Below are positions 1 through 64,000 of a stretch of 64,000 nt of DNA, piece by piece. Every line of letters starts with the position of its first letter. Position 1 is the first letter of the stretch. Made by a program: the position numbers and the translations under genes. The stretch is from Armatimonadota bacterium (lineage in GTDB: Bacteria > Armatimonadota > Chthonomonadetes > Chthonomonadales > CAJBBX01), in the NCBI GenBank assembly GCA_026392115.1, contig JAPLCQ010000031.1, forward strand, positions 90,776 to 154,775. Direction: 5' to 3'. The notes beneath the pieces are model-generated. The model searched no databases. It saw nothing but the letters and a program-made list of their open reading frames with translations, and was not told the origin of the DNA.

Positions 1-37
1 CAACAGACCGGCGGTAGGACGGCCGGTGTGAACCTCG

Positions 38-3000
38 ATGGGAGGTAGCTGGTTTCGACATAGCTGCGACTGGCTCCGGGTACTGCCGGCCCTCTTCGGG
101 GTCGCCGTCAGTGCCCGGGGCCAAGTGCCGCCTGTCGGCACGCTGATCACGAACCAGGCATCTTCCACGTACTCCGACTCCCTCGGCGGTGGCGTCCGGC
201 TTGACTCCAACGTCGTCCGCGTATCGGTACAGCGCTGGGAGGCTGTCCGGCTCGAGGCGGACCGGCAGGTCCAGGCTCCGCGCGGGGCTACGGTGACGCT
301 GCTACACCTAGTGACCAACGCCGGCAACGATCGCACGAGCTATGTCGTCAGCGCTGAGAACCGGACCGGCGACGATTTTGATGTGACCAGCCTCGCCGTG
401 TGGCTTGACGTGAACGCCAACGGCATCCTGGACCAGGGCGAACCCAGGCTCCTGGTCGCCTCGGAGGTACCGCTGGAACCCGGCGCCAGCGCGGCGCTTC
501 TCGTCGCCTGCGTCGCGCCCATCTCCGCCGTGGACGGCAAGATCGCCACTGTGAATGTCACAGCGCGCAGCGAGGGCGGCGCGACGGCTTCGAACACCGA
601 CTCCGTTACAGCCGGCCCGCCTGCGGTACAGGTGGGCGCGACGGTGACTACAAGCTGGTCGACGCCCGTGGCGCACCGGGGCGAGATCGTCGGTTTGACT
701 GTGGACGCCGTCAATGACGGCATCGCCGTGCTGATGCCGTTGCCTGTGCGCGTGGATGGCGCTGAGCGCAATCTGGTCGTCCTGCGTACCGTCATTCCGA
801 CCGGCGTCCGGCCTGTTTCGGTGACCCCGCCTGCGGGCAGCACCGCCTACTACCATATTCTGGGCGCCCCGGACGACGTCTTGGTCAGTCTCGTGGGCCC
901 ATCCGATGTTGTCGACCGGGTCGCACTGGCTATGCGTCACCGATGTTCCACCGGGCATCAGCTACTACACGGACGCCGGCTACCTGGTGGCTGCCCGCGC
1001 CGTGGCCATCGGCCCGCCGCTCTGGGTGCAGGTGAACGCCCCGGAGGCCAACCTCGACTCCAATCGGGCGGATCAGATCGAGGTCCGGATTACGTCGAAG
1101 CTTACGGGCGACGTCGAGACCTCCGTCGCAGTTGAGACCGGTCCCTCGTCCGGCATCTTCCGGGTGTCGCCGCCACTGCCCACTGCTGTAGGCGAAATGG
1201 GCCGCGTCTCCCCTCAGAACGGAACCATGGAGACCGCGCGGCGCGACAGCCTGACGGCCACGTCGCGGATGGCAGGTGGCGCTACCCTTACCGCTCTGGT
1301 CACGGTGGACCCGTGGGGGATCGTGTTCGACGCCCGCACTGGCGAGCCGGTCTCGGGCGCAGCCGTCTCGTTGATCGACGTTACCGGGCAGGGCAACGGC
1401 GGCAGGCCCGGCGAGGCGGCGTTGGTATTCGATCTCGATGGCGCAACGGAGTTGCCTGCGACGGCCACGACCGGCGCGACCGGCGCCTATCGCTTCCCGC
1501 TGGTGGCCCCCGGCAGCTATCGACTGGCTGTGGTCCCGCCGGCGGCCTACAAGTGGCCCTCGTTGCTGGCGGTTGCCAACGTGCATCCAGGCTTCACGGT
1601 CGATGCCGACGGCTCCTACGGCCGGCCATTCGCCGTGGAGGGTGGCCTCGGCAGCTTCATCGTGGACCTCCCCGCCGACGGTCCGGCCCCGTGGGGACTC
1701 GCGTTGGAGAAGATGCCGTCCCGTCCGGTCGCGGAAATCGCGGACTATGTGGACTACCAGCTTCGGCTCCGCAACTTGACGGGCGTGCCGTTGACTGGTA
1801 TCCAGATCACAGATTCACTGCCGCCGGGCTTTGCGTATCAGCGCGGCACTACCCGCATCGGCGCGACCGGCGTACCGCAGGCTGCGGCGGCCGAACCCGA
1901 GGGCGGGGCGGGCCCGTCGCTGCGTTTCTCGATCGGCGATCTTGCTATCGGGAAGGATGCCGTGGTCCGCTACCGCGTCCGAATAGGTCCAGGCGCCCGC
2001 ATCGGCGCCAACACGAACCGGGCCCAGGCGGCAGGCGCATCGATTTACGGGACCTCGACCTCCAGCATCGCGTCTGCAACTGTCAAGGTGGAGGGCGGCG
2101 TCTTCTCCGACCGAGGCGTCCTTGTCGGCAAGGTGTTTGTGGATACCAACGGCAACCGGACACAGGACGCCGGTGAACCGGGTGTACCGGGTGTGCGTGT
2201 CTACCTTGAGGACGGCACGTTTTCGGTTACGGACGGCGAGGGGAAGTACAGCCTGTACGGCCTGATCCCCAGGAGCCACGTTGTGCGGCTCGATCCTGCC
2301 ACGCTACCGTCCGGCGCCGTCATGGTTCCGGTCGGCAACCGCCACGCCAAGTCGGGCATGAGCGCGTTTGCGGATCTCAAGAGCGGCGAACTTCACCGGA
2401 CCAACTTTTGCATGAGGGCCGATTCCGCCGTCACCAAGGAGGTCGAGGCCAGGCGGAGGGGCGCCCGTGCGCTTCCCGGAGAAACCGAGGCCGGCCTGAA
2501 GGAGAAGATTTCGCCCGATGGACAGCCGGCGGCTCTGGGGGACGACCGAGCGCGGCCGCACCAGGGCCTCGTGGGCCGCGAGGGAGGGCCGGCGCCCCTC
2601 CTGCCCGCGTTGGGCGCGCCCAAGCGTGCCTCGGAAGTGTCGTCCTTGCCTGCGGCGCCGGTGCAGGCGGCGCCACCGGTGCCCATGGAATCGCTGCTCC
2701 CGGCGGCCGACAACCGGCTTGGCTTCCTGACGCTCAGGGACAAGGATACGCTGCCGATCGCCCAGGCCAACGTGGCGGTCAAGGGCCCCGTCGGATCCCA
2801 GTTCGCGCTGACGGTCAACGGGACAGTGATCGGACCCGACCGGGTCGGCAAGAAGAGCACGCTCGCTTCGAAGGGCATCGAGGCCTGGGAGTTCATTGGG
2901 GTCAACCTGATGCCTGGCCCGAACCGCCTGACATTGGGCGCGAACGACTCACCGGAGGGAGCAGTCACCATCACGGTGATTGCGCCGGGATCCGCTGCGC

Positions 3001-5786
3001 GACTGGATGTGGCGCCTGCGGCGGGTCCGCGGTCGGCCGATGGCCAGACACCGCTGGCGGTCACTGTGCGTATTGCGGACTCGGGCAAGGTGCCGGTGAC
3101 GACTCGTACCCTGATCACGCTTGAGTGCAGCGCCGGTACGTGGCAGGGCGAGGACCTGGATCCCAAGGAGCCCGGGATGCAGACCTTCATCGAGGGCGGC
3201 GAGGCCCGATACATGCTGATCCCGCCCGATAGGCCGGGCGACGTGGACCTTCGTGTCACCAGCGGGGCCCTGCACGGCGAGGCGTCAGTCGGGTTCGGCG
3301 CCGCCCTGAGACCCCTGATGGCTGTGGGCATGGTGGAGGCCAACCTGCAGTTCCGTGGCGGCGACCGCGCCGGCTGGCTCTCGCTGGACGGGCAGTCGCC
3401 GTTCGAGCGGGAGTTGCGCAACTTCTCGCTGAGCGGCTCCGATGGCCGGGTCCAGGCCGGCGCGCGCGCGGCCGTCTTTGCCCGGGGCGCCATCGGAGGC
3501 AAGTATGCCCTCACCCTTGGCTATGACAGCGAGAAGAGCGGCGAGGAGGCTCTCTTCCGCGATATCCAACCGGACCTCTTCTATCCGGTCTACGGCGACT
3601 CGGCCACGAAGGGCTTTGAGGCGCAGACAACCGGCAGCCTCTACCTTCGCGTCGACCGTGAGCGCTCGTTCGTGCAGTACGGTGACTTCGTGACACCGAG
3701 CAGCACGGAGTCCCGGAGCTTGGCCGCCTACTACAGGAGCATGACAGGCTTCAGCCAGCATCTGGAGATGGGGAAGCTGGCTCTGGACGGCTTCGCGAGC
3801 CATGACTCGCTGCGCCAGGTGGTCGATGAGTTCCGCGGCAACGGGACCTCCGGTCCGTTCCGCCTCACCAACAGAGGCCTGGCGCCCAACAGCGAGCGTG
3901 TCGAGATCCTGGTCCGTGACCGCAGCCAGTCGGCAGTCGTGCTGAAGACCTCCTACCAGTCCCGGTTCATTGACTACGAACTGGAGGCGTCGTCGGGCAA
4001 CATCCTGTTCCGCCGGCCCGTGCCCAGCGTCGATTCGGCCCTGAACCCGGTATGGATCCGCGTCTCCTACGAGGTTGAGCAGGCCGGTCCCCGTTTCTGG
4101 CTAACCGGCCTGACGGGAAGCTACCGCCTGGGGCGCAAGGCCGAGGTGGGAGCCACCTGGGTCCGTGACAGCAACCCGTTGGAGACCTTCAGCCTCCTGG
4201 GCCTGAACTCCACGCTCCGGCTGGGGCAGAACACCATCCTCTACGCTGAGGCTGCGCAGACGGACCACCTGACCGACGGCGCAGGCAAGGGCGCCCGGGT
4301 CGAGGTGATCCACGAGACGGCCAAAGTGAAGGGCCGGCTCTTCGTGGGCAGCACCCAAAAGGCGTTCCACAATCCCACCTCGACCCTGAGCCAGGGACGG
4401 AGCGAGATGTCCCTGAAGGGCGCCATGCGGCTCACGGGCAAGTCGCGGATTGTCGCCGAGGCCATCCACTCCGAGGATGTCTCATCGATGGGGAAGCGGA
4501 CCGGCGTTCAGGTGGGGCTCGAGCAGACGCTTCGGGGCGGCTCCACTCTCGAGTTGGCGGTCCGGCACGCATCGGAGACTTCCGCGCCTGCGGAGTCGGC
4601 GACGGTCACGGCGGACAGGATTGCCTTCACCAGCCTGCGTGCCCGCCTGACAGGGCAGGCGCCGCATCTCCGGGGTTTGTCCCTGTACGGTGAGTACGAG
4701 AGCGACCTGGGCGACAGCGCCAAGCGCGTCCTGGCGCTTGGCGGCGACTACCCGATCGCGAACAGGGGCAAGCTCTACCTGAGGCATGAGCTTCTGTCGT
4801 CGCTTGCCGGCCGGTACGCCTTGAACACGGACCAGACGGAGCAGACCACGGTGCTCGGAATCGACACCGACTACATGCGCGATGGCCATCTGTTCAGCGA
4901 GTATCGCGCCAGGGACGCCTTCTCGGGCCGCGAGGTAGAGGCGGCCATGGGCCTTCGCAACCAGTGGGCGGTGGCCAAGGGCATCAGGCTCCAGACCGGC
5001 CTCGAGCGGGTCAAGAGCCTGGGCGGTAGCGCCGGCAACAGCACTCTCTCCGTGACGTCCGCCGTCGAGTACACCCGCGATCCGCTACTCAAGGGTACAG
5101 CTCGGGTGGAGTGGCAGGATAGCCCGTCAACGTCGGGCTGGCTCACGTCGATCGGCGCCGCGCGCAAGGCCAGCCGGGACTGGACCTTCCTCGGCCGCAA
5201 CCTTCTGAGCATTGAGAACGGCAAGGGTAACTCCGGTATCGGCAGGACGCGCGAACGCTTCCAGTTGGGCGCCGCGTATCGGCAGAGCGGGACGGACAAG
5301 TGGAGCGGCCTGGCCCGGTACGAGTACCGCTATCAGAATGAGGACGCCACTGCGGGCGCTCTGGCATTCGACCATGCGGCGCACGTGGCGTCGCTGGACC
5401 TCAACTGCCAGGCGGCAGAGAAGCTCACGGTTAGCGCGAAGTATGCATTCAAGATCGCCCGGGATATGACCTCTGGACTGGCGACCCGCTCCACGGCGCA
5501 CCTCCTCGGATCGCGGATCACAGCAGACTTGTCCTCGCGGTGGGACGCCGGCTTCCTCGTGAACGTGCTCATGGGCGGCGGAGCGAGCCGGTACGGAGTC
5601 GGCGCCGAGGTTGGCTACCTTCTTGACCGCGACCTATGGCTCAGCGCCGGTTACAATCTTCTCGGCTACCAGGACGATGACCTGGCGGCAGGCGAGTACA
5701 CCTCCCGAGGCGCGTTCATTCGGGTCCGCATGAAGTTTGATGAGGGCCTTTTCGGGGCCGGGAACCGACGGGGCGCCGAGCGATGA
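38..5786 (+). CDS. Surface protein with DUF11/SdrD-B domains and C-terminal outer-membrane barrel, frameshifted
   Basis: This is one gene in two frames. The first frame runs from ATG 38 to about 935 and the second from about 936 to 5786; joined they give about 1,915 residues. The N-terminus has a signal peptide ending near SARG|QVPP, then DUF11-like text (NQASSTYSDS). The second frame has a carboxypeptidase-regulatory-like domain (about 1300-1650), a DUF11 domain (about 1690-2090), an SdrD-B-like domain (KVFVDTNGNRTQDAGEPG, about 2115-2310), a Pro/Ala-rich linker, then from about 3300 a long run of beta strands with YGDSATKG and VQYGDFVTP. It ends GAFIRVRMKFDEGLFG, like the last strand of an outer-membrane barrel. 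A probable role is surface display or adhesion. One extra base near 935 breaks the frame. The stop overlaps the next start (ATGA). Confidence 0.75.
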
Positions 5787-8700
5787 CCGGGTTCCGGCTG
5801 CCGCGCGGCGGCCCGGTTGCCTGGGTCTGGGCCTGTGTGGCGATAGTGCTGGTCATCGGGGCCGAAACGCCGGCGCATGCGAGCTACGTCAAGCGCTACG
5901 TCACTGTGGCCAACGGCGGCATGACTATCACTGGAAATGCGCTGGGTCTTAACCGGTCGAGCGGCAGCGCGATCGGGGTGTTTACGACGGTGGATACCAC
6001 TCAGAAGGTACAGAACTGGCCTGCGGGCACCACGATGACTTGGGCCAACAACAGCTCTGCCGCGCCGCTCGACATCCCTGCGGGCAGCACGGTGCTCTAT
6101 GCCGAGCTAATCTGGGCGGGCTCCTACAAGGCCATGAGCGGCAGTTCGGTCGCAGAGGATGTCACGTCGTCATTGGGTTCCACGGTAACGATTACTGGAC
6201 CCATGGGCTCCTCTGCGATATCGCCGGACCCACTCACGGCCCAGATCGCCAACACTGCCAGCGGCAGCTACTTCTATACGCGCTCGGCGAACGTGACGTC
6301 CTTCGTGCAGTCTAGCGGGGCCGGCTTGTACACGGTAGGGCATGTACCGGCGGCCATCAACAACAAGGACACAAGCGGCCTATATGCGGGCTGGTCGATC
6401 ATTGTGGTCTACGGGAACCAGTCCCTTCCGGCCCGGAACATGACCGTCTTCGTCGGCGCTGAGGTCACCAACTCGTCGCTCACGACAACCTCGAGCATAT
6501 CGGGCTTCTACACGCCGTCGGCAGGCGCCCCACAGGGCCGGCTCATGGTGGTCGCCGGAGAAGGAGACCCTGACATCACCGGCGACAAGATGACCTTCGG
6601 TCCCACCACTGCGACCCTGGGCACGGTCTCGGGTCCCAACAATCCGGTCAGCAACTTTTTCGCGTCCCAGATCAACCAGGATGACGGCACACGTGACACG
6701 GCCGGTACTTTCGGCACGAGCAACTCGACGCCGGGCAGTTTCACCTATCAGGCCCGGCAGGGCTGGGACATCACCAATGTGGATGTTTCTGCTCGCCTGA
6801 TCAACAGCCAGAGCACGGCATACGTTCGTGGAACTACCACCGGTGACGCCTACATGATCAGCGCCCTGGGCCTGCAGATCAACGTAGGTGCGCCCGTCTT
6901 TCCGACGAACGTGTTGACAGTGGATAAGGCGACGAGCTACGTCGGTGACACGTTGACCCTCACGTGCGTGCTCAACAACTCCACCGGCACGGCCGATGCC
7001 CTGAACACGACCTTCACCGCCGCACTGCCTGCCGGTACGAGCTACGTGGCGGGCTCGTTCAAGAAGGTCGGCGTGGTGGTGGCCGGCGCCGATCCCACCA
7101 CCGGCGTCTCGCTCGGCGTGATCGCAGCCGGCACCTCAGTGACGGTGACGTACCAGGTGCGGGTGAACTCCGTACCGCTGGCGCCGGCGGCGGCCCAGTA
7201 CTCGAACACGGCATCGTGGGCCTACCAGTACCAGAGCGGCCCGGGCCTCCCGCTCAACAACGGCACGGTGACAACGAACACGGTGGTCACTGCAATACCT
7301 CGTCTGGACGTGGTCAAGGCCGCGTCGCCGTCAGGTCGGGTGACGCCCGGTGGTACGGTTACCTACACGATGACGGTCACCAACTCGGGCACCGCAGCCA
7401 CCGCGGGCGCCACGCTGGTTGATCCGATACCCACCGGGGCGGTCTACGTGGCCGGCAGCACCATGCTTAACAGCGCCGTCGTGGCGGACGTGGGCGGCAC
7501 GAGCTACTACGCTACCACGCGTATGGTGAAGAGCGCCGGGGCGGTGGACGGTGTGATTGCTGTCGCCGCAACCGCGACCGTCGTCTACAAGGTGACGATC
7601 GCCCCGAACCCGCCCGCCACGATCACCAACACCGTGACCGTCGATCCAGACGGAGCCGGGCCCATGGCGGCGCAGGCCGTGTCGATCACCAGTTCACCTT
7701 CTCTGTCCGATCTGGGCGTGACGATCACAAATGGGCAGGCTCAGACGGTGCCGGGCACCACAACCACCTACACGATCCTGGTGACGAACAACGGACCGGA
7801 TCCGGCCACGAGCCTTGGCCTCTCGGTGACGGCGCCGGCCGTCCTGCTTAACGCAGTCTACACTCCGGCGGCGGGCACATACAGCGCTGCTACGGGCGTC
7901 TGGTCCGGGCTGAGCCTTGCATCGGGCCAGAGCGTCGCGCTAACGTTGGCCGGCCTGGTGTCGGCTGCGGCTACAGGTACGTTGGTGGTAGCGGCCACGG
8001 TGTCCCCGGCGTCCGGCACCGCGGACACCAACGCCGCCAACAACACCGCGTCGGAGACCGACACGCTGGTGCCTACGGCCGACCTCTCCATCGCCAAGAC
8101 CAACGGCGCCAGCAGTGTGCAGCCGGGCGCCTCCGTCACCTACACGATCTCGGTCACGAACCTGGGGCCAAGTTCCGTCTCCAGCGTCTACGTGGTGGAT
8201 GCCCTGCCTGCGACGCTCTTGACGCCAACGTTCGTGCCCAGTGTGGGCTTCTACAACTCGGAGAACGGCCAGTGGAATGGGCTCACGCTCGGACCCAACC
8301 AGACCATCAGCATGGCGCTGACCTGCACCGTGCAGGCCTCGGCCACGGGAACGCTGACAAACGGCGTCACGGTAACGGCTCCCGCTGGTGTGACCGACCC
8401 AGTCGTCGCCAACAACACCGGGACCGACACGGATCGCGTGGGCTTCACGCGGCAGGTCTCCGGCACCGTCTTCAGCGATCTGAACCACGATGCGCAGATG
8501 AACGGCGTCGACGTGCCAGCGGGCATCTCCGGTCTCTTCGTCAAGGCTGTAGCATCGGGCGGAACGGCGGCGCTGTCGGCCGCGGCGGTGGACACCGCAA
8601 CCGGCGCGTACGTCCTGACCTCCGTCACCAACGGTACTTACAGTCTCGTCCTGGACAGTAACGCGACGTTGTCCGACATCACTCCTTACGTCCCTGCAGG

Positions 8701-9847
8701 CTGGATCGGAACCGAGGCGCCCGGCCAGGTTCGAACGGGGGTCGTGCTGGGCAGCAGCGATCTGCCAGGACAGGACTTCGGTTTGTTCCACGGAAGCACG
8801 GTGGCGGGGAGGGTGTTCATCGATACGGGCACCGGAGGCGGGACGGCCAACAACGCTATACGGGACGGTGCAGAGGCAGGCATCCCGAGCGTCGGCCTGA
8901 CCCTGGCCGCCGTATCGACCGGTGCGGTGCTTGACCAGGCCGCGACCGCCGGCGACGGAGCGTTCAAGCTCTGGGTGCCGTTCTCCGCGGTCGGAGGCGG
9001 TTTGAGGGTGACGGAGACGAATGCGCTGGGGTACACGTCGACGGGCGGTCAGCCTGGCACCACGGGGGGTGGCTACGACCGCGGCGCCGACGCCCTGACA
9101 TTCACTCCGGCAACCGGCCTCGCATACACGGGGGTCGACTTCGCCGACGTGCCGCCCTCCACCCTTACCCCGGACAACACACTGGTTGGGTTGCCCGGTG
9201 GCACGGTTCAGTTCGCGCATCTTTTCACGGCAGGCACCGCGGGCCAAGTGAGTATTGCCCTTGCCGGACAGTCTACGCCAACCGGTCTGGTATGGTCCAG
9301 CTTGGTCTACCGGGACGCGAACGCAAACGGCGTGGTCGACCCAGGCGAGCCACAGGTGACGGGCCCTATCACCGTGACGGCGGGTCAGGTTGTCAGTCTG
9401 GTCATCATGCAGTCGGTGCCGGTACAAGCGCCGACGAACGCGCAGAACGTGCTTACCGTTACGGCGACCCTGGCGCCGGCCAATGCATCGCCGACGATCA
9501 GCCAGACAGCGGTTCGCGTCGATACCACGGTCGTCTCACCGGGCGGGGGCTTGGTTCTCACGAAGACGACCAGCGCTGCCTCAGCAGTGTCGGGCGCCAC
9601 GCTGGTCTACACGGTGCTGTACCGCAACGTCGGCACTCAGCCCATCGTCAACCTGGTGGTCAACGACTCCACGCCCTCGTACACGACGTTCCTCGCCGCG
9701 TCCTACGGGGCGTTGCCGGCGAACCTGACGGGATGTACCATCATTGCGCCTGCCGTGGGTGCGTCCGGGCCGATCCGATGGACATTCCAGGGCAGCCTGG
9801 CCCCGAACACCGGCGCGTCGGTCACCTTCACGGTCAGGGTTCAGTAA
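5783..9847 (+). CDS. Secreted DUF11-repeat protein
   Basis: A 1,354-residue protein starting inside the stop of the upstream barrel gene (ATGA overlap), so the two are very likely translationally coupled. The signal peptide has its hydrophobic core at about residues 12-26 and probable cleavage after AHA-S. Residues of about 35-375 form an N-terminal domain of a kind often found ahead of DUF11 repeats (SYFYTRSANVTSF, AGWSIIVVYGN). At least four DUF11 repeats follow (about 6900-8440; recurring TVTYTMTVTNSG-type text), then two SdrD-B-like segments (VFSDLNHDAQMNG, VFIDTGTGG) and a final DUF11 repeat. There is no LPXTG motif or barrel. It may be attached to or exported through the upstream barrel protein, an inference from the coupling. 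Composition is rich in Thr, Ala, Val and Gly. Confidence 0.8.
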   Translation: MTGFRLPRGGPVAWVWACVAIVLVIGAETPAHASYVKRYVTVANGGMTITGNALGLNRSSGSAIGVFTTVDTTQKVQNWPAGTTMTWANNSSAAPLDIPAGSTVLYAELIWAGSYKAMSGSSVAEDVTSSLGSTVTITGPMGSSAISPDPLTAQIANTASGSYFYTRSANVTSFVQSSGAGLYTVGHVPAAINNKDTSGLYAGWSIIVVYGNQSLPARNMTVFVGAEVTNSSLTTTSSISGFYTPSAGAPQGRLMVVAGEGDPDITGDKMTFGPTTATLGTVSGPNNPVSNFFASQINQDDGTRDTAGTFGTSNSTPGSFTYQARQGWDITNVDVSARLINSQSTAYVRGTTTGDAYMISALGLQINVGAPVFPTNVLTVDKATSYVGDTLTLTCVLNNSTGTADALNTTFTAALPAGTSYVAGSFKKVGVVVAGADPTTGVSLGVIAAGTSVTVTYQVRVNSVPLAPAAAQYSNTASWAYQYQSGPGLPLNNGTVTTNTVVTAIPRLDVVKAASPSGRVTPGGTVTYTMTVTNSGTAATAGATLVDPIPTGAVYVAGSTMLNSAVVADVGGTSYYATTRMVKSAGAVDGVIAVAATATVVYKVTIAPNPPATITNTVTVDPDGAGPMAAQAVSITSSPSLSDLGVTITNGQAQTVPGTTTTYTILVTNNGPDPATSLGLSVTAPAVLLNAVYTPAAGTYSAATGVWSGLSLASGQSVALTLAGLVSAAATGTLVVAATVSPASGTADTNAANNTASETDTLVPTADLSIAKTNGASSVQPGASVTYTISVTNLGPSSVSSVYVVDALPATLLTPTFVPSVGFYNSENGQWNGLTLGPNQTISMALTCTVQASATGTLTNGVTVTAPAGVTDPVVANNTGTDTDRVGFTRQVSGTVFSDLNHDAQMNGVDVPAGISGLFVKAVASGGTAALSAAAVDTATGAYVLTSVTNGTYSLVLDSNATLSDITPYVPAGWIGTEAPGQVRTGVVLGSSDLPGQDFGLFHGSTVAGRVFIDTGTGGGTANNAIRDGAEAGIPSVGLTLAAVSTGAVLDQAATAGDGAFKLWVPFSAVGGGLRVTETNALGYTSTGGQPGTTGGGYDRGADALTFTPATGLAYTGVDFADVPPSTLTPDNTLVGLPGGTVQFAHLFTAGTAGQVSIALAGQSTPTGLVWSSLVYRDANANGVVDPGEPQVTGPITVTAGQVVSLVIMQSVPVQAPTNAQNVLTVTATLAPANASPTISQTAVRVDTTVVSPGGGLVLTKTTSAASAVSGATLVYTVLYRNVGTQPIVNLVVNDSTPSYTTFLAASYGALPANLTGCTIIAPAVGASGPIRWTFQGSLAPNTGASVTFTVRVQ

Positions 9848-10014
9848 CGCCGTGTTGGAGTGCCGTGTGGGCAATCGGCGTCACATCCGCAGGCGCCTTC
9901 GACGGCCGGGCAGTCGCCGAGAGCCGCGTCTGAGCTTGGCGGCCACCTCAGCAAGAACCCATCGTCTCAAGAGCGTCACTTCTGTGTGGTGGTGATCTTT
10001 CACTCCTGGCAGGG
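9848..10014. other. Intergenic region between convergent genes
   Basis: This 167-base stretch lies between the DUF11-repeat gene and the convergent ileS. I see no convincing gene, strong hairpin with a T-tract, or repeat in it. Confidence 0.5.
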
Positions 10015-13000
10015 CTACTCCCGCAGGCCGATCCGCAGGGCCAGGCTGGCCTGGCCGATCTCCGCAACTGTGTCGCCGTCGGCAGCGTCGCCGAATGCCA
10101 GGGCATCGGCCAGCGTCTCGCCCGCCACGTAGCCCGCCCAGGCTTCCAGGGCCGCCCGCAGCTCCGGCGCTTCGGTCGCGACCGTAAGCGTGATCCGGTC
10201 TGTGATGCTGAGGCCGCTATCCTTGCGGAGCTGCTGGATGTGCCGCACAGCATCCCGGGCCCAGCCCTCGGCCAGCAGTTCGGGCATCAGCTCAGTATCG
10301 AGGAGGAGCTTGATGCCCGCCTCATCGGTCGCCGCCAGGCTGGCGGGGATCTCGGGCTTGATCTGCAGCAGGTCGAGGCCCACCTCGTGCTCCTCGCCCG
10401 CCACGGTGATGCGCGCCGGTTCGCCGGCATCGCGGAGCCGCACCAGTTGCTCGTGCGAGATGCCGCGGATGGCCTCGGCGGCGGCGTTGGCGTTGGCCCG
10501 GAAGCGGGGGCCCAGGGCCCGGAACTCCGGCGCGGCCTTCAGCGTCTCGATGCCCTCCAGCGTGGGCTGGATATCGATGCGCTTAACGTTCAGTTCGCGC
10601 AGCAGTTCGCCCTCGAAACGTCGCAACGCCTGCGCCCAGGTCTCGTCGCCTGTGACCGCCACGACCCTCGCCAGCGGCTGCCGGACCCGCATCTGCCGCT
10701 CGTTGCGCAGGGCCAGTACCGCCGAGATGGCCGAGGCCGTGACGTGCATCTGCTGGGATAGCGCCTCGTCGATCAGCGCCTCATCGGCCCCGGGATAGGA
10801 CGCCAGGTGGATGCTCTGCGGCGCCGCCGGGTCCTGTGCGGAGACGATGGAGCGCCAGACGTGGTCAGTGACGAACGGGATGACCGGCGCCAGTGCGCGG
10901 CAGAAGACCGTCAGGCACTCGTAGAGCGTCTGGTACGCGGCCAGCTTGTCCTGGTCACTGCCGGCTTTTGCGCGCCAGAAGCGGCGCCGGTTGAAGCGCA
11001 CGTAGGTGTTGGAGAGGTCCTCCACGAAGGCCTCCGCCTGGCGCACCAAGGCCGCCACGTCGTACTCGGGCAGCCGCTCGTTGGCCGTGCGCACCATGCG
11101 GTGGAGTTCGCCCAGTATCCAGCGATCGACCTCGGGCCGGTCGGTGTAAGGAATCTGCGGCGCGGAGGGATCGAAGCCGTCGGCGCGGGCGTAGTTGCTG
11201 AAAAAGGCATAGGTGTTCCAGAGCGTGCTCAGCACCTTGCGCTGCACGTGCTCACCGGGCGTGTAGCCGAAGTTAAGGTTGTTGGCCGGCGCCTGGCGGC
11301 AGTACATCCACCGCATCGTGTCGCAGCCCATCTTCTCGGCGGCTTCCTCGAACCAGATGGCGTTGCCCGCCGATTTGTGCATCTCGGCGCCGTGCTCGTC
11401 CTTCACCAGCGCGTGGCCGAGGAGCGTGCGGAAGGGCGGGATGCCCTCCATCATCGTGCTCATGGCCAGCAGTGCGTAGAACCAGTTGCGGAACTGGCCG
11501 GGGAAGCACTCGGTCACCAGGTCGGCGGGGATCCACTCGGCCCAGTACTCGCGGTCGGTGTTGTACTTCGCGGTGGAGTAGGGGACGATGCCTGCGTCGA
11601 GCCACGGGTTGCCCACGTCCTTAACGCGGCGCATGGTCCCGCCGCAGGCGCACATCAGCGTCACCTCGTCGATCCATGGGCGGTGCGGGCTGTGGCCCTC
11701 GAAGGCCTCCCAGCCCTCGGCGGCGCGCTGTTGTAGCTCATCCTTGCTGCCCATCACGTCGAAGGCGCGGCACTCGGAGCAGACCCAGAACGGGAGTGCG
11801 AGGCCCCAGTAGCGCTTCTTGGAAATCATCCAGTCGCGCATGTTGTCCAGCCAGTCGAGCTCCTGGGACATGCCCCAGTCGGGGATCCACTTGATCTGCC
11901 GCACGACGTCCTTGATGCGGTCGCGCCATTTCATGTCGATGAACCACTCCTCCACGTTGCGGAAGAGGAGGGCCGTCTTGCAGCGCCAGCAGTGCGGGTA
12001 GTTGTGCGTGTAGGGGAAGACGCGGAAGAGGAGCCCCTTGCCCGTAAGCGACTCGAACACCGCGGACGCCACCTCGCGTGCAGCGCGGCCGGCGAGCTGG
12101 CCGTAGCCGGCGATGTAGACGCCCGACTCGTCGATGGGCGCCAGCACGGTGAGGCCCAGTTCACGCGATAGCTCGAAGTCCTCGCGGCCGCAGCCCGGCG
12201 CGATGTGGACGATGCCGGTGCCCTCGGCGTCAGAGACCATCTCCCACGCGATAACGCGGTGCTGCAGGCGGGTTTCGGACTGGGCGTCCAGCTCGTCGAA
12301 GGGGCCGTCATACGTCAGGCCCACCAGGTCGGCGCCCTTCAGCCGCCTGCTATCGACCACCTGCGAGGCCAGCTTCAGCGGCCCGACGCTGCCCGCCGAC
12401 AGCCAGCAGAGGTCGCCGTCGCGCTTGACCGCCACATACTCCAGCTCGGGATGCACGGCGCAGGCGACGTTGGCCGGGAGGGTCCAGGGCGTGGTGGTCC
12501 AGACCAGCAGCCGCTCGCCGGGCCGCTCGCGCAGGGGTAGCGCCACGATGACCGAGTCCTCGGTCACCTCCTTGTAGCTCTCATGCATCTCGTGCTGGGA
12601 GATGCCCGTGCCGCAGCGGGGGCACCAGGGCATGCTGTCGCGCCCGCGGTAGATGAGCCCCTCGTTGTGGCACTTCTTCAGGAAGGCCCAGATGGTGTAG
12701 TTGTTCTCATCCGACATGGTGTAGTAGCTGTCGGACCAGTCCATCCAGTAGCCCAGCCGCACGGACTGCTCACTCTGGATCGCCGCAAACCGCGACGCGC
12801 GCTGCTTGCAGCGCTCCACGAAGTTGCCGATGCCGAAGGTCTCGATGTCTCGCTTCGTCTCGAAGCCCAGTTCCTTCTCGACCTCGACCTCGACCCAGAG
12901 GCCCTGGCAATCGAAGCCGTTCTGGTAGCGGAGCCGGTGGCCCTTCATGGCGTGGAAGCGCTGGTAGCAGTCCTTGTAGGTTCGGCCCCAGGCGTGGTGG

Positions 13001-13077
13001 ACGCCCATGGGGTTGTTGGCGGTGATCGGCCCGTCAAGGAAGGACCAGATCGGCCCAGAGGCGTTCTGCGCGCGCAA
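10015..13077 (-). CDS. ileS: Isoleucyl-tRNA synthetase
   Basis: Class I aminoacyl-tRNA synthetase that charges tRNA-Ile in the cytosol. The HIGH signature appears as GVHHAWG (residues 25-31 from the TTG at 13077). The editing-domain region includes WCPRCGTGISQHE and VWTTTPWTLPANVA. The KMSKS loop is divergent, EMHKSAGN at about 565-572. An anticodon-binding and C-terminal extension follows, 1,020 residues in all. The start is uncertain: family-like sequence continues upstream in frame (ELEHDVLRFWEEDGTFDK, to about 13131), but I find no ATG, GTG or TTG ahead of it. Further upstream the same frame runs antiparallel to nothing useful and overlaps a RelE-type remnant. TTG 13077 is therefore only the first available start and would remove the conserved N-terminal helix. 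Confidence 0.93.
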   Translation of the reverse strand: MRAQNASGPIWSFLDGPITANNPMGVHHAWGRTYKDCYQRFHAMKGHRLRYQNGFDCQGLWVEVEVEKELGFETKRDIETFGIGNFVERCKQRASRFAAIQSEQSVRLGYWMDWSDSYYTMSDENNYTIWAFLKKCHNEGLIYRGRDSMPWCPRCGTGISQHEMHESYKEVTEDSVIVALPLRERPGERLLVWTTTPWTLPANVACAVHPELEYVAVKRDGDLCWLSAGSVGPLKLASQVVDSRRLKGADLVGLTYDGPFDELDAQSETRLQHRVIAWEMVSDAEGTGIVHIAPGCGREDFELSRELGLTVLAPIDESGVYIAGYGQLAGRAAREVASAVFESLTGKGLLFRVFPYTHNYPHCWRCKTALLFRNVEEWFIDMKWRDRIKDVVRQIKWIPDWGMSQELDWLDNMRDWMISKKRYWGLALPFWVCSECRAFDVMGSKDELQQRAAEGWEAFEGHSPHRPWIDEVTLMCACGGTMRRVKDVGNPWLDAGIVPYSTAKYNTDREYWAEWIPADLVTECFPGQFRNWFYALLAMSTMMEGIPPFRTLLGHALVKDEHGAEMHKSAGNAIWFEEAAEKMGCDTMRWMYCRQAPANNLNFGYTPGEHVQRKVLSTLWNTYAFFSNYARADGFDPSAPQIPYTDRPEVDRWILGELHRMVRTANERLPEYDVAALVRQAEAFVEDLSNTYVRFNRRRFWRAKAGSDQDKLAAYQTLYECLTVFCRALAPVIPFVTDHVWRSIVSAQDPAAPQSIHLASYPGADEALIDEALSQQMHVTASAISAVLALRNERQMRVRQPLARVVAVTGDETWAQALRRFEGELLRELNVKRIDIQPTLEGIETLKAAPEFRALGPRFRANANAAAEAIRGISHEQLVRLRDAGEPARITVAGEEHEVGLDLLQIKPEIPASLAATDEAGIKLLLDTELMPELLAEGWARDAVRHIQQLRKDSGLSITDRITLTVATEAPELRAALEAWAGYVAGETLADALAFGDAADGDTVAEIGQASLALRIGLRE

Positions 13078-13117
13078 CTTGTCGAACGTGCCGTCCTCCT
13101 CCCAGAACCGGAGGACG

Positions 13118-13258
13118 TCATGCTCGAGCTCTATACACCGCGGAGCCGATGCGCAGCACGCAGACGGTGGCGTCGTCAGCCCGGTAACCGATTCGGTACT
13201 CGCCGATGTCGGTGCGGAGGAGATAGGCGACTCCGGGGGCCTGGGGCTGTCCGCCGCC
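13118..13258 (-). pseudogene. RelE/ParE-type toxin C-terminal remnant
   Basis: The minus strand directly after the HAD gene stop reads in one frame into a 40-odd-residue fragment with GVAYLLRTDIGEYRIGYR, ADDATVCVLRIGSAVYR and a TGA stop at 13120-13118. The pattern 'R-x-D-x-G-x-Y-R-[IV]-x-Y ... V-x-V-L-R-[IV]-G' is the C-terminal half of RelE/ParE-family toxins. There is no usable start codon and the N-terminal half is missing, so it is not a functional toxin. It overlaps, in another frame, the stretch that should encode the N-terminus of IleRS. The sequence similarity is clear by eye, but the family assignment rests on a short fragment. Confidence 0.6.
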
Positions 13259-14086
13259 CTATGGGAAGAGCCAACCCATCAGCGTGTCGAGGTCGCCGAA
13301 GTCGGGGATGATGGCGTCGGCCCCTGCTCCGGCCAGGCGGTCGCGCTTCCACTCGTCGCGGGCGCCGGGGTTCTTCTCGTCGCTGGCGACGCCCACCGCC
13401 AGGCCTCCCACGCGCTTGCTCTCCTCGATCTCCACAAAGCCGTCGCCGAAGGCCACCAGTTCCGGTCCCTGCAGGCCGTTCTCGCTAAGGAGGCGGTCGA
13501 TGATCGCCGCCTTCGAGCAGTTCACATCGGCGTCGACAGCTCCGTAGATGTGTGGGGCGAAATAGTGGTCCAGCCGCACGGCGCCGGCTTCCTCGAGGAC
13601 GTTCGGCAGGTCGGTGCCGCTGGCCACGAGGAGGCTGATGCCCCGTTCCTGGAGCGCGTCGAGGAAAGGCCGCGAGCCCCGCAGCAACATCGTGTCCGGC
13701 TCAATCGCGCCCGCCTTGAGCCCTGCCACGCGATGCTCGATGCGTACCCAGAGGCGCCGCAGGTACTCCTGCTTGTAGGCCAGGGGCTCGATGGGCGACC
13801 CGCCGCGCTCGGCGATGGCATCGGCCAGTGCGATGCACTGGAAGATCGTCTGCTTGCCGGTGAGGCGGTCCACGAAGTCGCGGACGGCCGCCTCGGTCTC
13901 TGCCGGCGCCTCCGCCCCGGGCGCCTTCAGGAGTTCCTCAACGAAGTAGGGGACCATTACGCCCTGCCAGCCCTCGCGCACCAAGGAAAGCGTGCCGTCG
14001 AAGTCGAATAGTGCGAAGCGGATGCGTCCGCGCTGCGCATCGGGGTTCAGTACCTCGAGGCTGGGGGTTGTCTGGGCGTCGGACAT
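13259..14086 (-). CDS. HAD-superfamily hydrolase
   Basis: A 275-residue haloacid-dehalogenase-type phosphatase. Motif I is FDFDGTL with nucleophile D28 and acid D30. Motif II is VASGTD (S156), the motif III lysine is in CSKAAI (K192), and motif IV is FGDGFVEIEESK (D215). A helical cap of about 110 residues lies between motifs I and II (residues 38-145), the C1 type typical of small-molecule phosphatases such as phosphoglycolate phosphatase. The substrate cannot be read from the sequence. The stop is followed in the same frame by the RelE-type remnant, and ileS lies downstream on the same strand. The ATG start gives MSDAQTT. Confidence 0.88.
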   Translation of the reverse strand: MSDAQTTPSLEVLNPDAQRGRIRFALFDFDGTLSLVREGWQGVMVPYFVEELLKAPGAEAPAETEAAVRDFVDRLTGKQTIFQCIALADAIAERGGSPIEPLAYKQEYLRRLWVRIEHRVAGLKAGAIEPDTMLLRGSRPFLDALQERGISLLVASGTDLPNVLEEAGAVRLDHYFAPHIYGAVDADVNCSKAAIIDRLLSENGLQGPELVAFGDGFVEIEESKRVGGLAVGVASDEKNPGARDEWKRDRLAGAGADAIIPDFGDLDTLMGWLFP

Positions 14087-14398
14087 GGTCTCTGTGGCGC
14101 TCCTGTCGTGGGGCTCGGCGTCTGCCGGACGGCACTATGGTACCCCTAGCATCGCGGCGCGCCCGGGACTGCGGTCGGCCGGTGGCTTTACATGTTTGCC
14201 GGAGACCTTGACCGAAGCCGCCGCAACGGGCTAGACTTGAGGAGTCGCGAGTCTCTTGACGTCTTGGGTCCGATGGTCGGACTTCTGTTGATCCCGCTGC
14301 AAGGATCGATATCCGTCCCGCTGGTCCCGGGCGGCGCCCCAAGTGTGTCCTGGAACCCGCTGCGGATGGACCAGTCTGTGATAGGAGGTGAATCGCGA
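14087..14398. other. Intergenic region between divergent genes
   Basis: This 312-base region separates the HAD gene (minus) from the small membrane-protein gene (plus). It contains the promoter noted at 14208-14237 and the ribosome-binding site GGAGG at 14384-14388. I see no further gene in it. Confidence 0.5.
14208..14237 (+). promoter_or_regulatory. Probable sigma70-type promoter
   Basis: TTGACC at 14208-14213 and TAGACT at 14232-14237 are separated by 18 bases, 160 bases ahead of the small membrane-protein gene at 14399. The match is good but not perfect, and the long leader is unexplained. Confidence 0.5.
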
Positions 14399-14659
14399 GT
14401 GAAGCAGAGTGTTAACCCGGTCGTAGCCGTGATAGCGGCCATCGTGGTGTTCGCCATCGTTGGCTTCTTCATGTGGCAGCGATCGACGAGCACCGGCCTC
14501 TCCAAGGACCAAGAGGAGAAGTTCCTCAAGCCGTTGGTACTCGGTGGGCCGGGGCAGCAGCAGAAGAGCGTGGTGCCTCCTCCTCCGCCGAACGGCGCTG
14601 GAGGGCCGCTACTGACGGGCCCGGGTGGAATGACCGCTCCGCCGGTGCCTGGACGCTAA
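14399..14659 (+). CDS. Small single-pass membrane protein, copy 1
   Basis: An 86-residue protein starting at GTG with GGAGG ten bases upstream. Residues of about 8-24 are a transmembrane helix (VVAVIAAIVVFAIVGFFMW), preceded by a short KQSVNP tail. The rest is a short charged stretch (KDQEEKF) and a Pro/Gly-rich tail with a PPPPPNG run. A paralogue with the same plan (MKQQVSPVAAV, one helix, Gly/Pro tail with PPPPPG) lies at 20604. In both places a pseudopilin gene follows directly, so the two proteins probably act together, perhaps as a minor pilin-like or assembly factor. I recognise no named family. A longer in-frame start at 14192 lacks a good ribosome-binding site and family-like sequence. 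Confidence 0.7.
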   Translation: MKQSVNPVVAVIAAIVVFAIVGFFMWQRSTSTGLSKDQEEKFLKPLVLGGPGQQQKSVVPPPPPNGAGGPLLTGPGGMTAPPVPGR

Positions 14660-14731
14660 TGTGTCTCGGCGCGATGAGGCGCCGGGATGTCGTGCTGGAC
14701 CGCCGTACCAACTCGTAAGGAGAAACCAGAC

Positions 14732-15451
14732 ATGACGCGACGTGGCTTCACCCTGATCGAACTGCTCGTGGTCATCGCGATTATCGCGATCCTGGCAGCG
14801 ATCCTGTTCCCGGTCTTTGCCCGCGCCCGCGAGCAGGCCCGTGCGACCAGCTGTCTGTCCGACACCAAGCAGATCGCCCTGGCATTCAACATGTACCAGA
14901 CCGACCATGACGGCGCTTACCCCTCCGTCTACGACGACAGCCTGGGCTACCCCGCCGGCCGCATCATCTGGGCCGACAAGATCAGCCCCTACGTCAAGAA
15001 CCGCCAGATCTTCGCCTGCCCGGGCGGCCCGACCACCGTCGATGTCAGCGAGGCGAGCGTCCCCGCGAACACCTGGCCGAAGAACCTTCAGGGCACCCGC
15101 TACTCCATGAACATGGTTCATGGCTGGCACTGGCCCGAGGGCAACGTCAAGAACGGCTCCGCCCTTGACTACCCGGTCCGCGACTCCCAGTTCCGCCATC
15201 CCGCCGAGACCTCTCTGATCCAGGAGAGCTCCAACGCGTGGTGGTGCCACTGGCTCTGGCATCCGGGCTGGAACGCCTACCAGACCACCGCCTCCGGCGA
15301 GACCATCCTGGTCGGCGTCCTGGGCGAGACCATCTACCCGCGCCACTTCAACAACACCAACATGGCGTTTGTTGACGGCCACGCGAAGGCCCGCAACACC
15401 TCCTCCCTGCTGAAGGACCACCGCTGGTGTACGACCGACTACGAGGACTAG
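14732..15451 (+). CDS. Prepilin-like H-X9-DG protein, copy 1
   Basis: A 239-residue type IV pilin/type II secretion pseudopilin-like protein. The leader MTRRG is cleaved before FTLIELL, and the conserved E5 of the mature protein is present in the long hydrophobic helix ([20 protein letters not shown]). It continues [12 protein letters not shown], then a globular domain, and carries [15 protein letters not shown] near the end, the H-X9-DG motif of the DUF1559-like/SBP_bac-type G pilins of Armatimonadota and planctomycetes. Such proteins are usually many-copy and thought to be surface fibres or secretion-system pseudopilins. The start ATG has AAGGAG nine bases upstream. The gene follows the small membrane-protein gene and ends in a strong terminator at 15481. 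Confidence 0.88.
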
Positions 15452-15480
15452 TCCTCTAGCCCGATTGGCCTGGAACGAGA

Positions 15481-15510
15481 CGACGGGGGCGCCTTCGGGC
15501 GTCCCCGTCG
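15481..15510. terminator. Strong bidirectional hairpin terminator with UUCG loop
   Basis: A 13-bp stem (CGACGGGGGCGCC against GGCGTCCCCGTCG, one G-U pair) closes a TTCG tetraloop and is followed by CGCTTTGTC. It lies between the convergent pseudopilin and M42 genes. Confidence 0.8.
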
Positions 15511-15517
15511 CGCTTTG

Positions 15518-16483
15518 TCAGGCCAGTGCGCCGGTCCGCCACGTTTCGGCCGCCGCGCATATCAGGTCCACGCAGCGGGCGGCGCCGGTGAGGCTCATGC
15601 GGTACGAGGCCTCGTGGATGCCGTCGGACGGCAACGCGATGGAGAGCGCGCGGGCGATGGGTGTAAAGAGGATCGTCTGGCTGCCGGACTTCGCTCCGGT
15701 GAGGTGGTGCGGCACTCCCTTGGCAGCCAGCGCGCTGGACATCCGGATGCCGAATGAGGGGTCGATGAGGTTGCGGCCTTCGTAGACGCGGATGGCCGGC
15801 AGATCGAGGCTCGCCTCGCCCAGGTTGTGGGAACCCGGCACGTCGGCATTGATGACCAGCTCCAGCTGCGGCGCCTCGCGCTGAAGCAGCGTGACCGCCT
15901 TCCGCGCCACATCCATGGCGCACTCCTCGGCCATGACGAACAGTAGCGCAACGTCGGTACGGTTCAGGCGGATGGCCGCCTCGGCCATACAGGCGTCGGT
16001 GATGCGCGGGTCCAGCGCCTTGCCTATGATGGCGTCGCCCGTGATTGCGGTTGCCGTGCGGAAGGTGAAGCCCGTCCGGTAGGGCTGAACACGGCTCCCC
16101 TGAAGGCGAATCCGCACCTCGTCCCCCTCCGTATCGAGGTAAGCCGAGACCGGGAAGGCCTCGTTCGCCGACTGGGCCAGCCAGTCGAATCCCTGCATCT
16201 GGGCCTGCGCGAAGGTGGGCGCGGCCGTGCCCCAGATCCGCGTGTGATAGCCGCCCTGGGCATGCGGGCCGTAGGCGCAGCCGCCGATCTCATCAACGTG
16301 CGCCACCAGCAGCGCCTTGACGCCCTTGAGCCCAGCGAGTCCCAGCGTGAAGAGGCTGTAGCCGTCCGGCTCGTGCCTCTCATCCCAGCCATCGAGCCGC
16401 CGCCGCAACACGCTCAGCACGGGGCCGCACGCGGTGGCGACCGAAGGCGCCTCCGTCAGCTCCTTCAGGAAATCGTGATCCAT
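15518..16483 (-). CDS. M42-family metallopeptidase-like protein
   Basis: A 321-residue protein with the metal-site pattern of M42 glutamyl/leucyl aminopeptidases: LVAHVDEIGG (H62, D64), GKALDPR (bridging aspartate D158), the catalytic pair AEE (E186, E187), INADVPG (D214) and a C-terminal GIHEASY histidine (H290). These are dinuclear-zinc cytosolic aminopeptidases; some relatives act on other amide substrates. The start ATG at 16483 is preferred to longer frames because the upstream sequence is Arg/Ser-rich and unlike the family. The gene follows the SDR gene by 16 bases on the same strand, giving an operon with the beta-helix protein. What a peptidase does there is not evident. Confidence 0.8.
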   Translation of the reverse strand: MDHDFLKELTEAPSVATACGPVLSVLRRRLDGWDERHEPDGYSLFTLGLAGLKGVKALLVAHVDEIGGCAYGPHAQGGYHTRIWGTAAPTFAQAQMQGFDWLAQSANEAFPVSAYLDTEGDEVRIRLQGSRVQPYRTGFTFRTATAITGDAIIGKALDPRITDACMAEAAIRLNRTDVALLFVMAEECAMDVARKAVTLLQREAPQLELVINADVPGSHNLGEASLDLPAIRVYEGRNLIDPSFGIRMSSALAAKGVPHHLTGAKSGSQTILFTPIARALSIALPSDGIHEASYRMSLTGAARCVDLICAAAETWRTGALA

Positions 16484-16499
16484 GCTTCTCCTCGGGAAC

Positions 16500-17294
16500 C
16501 TACGCGGGCGGGTCGGCCGGCACGCCGCAGGCCATGAAGCCGCCGTCAACCGCCACCGTCTCACCGGTAACGTAGCTCGCGGCCGGAGAGGCGAGGTAGA
16601 TGGCCGCGCCCACCAACTCCTCGGCATCGCCGAACCGGGCCATGGGTGTGTGGTTCTTGAACCAGGAGCCGCGCGGAGTGCCCTCAATGAGCGCCCGGTT
16701 CAGCGGCGTGGGGAAGACGCCCGGCGCGATGGCGTTGACGCGGATGCCGTGCTGCGCCCACTCAACGGCCAGCACGCGCGTGAGCTCCATCACGCCCGCC
16801 TTGCTCGCGCAGTAGCCGGCAACCCATGCGAGTCCCACGCTTGAGGCCAGGCTGGCGATGTTCACGATCGCTCCGCCGCCCTCTTGGTCTTTCATCACCC
16901 GTGCGGCCGCCTGGCAGGCGAGGAATGTCCCCGTCAGGTTCACGCGGACGACCCGGTCCCAGTCGTCAAGGCCCATCTCGAGCGCCGGCGCCTTGTGCGT
17001 GATGCCCGCGGCGCAGACCAGGATGTCCAGCCTTCCGCACTGCGTCCGCACTCGAGCCACGGCGGCCTCGACGGAGGCCGGATCGGCCACATCGAGCCCG
17101 AAGGCGCCGCTGCCCGGTGCGAGGGCCTGGAGCTCTGCGCGGGTGTCGGCTACCTTGCCGGGGTCGCGCGACCCCGCGAAGACCGTGGCTCCGGCCCGGG
17201 CCATGCCCACGGCGATGGCCCTGCCCAGCCCGCTGGTGCCGCCGGTGATCAGCGCCGTGCGGCCTGAAATGTCGAAGCCTTTGTAGATGGTCAT
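16500..17294 (-). CDS. SDR-family oxidoreductase
   Basis: A 264-residue classical short-chain dehydrogenase. The NAD(P)-binding motif is TGGTSGLG, followed by CAAGI (an NNAG variant), the active-site serine region NIASLASS, and YCASK with the catalytic Tyr and Lys. The C-terminal VTGETVAVDGG is typical. Overall it resembles gluconate 5-dehydrogenase/KduD-type enzymes, which oxidise or reduce sugar acids; the exact substrate is an inference. The start overlaps the stop of the beta-helix gene by four bases (ATGA). Coupling to a pectate-lyase-like secreted protein supports a role in uronate or sugar-acid use. Confidence 0.9.
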   Translation of the reverse strand: MTIYKGFDISGRTALITGGTSGLGRAIAVGMARAGATVFAGSRDPGKVADTRAELQALAPGSGAFGLDVADPASVEAAVARVRTQCGRLDILVCAAGITHKAPALEMGLDDWDRVVRVNLTGTFLACQAAARVMKDQEGGGAIVNIASLASSVGLAWVAGYCASKAGVMELTRVLAVEWAQHGIRVNAIAPGVFPTPLNRALIEGTPRGSWFKNHTPMARFGDAEELVGAAIYLASPAASYVTGETVAVDGGFMACGVPADPPA

Positions 17295-19144
17295 GACTTT
17301 GGCGCCTTTGCCGGAGCGGCCTTGGCGGGCATTGCCGCCTTCGGCTTGGGAGTCGGCTTCCAGTTGCCGGTATTGCCGTCGAACGTCCGTGGTCCGGGAG
17401 CTTTGGCCGCCCGCACCTGCAGGCCGTAGACCGCGACCCCGAGCACTCGCGGATCGTTGGAACCCTTGATCACCTTGCGCGGTTCCCAGCCGTTGCAGCG
17501 TAGCTCAAGTACGGCGACGGCGGTGGACGGTGTGAAGGTCGCGGACCAGAGGTTGGCGCCGGGCTTGTCGAAGGCGATCAGCTTCTGCTTGCCCAGGTAG
17601 AGGCCCGCGCCGGGGGCCGCGGCGTGGGCGGGCACGTCGGCATGGAAGCGAAGCTCCACGGCGCTGCCGGGCGTTACGGGCAGCTTCAGCACGCTGCGCG
17701 GCATGGACGAGCGTTGCGTCAGGGACTTGCCGTGGACGGTCAGGGCCTCACGCCCGTGCCAGAACTTGGTATACCGGCCGTCGCCCGGCGCTCCGATGGC
17801 CACGTCATAGTTCCGCAGGGCCTCGGGCGTCCAGCGAAGCCCGTCGGCGCTGTTGGCGGACATGACGGTGCGGACGCCGGCGTGGTTCTCCACGTTCAGC
17901 CCTTCCGGCGCCTGGTTGCCGGTGATGATGACCGATTGCGCCGACGCTCCCACGCGCACGTTGAGCCACGCCTGCAGGAAGGTGCATCCTTGAAGGATGG
18001 CGGAGCCCTGTGGCAGGTCGATGGCGGGCGCGCCGTGCTGGTTCACGTCCCAGTTCACGAAGTTGCAGGCGCTGGCGGTGAACTGTGCATCTTTGCTCCG
18101 TAGCAGCACGCACCGGTCGATCGGTCCCCAGAAGGAGCAGTTCACCAGGCTCACCTTGCCGCGGGCCTTGGGGCCGATCTCGAGGCAGACCGAGTCGGTG
18201 CTGCTCCAGCGGCCCACAAACTCGCCGTTGGTAATGAGCAGGCCCGGGTCCTGGGTCGACTCAACGTAGACCGCGCGGCGGCAACTATCGGCGCCGAGGC
18301 CCAGGAAGTTGCCGTTGGTGGGCCCGTTCTTGTACTCGCTGAACTTGTAGCCGACCCCGTAGCCGAAACAGAACGTGTTGTGGATGTAGTGCCAGTCGGT
18401 CCTGCCCAGCTCGAAGGCGACGCCCTTCGTGTTGACCCACTTGCAGTAGGGGTCGTCGGGGTTGTAGAGCACGCCGAACGGCCAGAAGTGGATGTTCTCG
18501 ATGTGGCCGATGTCGTAGCACTGGTCCACGAAGATGCCCCGCGCGATGGGGTAGCCCGTGACGTTGCGCACGATGTGGCGGTGGGCCAGCACCAGCCGGA
18601 TGCCCTCGTAGGGGTTCACGAGGCAGCAGTCGCGGATACCCACGTTTTCGGTGCCCTCCGATGCGATGCAGGGAGGGTAGGGCACAGGGGGCACGTCCTG
18701 CTGCTTCCACTCGGGGTAGAAGACAACGAAGCCCGCCACCGAGGAGCAACTGCCCGCCAGTCGAATGAACGGAGCGCTGTCGGGCTTGCCGCGGCCGGCG
18801 TAGGCCAGCAGCACAGACCCGGTGAGCGTCTGCACGTCGGCCTTGGAGACCGTCGGCGGAACCCGGTAGACCCCCTGCATCGTCACGTTGGCCGGAATGC
18901 TGAGGATGCCGCGGATGGCGTACTTACCCGCCGGCGCCTCCACGATGCCGCCGCCCTGTTTGCCCATCTCGTCGAGGGCCTGCTGGAAGGCGCCGGTGCA
19001 GTCCGTTACTCCGTCGCCCACGGCGCCGAACTGCAGCACCGAAACTGAGGAGGCGGGCATAGGGCCGGTCTGCGCCGGTGTCCGCGCGGCCGCCAGAGCG
19101 CCAAGGAGCAGGACGGCGGCAACCGCCCGGAGCCATCGATGCAT
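17291..19144 (-). CDS. Secreted right-handed beta-helix (pectate lyase-like) protein
   Basis: A 617-residue exported protein. The signal peptide spans residues of about 1-24 (MHRWLRAVAAVLLLGALAAA). It then begins VLQFGAVGDGVTDCTGAFQQAL, the hallmark of the pectate-lyase-3/GH28-like superfamily start. Long beta-helix coils run to about residue 420 (repeated short strands, PANVTMQGV, GIRDCCLVN), then a beta-sandwich-like domain and a Pro/Lys/Ala-rich tail. Likely a polysaccharide lyase or hydrolase acting on a periplasmic or external glycan; the catalytic residues could not be assigned. It is the first gene of an operon with the SDR and M42 genes and lies divergent from a GntR-type regulator, the likely local controller. 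Confidence 0.82.
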   Translation of the reverse strand: MHRWLRAVAAVLLLGALAAARTPAQTGPMPASSVSVLQFGAVGDGVTDCTGAFQQALDEMGKQGGGIVEAPAGKYAIRGILSIPANVTMQGVYRVPPTVSKADVQTLTGSVLLAYAGRGKPDSAPFIRLAGSCSSVAGFVVFYPEWKQQDVPPVPYPPCIASEGTENVGIRDCCLVNPYEGIRLVLAHRHIVRNVTGYPIARGIFVDQCYDIGHIENIHFWPFGVLYNPDDPYCKWVNTKGVAFELGRTDWHYIHNTFCFGYGVGYKFSEYKNGPTNGNFLGLGADSCRRAVYVESTQDPGLLITNGEFVGRWSSTDSVCLEIGPKARGKVSLVNCSFWGPIDRCVLLRSKDAQFTASACNFVNWDVNQHGAPAIDLPQGSAILQGCTFLQAWLNVRVGASAQSVIITGNQAPEGLNVENHAGVRTVMSANSADGLRWTPEALRNYDVAIGAPGDGRYTKFWHGREALTVHGKSLTQRSSMPRSVLKLPVTPGSAVELRFHADVPAHAAAPGAGLYLGKQKLIAFDKPGANLWSATFTPSTAVAVLELRCNGWEPRKVIKGSNDPRVLGVAVYGLQVRAAKAPGPRTFDGNTGNWKPTPKPKAAMPAKAAPAKAPKS

Positions 19145-19174
19145 GGGTGAGACCCCCTACGCGCGTGATGGTCC

Positions 19175-19180
19175 ATTTTA
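19175..19180 (-). promoter_or_regulatory. Probable -10 element for the beta-helix operon
   Basis: On the minus strand this reads TAAAAT, about 30 bases ahead of the start at 19144. No clear -35 is visible at the usual distance. Confidence 0.35.
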
Positions 19181-19252
19181 GCCCGTTAAGCCGCCACTTG
19201 CCTCAAGCCACGGTCCAGCTCCAACATGTAAAGCCAATTTGGCGCGGACCGC

Positions 19253-19281
19253 TTGACACCATCGCACCATGCCGCTAGAAT
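19253..19281 (+). promoter_or_regulatory. Sigma70 promoter of the GntR-type regulator
   Basis: TTGACA (19253-19258) and TAGAAT (19276-19281) lie exactly 17 bases apart, an almost ideal sigma70 promoter. Transcription should begin near 19288, so the ATG at 19335 is a better start than the in-frame ATG at 19269, which lies inside the promoter. Confidence 0.8.
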
Positions 19282-19308
19282 GGGTGCAGTCCGGTGGGTG
19301 CAGTGCGG
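19281..19308. repeat. Tandem 14-bp direct repeat at the transcription start
   Basis: TGGGTGCAGTCCGG is followed at once by TGGGTGCAGTGCGG (13 of 14 identical). It begins at the last base of the -10 and covers the expected start of transcription, a position suited to an operator for autorepression by the GntR protein. Confidence 0.55.
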
Positions 19309-19334
19309 CTCCCCCGACCGAAAAACTGATCCCA

Positions 19335-20495
19335 ATGGCACCTGTACCGCTGTACGAACGCATTCGCGACCGCATCCGTTCGGACTTCCTCAACGGCCAG
19401 TCCGGCGACGGCGTTCGTCTGCCTGCCGAGCGGGAGCTTCAGGCGCTCTACGGAGCCAGCCGCCCCACCATCGCCAAGGCCCTCGCAGCCCTCTCCGCCG
19501 AGGGGCTGGTGAACAAGAGCCAGGGGCGCGGCTCCTTCGCCATCAGCCGTGACGACCCGGAACCTGCGCAGGGCTGCATCAGGCGCATCGGTTACGTGGC
19601 CTCGATCGCGGGCGCCGACCTCATCCAGCGCACCTTTGCCGGCATCTGCCGCGCCGCCTGGCGCCGCGGGTTCCGCGCCCAGCTCGGCGCCTCCCAGAAC
19701 ACCGTGCGCGGGGAGCGCGAGGCGGCGCTGGACCTGATCGATTCGGGCGCCCGCGGGCTGATCATCGGCCCATGCTTCCGTACGGTGGGCGAGGCCGAGG
19801 CCGACCACCTCGCCACGGGGGATCTCGGGGTTCCTGTGGTCCTGGTGGACACCGGCCTGCCCATCCATGGCGGCACGCAGGTTGTGTTCGACAACCGCCG
19901 GTTGGGCCGCTCCGTCTATGCGTCGCTCTTGGCGCGGGGGCACCGGCGCATCGGCATCTACACGTGCGCATCGAGTTGGCTGCACTGGCCGCTCCTCGAG
20001 CGCATGCGCGGCTACCGCGACGCCGCCGGCGAGTATGGCGCGGAGATCGACCCGGACCTGGTCTTCGGCGTCCCTCTGGGTGAGGATCGGGAGGCCATCC
20101 CCGCCGCGCTGGACCATTGGCTCGCCCTGCGGGAGCCACCCACCGCCATCATCGCCATGGAGGATCGAGCCGCGCTGGATGTGGTCGACAGCCTCCAGCA
20201 TCGTGGCGTCCATGTGCCGGACGACATTCGCGTCGTCGGATTCGACAACCTCGATGCCGCCCGCAGGTTCCGGCCGGCCATCGCCACCACGAACCCCGAC
20301 TTCGTCTGGATGGGCGAGACGGCGTGCGACCTGTTGCTCGATGGGCTGCAGGAGGGGCGCCTCCCGCAGCAGGTCTACGTGTTGGATGTGCCGCTGCTCT
20401 CCAGAAGGGCATCGGATCATCCCGCTGCCCAGCGTGCCGGCGCGCGCGCGCTGACGCCGGGCGACGGCGAACCGACAGGCGCCTTGCTGCCCTGA
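19335..20495 (+). CDS. GntR-family regulator with LacI-type sensor domain
   Basis: A 386-residue transcription factor. Residues 5-70 form a GntR winged helix-turn-helix (LYERIRDRIRSDFL, LPAERELQALYGASRPTIAK, GLVNKSQGRGSFA). Residues of about 84-365 resemble the periplasmic-binding-protein-like effector domain of LacI regulators (RRIGYVAS at its start, GARGLIIGPC, RRIGIYTC, VPDDIRVVGFDNLDAA). This architecture (GntR plus LacI sensor, as in AraR) usually senses a sugar. The gene is divergent from the beta-helix/SDR/M42 operon and is the likely regulator. It has a strong promoter with a 14-bp tandem repeat at its transcription start. The ligand is unknown. Confidence 0.9.
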   Translation: MAPVPLYERIRDRIRSDFLNGQSGDGVRLPAERELQALYGASRPTIAKALAALSAEGLVNKSQGRGSFAISRDDPEPAQGCIRRIGYVASIAGADLIQRTFAGICRAAWRRGFRAQLGASQNTVRGEREAALDLIDSGARGLIIGPCFRTVGEAEADHLATGDLGVPVVLVDTGLPIHGGTQVVFDNRRLGRSVYASLLARGHRRIGIYTCASSWLHWPLLERMRGYRDAAGEYGAEIDPDLVFGVPLGEDREAIPAALDHWLALREPPTAIIAMEDRAALDVVDSLQHRGVHVPDDIRVVGFDNLDAARRFRPAIATTNPDFVWMGETACDLLLDGLQEGRLPQQVYVLDVPLLSRRASDHPAAQRAGARALTPGDGEPTGALLP

Positions 20496-20603
20496 CCTGT
20501 CGGAGGGCGGCCGTCGTTCCGGCGGCCCGTGCGGCGGTTCTGCCGTCGTGTCTCACACTACCGCGCGCTCACAGGGTGGGCGGCGGTTCAGGAGGGAATG
20601 CAC

Positions 20604-20870
20604 ATGAAGCAGCAGGTCTCACCTGTTGCGGCGGTTGTCGTGATCGTGGTTGTGCTTGCGATCGCGGGCGCCGCCTGGATGAAGTTCGGCAATGTCGGTC
20701 CCGGCTCCAAGGCCGGCGAGCAGCCCCCGGGCATGCCTGCCAGCGTGCAAGCGGAGTTCGCGCGCCGCGGCGCCGCCATGACCGGCGGCAAGCCCACCGG
20801 CGGCGGCGGGCCGCAGTTGAACCCGGGCGGCGCGAACCTGGTTCCGCCTCCTCCTCCAGGGGGCGGCTAG
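20604..20870 (+). CDS. Small single-pass membrane protein, copy 2
   Basis: An 88-residue paralogue of the protein at 14399: MKQQVSPVAAV, a helix at about residues 8-26 (VVVIVVVLAIAGAAWM), a charged middle (QAEFARRGA) and a Gly/Pro tail ending PPPPPGGG. The ATG at 20604 is chosen over ATG 20598 because GGAGGG at 20591-20596 is seven bases away from it. It is followed after 87 bases by a pseudopilin gene, as in copy 1. The lysine-glutamine start, single helix and proline-rich end are the shared features; there is no known family name. It may be transcribed with the upstream GntR gene, since no separate promoter is clear. Confidence 0.72.
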   Translation: MKQQVSPVAAVVVIVVVLAIAGAAWMKFGNVGPGSKAGEQPPGMPASVQAEFARRGAAMTGGKPTGGGGPQLNPGGANLVPPPPPGGG

Positions 20871-20957
20871 CGGCTCTGTCCAGGTTGACGTAGTTATCAC
20901 TCAGTCGAGTGCTCGGCGTGCCTCGCCGCATCTCGACCATCTGAAAGGGGTGTCCGA

Positions 20958-21764
<807 letters not shown>

Positions 21765-21815
21765 TGACAGTGGGGAACTGACCCGCCGACACGCGGATGG
21801 GGTCTGGACCGTAGA

Positions 21816-21861
21816 AGAAGGGTCGGTGGCGGTTGCGCGCGCAGCCCCCGCCGGCCCTTCT
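21816..21861 (+). terminator. Hairpin after pseudopilin copy 2
   Basis: AGAAGGGTCGGTGG pairs with the sequence around CCGGCCCTTCT (two G-U pairs, one mismatch further in) with a GC-rich loop. There is no good T-tract, so it may only partly terminate ahead of the DUF2993 gene. Confidence 0.5.
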
Positions 21862-21883
21862 CTGCATCTTCCAGGAGGAACGC

Positions 21884-22465
21884 ATGCCCGTTGAGCACGC
21901 CGCCGTTGAGATGGTCGAAGCGTCCGCACGCAGAATCGAGGGCGACGGCGCACCCACACTGGAGGAGGGCTGGTTGCGCGCCGAGGGCATTCGGTTCGAC
22001 CTATCGGCGGGCTTCCGCCTGCGGATCGACCAGCTGCGGTTGCGGATCACCGTTACCGAGGTGGAGCTCAACCGCGCGCTGGCGACCACCGACCTCGGGC
22101 CTGTGCGAAACGCATCGGCGGCGATCCTCACCGGCCGAGTCCGGCTCACTGGGCGCTACAAGCTCGTCGGAGGTCTGGCGGCGCCATTCACGCTGGTGGC
22201 GGGCCTGGAGCCGCGCGCGGGCCTCAACGTCGCTCTGGACGTGCAGGAGTTGAGCGTGGTGGGCGTGCCGAACCCGGCCATCATCGCCCGGGCCGTGGAG
22301 GACAGGCTCAACGCCCGCGTGGCCGAGGCGCTGGCCCAGGCAGACCTGCCCTTCCCGGCCCGACTGGAGGCCGTTACGCTGGAGCCCGGCCGCGTTACGG
22401 TCGCTCTGGCGGGGAGCCTGGACCTTTGGCGTCCGAGCCGGGCGCAGCGTCAGATCGGCGAATGA
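21884..22465 (+). CDS. DUF2993 (LmeA-like) protein
   Basis: A 193-residue protein starting at ATG with AGGAGG five bases upstream. The sequence LRLRITVTEVELNRALAT, the alternating hydrophobic strands and ARLTGRYKLVGGL-like text fit DUF2993, a family that includes the lipid-binding LmeA proteins of actinobacteria. There is no clear signal peptide, so a cytosolic or membrane-surface lipid-binding role is possible; the fit to the family is by pattern only. The gene is convergent with lgt and the two coding regions overlap by 71 bases at their ends. Confidence 0.62.
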   Translation: MPVEHAAVEMVEASARRIEGDGAPTLEEGWLRAEGIRFDLSAGFRLRIDQLRLRITVTEVELNRALATTDLGPVRNASAAILTGRVRLTGRYKLVGGLAAPFTLVAGLEPRAGLNVALDVQELSVVGVPNPAIIARAVEDRLNARVAEALAQADLPFPARLEAVTLEPGRVTVALAGSLDLWRPSRAQRQIGE

Positions 22466-23237
22466 GCGCGATCAGCACGCAGGCCAGGATCGGCGCGATC
22501 ACCAGCGAGAAGACCTGAGCGTCGGTCAACTGCCAGCGGAACACCTCCGCCGTGGCGCCCTTGCGCAGACCCTCCACGAAGAATCGGTAGACAGCGTAGA
22601 AGAGCAGATAGCCGACGAAGATCACGCCCCTCTTGTGCGGCCGCTTCAGGCCGGCGTCCAGCGCGAAGAAGGCGGCCAGGCTGGCGATGGCGGAGTAGAT
22701 CTGCGTGGGATGCGAGGGCGGCGTCAGGATGGTGGCATTGCCGTCGGCATGGAAGCGCACCGCCCAGGGCAGGTTGCACGCCACGCCGTAGCAGCAGCCG
22801 TTCAGGAAGCAGCCGATCCGCCCGATGGCGTACGCCACGGCGAACCCGGCGGAGGCCATGTCGGCCACTTCCAGGAACCTCAGGCCGTGCCGTTTGCAGT
22901 AGAAGGCGCAGTAGCCGAAGCCGAAGATCGGCGCCCCGATGAACGAGAGCCCGCCGTTCCAGATTTGGAACGCGGCCAGCGGATTATGGCTGTAGAACCC
23001 CCAATTCAGGGCCACGTAGAGCACGCGGGTGCCGATGATCCCGGCCACGAGTCCCACCAGCGAGGCGTCGAACACCTGCTCCGGGGTGATTCCTGGAGGC
23101 GAACCCTCGGGTCGGGCGGCCTGCGCGCGGCGGGCGGCGCCCATGACGTACCAGAGCGCGACCAGGAACCCGCACATGACCATGACGCCGTAGGATCGCA
23201 GCGTGATGGGCCCGGCATGGAAGAGAACTGGATGCAT
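22395..23237 (-). CDS. lgt: Prolipoprotein diacylglyceryl transferase
   Basis: A 280-residue integral membrane enzyme that adds diacylglycerol to the lipobox cysteine of prolipoproteins. The signature GRIGCFLNGCCYG lies at about residues 139-151 with the catalytic-region arginine R140. Seven or so hydrophobic segments, YGVMVMCGFLVAL near the start, and GGLSFIGA fit the family. After the last helix (LACVLIALIRR) the tail is variable and Pro/Gly-rich, and it overlaps the DUF2993 gene. It is third in the operon after traR/dksA and lspA (5 bases from lspA), which groups the two lipoprotein-processing steps. Confidence 0.93.
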   Translation of the reverse strand: MHPVLFHAGPITLRSYGVMVMCGFLVALWYVMGAARRAQAARPEGSPPGITPEQVFDASLVGLVAGIIGTRVLYVALNWGFYSHNPLAAFQIWNGGLSFIGAPIFGFGYCAFYCKRHGLRFLEVADMASAGFAVAYAIGRIGCFLNGCCYGVACNLPWAVRFHADGNATILTPPSHPTQIYSAIASLAAFFALDAGLKRPHKRGVIFVGYLLFYAVYRFFVEGLRKGATAEVFRWQLTDAQVFSLVIAPILACVLIALIRRSDAAPGSDAKGPGSPPERP

Positions 23238-23242
23238 GGCGC

Positions 23243-23761
23243 CTAGGCCGATCCCGCCGGCGGGGCGGCGTTTTCGTCGGGCTCGGCCCGGCGCTCCGCA
23301 GGGTCGGTGATCGGCTCAGGCGCCGGGGGGCGGAGCACGACGCGCCAGGCCAGCACGATCACGGCCGCGGTGATGGCCGAGTCAGCGACGTTGAAGACCG
23401 GGATGACGCGCACATCGAAGAAGTCGCGCACGTAGCCCAGCCAGCCGCGGTCGATGCCGTTGCCGACGGCGCCGCCGAGCGCCAGGGCCAGAGCGGCGCT
23501 CACCCAGAGGTCCCGCCTCTGTTGCTTGTGGAACGCGACGGAGAGAACCACCACGGCCACGCAAGCGATGGCGGCGAAGACCCACGGATGCGCCGAGAAG
23601 AGGCTGAACGCGCTCCGGTCGTTCTGCGTGGGATTGATGGTGATGAGCGAACCCAGCACCGGGTGTGGGCCGGGTGTGAGGTTGGACATGACGGCCCACT
23701 TGGTCAGTTGGTCGGAAACGATCACCAGGATTGCCGTGAGGTAGAAGAAGCCTGTGCGCAT
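23243..23761 (-). CDS. lspA: Lipoprotein signal peptidase
   Basis: A 172-residue aspartic protease of the inner membrane that cuts the signal peptide from diacylated prolipoproteins. The catalytic aspartates are visible: YVRDFFDV (D113) and FNVADSAI (D127), with NDRSAFSLF matching the conserved N-x(3)-AFSL segment. Four transmembrane helices fit the family. A charged Pro/Glu-rich tail follows. The start ATG overlaps the upstream stop by one base (TGATG), so translation is coupled to the DksA-type gene. Confidence 0.94.
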   Translation of the reverse strand: MRTGFFYLTAILVIVSDQLTKWAVMSNLTPGPHPVLGSLITINPTQNDRSAFSLFSAHPWVFAAIACVAVVVLSVAFHKQQRRDLWVSAALALALGGAVGNGIDRGWLGYVRDFFDVRVIPVFNVADSAITAAVIVLAWRVVLRPPAPEPITDPAERRAEPDENAAPPAGSA

Positions 23762-24129
23762 CAGGACTCCTGCCGGGCCTGGCAGGTGATGCAGAAGCTG
23801 GTGTAGGGCACGGTCTCGAGCCTCGCCTGGGCGATGGCTTTCCCGCAGTCCTCGCAACGACCGTACCTGCCTTCGTCGAGGCGGGTCAGGGCGCGCTGCA
23901 CCTTGTGGAGCAACTCCTCCACGTTCTCGCTGAGCGTCTCGCTCAACTCGCGCTCGAACATCTCTGTGGCCATGTCGGCCGGGTGGTTCGGGTCGAAGTC
24001 GCCCATCTTGCCGGCGCCCGTGTCGGCGGCGTCGGTGTCCCGGACATGGTTCAGCTCGGCCTGCAAGCGCACTCGTAGCTCGCTCAGGCGTTGTCGCAGC
24101 GAATCGGTGTCGATCATCTCTGTGGTCAT
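23761..24129 (-). CDS. TraR/DksA-type zinc-finger protein
   Basis: A 122-residue protein. After an acidic coiled-coil-like stretch (MATEMFERELSETL, EELLHKVQRALTRLDEG) comes the DksA-type zinc finger CEDCGK...CITC (C92, C95, C113, C116) with the adjoining IAQARLETVPYTSFC. Such proteins bind the secondary channel of RNA polymerase or act in stress control; here the function is unproven. The start ATG 24129 is chosen as the beginning of the conserved region, though a TTG at 24168 is in frame. It leads the operon with lspA and lgt, a common arrangement. Confidence 0.86.
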   Translation of the reverse strand: MTTEMIDTDSLRQRLSELRVRLQAELNHVRDTDAADTGAGKMGDFDPNHPADMATEMFERELSETLSENVEELLHKVQRALTRLDEGRYGRCEDCGKAIAQARLETVPYTSFCITCQARQES

Positions 24130-24173
24130 GGCAGGTTCCCGCAGCGTTGATATGGGAGGGCCGAGCAACTACC

Positions 24174-24179
24174 ATTATA
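24174..24179 (-). promoter_or_regulatory. -10 element for the dksA-type/lspA/lgt operon
   Basis: The minus strand reads a perfect TATAAT about 45 bases ahead of the start codon. No -35 consensus is visible. Confidence 0.5.
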
Positions 24180-24285
24180 GCGCGGCTGGTCCGTGCAGGA
24201 GTTCCCTCGCTCGGGGACGAAAAAGGGAAGGTGCGTTGCACCCGCGTTCCTGTCGGGCGATGGCGCGGCAATGGGAGGACGACTG

Positions 24286-27200
24286 GTGAAGTTCAGGGCA
24301 TCGGCGTCGGTCGTTCTCGGGGTGGCTTGGTGCGTCGCGGCGCAGGCCGCGTCGGGCGGGGCTGGGCAGGTGAACGTGGCCCTCGGCGCCTACGGCGCCA
24401 CGGCTTGGGCCTCCTCGCAGTTCGGGCCCGACTATGCCGCCGGCCGCGTACTCGACGGCCGGTGGGCTCGCCGCGAGACCGACAAGTGGAACAGCCGCTC
24501 CAACGCCACTCCCCACTGGCTGGTGATCGACCTGGGAGCCCGACACCAGATCGGCCGGGTTGTGATCCGCCACGAGGGCGTGCTCCCCGGCGGTGAGGGC
24601 TACAACACCGGCGCCTACGAGCTTCAGGCGGGAGCCGGGCCTGAGGGGCCCTGGTCGGCCCTGGCGCCCTCGGTGAGGGGCAATCGGCGGTCGGTGACGG
24701 AGCATCTGTTTGCGCCGCGGCCGGTCCGCTGGCTTCGGCTCTGGATCACGCAGGGCGAGCCCGGCGGCAACGAGTTCGCGCGCATCTTTGAGGTGGAGGC
24801 CTACGCCCGCGAGGCCGACCTCGATGCGCCGCTTGCCCGCGCCTACGCTCCTGCGCGCTGGCGTGCGGCCTCGGGAGGTGTAGTGGAGCAAGCCGTCTGC
24901 GTCGAGGGCGCGGGGCCGGGCCTGTCGCCGCCCGCCCGGCGCGCGCAGCTGTCCATCGACGGCCGCGATGTGGCGCTGGCGCGCTCCACGCCTGACGGCC
25001 CGTTCCTGGGTTGGCTTCCAGCGGTCGATGCGCCACGCTCCGTGCGAGCCACATTGCGCACGCAGGATGCTGCCGCCCGGCCGCTTGCCCTGGCGTTCGA
25101 CCTGCCCGGCAGTCGCGACGTTCAAGGCCTGGGCTTCCCGGCGCGGTTCGCCCAGGGGCGGGCGCTGGCAATCTGCTCCAGCCATCAGGACATCGCCTGG
25201 ATGGACACGCCGGCCCGTTGCATCCGCCAGCGCGACGAGCAGGTGATCACGCCCGCCCTTGAGCTTCTGCGCCGCGACCCATCCGCACGCTTCGTCATGG
25301 AAGACACACTGGCGCTGATGGAGTACCTGGAGCGCCATCCCGACCGAAAGCCCGAGGTGCTGGCCCTGACCCGCGCACGTCGGCTGGAGTGGGGCGCCAC
25401 GTACAATCAGCCCTACGAAGGCCTCCTCAGCGGCGAGATGCTGGCCCGGCAACTCTACTTCGGCCGTCGCTGGCTGCAGAAGGCGTTGCCCGGTTGCGAC
25501 GCGCGGGCTGCATGGAGCCCCGACGTGCCGGGCCGCGCCCTGCAGATGCCGCAGATTCTCGCCAAGGCGGGCGCGCCGTACCTGATGCTCAGCCGGCAGG
25601 AGCCGGGCTTCTTCCGCTGGCGCAGCCCCGACGGCAGCTCCGTCCTGGCCTATTCGCCGGGCCATTACGGCACGGCGTGGGACCGCCTCACCGGTCCGGT
25701 CGGCGAGGTCGCCCGGCGCGTGGCGCACGATGCCGCCGCGGTCGACGCCGCACAGGCCGCGGCCGGCCTGCCGCCCTTGCTGGCCTACATCGTCTCCGTG
25801 GACGCCTCCGGCCCGCGCGACTTCGGCGACCTGATCCGCCAATGGCCCGTGGTGGAGGGCAACGGCGCCGCGCCCGGACTACCGGCCGTGCCCGCCTTCG
25901 CCACCGCCACCGCCGAGGAGATGATGGACCAGGTGGCCTCCGCGAGGCCGAAGGTTCGGACGATCCAGGGCGAGCGGCCGAACGTCTGGCTCTACATCCA
26001 CGGGCCGACGCACCACCATGCCATCCGCGCGGGGAGGGAGGCGGCGCGGCTGTTGCCTGCCGCCGAAGCCTTCTCGGCGCTGGCCAACGTCCGTCTGGGC
26101 TCTGCGGCTCCCTACCCGGCGAAGGAGTTGGACGCCGCCTGGCGCGCCCTGCTCTATCCCGACCATGGCTGGGGCGGCTACTACGGGGAGATCACCGACG
26201 ACCTCTTCCGCGCCAAGCTGACCCAGGCGCGCGATGCGGGCCGCGGCCTCCTGGGCGCGGCGATCAGCCGGCTGGCCGCGCGAGTGCCGACTGCGCCGGG
26301 TCCCGGCGTGCCGCTGGCCGTCTTCAACACGCAGCCGTGGAGCCGCACGGGCCTGCTGGAAGCCACCGTGGCGCTTCCGCGCGGCGTCGCCCGCAGTCTG
26401 GAAGTGCGCCGACCGGGCCAAGCGCCCATGCCCGCCCAACTGCTCGGCGGCACGCGGTGGCCCGACGGCTCGCTAAAGAGCGCCACCGTGGCCGCTGCCG
26501 TCTCCTCGGCGCCGTCGCTGGGCTACACCTCGGTTCGGCTTGCGCCTGCCCGGGCGGCGTCCACCGGCGGCAAGGCAGTCGGATCGATGCCGACTGAGCT
26601 TGTGAGCCCTTTCTACCGCGTTCGTCTGGCGCCCGGCGGTATCCGTGAGGTCGTTGACCTGGCCACCGGCAAGAGCCTATTCGACACGCGCAAGTGGCTG
26701 GCCGGCGAGCTGTTCACCATGCAGTCCGAGGGCAACGGTGCGGGTGAGTTCGACAAGGTCCAGCAGCCCACGATGGAGCAGTTCGACCGTGCCTCGAACC
26801 ACCGCCCGGTGTGGCGCGTCGTGGCCGACGGTCCGCTCTTCATCGCAGTGGAGTGGAGCATGCCGCGGAGCGCGGAGCAGATGCGCCACGCCTCCTTCGG
26901 CCAGCGGCTGGCGCTCTACAAGACGCTGAAGCGCATCGACCTCGAGACGCACATCCGAGGCTGGGACGGCACCCCGTACCGCGAGTTCCGGCTGGCCTTT
27001 CCGACGCCCGCCGGGCGCGCCCGCGTGGCCTACCATGTGCCCATGGGCGTCTGCGAGGTGGGTAAGGGCGAGATCGCCGGAGCCGCCGGCGAACGCTACA
27101 CGCAGCCGTGCGCCGAGGCGCGCCCGCGCGAGGTGCAGGAGTGGATCGCGGCATTCGGGGACGGCGCCTGCGTGGCTCTGACGAGCGACGTGGCCGTCTG

Positions 27201-27735
27201 GGACTGGGCCGATCCCACGCCGAACCCAGCCGCAGGCGCCCTCCTACAGCCCGTGCTGCTCGCCTCGCGACGGAGTTGCCACGGCCTGGGCAACTGGTAC
27301 CTGCAGCCCGGCGACCACAGCTTCCGGTTCAGCATCACCTCGGCGGCCGGGGATTGGCGATCCACGCGACGAGCCGCATCCGATGCCGGAGCCCCGCTCT
27401 GGTCGGCCCCGGCGCGAGGTGGACGGAATGGCCTGCCGCCGCAGCTGAGCTTCTGCTCGGCCTCGGGCCGCAACGTCGATATCACCGCCGTCAAGCGCGC
27501 CGAGGACGGTCTGGGCCTGGCGGTGCGCCTCTGCGACATGGATGGCGTCGGCGGAACGGTCCGTCTCGACCTGTCCGAGCCCGTCGTCGACGCCCGCTCG
27601 GCCAACCTCATCGAGTACCCTGGCGGCCCGCTTCGCCACGCCGCCAGGAGCGTCGAGGCGCCGGTGGGCGCCTATGCCATCGAGACCCTGTTGGTGCGGC
27701 CGGGTCTGTCCGCCGCGCCTCGTCGAACTCACTAG
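24286..27735 (+). CDS. Secreted GH38 alpha-mannosidase-like protein with F5/8C domain
   Basis: An 1,149-residue protein. A GTG start with GGGAGG seven bases upstream gives MKFRASASVVLGVAWCVAA, a good signal peptide; ATG 24271 is also in frame. Residues of about 30-170 look like an F5/8 type C (CBM32) domain (WLVIDLGARHQIGRVV, WLRLWITQG). The catalytic region begins at about 290: SSHQDIAW gives the metal ligands H300 and D302, and AWSPDVPG gives the likely nucleophile D413. Then YIHGPTHHHA and a beta-rich C-terminus follow. GH38 enzymes are retaining, zinc-dependent alpha-mannosidases. Location is likely periplasmic or outside. It is followed after ten bases by a URO-D family gene, probably one transcript. 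Confidence 0.85.
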   Translation: MKFRASASVVLGVAWCVAAQAASGGAGQVNVALGAYGATAWASSQFGPDYAAGRVLDGRWARRETDKWNSRSNATPHWLVIDLGARHQIGRVVIRHEGVLPGGEGYNTGAYELQAGAGPEGPWSALAPSVRGNRRSVTEHLFAPRPVRWLRLWITQGEPGGNEFARIFEVEAYAREADLDAPLARAYAPARWRAASGGVVEQAVCVEGAGPGLSPPARRAQLSIDGRDVALARSTPDGPFLGWLPAVDAPRSVRATLRTQDAAARPLALAFDLPGSRDVQGLGFPARFAQGRALAICSSHQDIAWMDTPARCIRQRDEQVITPALELLRRDPSARFVMEDTLALMEYLERHPDRKPEVLALTRARRLEWGATYNQPYEGLLSGEMLARQLYFGRRWLQKALPGCDARAAWSPDVPGRALQMPQILAKAGAPYLMLSRQEPGFFRWRSPDGSSVLAYSPGHYGTAWDRLTGPVGEVARRVAHDAAAVDAAQAAAGLPPLLAYIVSVDASGPRDFGDLIRQWPVVEGNGAAPGLPAVPAFATATAEEMMDQVASARPKVRTIQGERPNVWLYIHGPTHHHAIRAGREAARLLPAAEAFSALANVRLGSAAPYPAKELDAAWRALLYPDHGWGGYYGEITDDLFRAKLTQARDAGRGLLGAAISRLAARVPTAPGPGVPLAVFNTQPWSRTGLLEATVALPRGVARSLEVRRPGQAPMPAQLLGGTRWPDGSLKSATVAAAVSSAPSLGYTSVRLAPARAASTGGKAVGSMPTELVSPFYRVRLAPGGIREVVDLATGKSLFDTRKWLAGELFTMQSEGNGAGEFDKVQQPTMEQFDRASNHRPVWRVVADGPLFIAVEWSMPRSAEQMRHASFGQRLALYKTLKRIDLETHIRGWDGTPYREFRLAFPTPAGRARVAYHVPMGVCEVGKGEIAGAAGERYTQPCAEARPREVQEWIAAFGDGACVALTSDVAVWDWADPTPNPAAGALLQPVLLASRRSCHGLGNWYLQPGDHSFRFSITSAAGDWRSTRRAASDAGAPLWSAPARGGRNGLPPQLSFCSASGRNVDITAVKRAEDGLGLAVRLCDMDGVGGTVRLDLSEPVVDARSANLIEYPGGPLRHAARSVEAPVGAYAIETLLVRPGLSAAPRRTH

Positions 27736-27745
27736 GAGAAGAACG

Positions 27746-29170
27746 ATGCCGCAGGATATGGAAGCCCTTTACCAGACCCGACTGGCCCGATACACCACGG
27801 CCATGCGCAATGAGATGCCGGACACGGCGCCCATCCGCCCGTTCGTGGCGGAGTTCACGGCGGCCTACTGCGGCATGACCTGCCAGGAGGTCACGCACGA
27901 CTACCGAAAGGCCTTCACGGCGGCGCGCCGATGCGCGGCGGAGTTCGACTGGGACGCCGTGGTCTCCAACATGGTCTATGTCTGGACGGGCCTAACCGAG
28001 GCCATCGGCCTTCGCTACTATGGCGTTCCCGGCATCGATGTGCCCGCCAACACCGGCTTCCAGTACCGCGAACCCGGCGAAGAGGGTGCGCACATGAAGG
28101 CCGACGAGTATGACGCCCTCATCGCCGACCCCACGGGCTTCCTCTACAACGTCTGGCTTCCCCGCGTGACGCGCTCCGTGGCCGGCCCCGGCTCGCCGGC
28201 CTCCACCGCGGGCACGCTGGCCCTCGTGAAGGGCTCCATGGCGATGATGCAGTACTTCACCGCGTTCGGCGACCAGAACTCCGCACTCCGGTCCGAGAGC
28301 GGCACGGTCAGCGCCATCGCAGGCATCCTGAAGGCGCCGCTGGACATTCTAGGCGACAAGCTCCGCGGCTACATGGGCCTCACCATGGACCTGCTGACCC
28401 AGCCCGAGAAGGTTCGACGGGCGTGCGAGGCGTTGGCGCCGCATCTGCTGGCCGTGGCCGTCGGTAGCTCCGATCCAACGAAGCAGACGCCCGTGGGCTT
28501 CTGGATGCACCGGGGATGCGTGCCCTTCGTGACGCCGCAGCAGTTCGAAAACGTCTACTGGCCCACACTGAAGCCCATCATCGAGGAGCTCTGGGCCCGC
28601 GGTATTCAGACCCTCTTCTATGCCGAGGGCAAGTGGGACCACCATCTGACGCGCTTCCGCGAGCTTCCCGCCGGCAGCCTCGTCATGCATGTCGACCAGA
28701 GCGACATCTTCGCCGTCCACCGTGCGGTCGGCGACCGCTTCTGCCTCAGCGGCGGCATCCCCAACGTGCTCCTCAGCTACGGCAAGCCCGAGGAGGTCCG
28801 CGAGTTCACGCGAAAAGTGCTGACCGAGGTCGGGGCCGACGGCGGCTACATCGTCGATGCCGGCGCCATCATGCAGAACGATACGCGCACCGAGAACCTC
28901 CGTGCCATGACCCGGGCCGCGCGCGACTTCGGCGGCTACTCACAGGGCCACTCGCGTCTGCAGCCGTCGAAGCCGTCCGGCATGGAGCCCGGCTCGGCCA
29001 TCGGCCGCCTGCCGGCTCCGTCCGTCGCTCCCGGCCTTTGTGCCGACTATGCCGCGGCCACCGCGGGCCGTAGACCGGACCAGGGCGACGCGGACCTCGA
29101 TCGCGCCGTCTGGTCCGACGTCGAGGGGCTGGCCTACACATTCATCTGGCAGGTGCTGCTCTCGTTCTGA
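27746..29170 (+). CDS. Uroporphyrinogen decarboxylase-family protein
   Basis: A 474-residue cytosolic protein with the URO-D (beta/alpha)8 fold: WTGLTEAIGLRYYGVPG, GYMGLTMDLLTQPEKVRRACE, LMHVDQSDIF-like text, CLSGGIPNVLLSYGKPEEV, and a closing GGYIVDAG stretch. True HemE is shorter (about 350), and this one lacks the N-terminal HemE signature (PVWMMRQAGR), so it belongs to the divergent family of corrinoid-methyltransferase-like members common in glycan-use clusters of planctomycetes and Armatimonadota. The start ATG is preceded by AGGAG eight bases upstream, ten bases after the mannosidase stop. Substrate unknown. Confidence 0.82.
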   Translation: MPQDMEALYQTRLARYTTAMRNEMPDTAPIRPFVAEFTAAYCGMTCQEVTHDYRKAFTAARRCAAEFDWDAVVSNMVYVWTGLTEAIGLRYYGVPGIDVPANTGFQYREPGEEGAHMKADEYDALIADPTGFLYNVWLPRVTRSVAGPGSPASTAGTLALVKGSMAMMQYFTAFGDQNSALRSESGTVSAIAGILKAPLDILGDKLRGYMGLTMDLLTQPEKVRRACEALAPHLLAVAVGSSDPTKQTPVGFWMHRGCVPFVTPQQFENVYWPTLKPIIEELWARGIQTLFYAEGKWDHHLTRFRELPAGSLVMHVDQSDIFAVHRAVGDRFCLSGGIPNVLLSYGKPEEVREFTRKVLTEVGADGGYIVDAGAIMQNDTRTENLRAMTRAARDFGGYSQGHSRLQPSKPSGMEPGSAIGRLPAPSVAPGLCADYAAATAGRRPDQGDADLDRAVWSDVEGLAYTFIWQVLLSF

Positions 29171-29272
29171 GGCTTCCGCGTCCCGGGCGGCGGCCGGTAC
29201 CTTCAGGTAGACTCTCAGGCCGGCGGGCGTCGAGTCGGGAAGCGGCGGCGCGGGGAAGGGTGGAATCAGGAC

Positions 29273-30265
29273 ATGGTGCGCGTAGCGGTAGTGGGTCTCG
29301 GTCCCATCGGCAACAGGCATTCGGACATGTACCGACTGTCGCCGCTGGCCGAGCTCGTGGGCGTTTGTGATCGGTTGCAGGATCGGCGCGAGGCTGGATC
29401 CCAGAGGCTGGGGGTGCCCGGTTTCGCCTCGGTGGGGGAGATGTGCTCCGCCCTGGCGCCCGATATCGTCAGCGTCGCCACCGGCGGCGTCGAGTACGGG
29501 AGCGACCACTTCGAGCCGACCATGCAGGCCCTGGAGGCCGGTTGCCACGTCCTCTGTGAGAAGCCGATCTGCAACACGATCCCGGAAGCCGAGCAGATGG
29601 TGCGCCGTGCGCGCGAACTGCGGCGTTGCTTCGGCGTCGATATGAACCACCGCTTCACGCCCGCGGCCCGCGTTGCCAAGCGATGGCAGGATGAGGGCCG
29701 TTTGGGCCACCTGCTATTCGTCAATATGGCCATGTGGATCTACAACCCCACGGAGAGTTCGCCCTACTTTCAGCTGAAGGCCCTCCACCCGCACACGGTG
29801 GACATCATGCGCCACTTCTGCGGCGACATCGAAGCCGTCCAGTGCTTCGCCACCAAGGCGCCCGGCCGTTCGCTCTGGTCCACCGCGCAGTTCAACATGC
29901 GCTTCGTGAACGGCGCCGTGGGATCGCTGACCGGCAGCTACGACATCCAGCGCGGCCACCCCATGGAGCGTTGCGAAGTGGCTGGCACCGCGGGGCGCAT
30001 CGTGATCGACGACATGTATCGCGAGGCCACCCTCTACCCGGCGGGCGACATGGAGAAGCGGGTGTACACCAACCCCGTATTCGGCGGGATGGAGAGCTTT
30101 GTGGACACGTTCCGCAACCGGTTGCACCGGTTCGTGGAGCAGGTCGCCGATGGCGCCGATCCCGAGGAGATCGACGGCAGCGGCGCCGATGGCCTGGCGG
30201 CTCAGAAGGTTCTCGCCGCTGCCATCCAGTCGTTGGACACGGAGAGCGTGGTGCGCGTGGCCTGA
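29273..30265 (+). CDS. Gfo/Idh/MocA-family oxidoreductase
   Basis: A 330-residue NAD(P)-dependent sugar-type dehydrogenase. The N-terminal Rossmann motif is VVGLGPIGNRH. CEKPI carries the conserved EKP (E96-K97-P98). The C-terminal alpha/beta domain includes GVDMNHRFTP and HPHTVDIMRHFCGD, with the histidine usually near the active site. These enzymes oxidise, reduce or epimerise sugars, polyols or inositol; the substrate is unknown. It follows the mannosidase and URO-D genes on the same strand after 102 bases and is probably part of the same glycan-use group. Confidence 0.9.
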   Translation: MVRVAVVGLGPIGNRHSDMYRLSPLAELVGVCDRLQDRREAGSQRLGVPGFASVGEMCSALAPDIVSVATGGVEYGSDHFEPTMQALEAGCHVLCEKPICNTIPEAEQMVRRARELRRCFGVDMNHRFTPAARVAKRWQDEGRLGHLLFVNMAMWIYNPTESSPYFQLKALHPHTVDIMRHFCGDIEAVQCFATKAPGRSLWSTAQFNMRFVNGAVGSLTGSYDIQRGHPMERCEVAGTAGRIVIDDMYREATLYPAGDMEKRVYTNPVFGGMESFVDTFRNRLHRFVEQVADGADPEEIDGSGADGLAAQKVLAAAIQSLDTESVVRVA

Positions 30266-30306
30266 CGGCCGCTACCGGTTGGTTCGCTCTGAAGGAGACG
30301 CCGCAT

Positions 30307-31545
30307 ATGGGACTCTGGCCCTTCAACCGAAGTCGGAGGAAGCTGCCCTTCGACGATCCCGCGATGTTCGACGCCGACCCAGCCGGCCTGGATGCGGCCG
30401 GCCGAAAGGCGAGGCCCGCGGCCAAGGCGGACGAAGTAGAGCTCACCACCTGGGACCATCCTGAGCGCGCACAGCGCCTCCGTGCCGTCATTGCCCTCTG
30501 GTTCGTGGTCGCCGCCGGTGTCACAGGTTACTTCCTGTACCAGCGGGCCCTGGACCTGGCGGATCCGAACCGGAACCTGACCAACATCCTCGGCACCGTA
30601 GGCGGCCAGACCAGCGCCGTCTTGCGCGACGCCGATGTCATCAAGATTCTCAACAGGAAGTACAAGCTTCAGCCGCGCTTCTCATCCTCGCTTTCGCTGC
30701 CGATGGTCGAGACACCCCCATCCGGGCAGGACTTCCTCTGGCCGTCCAACCCCTACGGCGTGGGCATCTATAGGCGCGGCGCCAAGCGGCCCATGGTGGC
30801 GTCGCAGGTGCTCTTCACTTCGCCGCTTGTGGTGTTCTGCCGTCCGGAGGTCACGCAGGCGCTCTACACGCGGGGTCTTGTGGGCGTGGGTAGCGGGGGC
30901 AACTACCGTGTCGACATGCGCGCCCTGGCGCGTCTGGTTGCCGACAACCGGCCCTGGACCGAGCTGGGGATCAGCCAGTACCGCGGCCCGATCTCGCTGG
31001 GTACAACCCTACCGGATCAGACGAACCTCGGGATGATCCACGCCGGTCTGTGCGCCAACATCCTTCTGGGTGACCGCGTGAAGACCGCCGCCGATGTCGG
31101 CCGCATCAAGCCGCGCCTGCGCAACGTGTTCCAGGGCGCCAACCTGATCGGTGAGAACTCCGATGAGACGGTGCCGGACTTCATGACCGCCAAGCACGTC
31201 CGGCAGCCGATGATGATGGGCTACGAGAGCGAGGCGCTCGACTTCAAGTTGGCGCTACAGCGATCGCCGCAACCCAATGCCAAGATCGGCGATATCCTCT
31301 ACCCGAACCCCACCGTTTGGCGGACGCATCCGTTCATCGCGATCAACCTGAGGGGCAAGAAGCTGATGGAGGCACTTGCCGACCCGGCCATCCGGGACAT
31401 CGCGTGGGAGCGCTATGGCCTGCGCCCGGTGTCGGGCACCAGCAACGCCGCGGCCATCACCGTCATGCACGTGCCCAGTCAGATCGACGGCATCATCGCC
31501 TTGCCGGATCTCAGCGTCGTGCCGGCCCTGCTCGAAGACCTGTAG
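30307..31545 (+). CDS. Membrane-anchored protein, possible solute-binding fold
   Basis: A 412-residue protein starting at ATG with AAGGAG eight bases upstream. Residues 1-58 are cytosolic and charged, 59-77 form one transmembrane helix (LRAVIALWFVVAAGVTGYF), and the rest is external. The outer part starts VGGQTSAVLRDADVIKILNRKY, which resembles the opening of type 2 periplasmic-binding-protein folds in some VWA-linked binding proteins. GIIALPDLSVVPALLEDL closes it. No transporter genes are beside it. I would call it unknown, with a tentative substrate-binding domain. It sits 41 bases after the oxidoreductase and ends at a good terminator. Confidence 0.5.
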   Translation: MGLWPFNRSRRKLPFDDPAMFDADPAGLDAAGRKARPAAKADEVELTTWDHPERAQRLRAVIALWFVVAAGVTGYFLYQRALDLADPNRNLTNILGTVGGQTSAVLRDADVIKILNRKYKLQPRFSSSLSLPMVETPPSGQDFLWPSNPYGVGIYRRGAKRPMVASQVLFTSPLVVFCRPEVTQALYTRGLVGVGSGGNYRVDMRALARLVADNRPWTELGISQYRGPISLGTTLPDQTNLGMIHAGLCANILLGDRVKTAADVGRIKPRLRNVFQGANLIGENSDETVPDFMTAKHVRQPMMMGYESEALDFKLALQRSPQPNAKIGDILYPNPTVWRTHPFIAINLRGKKLMEALADPAIRDIAWERYGLRPVSGTSNAAAITVMHVPSQIDGIIALPDLSVVPALLEDL

Positions 31546-31550
31546 GAAGC

Positions 31551-31592
31551 GGGCCCGCTCCTCGGGTATTGCGACGACCGGGGAGCGGGCTC
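31551..31592 (+). terminator. Hairpin terminator
   Basis: GCCCGCTCCTCGG (31553-31565) pairs with CCGGGGAGCGGGC (31578-31590), 13 bp with one G-U pair. TCTTCT follows. It stands between convergent genes and may serve both. Confidence 0.75.
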
Positions 31593-31625
31593 TTCTGCGG
31601 GGTCCGAGTACGGCTTGGCTCAGGG

Positions 31626-32639
31626 CTAGAGGCTGCGGCGCACCTGGAAGGCATGCGTCGTCGTGCCGCCCATGCCCGGCATGTCGAGGGTGTTCTTGCC
31701 GGAGAAGGCGTAGCCCACATCCCACCCTTGGGTCTTCACGCCGACGCCGCCGGTCAGCTTGCCCTCGTACGCGCCCAGGCGGAGGGCCGCCACACCGAGG
31801 CGTCGCTCGAAGCCGATCATCGTGCCGCGGCGCGATGTCTTGGTCCCGGCGCCTACGATGGCGATGTCCTCACGGTCGATGAGGAGCGTCGTGTTGTTGT
31901 TTTCCCACAGGGCGAGGCCGACGCGGATGGCTGTCGAGTGGAAGAGGTTGGCGTTGTCCGGCAGGCCGAGGGCGGAGGCGCGCTGCACCACCCGCTCCAT
32001 GTAGTTGTCGTAGGTCATGCCCACGCTGGAGTTGGCAGACAGCTTGTAGGTCACGCCGATGCGGCCGCCGGGAACCTTCGGGCGGCTGCTCAGTTCGGTC
32101 ACCGTCCCGAGGCCGCCGGCGCTGAACTTGGACTGCGTGCTCAGGTACGCCGTACCCACGCCCACCGCCAACCGGCTGTTCACGCGCCAGCCATACTCGA
32201 TGGAGACATCATCCTCGCTGGCGTCGAGGTTCAGGGGCGTAGCGCCGACGCGCATCGTGCCTTTGGCCTTGGCAACCGTGCCGACGATCTTGAAGCGCTG
32301 GTTCGGGCCGATCGTTCCGCCGAGGCCGACGAAGTACCGGCTGACGTCGGGCAGGGACTCGAACGGCGACAGGGTGTAGTGCCCCTCCACGGCATATCCG
32401 GGAAGGCTGGCGAGGGAGGCGGGGTTGGCATGCCACGTGTCGCGGTCATCGCCGACGCAAGCATTGCCCAGCGCCATGTGCCGGATGTCCACGACTCCGG
32501 ACGAACCCCACGGGTGGAGCGCCGCGTAGTTCTCGGACGGGATGGGAAGGCCGGGCGGTAGGGTGGCTCCGGCGCCTGAGGGCAGGATCGCCGCTGCCAC
32601 CAGCGACATGGCCCACGTTACTCGGGTACGGCTGCGCAT
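31626..32639 (-). CDS. Outer-membrane beta-barrel protein (FadL/porin-like)
   Basis: A 337-residue exported protein: signal peptide of about 25 residues (MRSRTRVTWAMSLVAAAILP), then alternating hydrophobic strands and ending LFQVRRSL-like (HAFQVRRSL) as barrels do. It carries HPWGSSGVVDIRHMALGNACVGDD and WHANPASLASLPG, the N-terminal style of FadL/OMPP1 transporters with 'NPA'. Likely an outer-membrane channel or a PorV-like protein; the cargo is unknown. The start ATG at 32639 is chosen over an upstream in-frame start because of the signal peptide. A TATAAT -10 lies at 32729-32734 on the same strand. Confidence 0.72.
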   Translation of the reverse strand: MRSRTRVTWAMSLVAAAILPSGAGATLPPGLPIPSENYAALHPWGSSGVVDIRHMALGNACVGDDRDTWHANPASLASLPGYAVEGHYTLSPFESLPDVSRYFVGLGGTIGPNQRFKIVGTVAKAKGTMRVGATPLNLDASEDDVSIEYGWRVNSRLAVGVGTAYLSTQSKFSAGGLGTVTELSSRPKVPGGRIGVTYKLSANSSVGMTYDNYMERVVQRASALGLPDNANLFHSTAIRVGLALWENNNTTLLIDREDIAIVGAGTKTSRRGTMIGFERRLGVAALRLGAYEGKLTGGVGVKTQGWDVGYAFSGKNTLDMPGMGGTTTHAFQVRRSL

Positions 32640-32728
32640 GGGTGTTTCGCCTTTCCAAGTAGGATGCTGTGTTTTCCCTCCGGCTCGCGGAGCCGACACC
32701 GGCGCCGTCCGGAGGGCGCATCGCCCGC

Positions 32729-32734
32729 ATTATA
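32729..32734 (-). promoter_or_regulatory. -10 element for the barrel gene
   Basis: The minus strand reads TATAAT about 90 bases ahead of the start codon. I see no matching -35. Confidence 0.4.
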
Positions 32735-32778
32735 TCTTCTAGTGGGTCGTAGGGCTACACCGCCGCCGGCTGTCGAGC

Positions 32779-34413
32779 CTACTGCCGGCCTCTGTTGCCG
32801 CTCAGGGCCTGAAGCAGGGCCTCCCGCGAGGCCTGCAGCGCCTCGGGTCCGGGGTTCCACTCGAACCAGCTCCTGGCTACGGGTGCACAGAGGGCGCGCG
32901 CGCGCCTCCGTCCCAGCCGCCGATCCGCCATGGCCAGCAGGTCGTAGTCCTGCGTGCCGTCTCGGATCGCCTTGAGCCGCAAGGATTGGACGGGCGACCT
33001 CATGCCCGCGTCGATGCCGGGGTAGAGGAGCACCCCCTCGCCGTTGAATAAGAGGTAACTGATCGGGTTGAGCCACGGGTCCTCGGTGTGGCTCCACTCA
33101 ACGGCGCACCAGTAGAGCAGGCCCGTGCATCCCTCCGCCCAGCTCTGCCAGAGCGCCACACGGTAGTTCAGCAGCGGGTGGTCCAGCAGCCAGAAGGGCG
33201 TGGGCCGCTCGCCCTTCGCCAGCGCGGTGTAGCTCCATATCCGCTTGCCCTTCGCCAGTTGCTCGCCGATGGGCGCCGGGTCCCACTCCGCCCAGAGTGG
33301 GCACCAGATATCTACGTGCGCCTCCAGGCTGCCCCACTCCGGCCTCTCGGGCGTTGGCTGCTCGGTAAGGAGAACCTTCACTCGCGGATCGGCGCGCCGC
33401 AGGATGCTCGACACGGCGCGAACGCGGTCGTAGTCGGCCTTGGCGGCCGGCTCGTCTACCGGGTAGGCGTAGGCCTGGTCAGCCCAGCCGTTGCTTTGCA
33501 GCATGGCCATATACGCTCGCACGAACCGAATGGTCCGCTCCTTGCCCGCGCCCCATGGGTCGGGGCCGGGGATGGGAAGCTGGACCGCGCTACCGGGGAG
33601 GAGGCCCATGTACTCCCGTAGGGCCGGGACGGCCGCGTCGGCCTTGGCCGTGCCGTCCGCCGTCACGCCGCAGTAGGAGTCCACGGGCCGGTTGGGCGCC
33701 AGCCGGTTCTGCATGAGCGCCCGCTCACAGAGCCGTTCGACATCCCTTGACGCGGGCGTGTAGCGCCTGATCCCGGCGTAGAGGCTTGCCCGGGCCATGG
33801 ATCCGAAATCGGTCTGGATCGTCGGACCGTCGGGCAGGCGGACCGGGTAGACGCGCACTTCGAATGTCGACCGCAATGGCTCTGCGTCGCGCAGGGAAAC
33901 CGTTATCGTGCCTGTGTAGAGGCCTGGAAGGGCATTGTCCGCCGTCTTCAGCTCGACGTAGAAGATGGCCCGGGCTCCCTCGCGCACGGGGGTCGGCAGC
34001 GCCACGAACCGTGTGGCGCCGAACTGGCGCTCGACCGGCTGGATCACGGTGGGGATCAGCGCGTCGGGCCACGGTCCGGGCGGGTACGGCGACCGGGGCG
34101 AGGGTTTGCGCACGGTGATCCAGTGCTCCCGATAGCAGATGGGTTCGCCCAGCCGGGCGCCTCCAGGGCCGACGGGTGCATCCACGCGCACGCCGGTGAC
34201 GACGATGGGCCTGTCAGGGGCCTCGACCACCGCCTGCAGAGCGACCCAATCCGCCTGCCCGGCGGCGAACCGCCTGTACGGTTGAACCGGCGCCGCGCTC
34301 CCGGGCGCTGGACGATAGAGCGCGTGCGTCAGCGTGAGGCGGGGATGCGGAGCGCCGCACCCGAAACCGGTCGGCAGCAGGAGTACGGCGAGGGCCGCAA
34401 GCCGACGCACCAT
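32779..34413 (-). CDS. DUF4091-type lipoprotein (GH123-like)
   Basis: A 544-residue lipoprotein. The leader MVRRLAALAVLLLPTGFGC ends in a cysteine (C19) in a lipobox-like GFGC. The N-terminal half is beta-sandwich-like, with YREHWITVRKPSP. The C-terminal half matches the TIM-barrel DUF4091 catalytic domain: YAYPVDEPAAKADYDR with a DE pair, VDIWCPLWAEWD, and GLLYWCAVEW near the end. DUF4091 is related to GH123 N-acetylgalactosaminidases, but the substrate of this group is not known. Location is outer membrane or periplasm. It reads towards the barrel gene on the same strand, 139 bases before it. Catalytic residues are inferred. Confidence 0.75.
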   Translation of the reverse strand: MVRRLAALAVLLLPTGFGCGAPHPRLTLTHALYRPAPGSAAPVQPYRRFAAGQADWVALQAVVEAPDRPIVVTGVRVDAPVGPGGARLGEPICYREHWITVRKPSPRSPYPPGPWPDALIPTVIQPVERQFGATRFVALPTPVREGARAIFYVELKTADNALPGLYTGTITVSLRDAEPLRSTFEVRVYPVRLPDGPTIQTDFGSMARASLYAGIRRYTPASRDVERLCERALMQNRLAPNRPVDSYCGVTADGTAKADAAVPALREYMGLLPGSAVQLPIPGPDPWGAGKERTIRFVRAYMAMLQSNGWADQAYAYPVDEPAAKADYDRVRAVSSILRRADPRVKVLLTEQPTPERPEWGSLEAHVDIWCPLWAEWDPAPIGEQLAKGKRIWSYTALAKGERPTPFWLLDHPLLNYRVALWQSWAEGCTGLLYWCAVEWSHTEDPWLNPISYLLFNGEGVLLYPGIDAGMRSPVQSLRLKAIRDGTQDYDLLAMADRRLGRRRARALCAPVARSWFEWNPGPEALQASREALLQALSGNRGRQ

Positions 34414-34476
34414 TGGGATACCTCCGGCGCCGGCGCTCCGGCAGCCGGGCGCGTCGGGCGCCGGAGGCACGGGGCG

Positions 34477-34665
34477 TCAGCCTGCCGCGGCAGGGGGCTC
34501 GGCGGCGAAGACCACGTTGTGGTGCTTGTCCGCGATCTCGCCCAGGTGAGCCGCGGAGAGCACGCAGTAGTCCGCGTCCGTGCTCACCACGTAGTAGGTC
34601 GCTCCGCCCCGTTGCGCCAGGGTGAGTGCGACTTGTCGTGCTTCGTCGAGGGAATACCGCTCCAT
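34477..34665 (-). CDS. Small protein of unknown function
   Basis: A 62-residue protein with a good ribosome-binding site (GGAGG eight or so bases upstream of ATG 34665). It begins MERYSLDEARQVALTLAQRGG, then YYVVSTDADYCVLSAAHLGEIADKHHN and an Ala/Pro-rich end. The alternating strands and helices suggest a small alpha/beta fold. I do not recognise it. It is divergent from rpmH, in the place where dnaA often sits, and lies 63 bases upstream of the DUF4091 gene on the same strand. Confidence 0.6.
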   Translation of the reverse strand: MERYSLDEARQVALTLAQRGGATYYVVSTDADYCVLSAAHLGEIADKHHNVVFAAEPPAAAG

Positions 34666-34773
34666 TGCAGCTCCTCCTTCATGGATTGTGCGGCGCCGCA
34701 CCGCGCCGCATGTCTATGCTACACCCACGCGCGCTTGCTGTCAAGCGGCGCGGAGGCTTGCCGGGTCAACGTG

Positions 34774-34782
34774 TGCTATACT
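34774..34782 (+). promoter_or_regulatory. Extended -10 promoter of rpmH
   Basis: TG-C-TATACT is an extended -10 element, 31 bases ahead of the rpmH start. No good -35 is visible, as is common for extended -10 promoters. Confidence 0.5.
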
Positions 34783-34812
34783 GACACCCACTGAGTATCG
34801 GAGGTCGGCAGA

Positions 34813-34947
34813 GTGAAGAGAACCTACCAGCCCAAGAACCGGCGCCACAAGCGGGTGCACGGGTTCCGGCAGCGGATGCATACCAAGGATGGCCGCAACG
34901 TGCTGCGCGCGCGCCGCCTTAAGGGCCGCGAGCGGCTCACCGTCTAG
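34813..34947 (+). CDS. rpmH: 50S ribosomal protein L34
   Basis: A 44-residue basic protein, read directly from the bases: GTG start then [20 protein letters not shown] and [19 protein letters not shown], ending RLTV. This matches L34 over its whole length, including KRTYQP at the start and GR-x-V-L-x-x-RR-x-KGR. GGAGG lies eight bases upstream. It leads the rnpA-yidD-yidC-jag block, in which L34 and RNase P protein are usually transcribed together. Confidence 0.96.
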
Positions 34948-34965
34948 AGCCACGGAAGCAGGCCG

Positions 34966-35322
34966 GTGCTGCCGCGTGAGCAGCGGCTCCTGCTCCAACG
35001 GGATTTTGCGAGCGCTTATGCCAGACGCAGGTCCTTCGCGTTGCCTCTCGCCGTGTTGTACGTCCGAGGCGGCCGCGAGGGGCCTTCGCGTTTTGGCTTT
35101 GTCGCGGGTAAGAAGGTGGGCAAGGCGGCGTGTCGCAACCGTGCGAGACGGCGCCTTCGCGAGGCCTGTCGGGCGTTGCTGCCGTCGGTGAAGCAGGGAC
35201 ATGACTTCGTGATAGTGGCCCGATCCGGATCCGCGAGCGCTTCCTACCGGAAACTCCTGGCGTCATTGGACCAGCTTTTCGGCATGGCTCAGGTCAAAAC
35301 CGAGTCGCATCGCGATCCGTAG
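34966..35322 (+). CDS. rnpA: Ribonuclease P protein component
   Basis: A 118-residue basic protein that binds RNase P RNA for tRNA 5' processing. The conserved RNR signature is present: KKVGKAACRNRARRRLREA (about 49-67). It starts at GTG, 18 bases after rpmH, with MLPREQRLLLQRDFASAY, a usual RnpA opening (R-L-x-x-x-x-DF). The RNase P RNA itself is not in this window. Confidence 0.95.
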   Translation: MLPREQRLLLQRDFASAYARRRSFALPLAVLYVRGGREGPSRFGFVAGKKVGKAACRNRARRRLREACRALLPSVKQGHDFVIVARSGSASASYRKLLASLDQLFGMAQVKTESHRDP

Positions 35323-35330
35323 ACTAGGTC

Positions 35331-35543
35331 ATGTGTATGCGGTCGTCCGCCCTGTGGCTCATACGTCTCTACCAACGGAGCGCGCGGTGGCGTCCCCCGG
35401 TCTGCCGGTTCACCCCCACATGCTCTGAGTTCGCGGCGCAGGCCATTGAGCGATATGGCCTCCCCAAGGGGATTGCCCTGGGGCTCTGGCGCATTCTACG
35501 ATGCAATCCGTTCCATCCCGGTGGCGAGGATCCCGTGCCCTAG
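35331..35543 (+). CDS. yidD: Membrane protein insertion efficiency factor YidD
   Basis: A 70-residue protein with the family signature [19 protein letters not shown], then [21 protein letters not shown] single hydrophobic region precedes it (LWLIRLYQ). YidD assists YidC-dependent insertion at the inner membrane. It is nine bases after rnpA and 45 before yidC. An ATG at 35337 is an alternative start. Confidence 0.94.
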
Positions 35544-35588
35544 CGCGGGTCGCACGCCGCCTTTGCCTCTCTGGAGCATAGAAGCCTA

Positions 35589-36905
35589 ATGATCCTGGCA
35601 TCTCGCCGGACGATCGCCCTGATCGCCGCGCTCTGCGCCGCGATGGCCCTGCCGGCCCTCGTCCTTGCCCAGCAACCCGGCCAGGCGGCCCTCGACGCGC
35701 AGTTGACCGAACTGGACCGCGTCATCGAGGCGAACAAAGGCAAGAACCTTCAGAGAACCACCGAGGCGATGTTCGAGCGCGCCAGGATTCTCGAGAAGCA
35801 GAACGCCAAGGAGGATGTCCGGCGCACCTACGACGGCATCGTCCGCGAGAACCGGGGCAAGGACAACGAGCAGGCCGCCGAGGCCCTGTATCGCCAGGGA
35901 GCCTTCATCCTTGAGGCGCGGGGCGAGACGGAGACAGGCAAGCGAGCCGCCATGGACGCGGCCCACACCACGTGGGTCCAACTGCGTAACGACTACCCCG
36001 ACACGCTGGCCGGGCGCAAACTCCTGTCGCCCAGCGCCGACTTCCCTGACGGCGCCATGAAGCACGTCGAGAACCTGATCGACCGCCGCAACAGCGCCGA
36101 CTGGAAGTACCAGGTGATGGACAGCCTCGTGAAGCTGACGGGCAAGAACCCGTCGTACAGCTACGCGCTGGCGCTGATCCTGCTGGCCGTGATGGTGAAG
36201 GTCCTGCTCCTCCCGCTCACCAAGAAGCAGTACGCCTCCATGCGCGAGATGCAGCGCATGCAGCCCCTGATCAAAGAGCTCCAGAAGAAGTACAAGCAGC
36301 AGGAGCTGAGTCAGAAGACGATGGAGTTGTACAAGGAGCACGGCGTCAACCCGTTCGGCGGGTGCCTGCCGGCCGTGGTGCAGATTCCGTTCCTGATCGT
36401 GATCTTCAACGCGATCCGCGAGTATGAGATCGCGTTCGGCGCGGGGCACTTCCTCTGGATCGGCAGCAAGCTGGCCACCCCGGACATCGCCGTCATGGGC
36501 TATCAGATCGTCGGCGCCAACCTCGGCAGGCCGGACATCATCCTGCTCGCCCTCTATGCCGTCACGAACTGGGTCACGATGAAGATGACCCCCGCCAGCG
36601 ACCCGCAGCAGCAGCAGCAGCAGAACACCATGGCGCTGATGACCTCGGTCCTCTTCTTCGTGATGTTCATCCAGTACAAGTGGTCGTCGGCCTTCGTGCT
36701 CTACTGGTTCGCTTTGAACCTGCTCTCGATCTACCAGCAGTACGAGTACATCTACAAGCCGCACAAGGCGCGGCAGAGCGCCGAGGCCGCCGGTGGCGCG
36801 CTGGCCGCGTCCGCCGGATCGGGTGTGGTGATCCAGTCCGATGCCGCATCGCCGGGAGCGACCAATGATCGGCCCCGTGTACGGCCCCGCCGGAAGAAGC
36901 GATGA
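35589..36905 (+). CDS. yidC: Membrane protein insertase YidC/Oxa1 with helical N-terminal domain
   Basis: A 438-residue inner-membrane insertase. The signal sequence (residues 1-27) is followed by a periplasmic segment of about 140 residues that is alpha-helical and repetitive (TTEAMFERARILEKQN, EQAAEALYRQGAFILEA), like TPR repeats, not the usual beta P1 domain. The Oxa1 core starts at about residue 188: YSYALALILLAVMVKVLLLPLTKKQY, then YKEHGVNPFGGCLPAVVQIPFLIVIF and, near 350-390, the last helices. The basic residue expected in the substrate groove is Lys (K212/K213). A glutamine run (QQQQQQ) lies at about 340-345. The C-terminus is basic. It follows yidD and precedes jag. Confidence 0.92.
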   Translation: MILASRRTIALIAALCAAMALPALVLAQQPGQAALDAQLTELDRVIEANKGKNLQRTTEAMFERARILEKQNAKEDVRRTYDGIVRENRGKDNEQAAEALYRQGAFILEARGETETGKRAAMDAAHTTWVQLRNDYPDTLAGRKLLSPSADFPDGAMKHVENLIDRRNSADWKYQVMDSLVKLTGKNPSYSYALALILLAVMVKVLLLPLTKKQYASMREMQRMQPLIKELQKKYKQQELSQKTMELYKEHGVNPFGGCLPAVVQIPFLIVIFNAIREYEIAFGAGHFLWIGSKLATPDIAVMGYQIVGANLGRPDIILLALYAVTNWVTMKMTPASDPQQQQQQNTMALMTSVLFFVMFIQYKWSSAFVLYWFALNLLSIYQQYEYIYKPHKARQSAEAAGGALAASAGSGVVIQSDAASPGATNDRPRVRPRRKKR

Positions 36906-36936
36906 TCGCAGCCCGGAACCCCAGGAGAAACAACCC

Positions 36937-37425
36937 ATGAGCGCCGTATCGCACGACGTCGACTTCAGTGCGTATGCCTCCCCGCTTGAGGCGGTGGTGG
37001 CGGAGCTGGACCAGATTCTGCAGGTGGCGGAGCTGGACCTGGAGCCCGTGGCCCGGGTCTGGAACGAGCCGCATCTCGAGATCGAGTTGGTGGGTCCTGA
37101 TGCCGCAGGCACCTTCGGCCGGAGCGGCAAGTACCTCGATGCGCTGCAGTATGTGGCCAACCTGGTCGTCGTTCGCCGCGTCGGGCCCGGGGTGCGCATC
37201 ATCGTGGACGCCTGCGGCTACCGCGAGCAGCGCGCCGCCACGCTGACAGAGCTGGCGCTGGAGTTCGCGGCCCAGGTGAAGGAGCGGCAGGAGGAGTGCG
37301 AGCTGGACCCGCTGCCGCCGCACGAGCGGCGCCTCGTCCACCAGGCGATCTCCGACGATCCGGGGATTCGAACCTACAGCGAAGGGGAAGAGCCCGACCG
37401 GCGGCTGATCATCGCGCCCCGGTAA
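36937..37425 (+). CDS. jag: Jag/KhpB-type RNA-binding protein
   Basis: A 162-residue protein with the order KH-II-like segment (residues of about 40-105: FGRSGKYLDALQYVANLVV) then R3H domain (LDPLPPHERRLVHQAISDD, GIRTYSEGEEPDRRLIIAP). This is KhpB/EloR/Jag, an RNA-binding partner of KhpA found right after yidC. The N-terminal Jag domain of some members is missing, replaced by a short acidic stretch. Start ATG 36937 has CAGGAG nine bases upstream; a longer in-frame start exists but overlaps the end of yidC. A hairpin follows the gene. Confidence 0.9.
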   Translation: MSAVSHDVDFSAYASPLEAVVAELDQILQVAELDLEPVARVWNEPHLEIELVGPDAAGTFGRSGKYLDALQYVANLVVVRRVGPGVRIIVDACGYREQRAATLTELALEFAAQVKERQEECELDPLPPHERRLVHQAISDDPGIRTYSEGEEPDRRLIIAPR

Positions 37426-37455
37426 GGGCGAGCGCCCGATCCCCAGACAAAATAT

Positions 37456-37484
37456 ACGCCCACCTCCGTTGCGGAGGTGGGCGT
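37456..37484. terminator. Perfect 13-bp hairpin after jag
   Basis: ACGCCCACCTCCG pairs perfectly with CGGAGGTGGGCGT around a TTG loop. The plus strand has no T-tract after it, while the minus strand is followed by TATATTTTG, so a terminator reading either way, or a leader structure for the next gene, is possible. Confidence 0.6.
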
Positions 37485-37629
37485 CCACCATTCGGTGGTG
37501 TTCCTTGAAAAGGAGGACATGCGCTACTGGACCCTACGGGGGCCATCGGCGGAGTGTTCCGCCATGCTAAAGAATCCCTGCGATTCAGCGAGGCATGCCT
37601 CCGACCGCCGCCATGCAGGAGGTGAAGTC
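37485..37629 (+). promoter_or_regulatory. Hairpin-rich leader of the thioesterase gene
   Basis: Three further short hairpins follow the one at 37456: CCACC/GGTGG (37485-37498), GGCGGA/TCCGCC (37548-37563) and GAATC/GATTC (about 37572-37586). They lie between jag and the TTG start at 37630. No known riboswitch class matched by eye. Confidence 0.35.
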
Positions 37630-38112
37630 TTGGCCTTCCTCCCCAACTCAGAGCGCTGCTTCGTCTGCGGAAGCGGCAACCCCTGCGGCCTCCACGTCCG
37701 GTTTCAGACCGACGGCGAGACCGTTTGGACCACCCTCCGCGTCACAGAGTCGCACATGGGCTACCGGGGCATCGTCCACGGCGGCGTTCTGACGGCCCTG
37801 CTCGACGAGACCATGGGCTGGGCGCCCGCCGTGGTCATGAAGCGGCTAGTGATGGCCGTGGAACTGAACCTTGAGTTCCGCAAGTCCGTCCCGGTGGGCG
37901 AGGAGATCACCGTGCGCGGCTGGGTGACCGACGCGAGCCGCCGCATCTGGGAGGGCGCCGGAGAGATCCGCGGCGCCGACGGCACGCTCTACGTGCGGGG
38001 CCGGGGCAGATTCGCTCCCCTCAAGCCGGACCAGGCCACCGAGGTCCTGGGCTATCTGGAGTTCCAGGACGACACGTTGCCTCCATCGGCGCTGGCTCCG
38101 GAGGAGCGGTAG
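37630..38112 (+). CDS. PaaI-type hotdog thioesterase
   Basis: A 160-residue hotdog-fold protein of the PaaI/YdiI acyl-CoA thioesterase type. The start is the TTG at 37630, which has AGGAGG seven bases upstream; it gives MAFLPNSERCFVCGSGNPCGLHVRF, the common opening of this subgroup. Then HMGYRGIVHGGVLTALLDETMGW has the hotdog helix with HGG and the acidic catalytic residue. A longer in-frame start at 37519 (AGGAGG only two bases away) would add 37 residues with no family resemblance. It precedes the DNA polymerase by 2 bases, so the two may be co-transcribed. The acyl substrate is unknown. Confidence 0.82.
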   Translation: MAFLPNSERCFVCGSGNPCGLHVRFQTDGETVWTTLRVTESHMGYRGIVHGGVLTALLDETMGWAPAVVMKRLVMAVELNLEFRKSVPVGEEITVRGWVTDASRRIWEGAGEIRGADGTLYVRGRGRFAPLKPDQATEVLGYLEFQDDTLPPSALAPEER

Positions 38113-38114
38113 CG

Positions 38115-40340
38115 ATGCCCGCCCGGCGCGACGACCTCTTTGCTGGCTCCCTCTTCGACGACCCGCGTGACGCCGCAGACGACGGCGCCGCGCCGGAGGC
38201 CGCGCCCATCCTCTTCGGCGCCGATGAGACCCGCAGGATCGTCGCCGCCGAGGCCGACGACGAGGGCCTGACGCTCTGGCGCCGCATGGGCGACGACCGC
38301 GTCGTGGTGGAACGCGTTCCGAGCCGGCCCTGGCTCCTGCTGGCCGAGACCGCGCCGGGCATGACCGTGACGCGCGAACTGGAGGGCGGCCACTACCGGC
38401 TGCTCTGTGAGTTCCCTTCGCGCGAGGCCCAGCGTGTGGCCCGCCTCTACCTCCGCGACAGGCGCGTCGAACACGCCGCCTACGTCAGCCCCACCAAGGC
38501 CGCCCTGGTCGCCACTGGCCGCACGCTCTTCAAGGGCATGGCCATGGCCGAGGTGCGGCGGATGCAGATCGACATCGAGACGCAAGGCCTCTCCGGCGAG
38601 GCCGCGTCCTCCCGCGTCCTCTGCATCGCCGTGGGCGACAACCGCGGCCTTGAGGATGTGCTGGTGGGCGACGAGCCGGACATCCTGGCGCGGCTGGCGG
38701 CGCTGGTCGCCGACCGCGACCCGGACGTGATCGAGGGCCATAACATCCTCGGCTTCGACATCCCCTTCCTGCTGGCGCGCGCCCGCGCGAACCGGGTGAG
38801 GCTGGCGCTGGGCCGGGACGGTTCCGAGCCCGTGTCCGGCATGGAGCGCAACCTGGCGCTGGGAGGCGCCTCGCGGCCTTTCCGGCCGATCTACGTGTAT
38901 GGTCGCCACGTCGTCGATACCTACCTGGCCGTGCAGCAGTTCGACGCCGCCCGAGGCGAGTTGGCCGGCTACGGGCTCAAGGAGGCGGCGCGGGCGTACG
39001 GTATCGCCGAGCCCAATCGCATCGAACTGGACCGCGCCACGCTGGCCGAGACCTACCGCACCGACCCGGCGCGCGTGCTGGAGTACGCCGCGCAGGACAT
39101 CCGCGAAACGCAACGGCTGGCTGAGCTAACGCTGGCCACCCAGTTCTACCAGGCCCAGATGGTGCCGGACGGCTACGCGGCGGTGGCGGTGACCGGCAGC
39201 GGCGAGAAGATCAACGCCATCTTCGTGCGCGCCTATCTCAACGCCAGCCGGGGCTTGCCGCAGAGCCGGGGCGCCACGGACAACCTGGGCGGCCATGTGG
39301 AGACGCGCATGACAGGAGTCGTCCAGCGCGTGGTCAAAGCCGATGTGGAGAGCCTCTACCCGAGCCTGATGCTGAAGCACGGCATCCACCCGGAGACCGA
39401 CTGCCTGGGGGTCTTCCTGCCTGCGCTTGCCGAACTGACGCGCCGCCGACTGGAGGCCAAGGCCCGCGTCAACACCTGCCCCGCAGCCGAGAGCCGCTAC
39501 TGGGACGGCCTACAGGGCTCGTTCAAGGTGCTGATCAACTCCTTCTACGGCTACCTCGGCGCACCCGCCTTCTACTTCAACGATCCGGTGCAAGCGGGCA
39601 ACGTCACCCGGCGGGGGCGGGAGCTGGTGCTGAAGGTCGCCAGCCGGCTTGACGCCGACGGCGCCAGGATCATCGAGATCGATACCGACGGCGTCTACTT
39701 CGTACCGCCGCCGGACGTGGAGGGCGAGGAGGCCGAGCGCGCCTATGTGGGTCGCCTGGACGACACGCTCCCCGAGGGCATCCGCCTGGCCTTCGACGGC
39801 CGGTACAGGGCCATGGTCAGCCTGAAGCCCAAGAACTACGTGTTGCAGGGCTACGATGGCAAGCGCACCCTCAAGGGCGCCTCGCTGCGGTCGCGGGCCG
39901 ACGAGCCCTTCGGCCGCGAGTTCCTTGAGAGGTCCATCGACCTGCTCATCGAGGGCGACACGGCGGGGTTCGCCGCGCTTTACGACGCCACGGCGGCGAG
40001 GCTCCGCGACCACCGTGTGCCCATCGAGCAGTTGGCGCGGCGCGAGCGGATCACCAGCAAGACCTTCAGCAGCTCCGCCAAGCAGCGCACGGCGGTCCTG
40101 GCCCAGGGCGTGGCGGTGGGCGAATATGTCTACGTCTATGAACGATCCGACGGCAAGCTCGGCCTCATGGAGGAGTTTACGCCTGGCTCCGAGAGCCCGC
40201 CGGCCTATATGGAGAAGCTCCATAAGTTCGCCTGCAGGCTCCGCGAGGCCGTTGGGCCGGGCTTCGACGACCTGATCCCGCGCCCGAGCCGGGCCGGCAT
40301 CGTGCGGCAGCCCCGGCTGGACCTGTTCGGGGACGGCTAG
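38115..40340 (+). CDS. B-family DNA polymerase
   Basis: A 741-residue polymerase of family B (Pol II/archaeal type). The 3'-5' exonuclease motifs are MQIDIET (D153, E155), EGHNILGFD (D215) and YAAQDIRET (D328). Polymerase motif A is DVESLYPSLM (D410), motif B KVLINSFYGYLG (K471) and motif C IEIDTDG (D523, D525), where the usual serine of YGDTDS is glycine. All catalytic aspartates are present, so it should be active. The N-terminus is Asp-rich and short. Replicative Pol III is elsewhere, so this may be a repair or damage-tolerance enzyme. It starts two bases after the thioesterase stop and ends five bases before the convergent pyrD. Confidence 0.92.
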   Translation: MPARRDDLFAGSLFDDPRDAADDGAAPEAAPILFGADETRRIVAAEADDEGLTLWRRMGDDRVVVERVPSRPWLLLAETAPGMTVTRELEGGHYRLLCEFPSREAQRVARLYLRDRRVEHAAYVSPTKAALVATGRTLFKGMAMAEVRRMQIDIETQGLSGEAASSRVLCIAVGDNRGLEDVLVGDEPDILARLAALVADRDPDVIEGHNILGFDIPFLLARARANRVRLALGRDGSEPVSGMERNLALGGASRPFRPIYVYGRHVVDTYLAVQQFDAARGELAGYGLKEAARAYGIAEPNRIELDRATLAETYRTDPARVLEYAAQDIRETQRLAELTLATQFYQAQMVPDGYAAVAVTGSGEKINAIFVRAYLNASRGLPQSRGATDNLGGHVETRMTGVVQRVVKADVESLYPSLMLKHGIHPETDCLGVFLPALAELTRRRLEAKARVNTCPAAESRYWDGLQGSFKVLINSFYGYLGAPAFYFNDPVQAGNVTRRGRELVLKVASRLDADGARIIEIDTDGVYFVPPPDVEGEEAERAYVGRLDDTLPEGIRLAFDGRYRAMVSLKPKNYVLQGYDGKRTLKGASLRSRADEPFGREFLERSIDLLIEGDTAGFAALYDATAARLRDHRVPIEQLARRERITSKTFSSSAKQRTAVLAQGVAVGEYVYVYERSDGKLGLMEEFTPGSESPPAYMEKLHKFACRLREAVGPGFDDLIPRPSRAGIVRQPRLDLFGDG

Positions 40341-40344
40341 CCGC

Positions 40345-41262
40345 TCAGATGGCGGGCTGTACCGCCCCGATGATCTCCTGGACCGACGCGGCGCCCGTCT
40401 GACTCAGATACTGCTCAATGCCGTCGATGATCTCCACGGCCGCCATGGGGTTGATGAAGTTGGCCGTGCCGATAGCCACCGCGGACGCGCCCGCCAGCAG
40501 GAACTCAACGGCGTCCGTCGCGTTCATGATGCCGCCCATGCCCAGGATCGGCGCCTTCACGGCCTGCGCGACCCGCCAGACGGCCAGCAGGGCCAGCGGC
40601 TTGATGCACGGACCCGAGAGCCCGGCCTGCCGGTTGGCGATCCTGAACCTGCGTGTGCGCGCGTCGATGGCCGTGCCAACGTAGGTGTTCACCAGCGAGA
40701 GGGCGTCGGCGCCGGCGTCCACGGCCGACTGCGCGATGTCGGCGATGCGCGTGACGTTGGGCGTGAGCTTGGCGACCATGGGCAACGCGGTCGCCGACCG
40801 CACCGCGCCGATGACCTGTGACGTTAGCGCCGGGTCCACGCCAAACTCCAGTCCGCCGCAGGCCTGGTTCGGGCAGGAGATGTTCACCTCCAGCGCCGCT
40901 ACGCCCGGTTGGCCGTCGAGGCGTTCCGCCAGGGCGACGAAGTCCTCGATCCGGTCCGCCGCGATGTTCACGATGATCGCCGTGTCGAACCGCCGCAGGT
41001 AGGGCAGCTTCTCTGCCAGGAAGGCATCCAGCCCCGGGTTCTGCAGGCCGATGGCGTTCAGCATGCCGGAGGCGGTTTCCGCGGTGCGCGGCATCGGGTT
41101 GCCGCGCCGGGGGAGCACCGTGACGGCCTTGGTGGTGAGGCCCCCCAGGCGGCTCAGGTCGTAGAAGTCGGCCCACTCCGAGCCGAAGCCGAAGGTGCCC
41201 GACGCCGTGACGACCGGGTTCTTCAGGTGCAGCGGACCCAGACTCACGGTCAGGTCAGGCAT
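40345..41262 (-). CDS. pyrD: Dihydroorotate dehydrogenase B, catalytic subunit
   Basis: A 305-residue FMN enzyme of pyrimidine synthesis that oxidises dihydroorotate to orotate using NAD through PyrK. Typical features: VTASGTFGFGSEW, AIGLQNPG, VNISCPNQACGGLEFG with the class 1B catalytic cysteine, and ILGMGGIMNATDAVEFLLAGASAVAIGTA for FMN phosphate. The start ATG 41262 overlaps the nitrilase-type gene by eight bases. pyrK is two genes upstream in the same operon, so both halves of the heterotetramer are encoded together. Confidence 0.94.
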   Translation of the reverse strand: MPDLTVSLGPLHLKNPVVTASGTFGFGSEWADFYDLSRLGGLTTKAVTVLPRRGNPMPRTAETASGMLNAIGLQNPGLDAFLAEKLPYLRRFDTAIIVNIAADRIEDFVALAERLDGQPGVAALEVNISCPNQACGGLEFGVDPALTSQVIGAVRSATALPMVAKLTPNVTRIADIAQSAVDAGADALSLVNTYVGTAIDARTRRFRIANRQAGLSGPCIKPLALLAVWRVAQAVKAPILGMGGIMNATDAVEFLLAGASAVAIGTANFINPMAAVEIIDGIEQYLSQTGAASVQEIIGAVQPAI

Positions 41263-42085
41263 GGTCGGTGGCCTCCAGCAGGCCGTAGAGCTCGGGCCGT
41301 CGATCTCCGACAGAATCCTGCTCCCACTCGCCGGGCTCAATGACGATGCGCTTCCGGCGCGCCTCGGCTGGGTCGATCTGCGCGGTCAGGATTGTCTCCT
41401 CCTCGCCTCCGGCCTCGGCCAACACGCGCCCCGTGGCGTCCACGATCTGGCTCCGACCGATGAACCGCCGACCCCGCTCAACGCCCACCCGGTCGGCCGC
41501 GACCACGAAGACGCGGTTCTCCCGCGCCCGCGCCCGCAACACGAAGTCCGGGGTGCTCTCGGCGCCCTCGGGCCAGTTGGTGGGCACGGCCAGCACATCC
41601 GCGCCCTTAAGGGCCAGCACGCGCGCCGGCTCCGGGAAGCGGACGTCGTAGCAGATGAGGCAGCCCAGCGAACCCCAGGGCGCGTCGAAAACCGGCAGGC
41701 GGTCGCCCTTGCTCAGGAAGCGGTCCACGCCCAGCGTCGGCAGGTGCGTCTTGCGGTAGGTCGCGACCTCGCCGGACGGCATGGCGATGCATGCCGAGTT
41801 GTAGACCCGCCCGCCGGGCGCGGCCTCGAGGAAGCCCAGCACCCCGGTGACGCCCAGTTCGGCGCAGCGTGCCGCGAATCGCGGCAGCGGCTCGGCGTCC
41901 TGCGCCAGCGCGTGGGGGGCGGCCTCATCCCGCGAAGCGAAGCAGTAGCCCGAGAGCGCGGCTTCCGGCAGGACGATCAGTTCGGCGCCCAGGCAGGCCG
42001 CTCGCTCCAGCCATGCCAGCGCGCGCTCGGCGTTGCCGGCCACGTCGCCGAGGCGCACATCCATCTGAACCGCGGCAACCGTCAT
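41255..42085 (-). CDS. Carbon-nitrogen hydrolase (nitrilase superfamily)
   Basis: A 276-residue amidase with the full catalytic set: LPEAALSGY (E41), YRKTHLPTLG (K112) and CLICYDVRFPE (C145). It cleaves C-N bonds in amides or carbamoyl compounds. Relatives include omega-amidase/NIT2, deaminated glutathione amidase and N-carbamoyl amino acid or beta-ureidopropionase enzymes; the sequence alone does not decide. Its place between pyrK and pyrD (five bases and an eight-base overlap) makes a link to pyrimidine or carbamoyl-compound metabolism worth considering. Start ATG at 42085. Confidence 0.87.
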   Translation of the reverse strand: MTVAAVQMDVRLGDVAGNAERALAWLERAACLGAELIVLPEAALSGYCFASRDEAAPHALAQDAEPLPRFAARCAELGVTGVLGFLEAAPGGRVYNSACIAMPSGEVATYRKTHLPTLGVDRFLSKGDRLPVFDAPWGSLGCLICYDVRFPEPARVLALKGADVLAVPTNWPEGAESTPDFVLRARARENRVFVVAADRVGVERGRRFIGRSQIVDATGRVLAEAGGEEETILTAQIDPAEARRKRIVIEPGEWEQDSVGDRRPELYGLLEATDHA

Positions 42086-42090
42086 GGCGC

Positions 42091-42897
42091 TCACCAGATC
42101 ACCTCCGAGGCGTCGAAGATCGGCCCTTCGTGGCAGGACCGCACCAGCGAGTGGCCCTCCGGCTCCGCCTCGTTGCGGAGCTTGATGACGCAGCCCATGC
42201 AGACGCCCAGCCCGCAGGGCATGACGGTCTCCAGCGAAACGCGGCAGGCGACGCCCGCCTCGACGCAGAGCGATCCGACCGCGCGAAGCATGGGTGTGGG
42301 ACCGCAGGCGTAGGCCGAGCAGGGGCCGCCGGCGGCAATCTGGTCGCGCAGCTCGTCGGCCACGGTGCCGCGGCGCCCGGCCGATCCGTCGTCGGTCGTT
42401 TCGCGGAGTGTCACACCCAGTGCGGCGAAGTCGGCGCCCGCCACCAGCAGGTCGCGGCTTCGCGCGCCGTTGATGACGCAGATCGATTTGGGCGCGTGGC
42501 CGGCTGCCACCATCTCGCGGGCCAGGAAGTAGAGCGGCGGCGCGCCCACGCCGCCCGCCACCAGCAGGTGGCGGGCGGCGGGCCGCGCGTCGGGCACGAA
42601 GCAGTTGCCCAGCGGACCCACCAGTGAGATCGAACACCCCACCCTCAGGGCGCTCATGCCGATGGTGAACGCGCCGCGCGCCACGTAGACGATGGCAAGC
42701 GTACCGGCCTCCGGGTCGGCGTGGAAGACCGAGAAGGGGCGCCGCATGAGCGGGCCGCCCGCGCCCACGTAGAGCGCCTGTAGGAACTGGCCGGGGCGGG
42801 CGTCGCGGGCGATGTCCGGGGCCAGCACCGTCATCTCGAACTGCGCGTCACCGAGGTCTCGGTGGGCCAGGATGGAGCCTGTAAGGGAGTGCCGCAT
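42091..42897 (-). CDS. pyrK: Dihydroorotate dehydrogenase B, electron-transfer subunit
   Basis: A 268-residue FAD/[2Fe-2S] protein. The FAD motif is RRPFSVF (about residues 52-58), the NAD-binding region includes HLLVAGGVGAPPLYFLARE and YACGPTPML, and the cluster is bound by CGLGVCMGC (C228, C233, C236) with C255. It passes electrons from PyrD to NAD. It leads the operon with the nitrilase-type gene and pyrD and is divergent from the fucosidase gene. Confidence 0.94.
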   Translation of the reverse strand: MRHSLTGSILAHRDLGDAQFEMTVLAPDIARDARPGQFLQALYVGAGGPLMRRPFSVFHADPEAGTLAIVYVARGAFTIGMSALRVGCSISLVGPLGNCFVPDARPAARHLLVAGGVGAPPLYFLAREMVAAGHAPKSICVINGARSRDLLVAGADFAALGVTLRETTDDGSAGRRGTVADELRDQIAAGGPCSAYACGPTPMLRAVGSLCVEAGVACRVSLETVMPCGLGVCMGCVIKLRNEAEPEGHSLVRSCHEGPIFDASEVIW

Positions 42898-42985
42898 AGC
42901 GGGTAAAGAGTACCAGATGGTATGCTTCGGCCACCCGCCGAAGGCGGTGGCGGCGCGGTCGGCGCGCCTGCGCGGAGGTGTGAGG

Positions 42986-44734
42986 ATGCATGTTGGACGG
43001 ATGGTGTGGCTGGCCGCGGCCCTGGCGGCGACTGGTTCGGGCGCCCTGGCGCAGGGCCCCAGCGCCGATCCCTACGCCGGCGAGACGAAGGTCCAGCGCG
43101 ACCTCCGCATGAAGTGGTGGCGCGAAGCCCGGTTCGGTATGTTCATCCACTGGGGCGTCTACTCGGTGCCCGCCGGGGTCTACCACGGCAAGCCGGTGGG
43201 CAGCATCGGCGAGTGGATCATGAACACCGCGAAGATTCCCGTGGCCGAATACCGTGGCTTTGCCCGTGAGTTCAACCCGGTGAAGTATGATGCCGACCGC
43301 TGGGTCTCGCTGGCCAAGCGCGCGGGGATGAAGTACATCATCATCACCAGCAAGCACCACGACGGCTTCGCCATGTTCGACACGCAGGCGTCCGACTGGA
43401 GCATCGCCAAGGCCTCGCCCTTCGGCCGCGACCCGCTGAAGGAGCTGGCGGCCGCCTGCCGCAAGCACGGCCTGAAGCTGGGCTTCTACTACTCGCAGGC
43501 GCAGGACTGGACCAACCCCGGCGGCGCTGCCATCGGCGGCCAGTGGGATCCCGCCCAGAAGGGCGACATGACGGAGTACATCCGCCGCGTGGCCGCTCCA
43601 CAGGTTCGCGAGCTGCTCACCAACTACGGCAAGATCGCCGTCTTCTGGTGGGATACCCCGGCCGACATGACCCGTGAGCGAGCCGATATGCTGGCGCCAC
43701 TCCTCCGCTTGCAGCCGGGGATCATTCACAACAACCGCCTGGGCATCTACCCCGGCGACTCCGAGACCCCCGAGCAGTTTGTCCCCGCCACCGGCTACCC
43801 CGGCCGCGACTGGGAGACCTGCATGACGATGAACGACACCTGGGGTTTCAAGAGCACCGACCACGAGTGGAAATCGCCTGAGACGCTGATCCGAACGCTG
43901 GTCGACATCGCGTCGAAGGGCGGCAACTTCCTGCTCAATGTGGGTCCCACCAGCCTGGGCGAGATACCCCAGCCCTCCGTCGAGCGGCTGGAGCGTGTGG
44001 GCCAGTGGATGAAGGTGAACTCCCAGGCCATCTACGGCGCCCAGGCCAGCCCCTTCAAGCGGCTGTCGTGGGGGCGTTGCACCGTGAGGCCGGATAAAGG
44101 CGGCGCGACCCTCTACCTCCATGTGTTCGATTGGCCGAAGGACGGTCGCCTGCTGGCTCCCGGCCTGACGAGCGCGGTGCGGGATGCCCGCCTCCTGGCC
44201 GGCCGCGGAACGGTAAAGGCGCGGAACACGGCTGAGGGCGTGGAACTCGAAGTGCCCACGCTCCCGGCAGACCCGATCTGCACCACGATCGCCCTCCGCG
44301 TGGCGGGCCCTGTGCAGGTGGAGAACGCCGTCATCGGTCAGGCGGCTGACGGCTCGGTGCGGCTCCCGGCGATCGACGCCACCTGCCACGGCAGCCAGAT
44401 CCGCTACGAGAGCGGGTCCGACCGCGACAACATCGGGTTCTGGCTTGATCCATCGGAATGGGTCGAGTGGCGCTTCCGCCTGACCACCCCCGGTCGCTAT
44501 CGGCTCTCGGCGGAGATCGCCGCCACAGGCTCCGGGACCTTCACCGTGAGCGTGGGCGGCAAGGATGTGGAGGCCGTGGCCCCCGAGACCGGCGATTACG
44601 GGCGGTTCCAGGATGGCGTCCTCGGTGAGGTGCAGGTTGACCAACCGGGCATCGTCACGGTCACCGTGAAGGCCAAAGCGGAGCGCTGGAGCCCGATCAA
44701 CCTGAAGGCGCTACGGCTAGTGCCGGTTCGTTAG
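42986..44734 (+). CDS. Secreted GH29 alpha-L-fucosidase
   Basis: A 582-residue protein with a signal peptide (MHVGRMVWLAAALAATGSGALAQ). GH29 marks: FGMFIHWGVYSVPAG (residues 50-64), ITSKHHDGFAMFD and IAVFWWDTPAD with the probable nucleophile D223. A beta-sandwich of about 100 residues closes the protein (LDPSEWVEWRFRLTTPGRYRLS), like a carbohydrate-binding module. GH29 enzymes release L-fucose from glycans with retention. The start ATG 42986 has GGAGG seven bases upstream; GTG 42980 is too close to it. It stands alone, divergent from pyrK and ahead of a terminator. Confidence 0.92.
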   Translation: MHVGRMVWLAAALAATGSGALAQGPSADPYAGETKVQRDLRMKWWREARFGMFIHWGVYSVPAGVYHGKPVGSIGEWIMNTAKIPVAEYRGFAREFNPVKYDADRWVSLAKRAGMKYIIITSKHHDGFAMFDTQASDWSIAKASPFGRDPLKELAAACRKHGLKLGFYYSQAQDWTNPGGAAIGGQWDPAQKGDMTEYIRRVAAPQVRELLTNYGKIAVFWWDTPADMTRERADMLAPLLRLQPGIIHNNRLGIYPGDSETPEQFVPATGYPGRDWETCMTMNDTWGFKSTDHEWKSPETLIRTLVDIASKGGNFLLNVGPTSLGEIPQPSVERLERVGQWMKVNSQAIYGAQASPFKRLSWGRCTVRPDKGGATLYLHVFDWPKDGRLLAPGLTSAVRDARLLAGRGTVKARNTAEGVELEVPTLPADPICTTIALRVAGPVQVENAVIGQAADGSVRLPAIDATCHGSQIRYESGSDRDNIGFWLDPSEWVEWRFRLTTPGRYRLSAEIAATGSGTFTVSVGGKDVEAVAPETGDYGRFQDGVLGEVQVDQPGIVTVTVKAKAERWSPINLKALRLVPVR

Positions 44735-44762
44735 CCTCCCGCCCCTCGTTCGTCGTCTGATC

Positions 44763-44795
44763 GGCCCCCGGCGCCCAACGGCTCGGGGGCCCATT
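44763..44795 (+). terminator. Hairpin terminator after the fucosidase
   Basis: GGCCCCCG (44763-44770) pairs with CGGGGGCC (44784-44791), followed by CATTTTG. Confidence 0.75.
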
Positions 44796-44839
44796 TTGCG
44801 TCTGCCGCGACCAAGGGTGTTCGTCCGTCAATCGTCTGT

Positions 44840-44848
44840 GTCATAATA
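44840..44848 (+). promoter_or_regulatory. Extended -10 promoter of the GspE-like gene
   Basis: TG-T-CATAAT is an extended -10 element, 48 bases upstream of the start. The -35 position is weak. Confidence 0.45.
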
Positions 44849-44896
44849 GTCCGACAGTCGCTGTGATCATCTATGAGACGATCGAGGAGGAGAGCC

Positions 44897-46399
44897 ATGA
44901 CCGAGGGCGAGCAGGCATCGAACACGGCGAAGTCGGAGGAGCTCTTATCATTGGAGGAGGCTGTACGCTTCCTTGGCGTCAGCCGTCCCACGATCTACCG
45001 CATGCTGTCCGCCGGCGACCTGAAGGGGCTGCGGGTCGGGCGCCAGTGGCGCTTCAGCAAGGACGACCTGATGACCCACATGGCCCGCACAGAGGCCACG
45101 CTGGGACCGCGCGCGCAGGCCGACGCCGAGGCCGAGTCGGGCTTCTTCGCTCAGGAGGCTGCCAATCTCGGGCTCGCCATGGAGGAGGTGGACGCGGACG
45201 CCGCGTCACCCGATGCCGCCGCCGTGGTGCGCCTCTGCAGCGCCATGGTGCGCCTGGCCCTGGCCATGCGGGCCTCTGACCTGCACCTCGAGCCGCGCAG
45301 GTCCGGCGGCGAGGAGTGCGCGCTGGTTCGGTACCGGATCGACGGGGAGCTCCACGTCGCGCGCCGGATGCCCCGGCGGCTTCTGGAGCCGGTGGTGGAC
45401 CGCCTGAAGTCGATGGCGGGCCTCGACGTGGGCGAGCGCCGCCTGCCGCAGTCGGGTCGGATTCCCATCGACTTCGGGGGAGCCGAGTACGAACTGCGCG
45501 CGGCCACGCTGCCGGTCTTCGGCGGCGAGGCCATGACGTTGCGCGTACTGGTGCGCGACGTCCAGGTTCCCGACCTTGGGCGGCTCAACCTGTCCGACGG
45601 CCTGCGCGCCCGGCTCGATGCACTCCTTCACTGTCCCAACGGCATCCTGCTCGTTTCCGGCCCCACCGGCAGCGGCAAGACCACGACCCTCTACGCGGCC
45701 CTGCAGTCGATCTCCGGTGACGGTGTGAAGACGATGACCGTGGAGGATCCGGTCGAGCTGGTCCTGCCAAACGCAACGCAGGTGGCGGTGAACCCGCGCG
45801 GTGGGATCACGATCGCGTCGGCTCTGCGGGCCGTCATGCAGCACGATCCCGACGTGATCATGCTGGCGGACGTGACCGATCAGGAGACCGCCCAAGCCGC
45901 CGTTCAGATCGCCATGAACGGCCACCTCGTCCTATGCCAGCTCCACGCCGACAGCGCCGCCGGGGCCATCGATCGCTTCGTGTCGCTCTGTTCCGATCCC
46001 TACTACCCGGCCGGCGCCCTCATCGGCGCGCTCAACCAGCGGCTGGTCCGCCGGGTCTGCGGTCAGTGCGGCGCCGAGGCGGAGGCCACTCAGCCCGCGG
46101 CAGTGCGCCTGGTCGAGGTCGCCGGGACTGCCGACGACCTCGCGGCGGGTTGGCGCCGCGGTTTCGGCTGCCCGGCGTGCCGCGCGACCGGGTACCGCGG
46201 CCGTGCCGCCCTCTACGAACTGATCACCGTCGACCGCGAACTTGCCGCCGCGATTCGCTCGCAGGCGTCGGCAGAGGAGTTGGCCGCCGCCGCGCGGGCA
46301 CAGGGGCAAGAGAACCTGGCCATCGACGGCGTTCGGAAGGCGGCAGCGGGCCTCACAACCCCCGAGGAGGTGCTCCGCGTGCTGGGCATCGCCGTTTAG
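44897..46399 (+). CDS. GspE/PilB-type ATPase fused to an excisionase-like HTH domain
   Basis: A 500-residue protein. Residues 16-60 form an excisionase/MerR-type helix-turn-helix (SLEEAVRFLGVSRPTIYRML, GLRVGRQWRFSKDDL). The ATPase core of type II secretion/type IV pilus motors follows: Walker A GPTGSGKT (255-262), then DPDVIMLADVTDQETA, where family members usually read GEIRD, so the acidic Glu appears as Asp in an ADVTD context, and the usual LHTND reads LHADS. The C-terminal zinc motif is CGQC (C388, C391)...CPAC (C425, C428). The usual N1 domain (MshEN) is absent, replaced by the HTH. No secretion or pilus genes lie beside it. It may be a regulatory or DNA-linked motor relative. The stop overlaps convergent fpg by three bases. 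Confidence 0.87.
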   Translation: MTEGEQASNTAKSEELLSLEEAVRFLGVSRPTIYRMLSAGDLKGLRVGRQWRFSKDDLMTHMARTEATLGPRAQADAEAESGFFAQEAANLGLAMEEVDADAASPDAAAVVRLCSAMVRLALAMRASDLHLEPRRSGGEECALVRYRIDGELHVARRMPRRLLEPVVDRLKSMAGLDVGERRLPQSGRIPIDFGGAEYELRAATLPVFGGEAMTLRVLVRDVQVPDLGRLNLSDGLRARLDALLHCPNGILLVSGPTGSGKTTTLYAALQSISGDGVKTMTVEDPVELVLPNATQVAVNPRGGITIASALRAVMQHDPDVIMLADVTDQETAQAAVQIAMNGHLVLCQLHADSAAGAIDRFVSLCSDPYYPAGALIGALNQRLVRRVCGQCGAEAEATQPAAVRLVEVAGTADDLAAGWRRGFGCPACRATGYRGRAALYELITVDRELAAAIRSQASAEELAAAARAQGQENLAIDGVRKAAAGLTTPEEVLRVLGIAV

Positions 46400-47334
46400 C
46401 CCTGGTCGCCTGCCGGCCCGCCCAGCGCGGCCCGGTGGCCGGCCCGCATCTCCTCCATCTCCGTCAGGCTGCGCGGCCAGTCCTCGTGGAGGAGCCGCGA
46501 GAGGGCCCGGTCGGCCAGCAGCTTGCCGCCTGTCTGGCACTCGGCGCAGTAGTTGGCCTCGTTGTCGGCGTAGGCGATGCGTTGGACCGGCGCACCGCAG
46601 GTGGGGCAGGGGAGGCCGAAGCGGCCATGCACGGCCATCTCGGGCCGGAAGGCAGTCACCTTCTCGGGGAAGCGGCCCTTGCGCTCGGAGCGGAGCCGGT
46701 CGGTCCACTCGCGGATGACCTCGACGAGGGCTGTGCGAAGCCGTTCCATCTCGGCGTCGGCCATCTGCGTGGTGAGCTTGAAGGGCGAGAGCCGGGCGCG
46801 ATGCAGAATCTCATCCGAGTAGGCGTTGCCGATCCCCGAGAGGAGGCGCGGTTCGGTCAGTGCGCGCTTCACCGTGTGGCGCTCGCGGCGTAGCGCCTCG
46901 GCGAAGGCCTGAGGTGTGGCGGTCAGCGGCTCGATGCCGCCTGGGTCCAGATCGTCGAGTGTCTCGCGGCCCTGCAGTAGGTGGAGGGAGGCTCGCTTGC
47001 GCTGCGAGGCCTCGGTCAGGATCAGGGCGCCTTCGCCAAACCGGAAGGCGAGCAGGTTCATCTTGCCGCCTGCGGAGGCGTTGGGGGCGCGCCAGTGGAG
47101 GCGGCCCGCGATCATCAGATGGATCACAGCGTACTGCTCGCCCTCGAACGCCAACACGATGCGCTTGCCCATCCGCGAGACGCCGGTGACCGCCCGACCC
47201 GCGTAGTCCGCGGGCCCGGGGCTGACGGTCCGTAGCACAAACGGGCTGCGTACCTCCAGGTTGCGGAGCGTCCGCCCTGCGACGACCTCCTGTAGGGCCT
47301 CCACGTAGACCGTGATGTCGGGTAACTCGGGCAT
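46396..47334 (-). CDS. Formamidopyrimidine-DNA glycosylase (Fpg/Nei family)
   Basis: A 312-residue base-excision repair enzyme with the start PELPDI (catalytic Pro after Met removal, and Glu). The helix-two-turn-helix region is LLSGIGNAYSDEILHRARLSPF and the zinc finger is CPTCGAPVQ...CAEC. These enzymes remove oxidised purines such as 8-oxoguanine and cut the strand. Sequence such as GIGNAYSDE in place of the GNIYADE form suggests a divergent family member, so specificity (Fpg or Nei-like) is open. Start ATG 47334. Stop is convergent with and overlaps the GspE-like gene. Confidence 0.9.
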   Translation of the reverse strand: MPELPDITVYVEALQEVVAGRTLRNLEVRSPFVLRTVSPGPADYAGRAVTGVSRMGKRIVLAFEGEQYAVIHLMIAGRLHWRAPNASAGGKMNLLAFRFGEGALILTEASQRKRASLHLLQGRETLDDLDPGGIEPLTATPQAFAEALRRERHTVKRALTEPRLLSGIGNAYSDEILHRARLSPFKLTTQMADAEMERLRTALVEVIREWTDRLRSERKGRFPEKVTAFRPEMAVHGRFGLPCPTCGAPVQRIAYADNEANYCAECQTGGKLLADRALSRLLHEDWPRSLTEMEEMRAGHRAALGGPAGDQG

Positions 47335-47480
47335 GGGTTCACTCCCGGCGGGCGCTTGCCTTGCGGCGCATCCTATGCTACCGCGCAATGGCCCAAGTGG
47401 GGCGCAGGGCCTTGGGGTATGGTATCCGTGCGCCGCCCATGCCCGGATGATGCCCGCGGCGCCTGTGAAAGGAAGGCTAG

Positions 47481-49034
47481 ATGCGACCTGTCTGTGTGAT
47501 CGTGCGCGACGGCTGGGGATATAATCGGAACCCGCACGCCAATGCGGTCTTCGCCGCCCGCACCCCCAATATCGACCGGCTCAAGAGCCGTTACCCGTGG
47601 ACGCTGCTGGATGCCAGCGGCGAGCCCGTAGGCCTGCCCGACGGCTACCAGGGCTCCAGCGAAGTGGGCCACCTGAACATGGGCGCCGGCCGCATCGTGG
47701 TCCAGGAGTTGAAGCGGCTCGACGAGGGCCTGGCCTCCGGCGAGGTCTTCCTGTACGAGCGCTGGGTCCAGATGATGGCCGCGTGGAAGGCCGGCGGCGG
47801 TCGGCTCCACCTCTTCGGCCTGCTGCAGGACGAGGGCGTCCATGCGCACCAGGAGCACCTATTCAAGGTGATGCGCCGGGCGCGCGCCGAGTGGCCCGAG
47901 GGCGAGATCATCCTCCATCCCTTCCTGGACGGCCGCGACACGCCGCCGCGCTCCAGCATGGAGTACGTCGCCGCGCTGAAGCAGGTGATGGCCCAGGTGG
48001 GCGGCTGCCGCATCGGCACCGCCATGGGCCGCTACTACGCCATGGACCGCTCGCGCAACTGGATGCTGACCAGCCAGGCCTACGAGTGCGTCGTTGCGGC
48101 TGCGGGGCGCGCCAGCGGAGACATCGAGGATGCGATTTCCGAGAGCTACGCGGCTGACCGGACGCCCGACGGCGCCGAGATGGTGGATGAGTACATCGCG
48201 CCCTATGTGCTGGGCGGCTACGACGGCATCCGCGACGGCGACTGCGTCTTCCACACCAACTACCGGCAGGACCGCGCGGCGCAACTCACCATGGCCTTCG
48301 TCAGCGACGCCTATGCGGGTTCGCGCTCCCGGAGGCCGCACGTGACCTACCTCGGCTTCACCCGGTACTACGACGAGTTGGAGGAGTACCTCCTGCCGCC
48401 CATGAGCGAGGGCGGCGGCATGAACCGCCTGCTGGGCGAGGTGGTCGCCGACGCGGGCCTGCGGCAACTCCGCATCGCCGAAACGCAGAAGTTCCGCCAC
48501 GTCACAAGCTTCCTCAACGGCAAGAGCACCACGCCCTACGCCGGTGAGGACCAGGTGGAGATCAAGGGGCGCTTCGACCCCGCCATGTTCGCCGTACACC
48601 CCGAGATGGACGCCTACAACGTGGCCGACGAGGTGCTTCGCCGCCTGGAGGAGGACCCCTACGCCTTCATCGTGATCAACTTCGCCAATGGCGACATGGT
48701 GGGCCACACGGGCATCTTCGCCGCAGCGCAGAAGGCGGTCGAGGTGGTGGACGAGTGCGTGGGCAAAGTGGTGGATCGGCTGCTGGAGCTGGACGCGCAC
48801 ATCCTGATCACCGCCGACCACGGCAACTCGGAGCAGATGCTGGACTACGTGACCGGCAAGACCAAGACCAGCCACACGCTCTGCCCGGTGGAGTGCCTCT
48901 ACGTGGCGTCCGACTCGCCCGAGCGGAACCTCATCCCGCGGGGCAAGCTGGCCGACATCGCACCGACGGCTCTGCACCTGCTGGGCCTGCCCGTGCCCGA
49001 GGAGATGACCGCGGAGTGCCTATTGGCCGAGTAG
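47481..49034 (+). CDS. gpmI: 2,3-bisphosphoglycerate-independent phosphoglycerate mutase
   Basis: A 517-residue dimanganese enzyme of glycolysis that interconverts 3- and 2-phosphoglycerate. The N-terminal VIVRDGWG carries a metal Asp (D10), YQGSSEVGHLNMGAGRIV holds the phosphorylated serine (S60 likely), and ITADHGNSEQM has the second metal site. MLDYVTGKTKTSHT closes the domain. It starts at ATG with AAGGAA ten bases upstream and is divergent from fpg. A strong terminator follows. Confidence 0.95.
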   Translation: MRPVCVIVRDGWGYNRNPHANAVFAARTPNIDRLKSRYPWTLLDASGEPVGLPDGYQGSSEVGHLNMGAGRIVVQELKRLDEGLASGEVFLYERWVQMMAAWKAGGGRLHLFGLLQDEGVHAHQEHLFKVMRRARAEWPEGEIILHPFLDGRDTPPRSSMEYVAALKQVMAQVGGCRIGTAMGRYYAMDRSRNWMLTSQAYECVVAAAGRASGDIEDAISESYAADRTPDGAEMVDEYIAPYVLGGYDGIRDGDCVFHTNYRQDRAAQLTMAFVSDAYAGSRSRRPHVTYLGFTRYYDELEEYLLPPMSEGGGMNRLLGEVVADAGLRQLRIAETQKFRHVTSFLNGKSTTPYAGEDQVEIKGRFDPAMFAVHPEMDAYNVADEVLRRLEEDPYAFIVINFANGDMVGHTGIFAAAQKAVEVVDECVGKVVDRLLELDAHILITADHGNSEQMLDYVTGKTKTSHTLCPVECLYVASDSPERNLIPRGKLADIAPTALHLLGLPVPEEMTAECLLAE

Positions 49035-49052
49035 TGATCGGTTGGGTCTTGT

Positions 49053-49088
49053 GCGCGGCGGCCGGGGGGCTTCCCCTGGCCGCCGCGC
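49053..49088. terminator. Strong bidirectional terminator after gpmI
   Basis: GCGCGGCGGCC pairs perfectly with GGCCGCCGCGC, with an inner GGGG/CCCC pairing. It lies between convergent gpmI and the HzsA-like gene. Confidence 0.8.
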
Positions 49089-49106
49089 TTGCGTTTGGTC
49101 CTGCCG

Positions 49107-52100
49107 TTACGGCCGCGGGATGACCGGGGCCGTGCCGCACCGGGGACGCACCGAGAGCCGCTCCAGTCCCGGGTAGTCGGGATCGGGCATGGCTCGGACC
49201 TCCTCCTCGCCCTTGCTGGGGCAGTTGGCATCGACCCATGCGATCAGCATCTGCAGCTCCTGCCCCGTTACGCGGACCCCATGGTGCGTTCCGCCTGCGG
49301 CCATGTCGACGAGGCGGCTGGCGTAGGAGAGGTGCTGCATCGGAGGCATGGTGACATAGCTCTTCGGGTCGCTCTGGGCGAAGTCCTCGCACTTCAGGGC
49401 GCCGGCAAGCCCGGAGTTCACCAGCGTCAGGTAGGGTTCACCCCAAACGCCGGACGACCGCTCGGTCAGGTCCAGCGCCTTGCGGCCGGCGCCCGCGCCG
49501 GTATGGCACGACCCGCAGTGCTTGGCCAGAACCGGGCGGGCGAAGCCGGCGTAGCTCACGGTCCGCTGTCCCCATGAGGGCTGCAGGAGCTCGGCTGGCG
49601 GACGCGCTGTGGCGGCTCCCCGCCGGGTGGCGGGTGTCACGCTGTGCAGCTCGTGGCAACCCACGCAGCCCCGCTTCTCGCCGGGCATCAGGCCGGTGAA
49701 GGAGCGCATGGTCTGCAGTGCGCGGCCCCGCCGGTCGAGCAACTGGAAGTGGAGCGGCACGCCGGCCGGCGCCGTGAAGTTCACCGAGCCGTCGGACGCC
49801 ACGGGCGCGGCGCCCAGGATGCGCTTATAGCCCTCCTCCTGGAACCCCGAAAGGGAGGGGCCGGAGTAGCGGCCGTCGCGGGTCCATTGGCTGTAGGTCT
49901 TCGGGTCCATGGCGATGACGCGGAGCGCCGCCACCTTGCCGCGAAGCTCCGGCGCGCCTTCGGTGACGTTGGCGCTGAAGAACGTGCCCGGCTGCGTCGG
50001 CTTGCGCTCCAGTCCAGTACCGGGCCAGGCCACGCGGCTGGAGTAGGCCGGAGGCCTCTGCCTCGCCCGCACGGGGATGGCGTGCCAGATTTGGTGGGCG
50101 CCCTCGTAGATCAGCTCCCGGTTGCCCCACACATCCATCAGGTAGAGCGCGAACTTGCCCTTCCGCTCGGCGGAGACGAGGAATAGCGTCTCCGAGAGCG
50201 GGTAGGGGGTCTTGTAGGCGCCGAAGCGGCCCGAGGTGTGGTAGTCGGCCTTCTCCTTGGGGTCCACCGGCGGCCGTCCGCACTCCGGCCATGCCGTCTC
50301 GGCTGTCACCTTGCTGAGCCCGTGCGGGTAGTTGCGGCCCTTGGCCGGGTCGATGATGCCTATGGAGCCCGCGAACCAGTTGTGGTGCGCCAGGCCGGTG
50401 AACATCACCCGATCGCTGCCGGGGATGGCCCGGGGCTCGGCCAGATGGTCGGGCCAGACGCTCTGGTTCCCCCAGAAGGTGGCTGTGCCCGTGCCGTCCG
50501 GGTTGGTGGTCCAGAGGCTTTGGATGCGCCAGAGGGCCTTGTCCGTGTACTCCCAGCGCGAGTAGATGAGCCGGCCGTCGTTCATCACGGTGGGGCACCA
50601 GTCCGGCTCGCTGTTCTGGCTGATCAGGTAGACGTTGCCGCCGTCGGCGTCGCACCGGGCGAGCACGTACGAGAAGGTGTAGGGCATGCATCGGACGTAG
50701 GAGTTGCTGCGGCTGCTGCTGAAGGCGATGTGTCCGTCCGGCAGGTAGACGGGGTCGATGTCGTCGTAGGGGCCCGACGTGAGCTGCTTCAATCCGCTGC
50801 CGTCGGCGCCGATCTCGTACAGGTGAAACGCGCCAACGTCCCAGGGCTTCATGCAGAAGAGCACGCGCTTGCCGTCGAAGGAGACATCGGGGCTCCAGAA
50901 TGCGCCGGGCTTCTCCGGGGCGAGCTTGGTGAGCCTTCCGCCGGGGTGCAGTCCGTCGAGCAGGAGGAGACGACCTCCGGGCATGGCCATCATGCCGTTC
51001 CGGTGGCGCGCCTGGTGCTGCCATTCGGCGCCCTGCGGGTAGGGCTGGTCGATGAAGACCACCTTGCTGAAGTCGACCTCGGGGCTCTTCAGCATGATGC
51101 GGCGTTTCACCGCCCGAATCGCCAGGTAGGTGCGCCGGACCTCTTCGCTGTCGCGGGGAGCGTCTGCCGTTGCGGACCTGCCGGCCTCGGCCATGCGCGC
51201 GATCTCGTCTGCCGATGCGGGCCTGGGCAGGATTTCGACCTCGTCCATGGAGCCCGCGAAGGCTCCGCTACTGGTCGCCTCGCCTCGCCCGCCCAGCGTG
51301 AAGTGCGCCGTGATGGGCTTCGGAGCGCCCACGAAGGGCCGCGAGCCGTCAAGCCTGCCGTCCACGTAGAGCGCAACCGTCTTGCCGTCCACCACCATGG
51401 CGACATGGTGCCAGGCGCCGTCGTCCACCCGCGTCTTGCCGTCGAGGACGTTGCCGTCGGCATCGGTCCAGTGGTGGCCACGCACAACGCCCTGGTAGCT
51501 CATGAACAGGAAGTGGCCGGCGCCTACCCCGGAGCCCAGGATGTCGGCCTCCTGCGAGGTGGCGCTGATCCACGCCGTGAGCGTGTACCGGGCGGCGGCG
51601 ATCTCGCCTGGTGTCCGCCCGCAGTCGACGGCTCCCGCCCCCGACCATGCCGCGGCGAGGCCCGCCACGCCGGGCTCGCGGGCGGGGAACTCGCCGCCGA
51701 TCCCGTTCCGCCTGTGGGCGGTGGTGTCGATGGGGGCGCCGCCCTTCTCCTCCTCGAAGCTCCAGTGCGCCAGCGCGTCCGGCGTGGCAGGCAGGCCCGT
51801 GGTGGCGAGGGGCGCGGGCGGCGGGGCGGGCAACTGAGCCTCGAGTCCGGCCAGTTCGGCCAGCTCGCGGCGCACGTCCACAGGGCGGGAGCCGTTTGAG
51901 AGGCGGCGCGCCATCTCCCTCGCCCAACCGATCTCCTGCCGCGCGCGGCGGACCAGCGGGCGGCCTTCCGCCTGGAAGAGCCAGTCGGCCTCGAGCATCG
52001 AGGCGGCCTCGCCGGGCTCCAGGTCGCGCGTGGCGGGCTCCACCGGATGCGTCACCACGGGCGCGACCTCGTGCGGCATGGGCGGCGGCCCGGCGTCGCG

Positions 52101-52157
52101 TCCGACCGCCACCGCGCCGACGAGCGCCGCAAGCAGGGCGGCCGCGCCCAGCGTCAA
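49107..52157 (-). CDS. Di-haem HzsA-like protein with LamG domain
   Basis: A 1,016-residue protein, if begun at the TTG at 52157. It has a hydrophobic leader (LGAAALLAALVGAVAV), a LamG/concanavalin-like domain (about 125-300: LAHWSFEEE, GAWHHVAMVVDGKTVALYVDGR), then a seven-bladed-type propeller with PD40-like text (FWSPDVSFDGKRVLF, SSSRSNSYVRC) as in the alpha subunit of hydrazine synthase. Two CxxCH haem-c motifs lie at about 831-835 (CVGCH) and 881-885 (CGSCH). Such HzsA relatives are common in planctomycetes and Armatimonadota without anammox, role unknown. An ATG at 52199 overlapping the previous stop is in frame but a TGA at 52175-52173 interrupts it. Confidence 0.8.
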   Translation of the reverse strand: MTLGAAALLAALVGAVAVGRDAGPPPMPHEVAPVVTHPVEPATRDLEPGEAASMLEADWLFQAEGRPLVRRARQEIGWAREMARRLSNGSRPVDVRRELAELAGLEAQLPAPPPAPLATTGLPATPDALAHWSFEEEKGGAPIDTTAHRRNGIGGEFPAREPGVAGLAAAWSGAGAVDCGRTPGEIAAARYTLTAWISATSQEADILGSGVGAGHFLFMSYQGVVRGHHWTDADGNVLDGKTRVDDGAWHHVAMVVDGKTVALYVDGRLDGSRPFVGAPKPITAHFTLGGRGEATSSGAFAGSMDEVEILPRPASADEIARMAEAGRSATADAPRDSEEVRRTYLAIRAVKRRIMLKSPEVDFSKVVFIDQPYPQGAEWQHQARHRNGMMAMPGGRLLLLDGLHPGGRLTKLAPEKPGAFWSPDVSFDGKRVLFCMKPWDVGAFHLYEIGADGSGLKQLTSGPYDDIDPVYLPDGHIAFSSSRSNSYVRCMPYTFSYVLARCDADGGNVYLISQNSEPDWCPTVMNDGRLIYSRWEYTDKALWRIQSLWTTNPDGTGTATFWGNQSVWPDHLAEPRAIPGSDRVMFTGLAHHNWFAGSIGIIDPAKGRNYPHGLSKVTAETAWPECGRPPVDPKEKADYHTSGRFGAYKTPYPLSETLFLVSAERKGKFALYLMDVWGNRELIYEGAHQIWHAIPVRARQRPPAYSSRVAWPGTGLERKPTQPGTFFSANVTEGAPELRGKVAALRVIAMDPKTYSQWTRDGRYSGPSLSGFQEEGYKRILGAAPVASDGSVNFTAPAGVPLHFQLLDRRGRALQTMRSFTGLMPGEKRGCVGCHELHSVTPATRRGAATARPPAELLQPSWGQRTVSYAGFARPVLAKHCGSCHTGAGAGRKALDLTERSSGVWGEPYLTLVNSGLAGALKCEDFAQSDPKSYVTMPPMQHLSYASRLVDMAAGGTHHGVRVTGQELQMLIAWVDANCPSKGEEEVRAMPDPDYPGLERLSVRPRCGTAPVIPRP

Positions 52158-52195
52158 TGCGGCGTGCGCCGATCACGACCGCCACGGACTTCGTT

Positions 52196-53407
52196 TCATT
52201 CCCATCGTATGGCCTCCACAGGGTCCTTGGCCGCCGCCCGCAACGCCGGCGCCACTCCGAAGATGATGCCCACAGCCGTGCAGACGGTCAGCGCGGTGCA
52301 GACTGCCACGGAAGTGATGACAGGCTTGAGCGGCGTCAGGGACGAGACCGTCGCGCAGACGCCCTGGGCCAGCGCCAGTCCCGCCGCGCCGCCCAGGATG
52401 CAGATGCATACCGCCTCGGCCAGGAACTGCCGGAAGATGTCGGCCCGCGTGGCGCCGACGGCCTTGCGGATGCCGATCTCCCGCGTGCGCTCCGTGACGG
52501 TGACCAGCATGATGTTCATTACGCCCACGCCGGCCACGACCAGCGACACGGCGCTGATGCCGCTGAGCAGGGCCGTGATGATCCCGAAGACACGGAACAT
52601 GGCCCCCAGCAGCGTCTCCTGGGTCAGCACGCTGAAGTCATCGTGGCCGCCATGGTTGGCGCGCACCTCGCGGCGGACCTGCTCCAGCACCGCCGCGGGC
52701 GCCTTGCGGTAGTTCGTCTTCAGGAAGATGCGGTTCACCTGGCCCTCGGGGTAGTAGGCCTTGGCCGTGCGGAACGGAATGTAGACCACGTTCGAGAAGG
52801 AGAAGACCCCCAGCGACAGGGACGACTCCGGCTCCGGCGCCAGCGTGCCCACCACACGGAACCGCTTGCCGCGGATCGTAACCGAACCGCCCAGCGCCGG
52901 GCCCTTGCCGAAGATGACATGGCGCGGCGTGTCGGCCAGAACGCACACCGGCTGGTCGGCCTCGGCGTCGCTCCATATACGCCCCTCGGCCAGCTCCGTC
53001 GGGCGTAGCTTGAAGATGATGGGCTCGGACGCCACCACCAGTGACGACGCCGAGTCCTTGCCGTACTCCACGCTGCCCGCGGTGAGCATCATGGGGCAGG
53101 CGCGGGCCACGCCGGGCACGCGCCGGATGACCTCCACATCGCTCTCGCGCAGGGTGCTGAGGGCGGCCAGCGACATGAAGTTGGGCATGCCGCCGGGGGC
53201 CAGCTTACCCGAGATAATCGTCACCAGGTCGGCTCCCAGCCGCTGGAGCTCGTTGTCGATGTCCTTCTCCACACCGCGCGCCAGAGCCACCAGCAGCACG
53301 GCGCTGCCGACGCCGATGGCGACCCCGAGCACGGTGAGGACGCTGCGGAGCCCATTGTCGACCAGGGATCGCGCGACCCCTCGGAAGACGGTGAGTGCCT
53401 GGCGCAT
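52196..53407 (-). CDS. MacB/FtsX-type ABC transporter permease
   Basis: A 403-residue inner-membrane protein. The N-terminal helix (about 20-42: LTVLGVAIGVGSAVLLVALARG), a large MacB-PCD periplasmic domain (about 45-270), then three C-terminal helices with the FtsX motif ISAVSLVVAGVGVMNIMLVTVTERTREIGIRKAVGA. It is the membrane part of a MacB-like tripartite or lipoprotein-handling machine, but no ATPase or membrane-fusion gene lies beside it in this window. It is third in the minus-strand operon; the next gene's original start overlaps its stop (ATGA). Confidence 0.88.
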   Translation of the reverse strand: MRQALTVFRGVARSLVDNGLRSVLTVLGVAIGVGSAVLLVALARGVEKDIDNELQRLGADLVTIISGKLAPGGMPNFMSLAALSTLRESDVEVIRRVPGVARACPMMLTAGSVEYGKDSASSLVVASEPIIFKLRPTELAEGRIWSDAEADQPVCVLADTPRHVIFGKGPALGGSVTIRGKRFRVVGTLAPEPESSLSLGVFSFSNVVYIPFRTAKAYYPEGQVNRIFLKTNYRKAPAAVLEQVRREVRANHGGHDDFSVLTQETLLGAMFRVFGIITALLSGISAVSLVVAGVGVMNIMLVTVTERTREIGIRKAVGATRADIFRQFLAEAVCICILGGAAGLALAQGVCATVSSLTPLKPVITSVAVCTALTVCTAVGIIFGVAPALRAAAKDPVEAIRWE

Positions 53408-53429
53408 GGGCTCCGCTCGGTCTCGTCCG

Positions 53430-54479
53430 CTACTTGCCCGTCAGCAGCGCGATGTACTGGCGTGCCACCTGTAGGTCCTGCAGGGCCTCCTGCGCGGTGC
53501 ACATGGGCGGGATCTCGCCCTTGACGGCGCGCACGAAGTTGATGGCCTGCTGGCGCATGGCGTGAACCCAGGGCAACGTGGGTGAGGTCAGCACCGGGCC
53601 GCCGGCCGCGGCGTCGTTGTATATCTCCAGCTTGCCGGGGCGATTGCTGGCCAGCGGCGCCGGGAGGTCGATCTTCACCCAGGCCCGCTCGAAGGCCACC
53701 AGCGCCGACTCCTGCCAGTCGATGCTCGTCGTGTAGGGCGACATCTCGATGGTGGCCGTGACGCCGCTCTCGCTCTGGACCACCAGCATCACCTCGGACG
53801 GGTCGGCGTAGACCACCTTGTAGGGCTCGCCCAGGAGGTGGCCCATTAGGTTGACCTGGTGGATGTAGTAGTTCACGAAGCTGATATAGCGCTCGTAGGT
53901 GGGCGCGTCCATGTCCTCCGCCGGGGCGTCCCACTCAAGCGGCGGCATGGGGTCGTCGCTGCCGATCATGTCGGTGAAGCCGTTGGCAACCCAGTCGCCG
54001 GCGGGCATCAGGATGCGAACGTAGCGCATCTTGCCGGCCGTGCCGGAGGTCTTCAGCTCCTCGATGGCGGCCTTGCCTGCCATGGTGGCGGGGTCGCTCC
54101 GCTTGTGGTATCCCACCATGTGCCAGGAGCCGCCCGCTGCCAGCGCGTCCAGGACCTTCTGTCCGGCGGCGATGTTGCCTGCCAGCGGCTTCTCGGTGAA
54201 GATCGGGATGCCGTACGAGGCCAACTCGGAGATGAGCACGCCGTGCCGCGTGAAGGGCTGCGACGCCACGATGCCATCGAGCTTCTCGACCGCCAGCATG
54301 GCCTTGTGGTCCGGGTAGACCTTGGGCACTCCGTACTTGGCCGCCACGGCCGCGGCCAGTTTGGGCCGCACCTCGGCGATGGCCACCACATCGCAGTCCG
54401 GGATGGCGGCGTAGTTGCGCAGGTGCGCGCACTGGCCCATGCCGCCGACGCCGACGAAGCCGATTCTGGGTTTGGACAT
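53430..54479 (-). CDS. Gfo/Idh/MocA-family oxidoreductase
   Basis: A 349-residue NAD(P)-dependent oxidoreductase: IGFVGVGGMGQCAHLRNY Rossmann motif, FTEKPLAG with the EKP (E96-K97-P98), and a sugar-acid-type C-terminal domain. The ATG 54479 is chosen for its AGGAG nine bases upstream, although a GTG at 54485 overlaps the upstream stop (GTGA) and may be used through coupling. It is the second gene of the four-gene operon. Substrate unknown; relatives act on sugars, inositol or glucuronides. Confidence 0.9.
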   Translation of the reverse strand: MSKPRIGFVGVGGMGQCAHLRNYAAIPDCDVVAIAEVRPKLAAAVAAKYGVPKVYPDHKAMLAVEKLDGIVASQPFTRHGVLISELASYGIPIFTEKPLAGNIAAGQKVLDALAAGGSWHMVGYHKRSDPATMAGKAAIEELKTSGTAGKMRYVRILMPAGDWVANGFTDMIGSDDPMPPLEWDAPAEDMDAPTYERYISFVNYYIHQVNLMGHLLGEPYKVVYADPSEVMLVVQSESGVTATIEMSPYTTSIDWQESALVAFERAWVKIDLPAPLASNRPGKLEIYNDAAAGGPVLTSPTLPWVHAMRQQAINFVRAVKGEIPPMCTAQEALQDLQVARQYIALLTGK

Positions 54480-54481
54480 GT

Positions 54482-57400
54482 TCACTTGCTCCTATCCGTG
54501 GATGCGCCCGGTGGCGCGTGCTGCCGCGTTCCTGCCGACCGCCGTGGCATCTGTATGATGACACGCACACCTTGGCCCGAATGCCGCTGCCGGATCGTCA
54601 GGCGGCGCTTCTCGGGCGACCAACTCCAGCCGAGCTTCTCCGGCCCCATCCCTCGTGCGCGGGGCAGGTCGGCGGAGCCCCAGAGGACCGACCGCGGCTC
54701 GGCGATGCCGGAGACCACCGACTCCGTGACCCAGCCCCGACCATAGGCCAGATCGAAGACCACTGCGTCTCCCTGCCGGCGGAGCCCGCTCAGCCGCCCG
54801 CGCGTGGTGACGTAGAGGTTGCCGCTGGCGCCGCGCAAGGCATCCGACGAGAGGTCCGCCGGATGCGGCTCGCCCAGCAGCGTGCGAAGCGGACCCTCAA
54901 GGCGGATGGGGCTGATGAAGGCCGGGAGGATCGTGTTTGACCCAAGGTGCCACGTGTCCGGCAGCAGGCCGGTGACGGGCGCCTTGTCGAAGGTCTGGTT
55001 GCAGCCGCTGGCCACCACACCCGCCACGGCCAGCCGCAGCATGGGGTCCTCCACGTGCCGCAGCAGGGCCTGCACGCTCTGTGCCCAGCAGAGGCCGCAC
55101 CACTGCACCAGGTTGCCGAACCAGGTGACCACGTAGAACGACGTGCCGAAGACCGGAATGGAGCCGTAGGGCGTGGGGTGGCGCGCGGCATCCACGAAGA
55201 CGCGGTTGCCGGGATAGGCGCCCTTGACGCTCGGGTTTGGATCGCCCGCCTTGGGCTCTGGAATGACGCAGCTCATGCCGGGACCTGTGCCGGGCACCTG
55301 GTACGAGTAGAGGAACGGCAGGCCGGTCCGCGCCCAGTAGCGCGCCCGTTCCAGCCACCGCCGCTCACCCGTGAGCTGGTAGCCGATCCGGTAGCAGTCC
55401 GTGGCCACGGCGGCGGCATAGATGTCCGGAATGTCCTTGTGGACCTCCCACGTCTGGGAGCCGGCGGGCACGTCGAAGCGCATCATGCCCTGCAGCGCCT
55501 TGACGCCCGAGCGCACCGACGCCGGGTCGCCGGTGGCCAGCGCGTGCTGGAGGATCGGAAGGGCGTTCACGGCGCAGAGCCCCACGCACGAGGTGCCGGC
55601 GCGGCCCAGGTCGCTTCGCTTGCCGCCCGTGAACTCCCGGCATCGTGCGGCCACATCGGGCGCGCACACGTAGGGCCAGGTGCCGTCCGGCGCCTGAGTG
55701 GCGATGGCGGTCGGCGGCGGCTCCGGCTGCAGCGAGGGGAGCGCGAGATCTGGGCGCGAGGCCGCGGATAGGCCGGCGGTTGCGGCGATCTTTATCTTGC
55801 CGTGGCGTCGGGCATAGTCCAACAGGCCCGCCTCGATGTCCGGCCGCCGACCGGGCAGCTCGCCGGTGCGCCAGTGGTTCACGTAGCCCCGGCCGGGCAC
55901 GCGGCAGGTCTCGGCCCAACCTCGCGCCACGTCCTCCATGAAGGCCGACAGGGGCTTGGGTGTCTTCGGCGGTGCGGGCTGGCCGTAGGCGCGGTACCAG
56001 AGCGGCACGGCGTTCACCACCCCGGCTCCGGGCGCACAGAGGAGCTTGCACCGGAGTCGCACCATCTGACCGGCCGCCATCTCCAAGCCTAGTTCCGATG
56101 ACGCCCGCTCGTTGGCCCGCCCGAACTCCGGCGCCGTGGGTACGAAGAGCCCGGCGAGGTGGTTGGCCTGCCCGTCGAGGAAGTTGGGCGAGGCGAACTC
56201 GGCCATGGGCATGGCGTGGCCGATGGCCCAGGGCGCCGTCGCGTCCCACATCAGGCCCACCAGGGCGTCGCGCGTGGCCACGGCTGCCAGTGGCACGGTG
56301 ATCTGGTAGGGCAGGGTAGCGGTGCGGAGGCCCAGGCTCTCACCGACGCTTTCGGTATCCGACGACCGCCCCGCCGCGCCCAGGTACTCCAGTCCGGGCA
56401 GGATCGCCCCGGTCCGGCTCAAGCCCTGTCCGCCCTCGCCGGCGAGCACCGTAGGCGCTCCGAAGCGCAGGAGCTGCAGTGCTGAGCCGGCGGTGAACGA
56501 GGCATCACAGTCGATCCACGGCTTGCCGGGTGCGGCATCGAACTGAAGCCGGACAGCGCCGAGGCCGTCGCGCAGGTCCGCCTGCAGCGTGGCGCTTCGG
56601 GGCGTGCGGCCCGCCACGCGGAACGTCGGGACCAGGTGGCTCACCAAGCCCTGCCGCGCCACAACGATGCCGGCCAGCGGAGAGCAGAGGGCGGCACGGA
56701 CCCGCTTGCCGCGTGTCTGGGTCGTTAGCCATGCCGCAGAGGCCGGGCCCCGTCCCACGACCTCGACGCCGCAAGCGCCGCCGCAAAGTGGCGCGGTCTG
56801 CCCGCCCTGCGGAGCCACCACGCACTCGGCCATCAGGCCGGTGTGATCGCCGATCCCCACGGTCGCGGTGTAGCGTCCGCCGCCCGCCGGCACGCGCACC
56901 GGCCAGGTCCAGCGCCACGCGCCGTTCCCCTCGATGTTCGGCACAGGGGCGCCGGTCCCGAGCCGCGCCGTGAGACCGCCCGAGAGCGGGCCGCCGACGT
57001 TGGCGACATCCAGCGTCAGCATGACGCGGGCTCCCGCAGGCGCCGAGGCCCGGTTCGCCGCGAAGCGCCGCACGGCCAGCCGGGGCGCCTTGCAGACAAG
57101 CGCCATCCACTCGAATTCGATGTCCGCCGACTCGCCGCCGCCGTTCACCGGGTCCAATCTGAGCATCTCCAGGCGGCCGCCCCAGCCCTTCAGCCCGGTC
57201 AGCCGCACCTCAAATGTTCGGAAGCGGTGGTCGCCCGGGCAGTGGAAGATCGGGATTTCGTTCGAGGCGGGGTTCGGCCCATCGGAGGTGGCGAAGTAGA
57301 CCTGGCACGATCCGGCCTGGCTGCTCCGCATGCGCACGCGGAGGTGGCTGACCGATCCCGCGTCGATCCCCACGGGTCGCACCGCCATGTTGGCGTCGCC

Positions 57401-57604
57401 GCCCATGGCGCGCGTCCGCAGCGTGCCGCCCGAGGCGTCCAAAGGCGCCAGCGCGTTCGCTGCGGCCCAGCCCAGGGCAGATCGCTCAGAGAAGCGCCAC
57501 TCGAGCACGGTCCGATCCGGTTGGCCGAGATGCAGTTGGCCGAGAGCGGTGGGTCCGGCCAAGGCCAGCAGGGCGGCAAGGGCGACGAGGCGTAGGTTTG
57601 GCAT
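54482..57604 (-). CDS. Large secreted protein of unknown function
   Basis: A 1,040-residue exported protein with a signal peptide (MPNLRLVALAALLALAGPTALG). Residues of about 30-170 are a beta-sandwich-like region (LRVRMRSSQAGSCQVYFATSD, FEVRLTGLKGWGG), then another, and residues of about 570-900 resemble an (alpha/alpha)-barrel enzyme (LDYARRHGKIKIA, DIYAAAVATDCYRIGYQLTGE, YSYQVPGTGPGMSC). It could be a polysaccharide lyase or glycoside hydrolase but no catalytic motif is recognisable. It leads the operon with an oxidoreductase, MacB-like permease and di-haem protein. Family not recognised. Confidence 0.65.
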   Translation of the reverse strand: MPNLRLVALAALLALAGPTALGQLHLGQPDRTVLEWRFSERSALGWAAANALAPLDASGGTLRTRAMGGDANMAVRPVGIDAGSVSHLRVRMRSSQAGSCQVYFATSDGPNPASNEIPIFHCPGDHRFRTFEVRLTGLKGWGGRLEMLRLDPVNGGGESADIEFEWMALVCKAPRLAVRRFAANRASAPAGARVMLTLDVANVGGPLSGGLTARLGTGAPVPNIEGNGAWRWTWPVRVPAGGGRYTATVGIGDHTGLMAECVVAPQGGQTAPLCGGACGVEVVGRGPASAAWLTTQTRGKRVRAALCSPLAGIVVARQGLVSHLVPTFRVAGRTPRSATLQADLRDGLGAVRLQFDAAPGKPWIDCDASFTAGSALQLLRFGAPTVLAGEGGQGLSRTGAILPGLEYLGAAGRSSDTESVGESLGLRTATLPYQITVPLAAVATRDALVGLMWDATAPWAIGHAMPMAEFASPNFLDGQANHLAGLFVPTAPEFGRANERASSELGLEMAAGQMVRLRCKLLCAPGAGVVNAVPLWYRAYGQPAPPKTPKPLSAFMEDVARGWAETCRVPGRGYVNHWRTGELPGRRPDIEAGLLDYARRHGKIKIAATAGLSAASRPDLALPSLQPEPPPTAIATQAPDGTWPYVCAPDVAARCREFTGGKRSDLGRAGTSCVGLCAVNALPILQHALATGDPASVRSGVKALQGMMRFDVPAGSQTWEVHKDIPDIYAAAVATDCYRIGYQLTGERRWLERARYWARTGLPFLYSYQVPGTGPGMSCVIPEPKAGDPNPSVKGAYPGNRVFVDAARHPTPYGSIPVFGTSFYVVTWFGNLVQWCGLCWAQSVQALLRHVEDPMLRLAVAGVVASGCNQTFDKAPVTGLLPDTWHLGSNTILPAFISPIRLEGPLRTLLGEPHPADLSSDALRGASGNLYVTTRGRLSGLRRQGDAVVFDLAYGRGWVTESVVSGIAEPRSVLWGSADLPRARGMGPEKLGWSWSPEKRRLTIRQRHSGQGVRVIIQMPRRSAGTRQHAPPGASTDRSK

Positions 57605-57650
57605 GGGCTAAGCTACGACGCGCCCGGTCGGAACTCCTGCCGGGCCGCAG

Positions 57651-58355
57651 CTACTCCAGCATCCGGTGTGCCGCACTACCGACCTCCGTCGGAAGCTCGA
57701 CAAGCCATGCCGCGACGGATCTGGCGCACGCCAGGTCGCAGAGAGCCTGCCAGCCGACGAGCGTCTCCAGGCGCTGGGACAGATGCCAGACCGCCGCGCC
57801 GTACTCGCCCGGCTGCATCAGCCGCCGCTGCCACGTTCGCGCCCTGCGGTGGCTTGCGTCGAGGTCCCACCCCATGGACCAACCATTCACGCTTTGCTCC
57901 GCTTCCAGGAGCGCCGTGTCCGGGTTGCTGCCCCTCTGCCGGCAGAACGAGTGCGTCTGAGGGTCCGCGCCGGTTCGCCGCCACACCGGGACCTTCAGCA
58001 GATCGTACACCCATCGAGTTCGGATTGCCGTTCGGCGATGGCGGCATACCCGCGCAAAGGCCGCCATGGCCGCGTCCTTGCAGAAGGCAGCTGCATCGGT
58101 GTCAGTCGGTGGCAGCCCAACCAGATAAGTCCGATCCGGCCAACAGCGCACTACAGTGCGGCCTGGCGTGGTGAAGAACTCGGTTGGCCATGTCGGATCG
58201 GTGGGTGGCCCAAACCACTGGACACACTGATTCATGTAGTGCCCATAGAGTTCCTGAGCGTCGTCTGTCGCCCCCGCGGTTGCACGTTTCATGGCACGGT
58301 CCATAGGGTGCTTGGCGTCGGTCCGAGCGAATGATGCCCCGGCCAAGGACCTCAT
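57651..58355 (-). CDS. Hypothetical protein of unknown family
   Basis: A 234-residue protein by the longest frame, with Met at positions 18 and 22 as other starts. It is Trp- and Arg-rich (CVQWFGPPTDPTWPTEFF, VRCWPDRTYLVGLPP) and looks folded, but I recognise no family or catalytic motif. Composition seems a little lower in GC than its neighbours. Its start at 58355 lies inside an inverted repeat. It is preceded on the same strand by the TIM-barrel gene and is probably transcribed apart from the big secreted-protein gene downstream (46 bases). Confidence 0.5.
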   Translation of the reverse strand: MRSLAGASFARTDAKHPMDRAMKRATAGATDDAQELYGHYMNQCVQWFGPPTDPTWPTEFFTTPGRTVVRCWPDRTYLVGLPPTDTDAAAFCKDAAMAAFARVCRHRRTAIRTRWVYDLLKVPVWRRTGADPQTHSFCRQRGSNPDTALLEAEQSVNGWSMGWDLDASHRRARTWQRRLMQPGEYGAAVWHLSQRLETLVGWQALCDLACARSVAAWLVELPTEVGSAAHRMLE

Positions 58356-58393
58356 TGACAGTGCTGTCCTCTTGTCAATGAGGTCAAGGCCGG
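58339..58393. repeat. Long inverted repeat
   Basis: GACCTCATTGACA (58348-58360) is repeated as its exact complement TGTCAATGAGGTC (58373-58385) with 12 bases between. CCGGCC and GGCCGG extend the arms after a one-base bulge. It lies at the end of the TIM-barrel gene and the start of the unknown gene; it could be a terminator, an operator or a mobile-element end. Confidence 0.7.
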
Positions 58394-58424
58394 ACGTCCA
58401 CTATGCCTGTGCGGCGGGTCGCCG

Positions 58425-59180
58425 TTAGCGGTTGCCCGCGGCCAGGCCGTTGGAGGTGAGGTGCGTGTAGCTGGTCTGGACGTCGGCAAGCATATCGCCG
58501 TCGGACTGGTCCTGCTCGACGATGAGCCACTCGACCACTGCCGGGTCCAGCGCGCCGATGGCGGCAGGCAGGTTCACCTGGCCGCAACCGGCGGCCGTGA
58601 AGTGGGCATCGCCGCCCAGGAGGCCGTCCTTGACATGGGCCAGGATGACCCGCTGACCGATGCGACCCAGCACCTCGACCGGATCGGCGCCGCCGTACGC
58701 CACCCAGTAGAGGTCCAGTTGGCTGTAGAGCGAGGGCGCCGCCTCGAGCATCACGTCGAGGGCGTAGCGGCCGTCCTCCACGCGAGCGAACTCCCAGTAG
58801 TGGTTGTGCACATGCACCGAGATGCCGTATGGCGCGAGCAGCTCCGCCGCGGCCTGCATCTTACCGGCGGCGGCCTTGCAGCCATCCACCGTGTTCAGGT
58901 CGTTGGGTCCGAAGCCGCTAACGAGCCGTGTCGATCCGATCCCGCGCTGGTAGGCAACGATCTCGTCGAGCGTCGCGGTCGTCGGCAGCGAGCCGTGGTT
59001 GCTGCATACGACCATGCCCATGTCCGCGATGGAGCTTGCGATTTGGGCCGGCGTCTGGCCATAGGCGCCGCACACCTCGAGGCCCTTGTAGCCGATGGTG
59101 GCCACCGCCTTAAGCGTGCTGTGGTAGTCCTTCTCGAATGCGTCCCTGAGCGTGTACGTCTGCAATGCGATCGGTTTCAT
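58425..59180 (-). CDS. Sugar phosphate isomerase/epimerase-like TIM-barrel protein
   Basis: A 251-residue AP-endonuclease-2/xylose-isomerase-like barrel. Typical text: MKPIALQTYTLRDAFEKDY, VCSNHGSL, VHVHNHYWEFARVEDGRYALDVMLEA and VILAHVKDGLLGG, with the Glu, Asp and His metal ligands expected in the barrel. It probably isomerises or epimerises a sugar or polyol. The start ATG 59180 begins the family-like sequence. It reads away from the glycosidase pair at 59376. Confidence 0.87.
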   Translation of the reverse strand: MKPIALQTYTLRDAFEKDYHSTLKAVATIGYKGLEVCGAYGQTPAQIASSIADMGMVVCSNHGSLPTTATLDEIVAYQRGIGSTRLVSGFGPNDLNTVDGCKAAAGKMQAAAELLAPYGISVHVHNHYWEFARVEDGRYALDVMLEAAPSLYSQLDLYWVAYGGADPVEVLGRIGQRVILAHVKDGLLGGDAHFTAAGCGQVNLPAAIGALDPAVVEWLIVEQDQSDGDMLADVQTSYTHLTSNGLAAGNR

Positions 59181-59375
59181 CGTGTTACTCCGGTGGCGTG
59201 GATTGCCGAGGATGCCCTTCAGTTCGACACCGGGCGTCCGTACTCCTACCAAGCGCCAGGGTTGTCTGAGCGGATGTGCGGCGTCCGCCTGCTGTGCCCT
59301 GCGGCGCGCCGCGTTCGACTATACTGAGCCATTCGGCGGCGGCGCGGTTGTTGCGGCATGCTCGGGGAGGTGCGA

Positions 59376-60830
59376 ATGGCTTGTGGATGCTGGGTGGCTG
59401 GTCTCGCGCTCCTTGCGGCGGCTTGCGCAGGATCGGCCGGGCAGGGCTTCGTGCCTGACGGGCGCCTCAAGCCCGACGACGTCACGAACCTGATGGCGGC
59501 GGACGCCCACCTGTCGGACGGCTTCCGGAGGGGGCCCACCGGCACGCACGGCAAGTTCCCGGTGGACGGGTGGACGCGCGCCGACCAGGCCCTGATGTGG
59601 GAGGTCGACGCTCCGCGGGCCGACGGGTATGCGGTCAATGTCCTCTTTCACTGCCCATCCGGGCATGGACTGGATTTGACGGTGGCCTCCGCCGGTCGGC
59701 AAGTGACGCTGTCGGCGCAGCCCACACGGCATGGATGGACCCGGGAGCGGCTGGATGGCGTCCTGCAGTTGTCCCGCGGCCGTCAGACCGTCACGCTGCA
59801 GGCGCGGCCTCACGGCGGCGCCGCGACATTCGAGGCATCGGTCTTCTCCGTCGAACTCGTGCGCCCGTCCGTGGCCCAGCGGCTGCACCGGGCAGCGCTT
59901 CGCCTCCGTTCCGATACAACCTGGATGCAGAAGGCCGGCTATGGCCTGATGTGCCACTGGACCTCCCAGACCTGTCCCCGAACCGGGGCGCCCAAGCCCT
60001 ACGCCGACGCGGTCCGCGACTTCGATGTCGAGGGGCTGGCGCGGCAGGTGCAGGAGACCGGCGCCGGGTTCCTTGTGCTGACCACTTCCCATGCAGAGCA
60101 GTACTTCCCGGCTCCGCTGCAGTCGCTCGACCGAGTCCTGCCGGGCCGCACCGCAAGCCGCGACCTCGTCTCGGACCTGGCCGCGGCGCTCCGTCGACGG
60201 GGCATCAAGCTGATGCTCTATTACCATATCGGCGCCTCCAGCGACGCGGCATGGATGCGGGCCAGCGGCTTCTGGGAGACCGACACGAGCCGCCTTTTCG
60301 GCGGATGGAAGTCCATCGTTCAGGAGGTCGGGCGGCGGTACGGTCGGGCTCTGGCGGGCTGGTGGTTCGACGACGGCGTCATCAACTACTACTACCGTAG
60401 CCCCCGCTGGGAGGAGCTGACCCGTGCCGCCAAGGCCGGTTTCCCCGGCCGGGTGGTCGCGTACAACCCGTGGCTCTGGCCCTCTCCCACGGACATGCAG
60501 GACTACTGCTGCGGCGAGCTCTTTGAGGACCCGAGCGTCGGTGGCCTGGCGCCTGCGGGAGGCGACGGGCGATACATCGGCGGCGCCTACAAGGGGCTGC
60601 AGGCCTGCGCCACGCTCATCGCCGAGGGCGACTGGGTCCACTCGCGGCAGGACGCCCCGGTGGGCCCGCCGCGCTGGACCGCGGGCGGCCTGGTCGAGCT
60701 CCTGGGCCGGTTCGAGGCGCACCGCAACGTGCCGATCTTCAACTTGGAGATCACCCAGGAGGGAGCCTTCTCGCCGGAGACGGTGGCCCTGTTCCGCCAA
60801 GCCCACGCCATGAGGAGCACCCGGCCATGA
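59376..60830 (+). CDS. GH29-like secreted protein
   Basis: A 484-residue protein with a hydrophobic leader (MACGCWVAGLALLAAAC); a Cys at 17 could be a lipobox site but there is no basic start, so either export route is possible. Residues of about 170-440 resemble the fucosidase barrel: YGLMCHWTSQ for the HWG segment, LTTSHAEQYFPAP, LMLYYHIG and AGWWFDDGVINYYY with a probable nucleophile in WFDDG. It differs from true GH29 and may use another sugar. The stop overlaps the next start (ATGA), so the two are coupled. Confidence 0.72.
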   Translation: MACGCWVAGLALLAAACAGSAGQGFVPDGRLKPDDVTNLMAADAHLSDGFRRGPTGTHGKFPVDGWTRADQALMWEVDAPRADGYAVNVLFHCPSGHGLDLTVASAGRQVTLSAQPTRHGWTRERLDGVLQLSRGRQTVTLQARPHGGAATFEASVFSVELVRPSVAQRLHRAALRLRSDTTWMQKAGYGLMCHWTSQTCPRTGAPKPYADAVRDFDVEGLARQVQETGAGFLVLTTSHAEQYFPAPLQSLDRVLPGRTASRDLVSDLAAALRRRGIKLMLYYHIGASSDAAWMRASGFWETDTSRLFGGWKSIVQEVGRRYGRALAGWWFDDGVINYYYRSPRWEELTRAAKAGFPGRVVAYNPWLWPSPTDMQDYCCGELFEDPSVGGLAPAGGDGRYIGGAYKGLQACATLIAEGDWVHSRQDAPVGPPRWTAGGLVELLGRFEAHRNVPIFNLEITQEGAFSPETVALFRQAHAMRSTRP

Positions 60831-63415
60831 CCCGCAAGCTCATTCCGCGCTTGGCCCTTGGCGCCCTGGTCTGCCTCGCCTCGCCGGCCCTCGCCGGCGG
60901 CGTTGCCACCCTTCGCACGGCCGGCACCGAGGCATCGGTCGATGCCCGCGGCCGCCTTGTCTCGCTCAGGGCGCGAGGCGGCATGGAGTTGCTTTCTTCC
61001 ACGGCCGTGGCGGACCTTTTCGCGCTGGAGCTTGAGCAGGACGGCGCACCCGTCACCGTGGGCGCGAGCCAGGCCGGTTCGGTTCAGGTGACGAGCCCAA
61101 CGGCCTCGAGCGTGCGCATAGTCTACACCGGCGTCGGAGCAGCGGGGCTGGATGTGACCGTCACGGCCCGCTCGGCGCCCGGGGAGCCGCTGCTGCTCTG
61201 GCGCATCGGGTGCCGCCTGCCGGTGGGCGTTCGTCTCACCCGCGTCCACTTCCCGGTGGTGGCGCTGGAGCCTCGTACCGAAGGGCGCGATGCCTGGGTT
61301 TCGGGCGCCACCAAGGGCGGCCTGCACCCGAGCCCGTCCGCTTGGCAGGTGGGTCGGAGCCACTATGTGAGCCAGCCCGGCAGCCTGGCGGCGGCCTTCG
61401 CCTGCTACTACGCCGCGCACGGCGGCTACACCACGCAGGCCCGCGACGTCGAGGGGCACCCCCGCGCTGTCGGGATCGGCCGCACCGCGACGGCGCTGGA
61501 TGTGCGGTGGCTCACCTCCTGCTGGGCTACGGGTCGATGGAGCCCCGACATCGACTTCGCCATGGGCGCGTTCCAGAGCACACGCGGGTTCGTGACCGAC
61601 TGGCGCGACGCGGCCGACCTCTACAAGGTCTGGGCGCTGCGGCAACCATGGTGCGCGCGCACGTTCGACAAGCGCACCGACCTGCCCGCCTGGCTGCGGC
61701 AGGGACCGGCCATGGTCCGCTTCCATCGCGGCTGGCTTGCTGACCCGGTCTCCATCGACCGTTGGATGAGGGACTACTGGAGGGCGCGCTTCCCCAGGAT
61801 GCCCCTCATCACCGCCTACTGGGGATGGGAGAAGGTGGAGACCTGGGTCACGCCGGACTACTTCCCGGCCTTCCCCAGCGACGCGCGGTTCCGGGCACTG
61901 GTCGCTCGCAACCGGGCCCTGGGCGCCCATGCCTTCCTCTGGCCGTCGGGCTACCACTACACGCTGACCTTCGGCAAGCAGGCCAACGGCTCCTTCCGAT
62001 GGGACGACCGTGCTCGTTTCGACGCCGTCGCTCGGCCGCACGCCGTGGTGGAGAGTAGCGGCAAGACCCTCATCGGCGATCGGGGCTGGCTGGAGGGCGG
62101 CCAGACCGCCACGCTCTGCCCCGGCGATCTTTGGACGCGGCACTGGTTCGATGCCCTCTCGCTCGGCTGCGCCCAGCGCGGCGCTGACATGGTCCAGGTC
62201 GATCAGGTGGTCGGCGGCGCGTTCCCGGCCTGCTGGGACCCATCCCACGGCCACCTGGTCGGCCCGGGTCCGTGGATGACCGACGTCTTCCACGCCCAGC
62301 TTGCGAGCATGGCGGCGGCCACCCGGCAGGCGCTGCCCGGCTCCGTGGTCTGCTTCGAGGAGCCCAACGAGCGCTTCCTGCAGCAGGTCGGCATACAGGA
62401 CTACCGCGACTGGGAAGTGGTGGGGCAGGGCGGCGCCGAGCCCGCGTCTGTTTTCAACTACCTCTATCACGAGTATGTGCCGACCTTCCAGAGCAACCCG
62501 CGGCAGGGCGACCTGCTCCAGGCTTCCTGGTGCCTGGTCACCGGCCAGATGCCGCACCTGATGCCCGATCGCCGCGCGGGCTCCGGACCGGCGCTGGCCA
62601 ACGGCGCGTTCGAGGAGGGTGGCGCCGACGCGCCCTCGGGCTGGGACAAGGTGGGCGGATACCAGGGCGAGGTCTGGAGCGGCCGGTGCGCCGCGGACGC
62701 GCAGGAACGGCATGGCGGCCGCGCATCGTTGCGTCTGACGAACGCGCCCGGCCAGACCGTGCAGGTTTCGCAGAACGTTCCCGTGGCCGGCGCCTTCGCC
62801 GCAGGCAGGCGCTATCGCCTCAGCGCGTGGGTGAAGGGCGGGGGAGCGCAGTCCGGCAACGCGCTGATGCTGGGCTGCTTCACCGAAGGGATGAAGCCCA
62901 CCTGGAGCGGCTCCATCGCCTTGCCGTCGGAACCCGGCGGCTGGCTGCAGGGCGCGACCGACTTTACGCTGCCAGAGGGGTCTCGGCTCCTGCGCGTGAT
63001 GCTCCACCTGCGCGGCGAGGGCACGGTCTGGTTCGACGACATCCGGCTTGCCGAAATCCGACCGGACGGCTCGGCAGTCGAGGTCGCCCGCTCGCCCGTC
63101 CCTGCCGACCATGCCTTCATGCGCCGCTGGGTCGACCTCTACCACGGCGAGGGCAGACCCTATCTGGCGCTGGGCCGCACGCTCCAGCGGCCGGCCCTGC
63201 AATGCGAAAGGATGGATAGCGATGGCTGGCGGCGCCCCTCGGTCCTGCACAACGCCTATCAGGCCCCCGACGGCTCCCAGGCGGCAATCCTCGTGAACGC
63301 CTCCGACACGCCGCGCGCCTGCCGCCTGACATGGCAAGGCCGGAGGCTGGACCTGCGCCTGACGCCCTGGGAGGCCAGGCTGGTGCGGGGCCGGGCGAAG
63401 GCGCGGACACGGTGA
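60827..63415 (+). CDS. DUF6259-type secreted glycosidase-like protein
   Basis: An 862-residue protein with a signal peptide (MTRKLIPRLALGALVCLASPALA). An N-terminal beta-sandwich comes first, then a TIM-barrel part with AYWGWEKVETW, LWPSGYHYTLTFGK, MVQVDQVVGG and CFEEPNER. A CBM-like beta-sandwich with LANGAFEEGGADAPSGWDKV follows, and a short C-terminal strand domain. The overall plan matches DUF6259, a group of glycoside hydrolases related to clan GH-D/GH36. It is translated from the ATGA shared with the GH29-like gene, so the two probably act on one glycan. Substrate unknown. Confidence 0.78.
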   Translation: MTRKLIPRLALGALVCLASPALAGGVATLRTAGTEASVDARGRLVSLRARGGMELLSSTAVADLFALELEQDGAPVTVGASQAGSVQVTSPTASSVRIVYTGVGAAGLDVTVTARSAPGEPLLLWRIGCRLPVGVRLTRVHFPVVALEPRTEGRDAWVSGATKGGLHPSPSAWQVGRSHYVSQPGSLAAAFACYYAAHGGYTTQARDVEGHPRAVGIGRTATALDVRWLTSCWATGRWSPDIDFAMGAFQSTRGFVTDWRDAADLYKVWALRQPWCARTFDKRTDLPAWLRQGPAMVRFHRGWLADPVSIDRWMRDYWRARFPRMPLITAYWGWEKVETWVTPDYFPAFPSDARFRALVARNRALGAHAFLWPSGYHYTLTFGKQANGSFRWDDRARFDAVARPHAVVESSGKTLIGDRGWLEGGQTATLCPGDLWTRHWFDALSLGCAQRGADMVQVDQVVGGAFPACWDPSHGHLVGPGPWMTDVFHAQLASMAAATRQALPGSVVCFEEPNERFLQQVGIQDYRDWEVVGQGGAEPASVFNYLYHEYVPTFQSNPRQGDLLQASWCLVTGQMPHLMPDRRAGSGPALANGAFEEGGADAPSGWDKVGGYQGEVWSGRCAADAQERHGGRASLRLTNAPGQTVQVSQNVPVAGAFAAGRRYRLSAWVKGGGAQSGNALMLGCFTEGMKPTWSGSIALPSEPGGWLQGATDFTLPEGSRLLRVMLHLRGEGTVWFDDIRLAEIRPDGSAVEVARSPVPADHAFMRRWVDLYHGEGRPYLALGRTLQRPALQCERMDSDGWRRPSVLHNAYQAPDGSQAAILVNASDTPRACRLTWQGRRLDLRLTPWEARLVRGRAKARTR

Positions 63416-63458
63416 AGCGGGTGAGCGATGGATAATCGGCGCACGCGCTTCCCGCCGA

Positions 63459-63818
63459 CTACAGATACGGCAGGTCCAGGCACTCCTCAATCGTGGCCGC
63501 GATCTCAGCGCGAAGCTGCGGATCGGCGATGACGCCGTAGCAGGCGCCGAGCCGGCGCTTGTCGATCGCGCGGATCTGGTAGCAGAGGGCCATCGACTCC
63601 ATCGGCAGACCGGCTGTGCCGGACCGCAGCAGCGCCTCGCCGAGTCGGGCGGGCCTGCCGCTCTTCCTGCTGGTCAGTGGGACCACCATCACGACGTCGT
63701 AGCGCTCGTTCAGTGGCTCGGCTGATATCACCAGCACCGGACGTTCGCCTGCCTGCTCACGTCCGATGATGGGGTCGAGGTCTGCATGGTAGATGCGCCA
63801 CTGCAGTCCAGCGCTCAT
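63459..63818 (-). CDS. MazF/PemK-family toxin
   Basis: A 119-residue type II toxin of the MazF/PemK fold: WRIYHADLDPIIGREQAGERPVLVIS at the start, then VVPLTSRKSGRPARLGEALL and a short C-terminal helix. These are usually sequence-specific mRNA endoribonucleases that are held inactive by an antitoxin. The start ATG overlaps the stop of the upstream antitoxin reading frame (ATGA), a usual sign of a toxin-antitoxin pair. It ends 43 bases after the convergent DUF6259 gene. Confidence 0.9.
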   Translation of the reverse strand: MSAGLQWRIYHADLDPIIGREQAGERPVLVISAEPLNERYDVVMVVPLTSRKSGRPARLGEALLRSGTAGLPMESMALCYQIRAIDKRRLGACYGVIADPQLRAEIAATIEECLDLPYL

Positions 63819-64000
63819 CGGTCGGCATCCGCGTCGACCACGGGCGGCCAGCGCTCCTGGTCGACGTGCCGGAAGTCGTCCATCGTGGCGCGCATGTCGG
63901 CGACGAAGCCAGGATCACTCATAGCCTCGTCGGCGAGCCGGCGCATTCGCGCATGTCGCACCTCGCGCGCCCGCATTCGGATCGAGTCCTCTATGAACGC
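63815..64000 (-). CDS. Antitoxin of the MazF/PemK pair, partial
   Basis: Reading back from the toxin start gives 61 residues of an open frame cut by the window edge: SIRMRAREVRHARMRRLADEA, VADMRATMDDFRHVDQERW and an acidic end (VVDADADR). The ATGA overlap and its place support an antitoxin. The N-terminal DNA-binding part is outside the window, so the family (AbrB, RHH or other) is unknown. Confidence 0.75.
   Translation of the reverse strand, partial: AFIEDSIRMRAREVRHARMRRLADEAMSDPGFVADMRATMDDFRHVDQERWPPVVDADADR

Follow-up and report, generated by a model that had tools for sequence, protein, structure and literature searches.

An excisionase-type winged helix fused to a GspE-like ATPase with eroding catalytic motifs: a candidate DNA-bound regulator

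Results

The window, by which we mean the whole stretch of 64,000 nucleotides of Armatimonadota DNA analysed here, carries on its plus strand an open reading frame, from an ATG at 44897 to a stop at 46399, that encodes a 500-aa fusion of a helix-turn-helix (HTH) to a GspE-type ATPase (HTH-GspE). An upstream in-frame ATG at 44873 is a possible alternative start; the start at 44897 is favoured because a Shine-Dalgarno-like GAGGAGAG lies at 44887-44894 and because it is conserved in two congeners. Upstream lies an alpha-L-fucosidase gene, downstream a convergent gene for an Fpg/Nei-type glycosylase and then iPGM. This order is kept in one congener (G001) and, as far as the contig reaches, in the other (G002). 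These neighbours agree with the sequence-only reading, which had seen no secretion genes adjacent. Neither in the window and its congeners nor at the other annotated fusion loci does an operon with a membrane GspF/PilC, pilins, secretin or PilM/N/O lie beside the fusion. The features of the locus are as follows:

44763..44791, no strand: GC-rich inverted repeat GGCCCCCG...CGGGGGCC, followed by CATTTT, between the fucosidase and fusion genes; a weak terminator candidate for the gene upstream, largely kept by both congeners
44839..44847, plus strand: TGTCATAAT, promoter-like element of the extended -10 type, unchanged across three congeneric species while the spacer elsewhere has diverged (TGTGTCATAATAG)
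44864..44879, no strand: TGATCATCTATGAGAC, conserved element between promoter and start codon, putatively an operator; TGAT-N5-TGA(G/T)AC is kept in three congeners
44897..46399, plus strand: HTH-GspE fusion gene, 500 aa (Pfam/NCBIfam, AlphaFold model, best PDB match Thermus PilF/PilB 5oiu)
44942..45088, plus strand: HTH_17/excisionase-type winged HTH (residues 16-64), recognition helix SRPTIYRML, wing GRQWRF (Pfam E 3.9e-15)
45089..45211, plus strand: variable linker (residues 65-105; dN/dS 0.45-0.52)
45212..46378, plus strand: T2SSE domain, comprising N2, RecA-like ATPase and zinc-binding segment (residues 106-494; Pfam E 5.7e-95)
45659..45685, plus strand: Walker A GPTGSGKTT, intact
45737..45757, plus strand: Asp box TVEDPVE, intact
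45866..45880, plus strand: end of Walker B, ADVTD in place of GE(I/M)RD (residues 324-328), catalytic Glu to Asp and Arg to Thr
45941..45955, plus strand: His box, LHADS in place of LHTND (residues 349-353), His kept
46058..46180, plus strand: tetracysteine zinc site CGQC...CPAC, intact

The spacer before the fusion gene (44732-44896) has diverged among the three congeners save for the inverted repeat, TGTCATAAT and TGATCATCTATGAGAC, which are largely kept. Since these elements are conserved amid divergence, the gene looks like a monocistronic unit with its own promoter. Consensus scans of the locus for sigma-70 promoters and terminators gave nothing above chance; the promoter scan, which needs a -35 element, found none before the fusion gene, and the inverted repeat is missing from the output of the terminator scan, which allows a loop of at most 8.

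By homology, the window protein belongs to the HTH_17 and T2SSE superfamilies. HTH_17 scores 56 bits against a Pfam cut-off of 27, and the NCBIfam excisionase-family model 'excise' (TIGR01764) matches the N-terminus as well (E 3.9e-14, 52.8 bits, cut-off 28.8). The NCBIfam GspE, PilB and TfpB models match only from about residue 77-102 onwards and fall far short of their equivalog cut-offs (386 versus 630, 333 versus 676 and 356 versus 850 bits, respectively). Therefore, the N-terminal docking domain (N1/MshEN) is absent and the HTH stands in its place. The replacement of the usual N-terminal domain by an excisionase-type HTH, noticed by the sequence-only reading, is thereby confirmed. By sequence, the nearest solved structures are Thermus PilF and Vibrio GspE, with alignments starting at about residue 79-112. 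The AlphaFold model (mean pLDDT 79.7) consists of the HTH with its wing, a long linker helix, N2 and the RecA-like domain, and its top Foldseek match in the PDB is Thermus PilF/PilB 5oiu (E 2e-41). The motif changes reported earlier, ADVTD for GEIRD and LHADS for LHTND, are exact in the window protein and kept in the congeners, where the Walker B end reads ADVTD and ADVMD and the His box LHAES and LHADS. Being conserved in two congeners, they are not sequencing errors, and an artefact of sequencing or annotation was ruled out, as both congeners carry the same fusion and motifs. In docking domain, catalytic Glu, operon and model cut-offs the protein departs from what characterizes a GspE/PilB motor.

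Elsewhere, the host genome encodes four canonical GspE/PilB paralogues, each with GspF and prepilin-like genes beside it; PilT-like genes occur too. It has six GspF genes in total (on C17, C22, C24, C25, C68 and C156) and only four GspE-GspF pairs, leaving two orphan GspFs. Within the window, two prepilin-like genes are scattered without assembly genes (14732-15448 and 20958-21761, both plus strand). Two further genes of the window were noted. The 741-aa product of 38115-40337 (plus strand) scores modestly for family B DNA polymerase (E 5e-11) and exonuclease (E 1e-8) domains and, as a PolB, is divergent. The 1016-aa product of 49110-52157 (minus strand), encoded beside a MacB/FtsX-type permease, combines PD40 repeats and Laminin_G_3 with a hydrazine-synthase-alpha middle domain.

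Among the three congeners the fusion protein is 80-82% identical, the proteins of the neighbouring genes 87-98%. Its dN/dS ratio is 0.23-0.27 over the whole protein, and by part it is lowest in the ATPase core (0.13-0.14) and highest in the linker; the HTH has 0.15-0.17 between the window and each congener and 0.40 between those two congeners. Thus, the gene is functional in the window's genus, with HTH and ATPase domains both under purifying selection, and a pseudogene is ruled out by dN/dS.

We define the proposed HTH-GspE family as proteins in which an N-terminal HTH_17 is followed directly by T2SSE, without MshEN or N1; it has at least 25 members, the window protein included. A profile built from ten fusions was run against 291 genomes of the window's phylum, with five candidates scored per genome, so that its count is a lower bound. 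At least 16 of these genomes, which together have at least 18 HTH-GspE genes, carry the fusion; they are spread over eight families (f1, f3, f7, f10, f15, f21, f24, f34), and Planctomycetota carry the fusion in at least seven of 294 genomes. Among the matches listed it is absent from 115 genomes of Verrucomicrobiota and from 12 genomes of assorted other phyla. An alignment-profile scan of genome contigs was dominated by ordinary GspE genes, none of its best 80 loci matching the query before residue 53. A search for the same fusion in other genomes, which had been proposed from the sequence, was therefore rewarding: it is present in at least 23 genomes of two phyla, and this recurrence, together with purifying selection, makes it more than chance. 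In a free tree of the ATPase part the 25 fusions are strongly clustered but do not form one clade (3 changes), the seven planctomycete fusions being one supported group. When all 25 are held together as one clade, with HTH columns excluded, the likelihood is slightly better than that of the free tree (AU p 0.53-0.58), and one ancient origin is possible. Two planctomycete HTH-GspE genes (L214 in G473, L215 in G443) have common upstream neighbours, a glutamyl-tRNA synthetase-like (gltX-like) gene and a second conserved gene, which suggests vertical inheritance in planctomycetes.

We compared the motifs of 25 fusions (18 from the window's phylum and seven from Planctomycetota) with those of 61 canonical GspE/PilB sequences. 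Every canonical sequence (61/61) has the P-loop Lys, the Asp-box Glu, the Glu and Arg of Walker B and the His of the His box. The fusions have lost the catalytic Walker-B Glu in 13, the P-loop Lys in seven and the His-box His in 10 of 25 cases, compared with 0/61 for each in the canonical proteins. Within the window's phylum the Glu position is Asp in nine, Ala in one, Gly in one and Glu in seven fusions (11/18 lost), the P-loop Lys is replaced by Arg in six of 18 and the His is lost in 10 of 18. In the planctomycete set Glu is lost in two, Lys in one and His in none of seven. The four zinc cysteines are kept by all fusions (25/25) and all canonical sequences (61/61). Recognition helix and wing are likewise conserved in 25/25, the sole exception in the wing being QWRF to RWRF in one protein; the distance from the wing to the ASDIH motif varies between 58 and 84 residues. 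The window protein has P-loop (Lys at residue 261), Asp box, His-box His and all four zinc cysteines intact. Both congeners share its Glu to Asp exchange, and the Arg beside the catalytic Glu is Thr or Met in this genus.

In five genomes (G051, G219, G218, G037 and G220), the gene immediately upstream of the fusion on the same strand encodes a GspF-like protein of about 210-240 aa, consisting of two T2SSF domains (Pfam E 3e-17 to 2e-25 in the four that were scanned; the copy in G220 was recognized by similarity). In G219 the GspF-like gene lies at L165:8419-9054 and the fusion at L165:9059-10594. Judged by hydropathy it has no clear transmembrane helices, its top segments reaching 1.66 and 1.74, whereas a true GspF attains 2.2 and 2.95 in its strongest helices. 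The predicted structure is all-helical (pLDDT 92.3), and a domain of the model superposes on the cytoplasmic domains of EpsF, OutF and PilC at 1.6-2.1 angstrom, with target TM values of up to 0.81. With a profile of this partner, strong matches are confined to those five among the 16 genomes with a fusion, and no soluble GspF was found elsewhere in the fusion genomes that have no adjacent copy; a short match in G055 (C16) led nowhere. A further genome, G034, has a T2SSF half-domain (residues 72-126, 25.0 bits, just below the 25.2 cut-off) fused ahead of the HTH. Thus, two arrangements tie HTH-GspE to the GspF cytoplasmic module without its membrane part, which suggests a GspE-GspF pair detached from the membrane and tethered to DNA. 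Partnership with a standard pilus system, the finding that the sequence-only reading had named as speaking against it, was looked for: the fusion sits without one, and in one subclade it has the membrane-less GspF-like neighbour.

No GspF-like partner adjoins the fusion in the window's genus. The two orphan GspF genes of the host belong to a gspF-gspF pair found across the order, also where the fusion is absent, and there is no support for them as its partner, both being conserved without it. In G015 (L220:6379-11164) and G008 (L221:6239-10529) two GspF genes in tandem, whose products have membrane helices, are grouped with a folK-like and a DnaJ/TPR gene, with no GspE nearby. Most relatives in the order have homologues of both tandem GspFs; the window's genus carries the two genes on separate contigs (host C17:6218-7465 and C22 at about 7108-8469).

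Several other fusion loci have a context of their own. G220 (L164:9181-14408) and G051 (L043:754-4402) carry a second HTH-GspE gene divergent beside comEC, whose Competence domain and metallo-beta-lactamase part are separate genes, and in G220 an orphan gspF, paired with folK, lies about 6 kb away from this fusion. In G048 a 754-aa peptidase-like gene (L046:6916-9177) lies just upstream of the fusion (L046:9345-10817), and a tyrosine recombinase gene follows directly downstream. The peptidase-like protein starts with a near copy of the HTH-GspE N-terminus (MLSAEAARQILDIS versus MLSAEAARQILGIS), as if a duplication had joined the start of the HTH to another gene. A PAS-GGDEF-EAL protein is encoded directly upstream of the fusion in G095 (L169:10686-12389), and a similar one two genes upstream in G034 (L041:4336-6735).

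Discussion

Comparison of the family members indicates that the DNA-binding half and the folded scaffold of HTH-GspE are retained while catalysis decays. Because Glu, Lys and His are lost in many fusions and never in 61 canonical proteins, work driven by hydrolysis cannot be the function shared by the whole family. Some members may still be motors, since the catalytic Glu is kept in seven of 18 fusions of the window's phylum and five of the seven planctomycete ones, and the motifs of G097 and P381 are essentially canonical; those of G219 and G048 are eroded. For the window's genus, ATP binding with slow hydrolysis is expected, because P-loop, Asp box and His box have stayed intact, the sole loss being that of the catalytic Glu, now Asp, with its neighbouring Arg changed to Thr or Met. 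The sequence-only reading had suggested a motor that acts on DNA or is controlled through it. Control through DNA is supported by the wHTH, invariant in all 25 fusions; a motor acting on DNA is not supported, given the eroded catalytic residues, and the earlier reading was right about the DNA and probably wrong about the motor.

We therefore favour, with moderate confidence, the reading that HTH-GspE is a DNA-bound, ring-forming and catalytically weakened regulator rather than a secretion motor. Among proteins with an excisionase-like wHTH, chlamydial Euo has been shown by experiment to act as a master transcription factor (PMC4989314), and the wHTH described here is predicted to bind DNA near target promoters. 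The GspE part would, given its kept fold, still assemble into a ring, and this ring may serve as a nucleotide- or partner-responsive oligomerization platform, presenting an array of up to six HTH domains to DNA. Binding of the GspF-like partner might then switch the DNA-bound assembly via the ancestral motor-platform interface; this partner would be soluble and co-encoded in one subclade, fused in G034 and perhaps a chromosomal GspF elsewhere. More tentatively, assembly ATPase and GspF/PilC platform may together have been freed from the membrane, the ATPase disarmed and the pair rebuilt as a soluble signalling complex on DNA, in which the motor-platform interface controls transcription. PilB/GspE oligomers are known at the membrane and we know of no precedent for a DNA-bound ring. 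HTH folds can also act as protein-protein modules, which counts against a regulatory role.

The latter property belongs to the strongest alternative, that the protein truly drives the assembly of a pilus, pseudopilus or competence system whose genes lie elsewhere in the genome, with the wHTH as a docking or localization module replacing N1/MshEN. The two orphan GspFs of the host, the intact P-loop, Asp box and His-box His of the window protein and the position of the G051 and G220 fusions beside comEC, in G220 with an orphan gspF about 6 kb off, are in line with it. However, the orphan GspFs are also kept by relatives that lack the fusion, half of the fusions have lost the catalytic Glu and seven of 25 the P-loop Lys, and a co-encoded GspF partner without membrane helices could not form an inner-membrane platform. 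Moreover, the entire DNA-contact surface, recognition helix and wing, is conserved beyond what docking needs, and we consider an assembly motor unlikely. It is considerably less probable still that the protein is a translocase, branch-migration or conjugation-like motor working on DNA, with the HTH for site recognition: an HTH is indeed joined to a RecA-fold ATPase, ASCE-class relatives (VirB11/TrbB, PINA) match weakly and a tyrosine recombinase lies directly downstream in G048, but the catalytic residues are eroded across the family and the loci share no conserved setting of recombination, conjugation or repair genes, a convergent Fpg gene adjoining the fusion only in the window's genus. Least credible of all is a chance or decaying fusion without function, as the patchy distribution (at least 16 of 291 genomes among the matches listed) and the eroding motifs might suggest, because it is largely refuted by the selection data, with HTH and ATPase core held tighter than the linker, and is opposed by at least 25 intact homologues in two phyla with conserved HTH and zinc site and by a single origin that the held-together tree does not reject.

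A regulator of this kind would matter for two reasons. Type IV filament ATPases are known as motors that are regulated by c-di-GMP, adaptors and inhibitors (PMC11656802). We found no description of an HTH-GspE fusion in the open-access literature, and the term DNA-binding is absent from a 2024 review of PilB control. Within the literature searched, a motor family fused to a DNA-binding domain that is losing its catalytic residues and has a membrane-less platform would be the first case of such machinery turned regulator. Since GspF is an integral membrane protein, its interface with GspE is difficult to examine; a soluble HTH-GspE/GspF complex would open this interface to crystallography and biochemistry.

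Compared with known systems, HTH-GspE resembles the GspE/PilB/MshE assembly ATPases (T2SSE, PF00437) in its complete N2 and RecA-like ATPase, Walker A, Asp box and tetracysteine zinc site, and its fold matches Thermus PilF and Geobacter PilB. Unlike these, it has a wHTH in place of the c-di-GMP- or GspL-binding N1/MshEN docking domain, and the window protein has the Glu to Asp and Arg to Thr exchanges, no pilus or secretion operon and no co-encoded membrane GspF. With the excisionase/MerR-type wHTH regulators (HTH_17; Xis/TorI and the chlamydial Euo) it shares the HTH fold family and the wing; those proteins are small and have no ring ATPase, whereas here the HTH is joined to a PilB-type domain of 390 residues. 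It may work like the sigma-54 enhancer-binding proteins such as NtrC and FleQ, which combine a ring ATPase with DNA-binding HTHs, atypical members included (cf. PMC10333796). The two are not homologous overall: the enhancer-binding proteins have an AAA+ core, a C-terminal Fis-type HTH and a sigma-54 contact loop, HTH-GspE a RecA-like T2SSE core preceded by an excisionase HTH. What is new here is the membrane-less GspF-like companion encoded beside HTH-GspE in five genomes: like the GspF/PilC inner-membrane platform it is built of two GspF cytoplasmic domains with the EpsF/OutF fold, and unlike that platform it is short, appears to have no membrane helices and is encoded directly before HTH-GspE.
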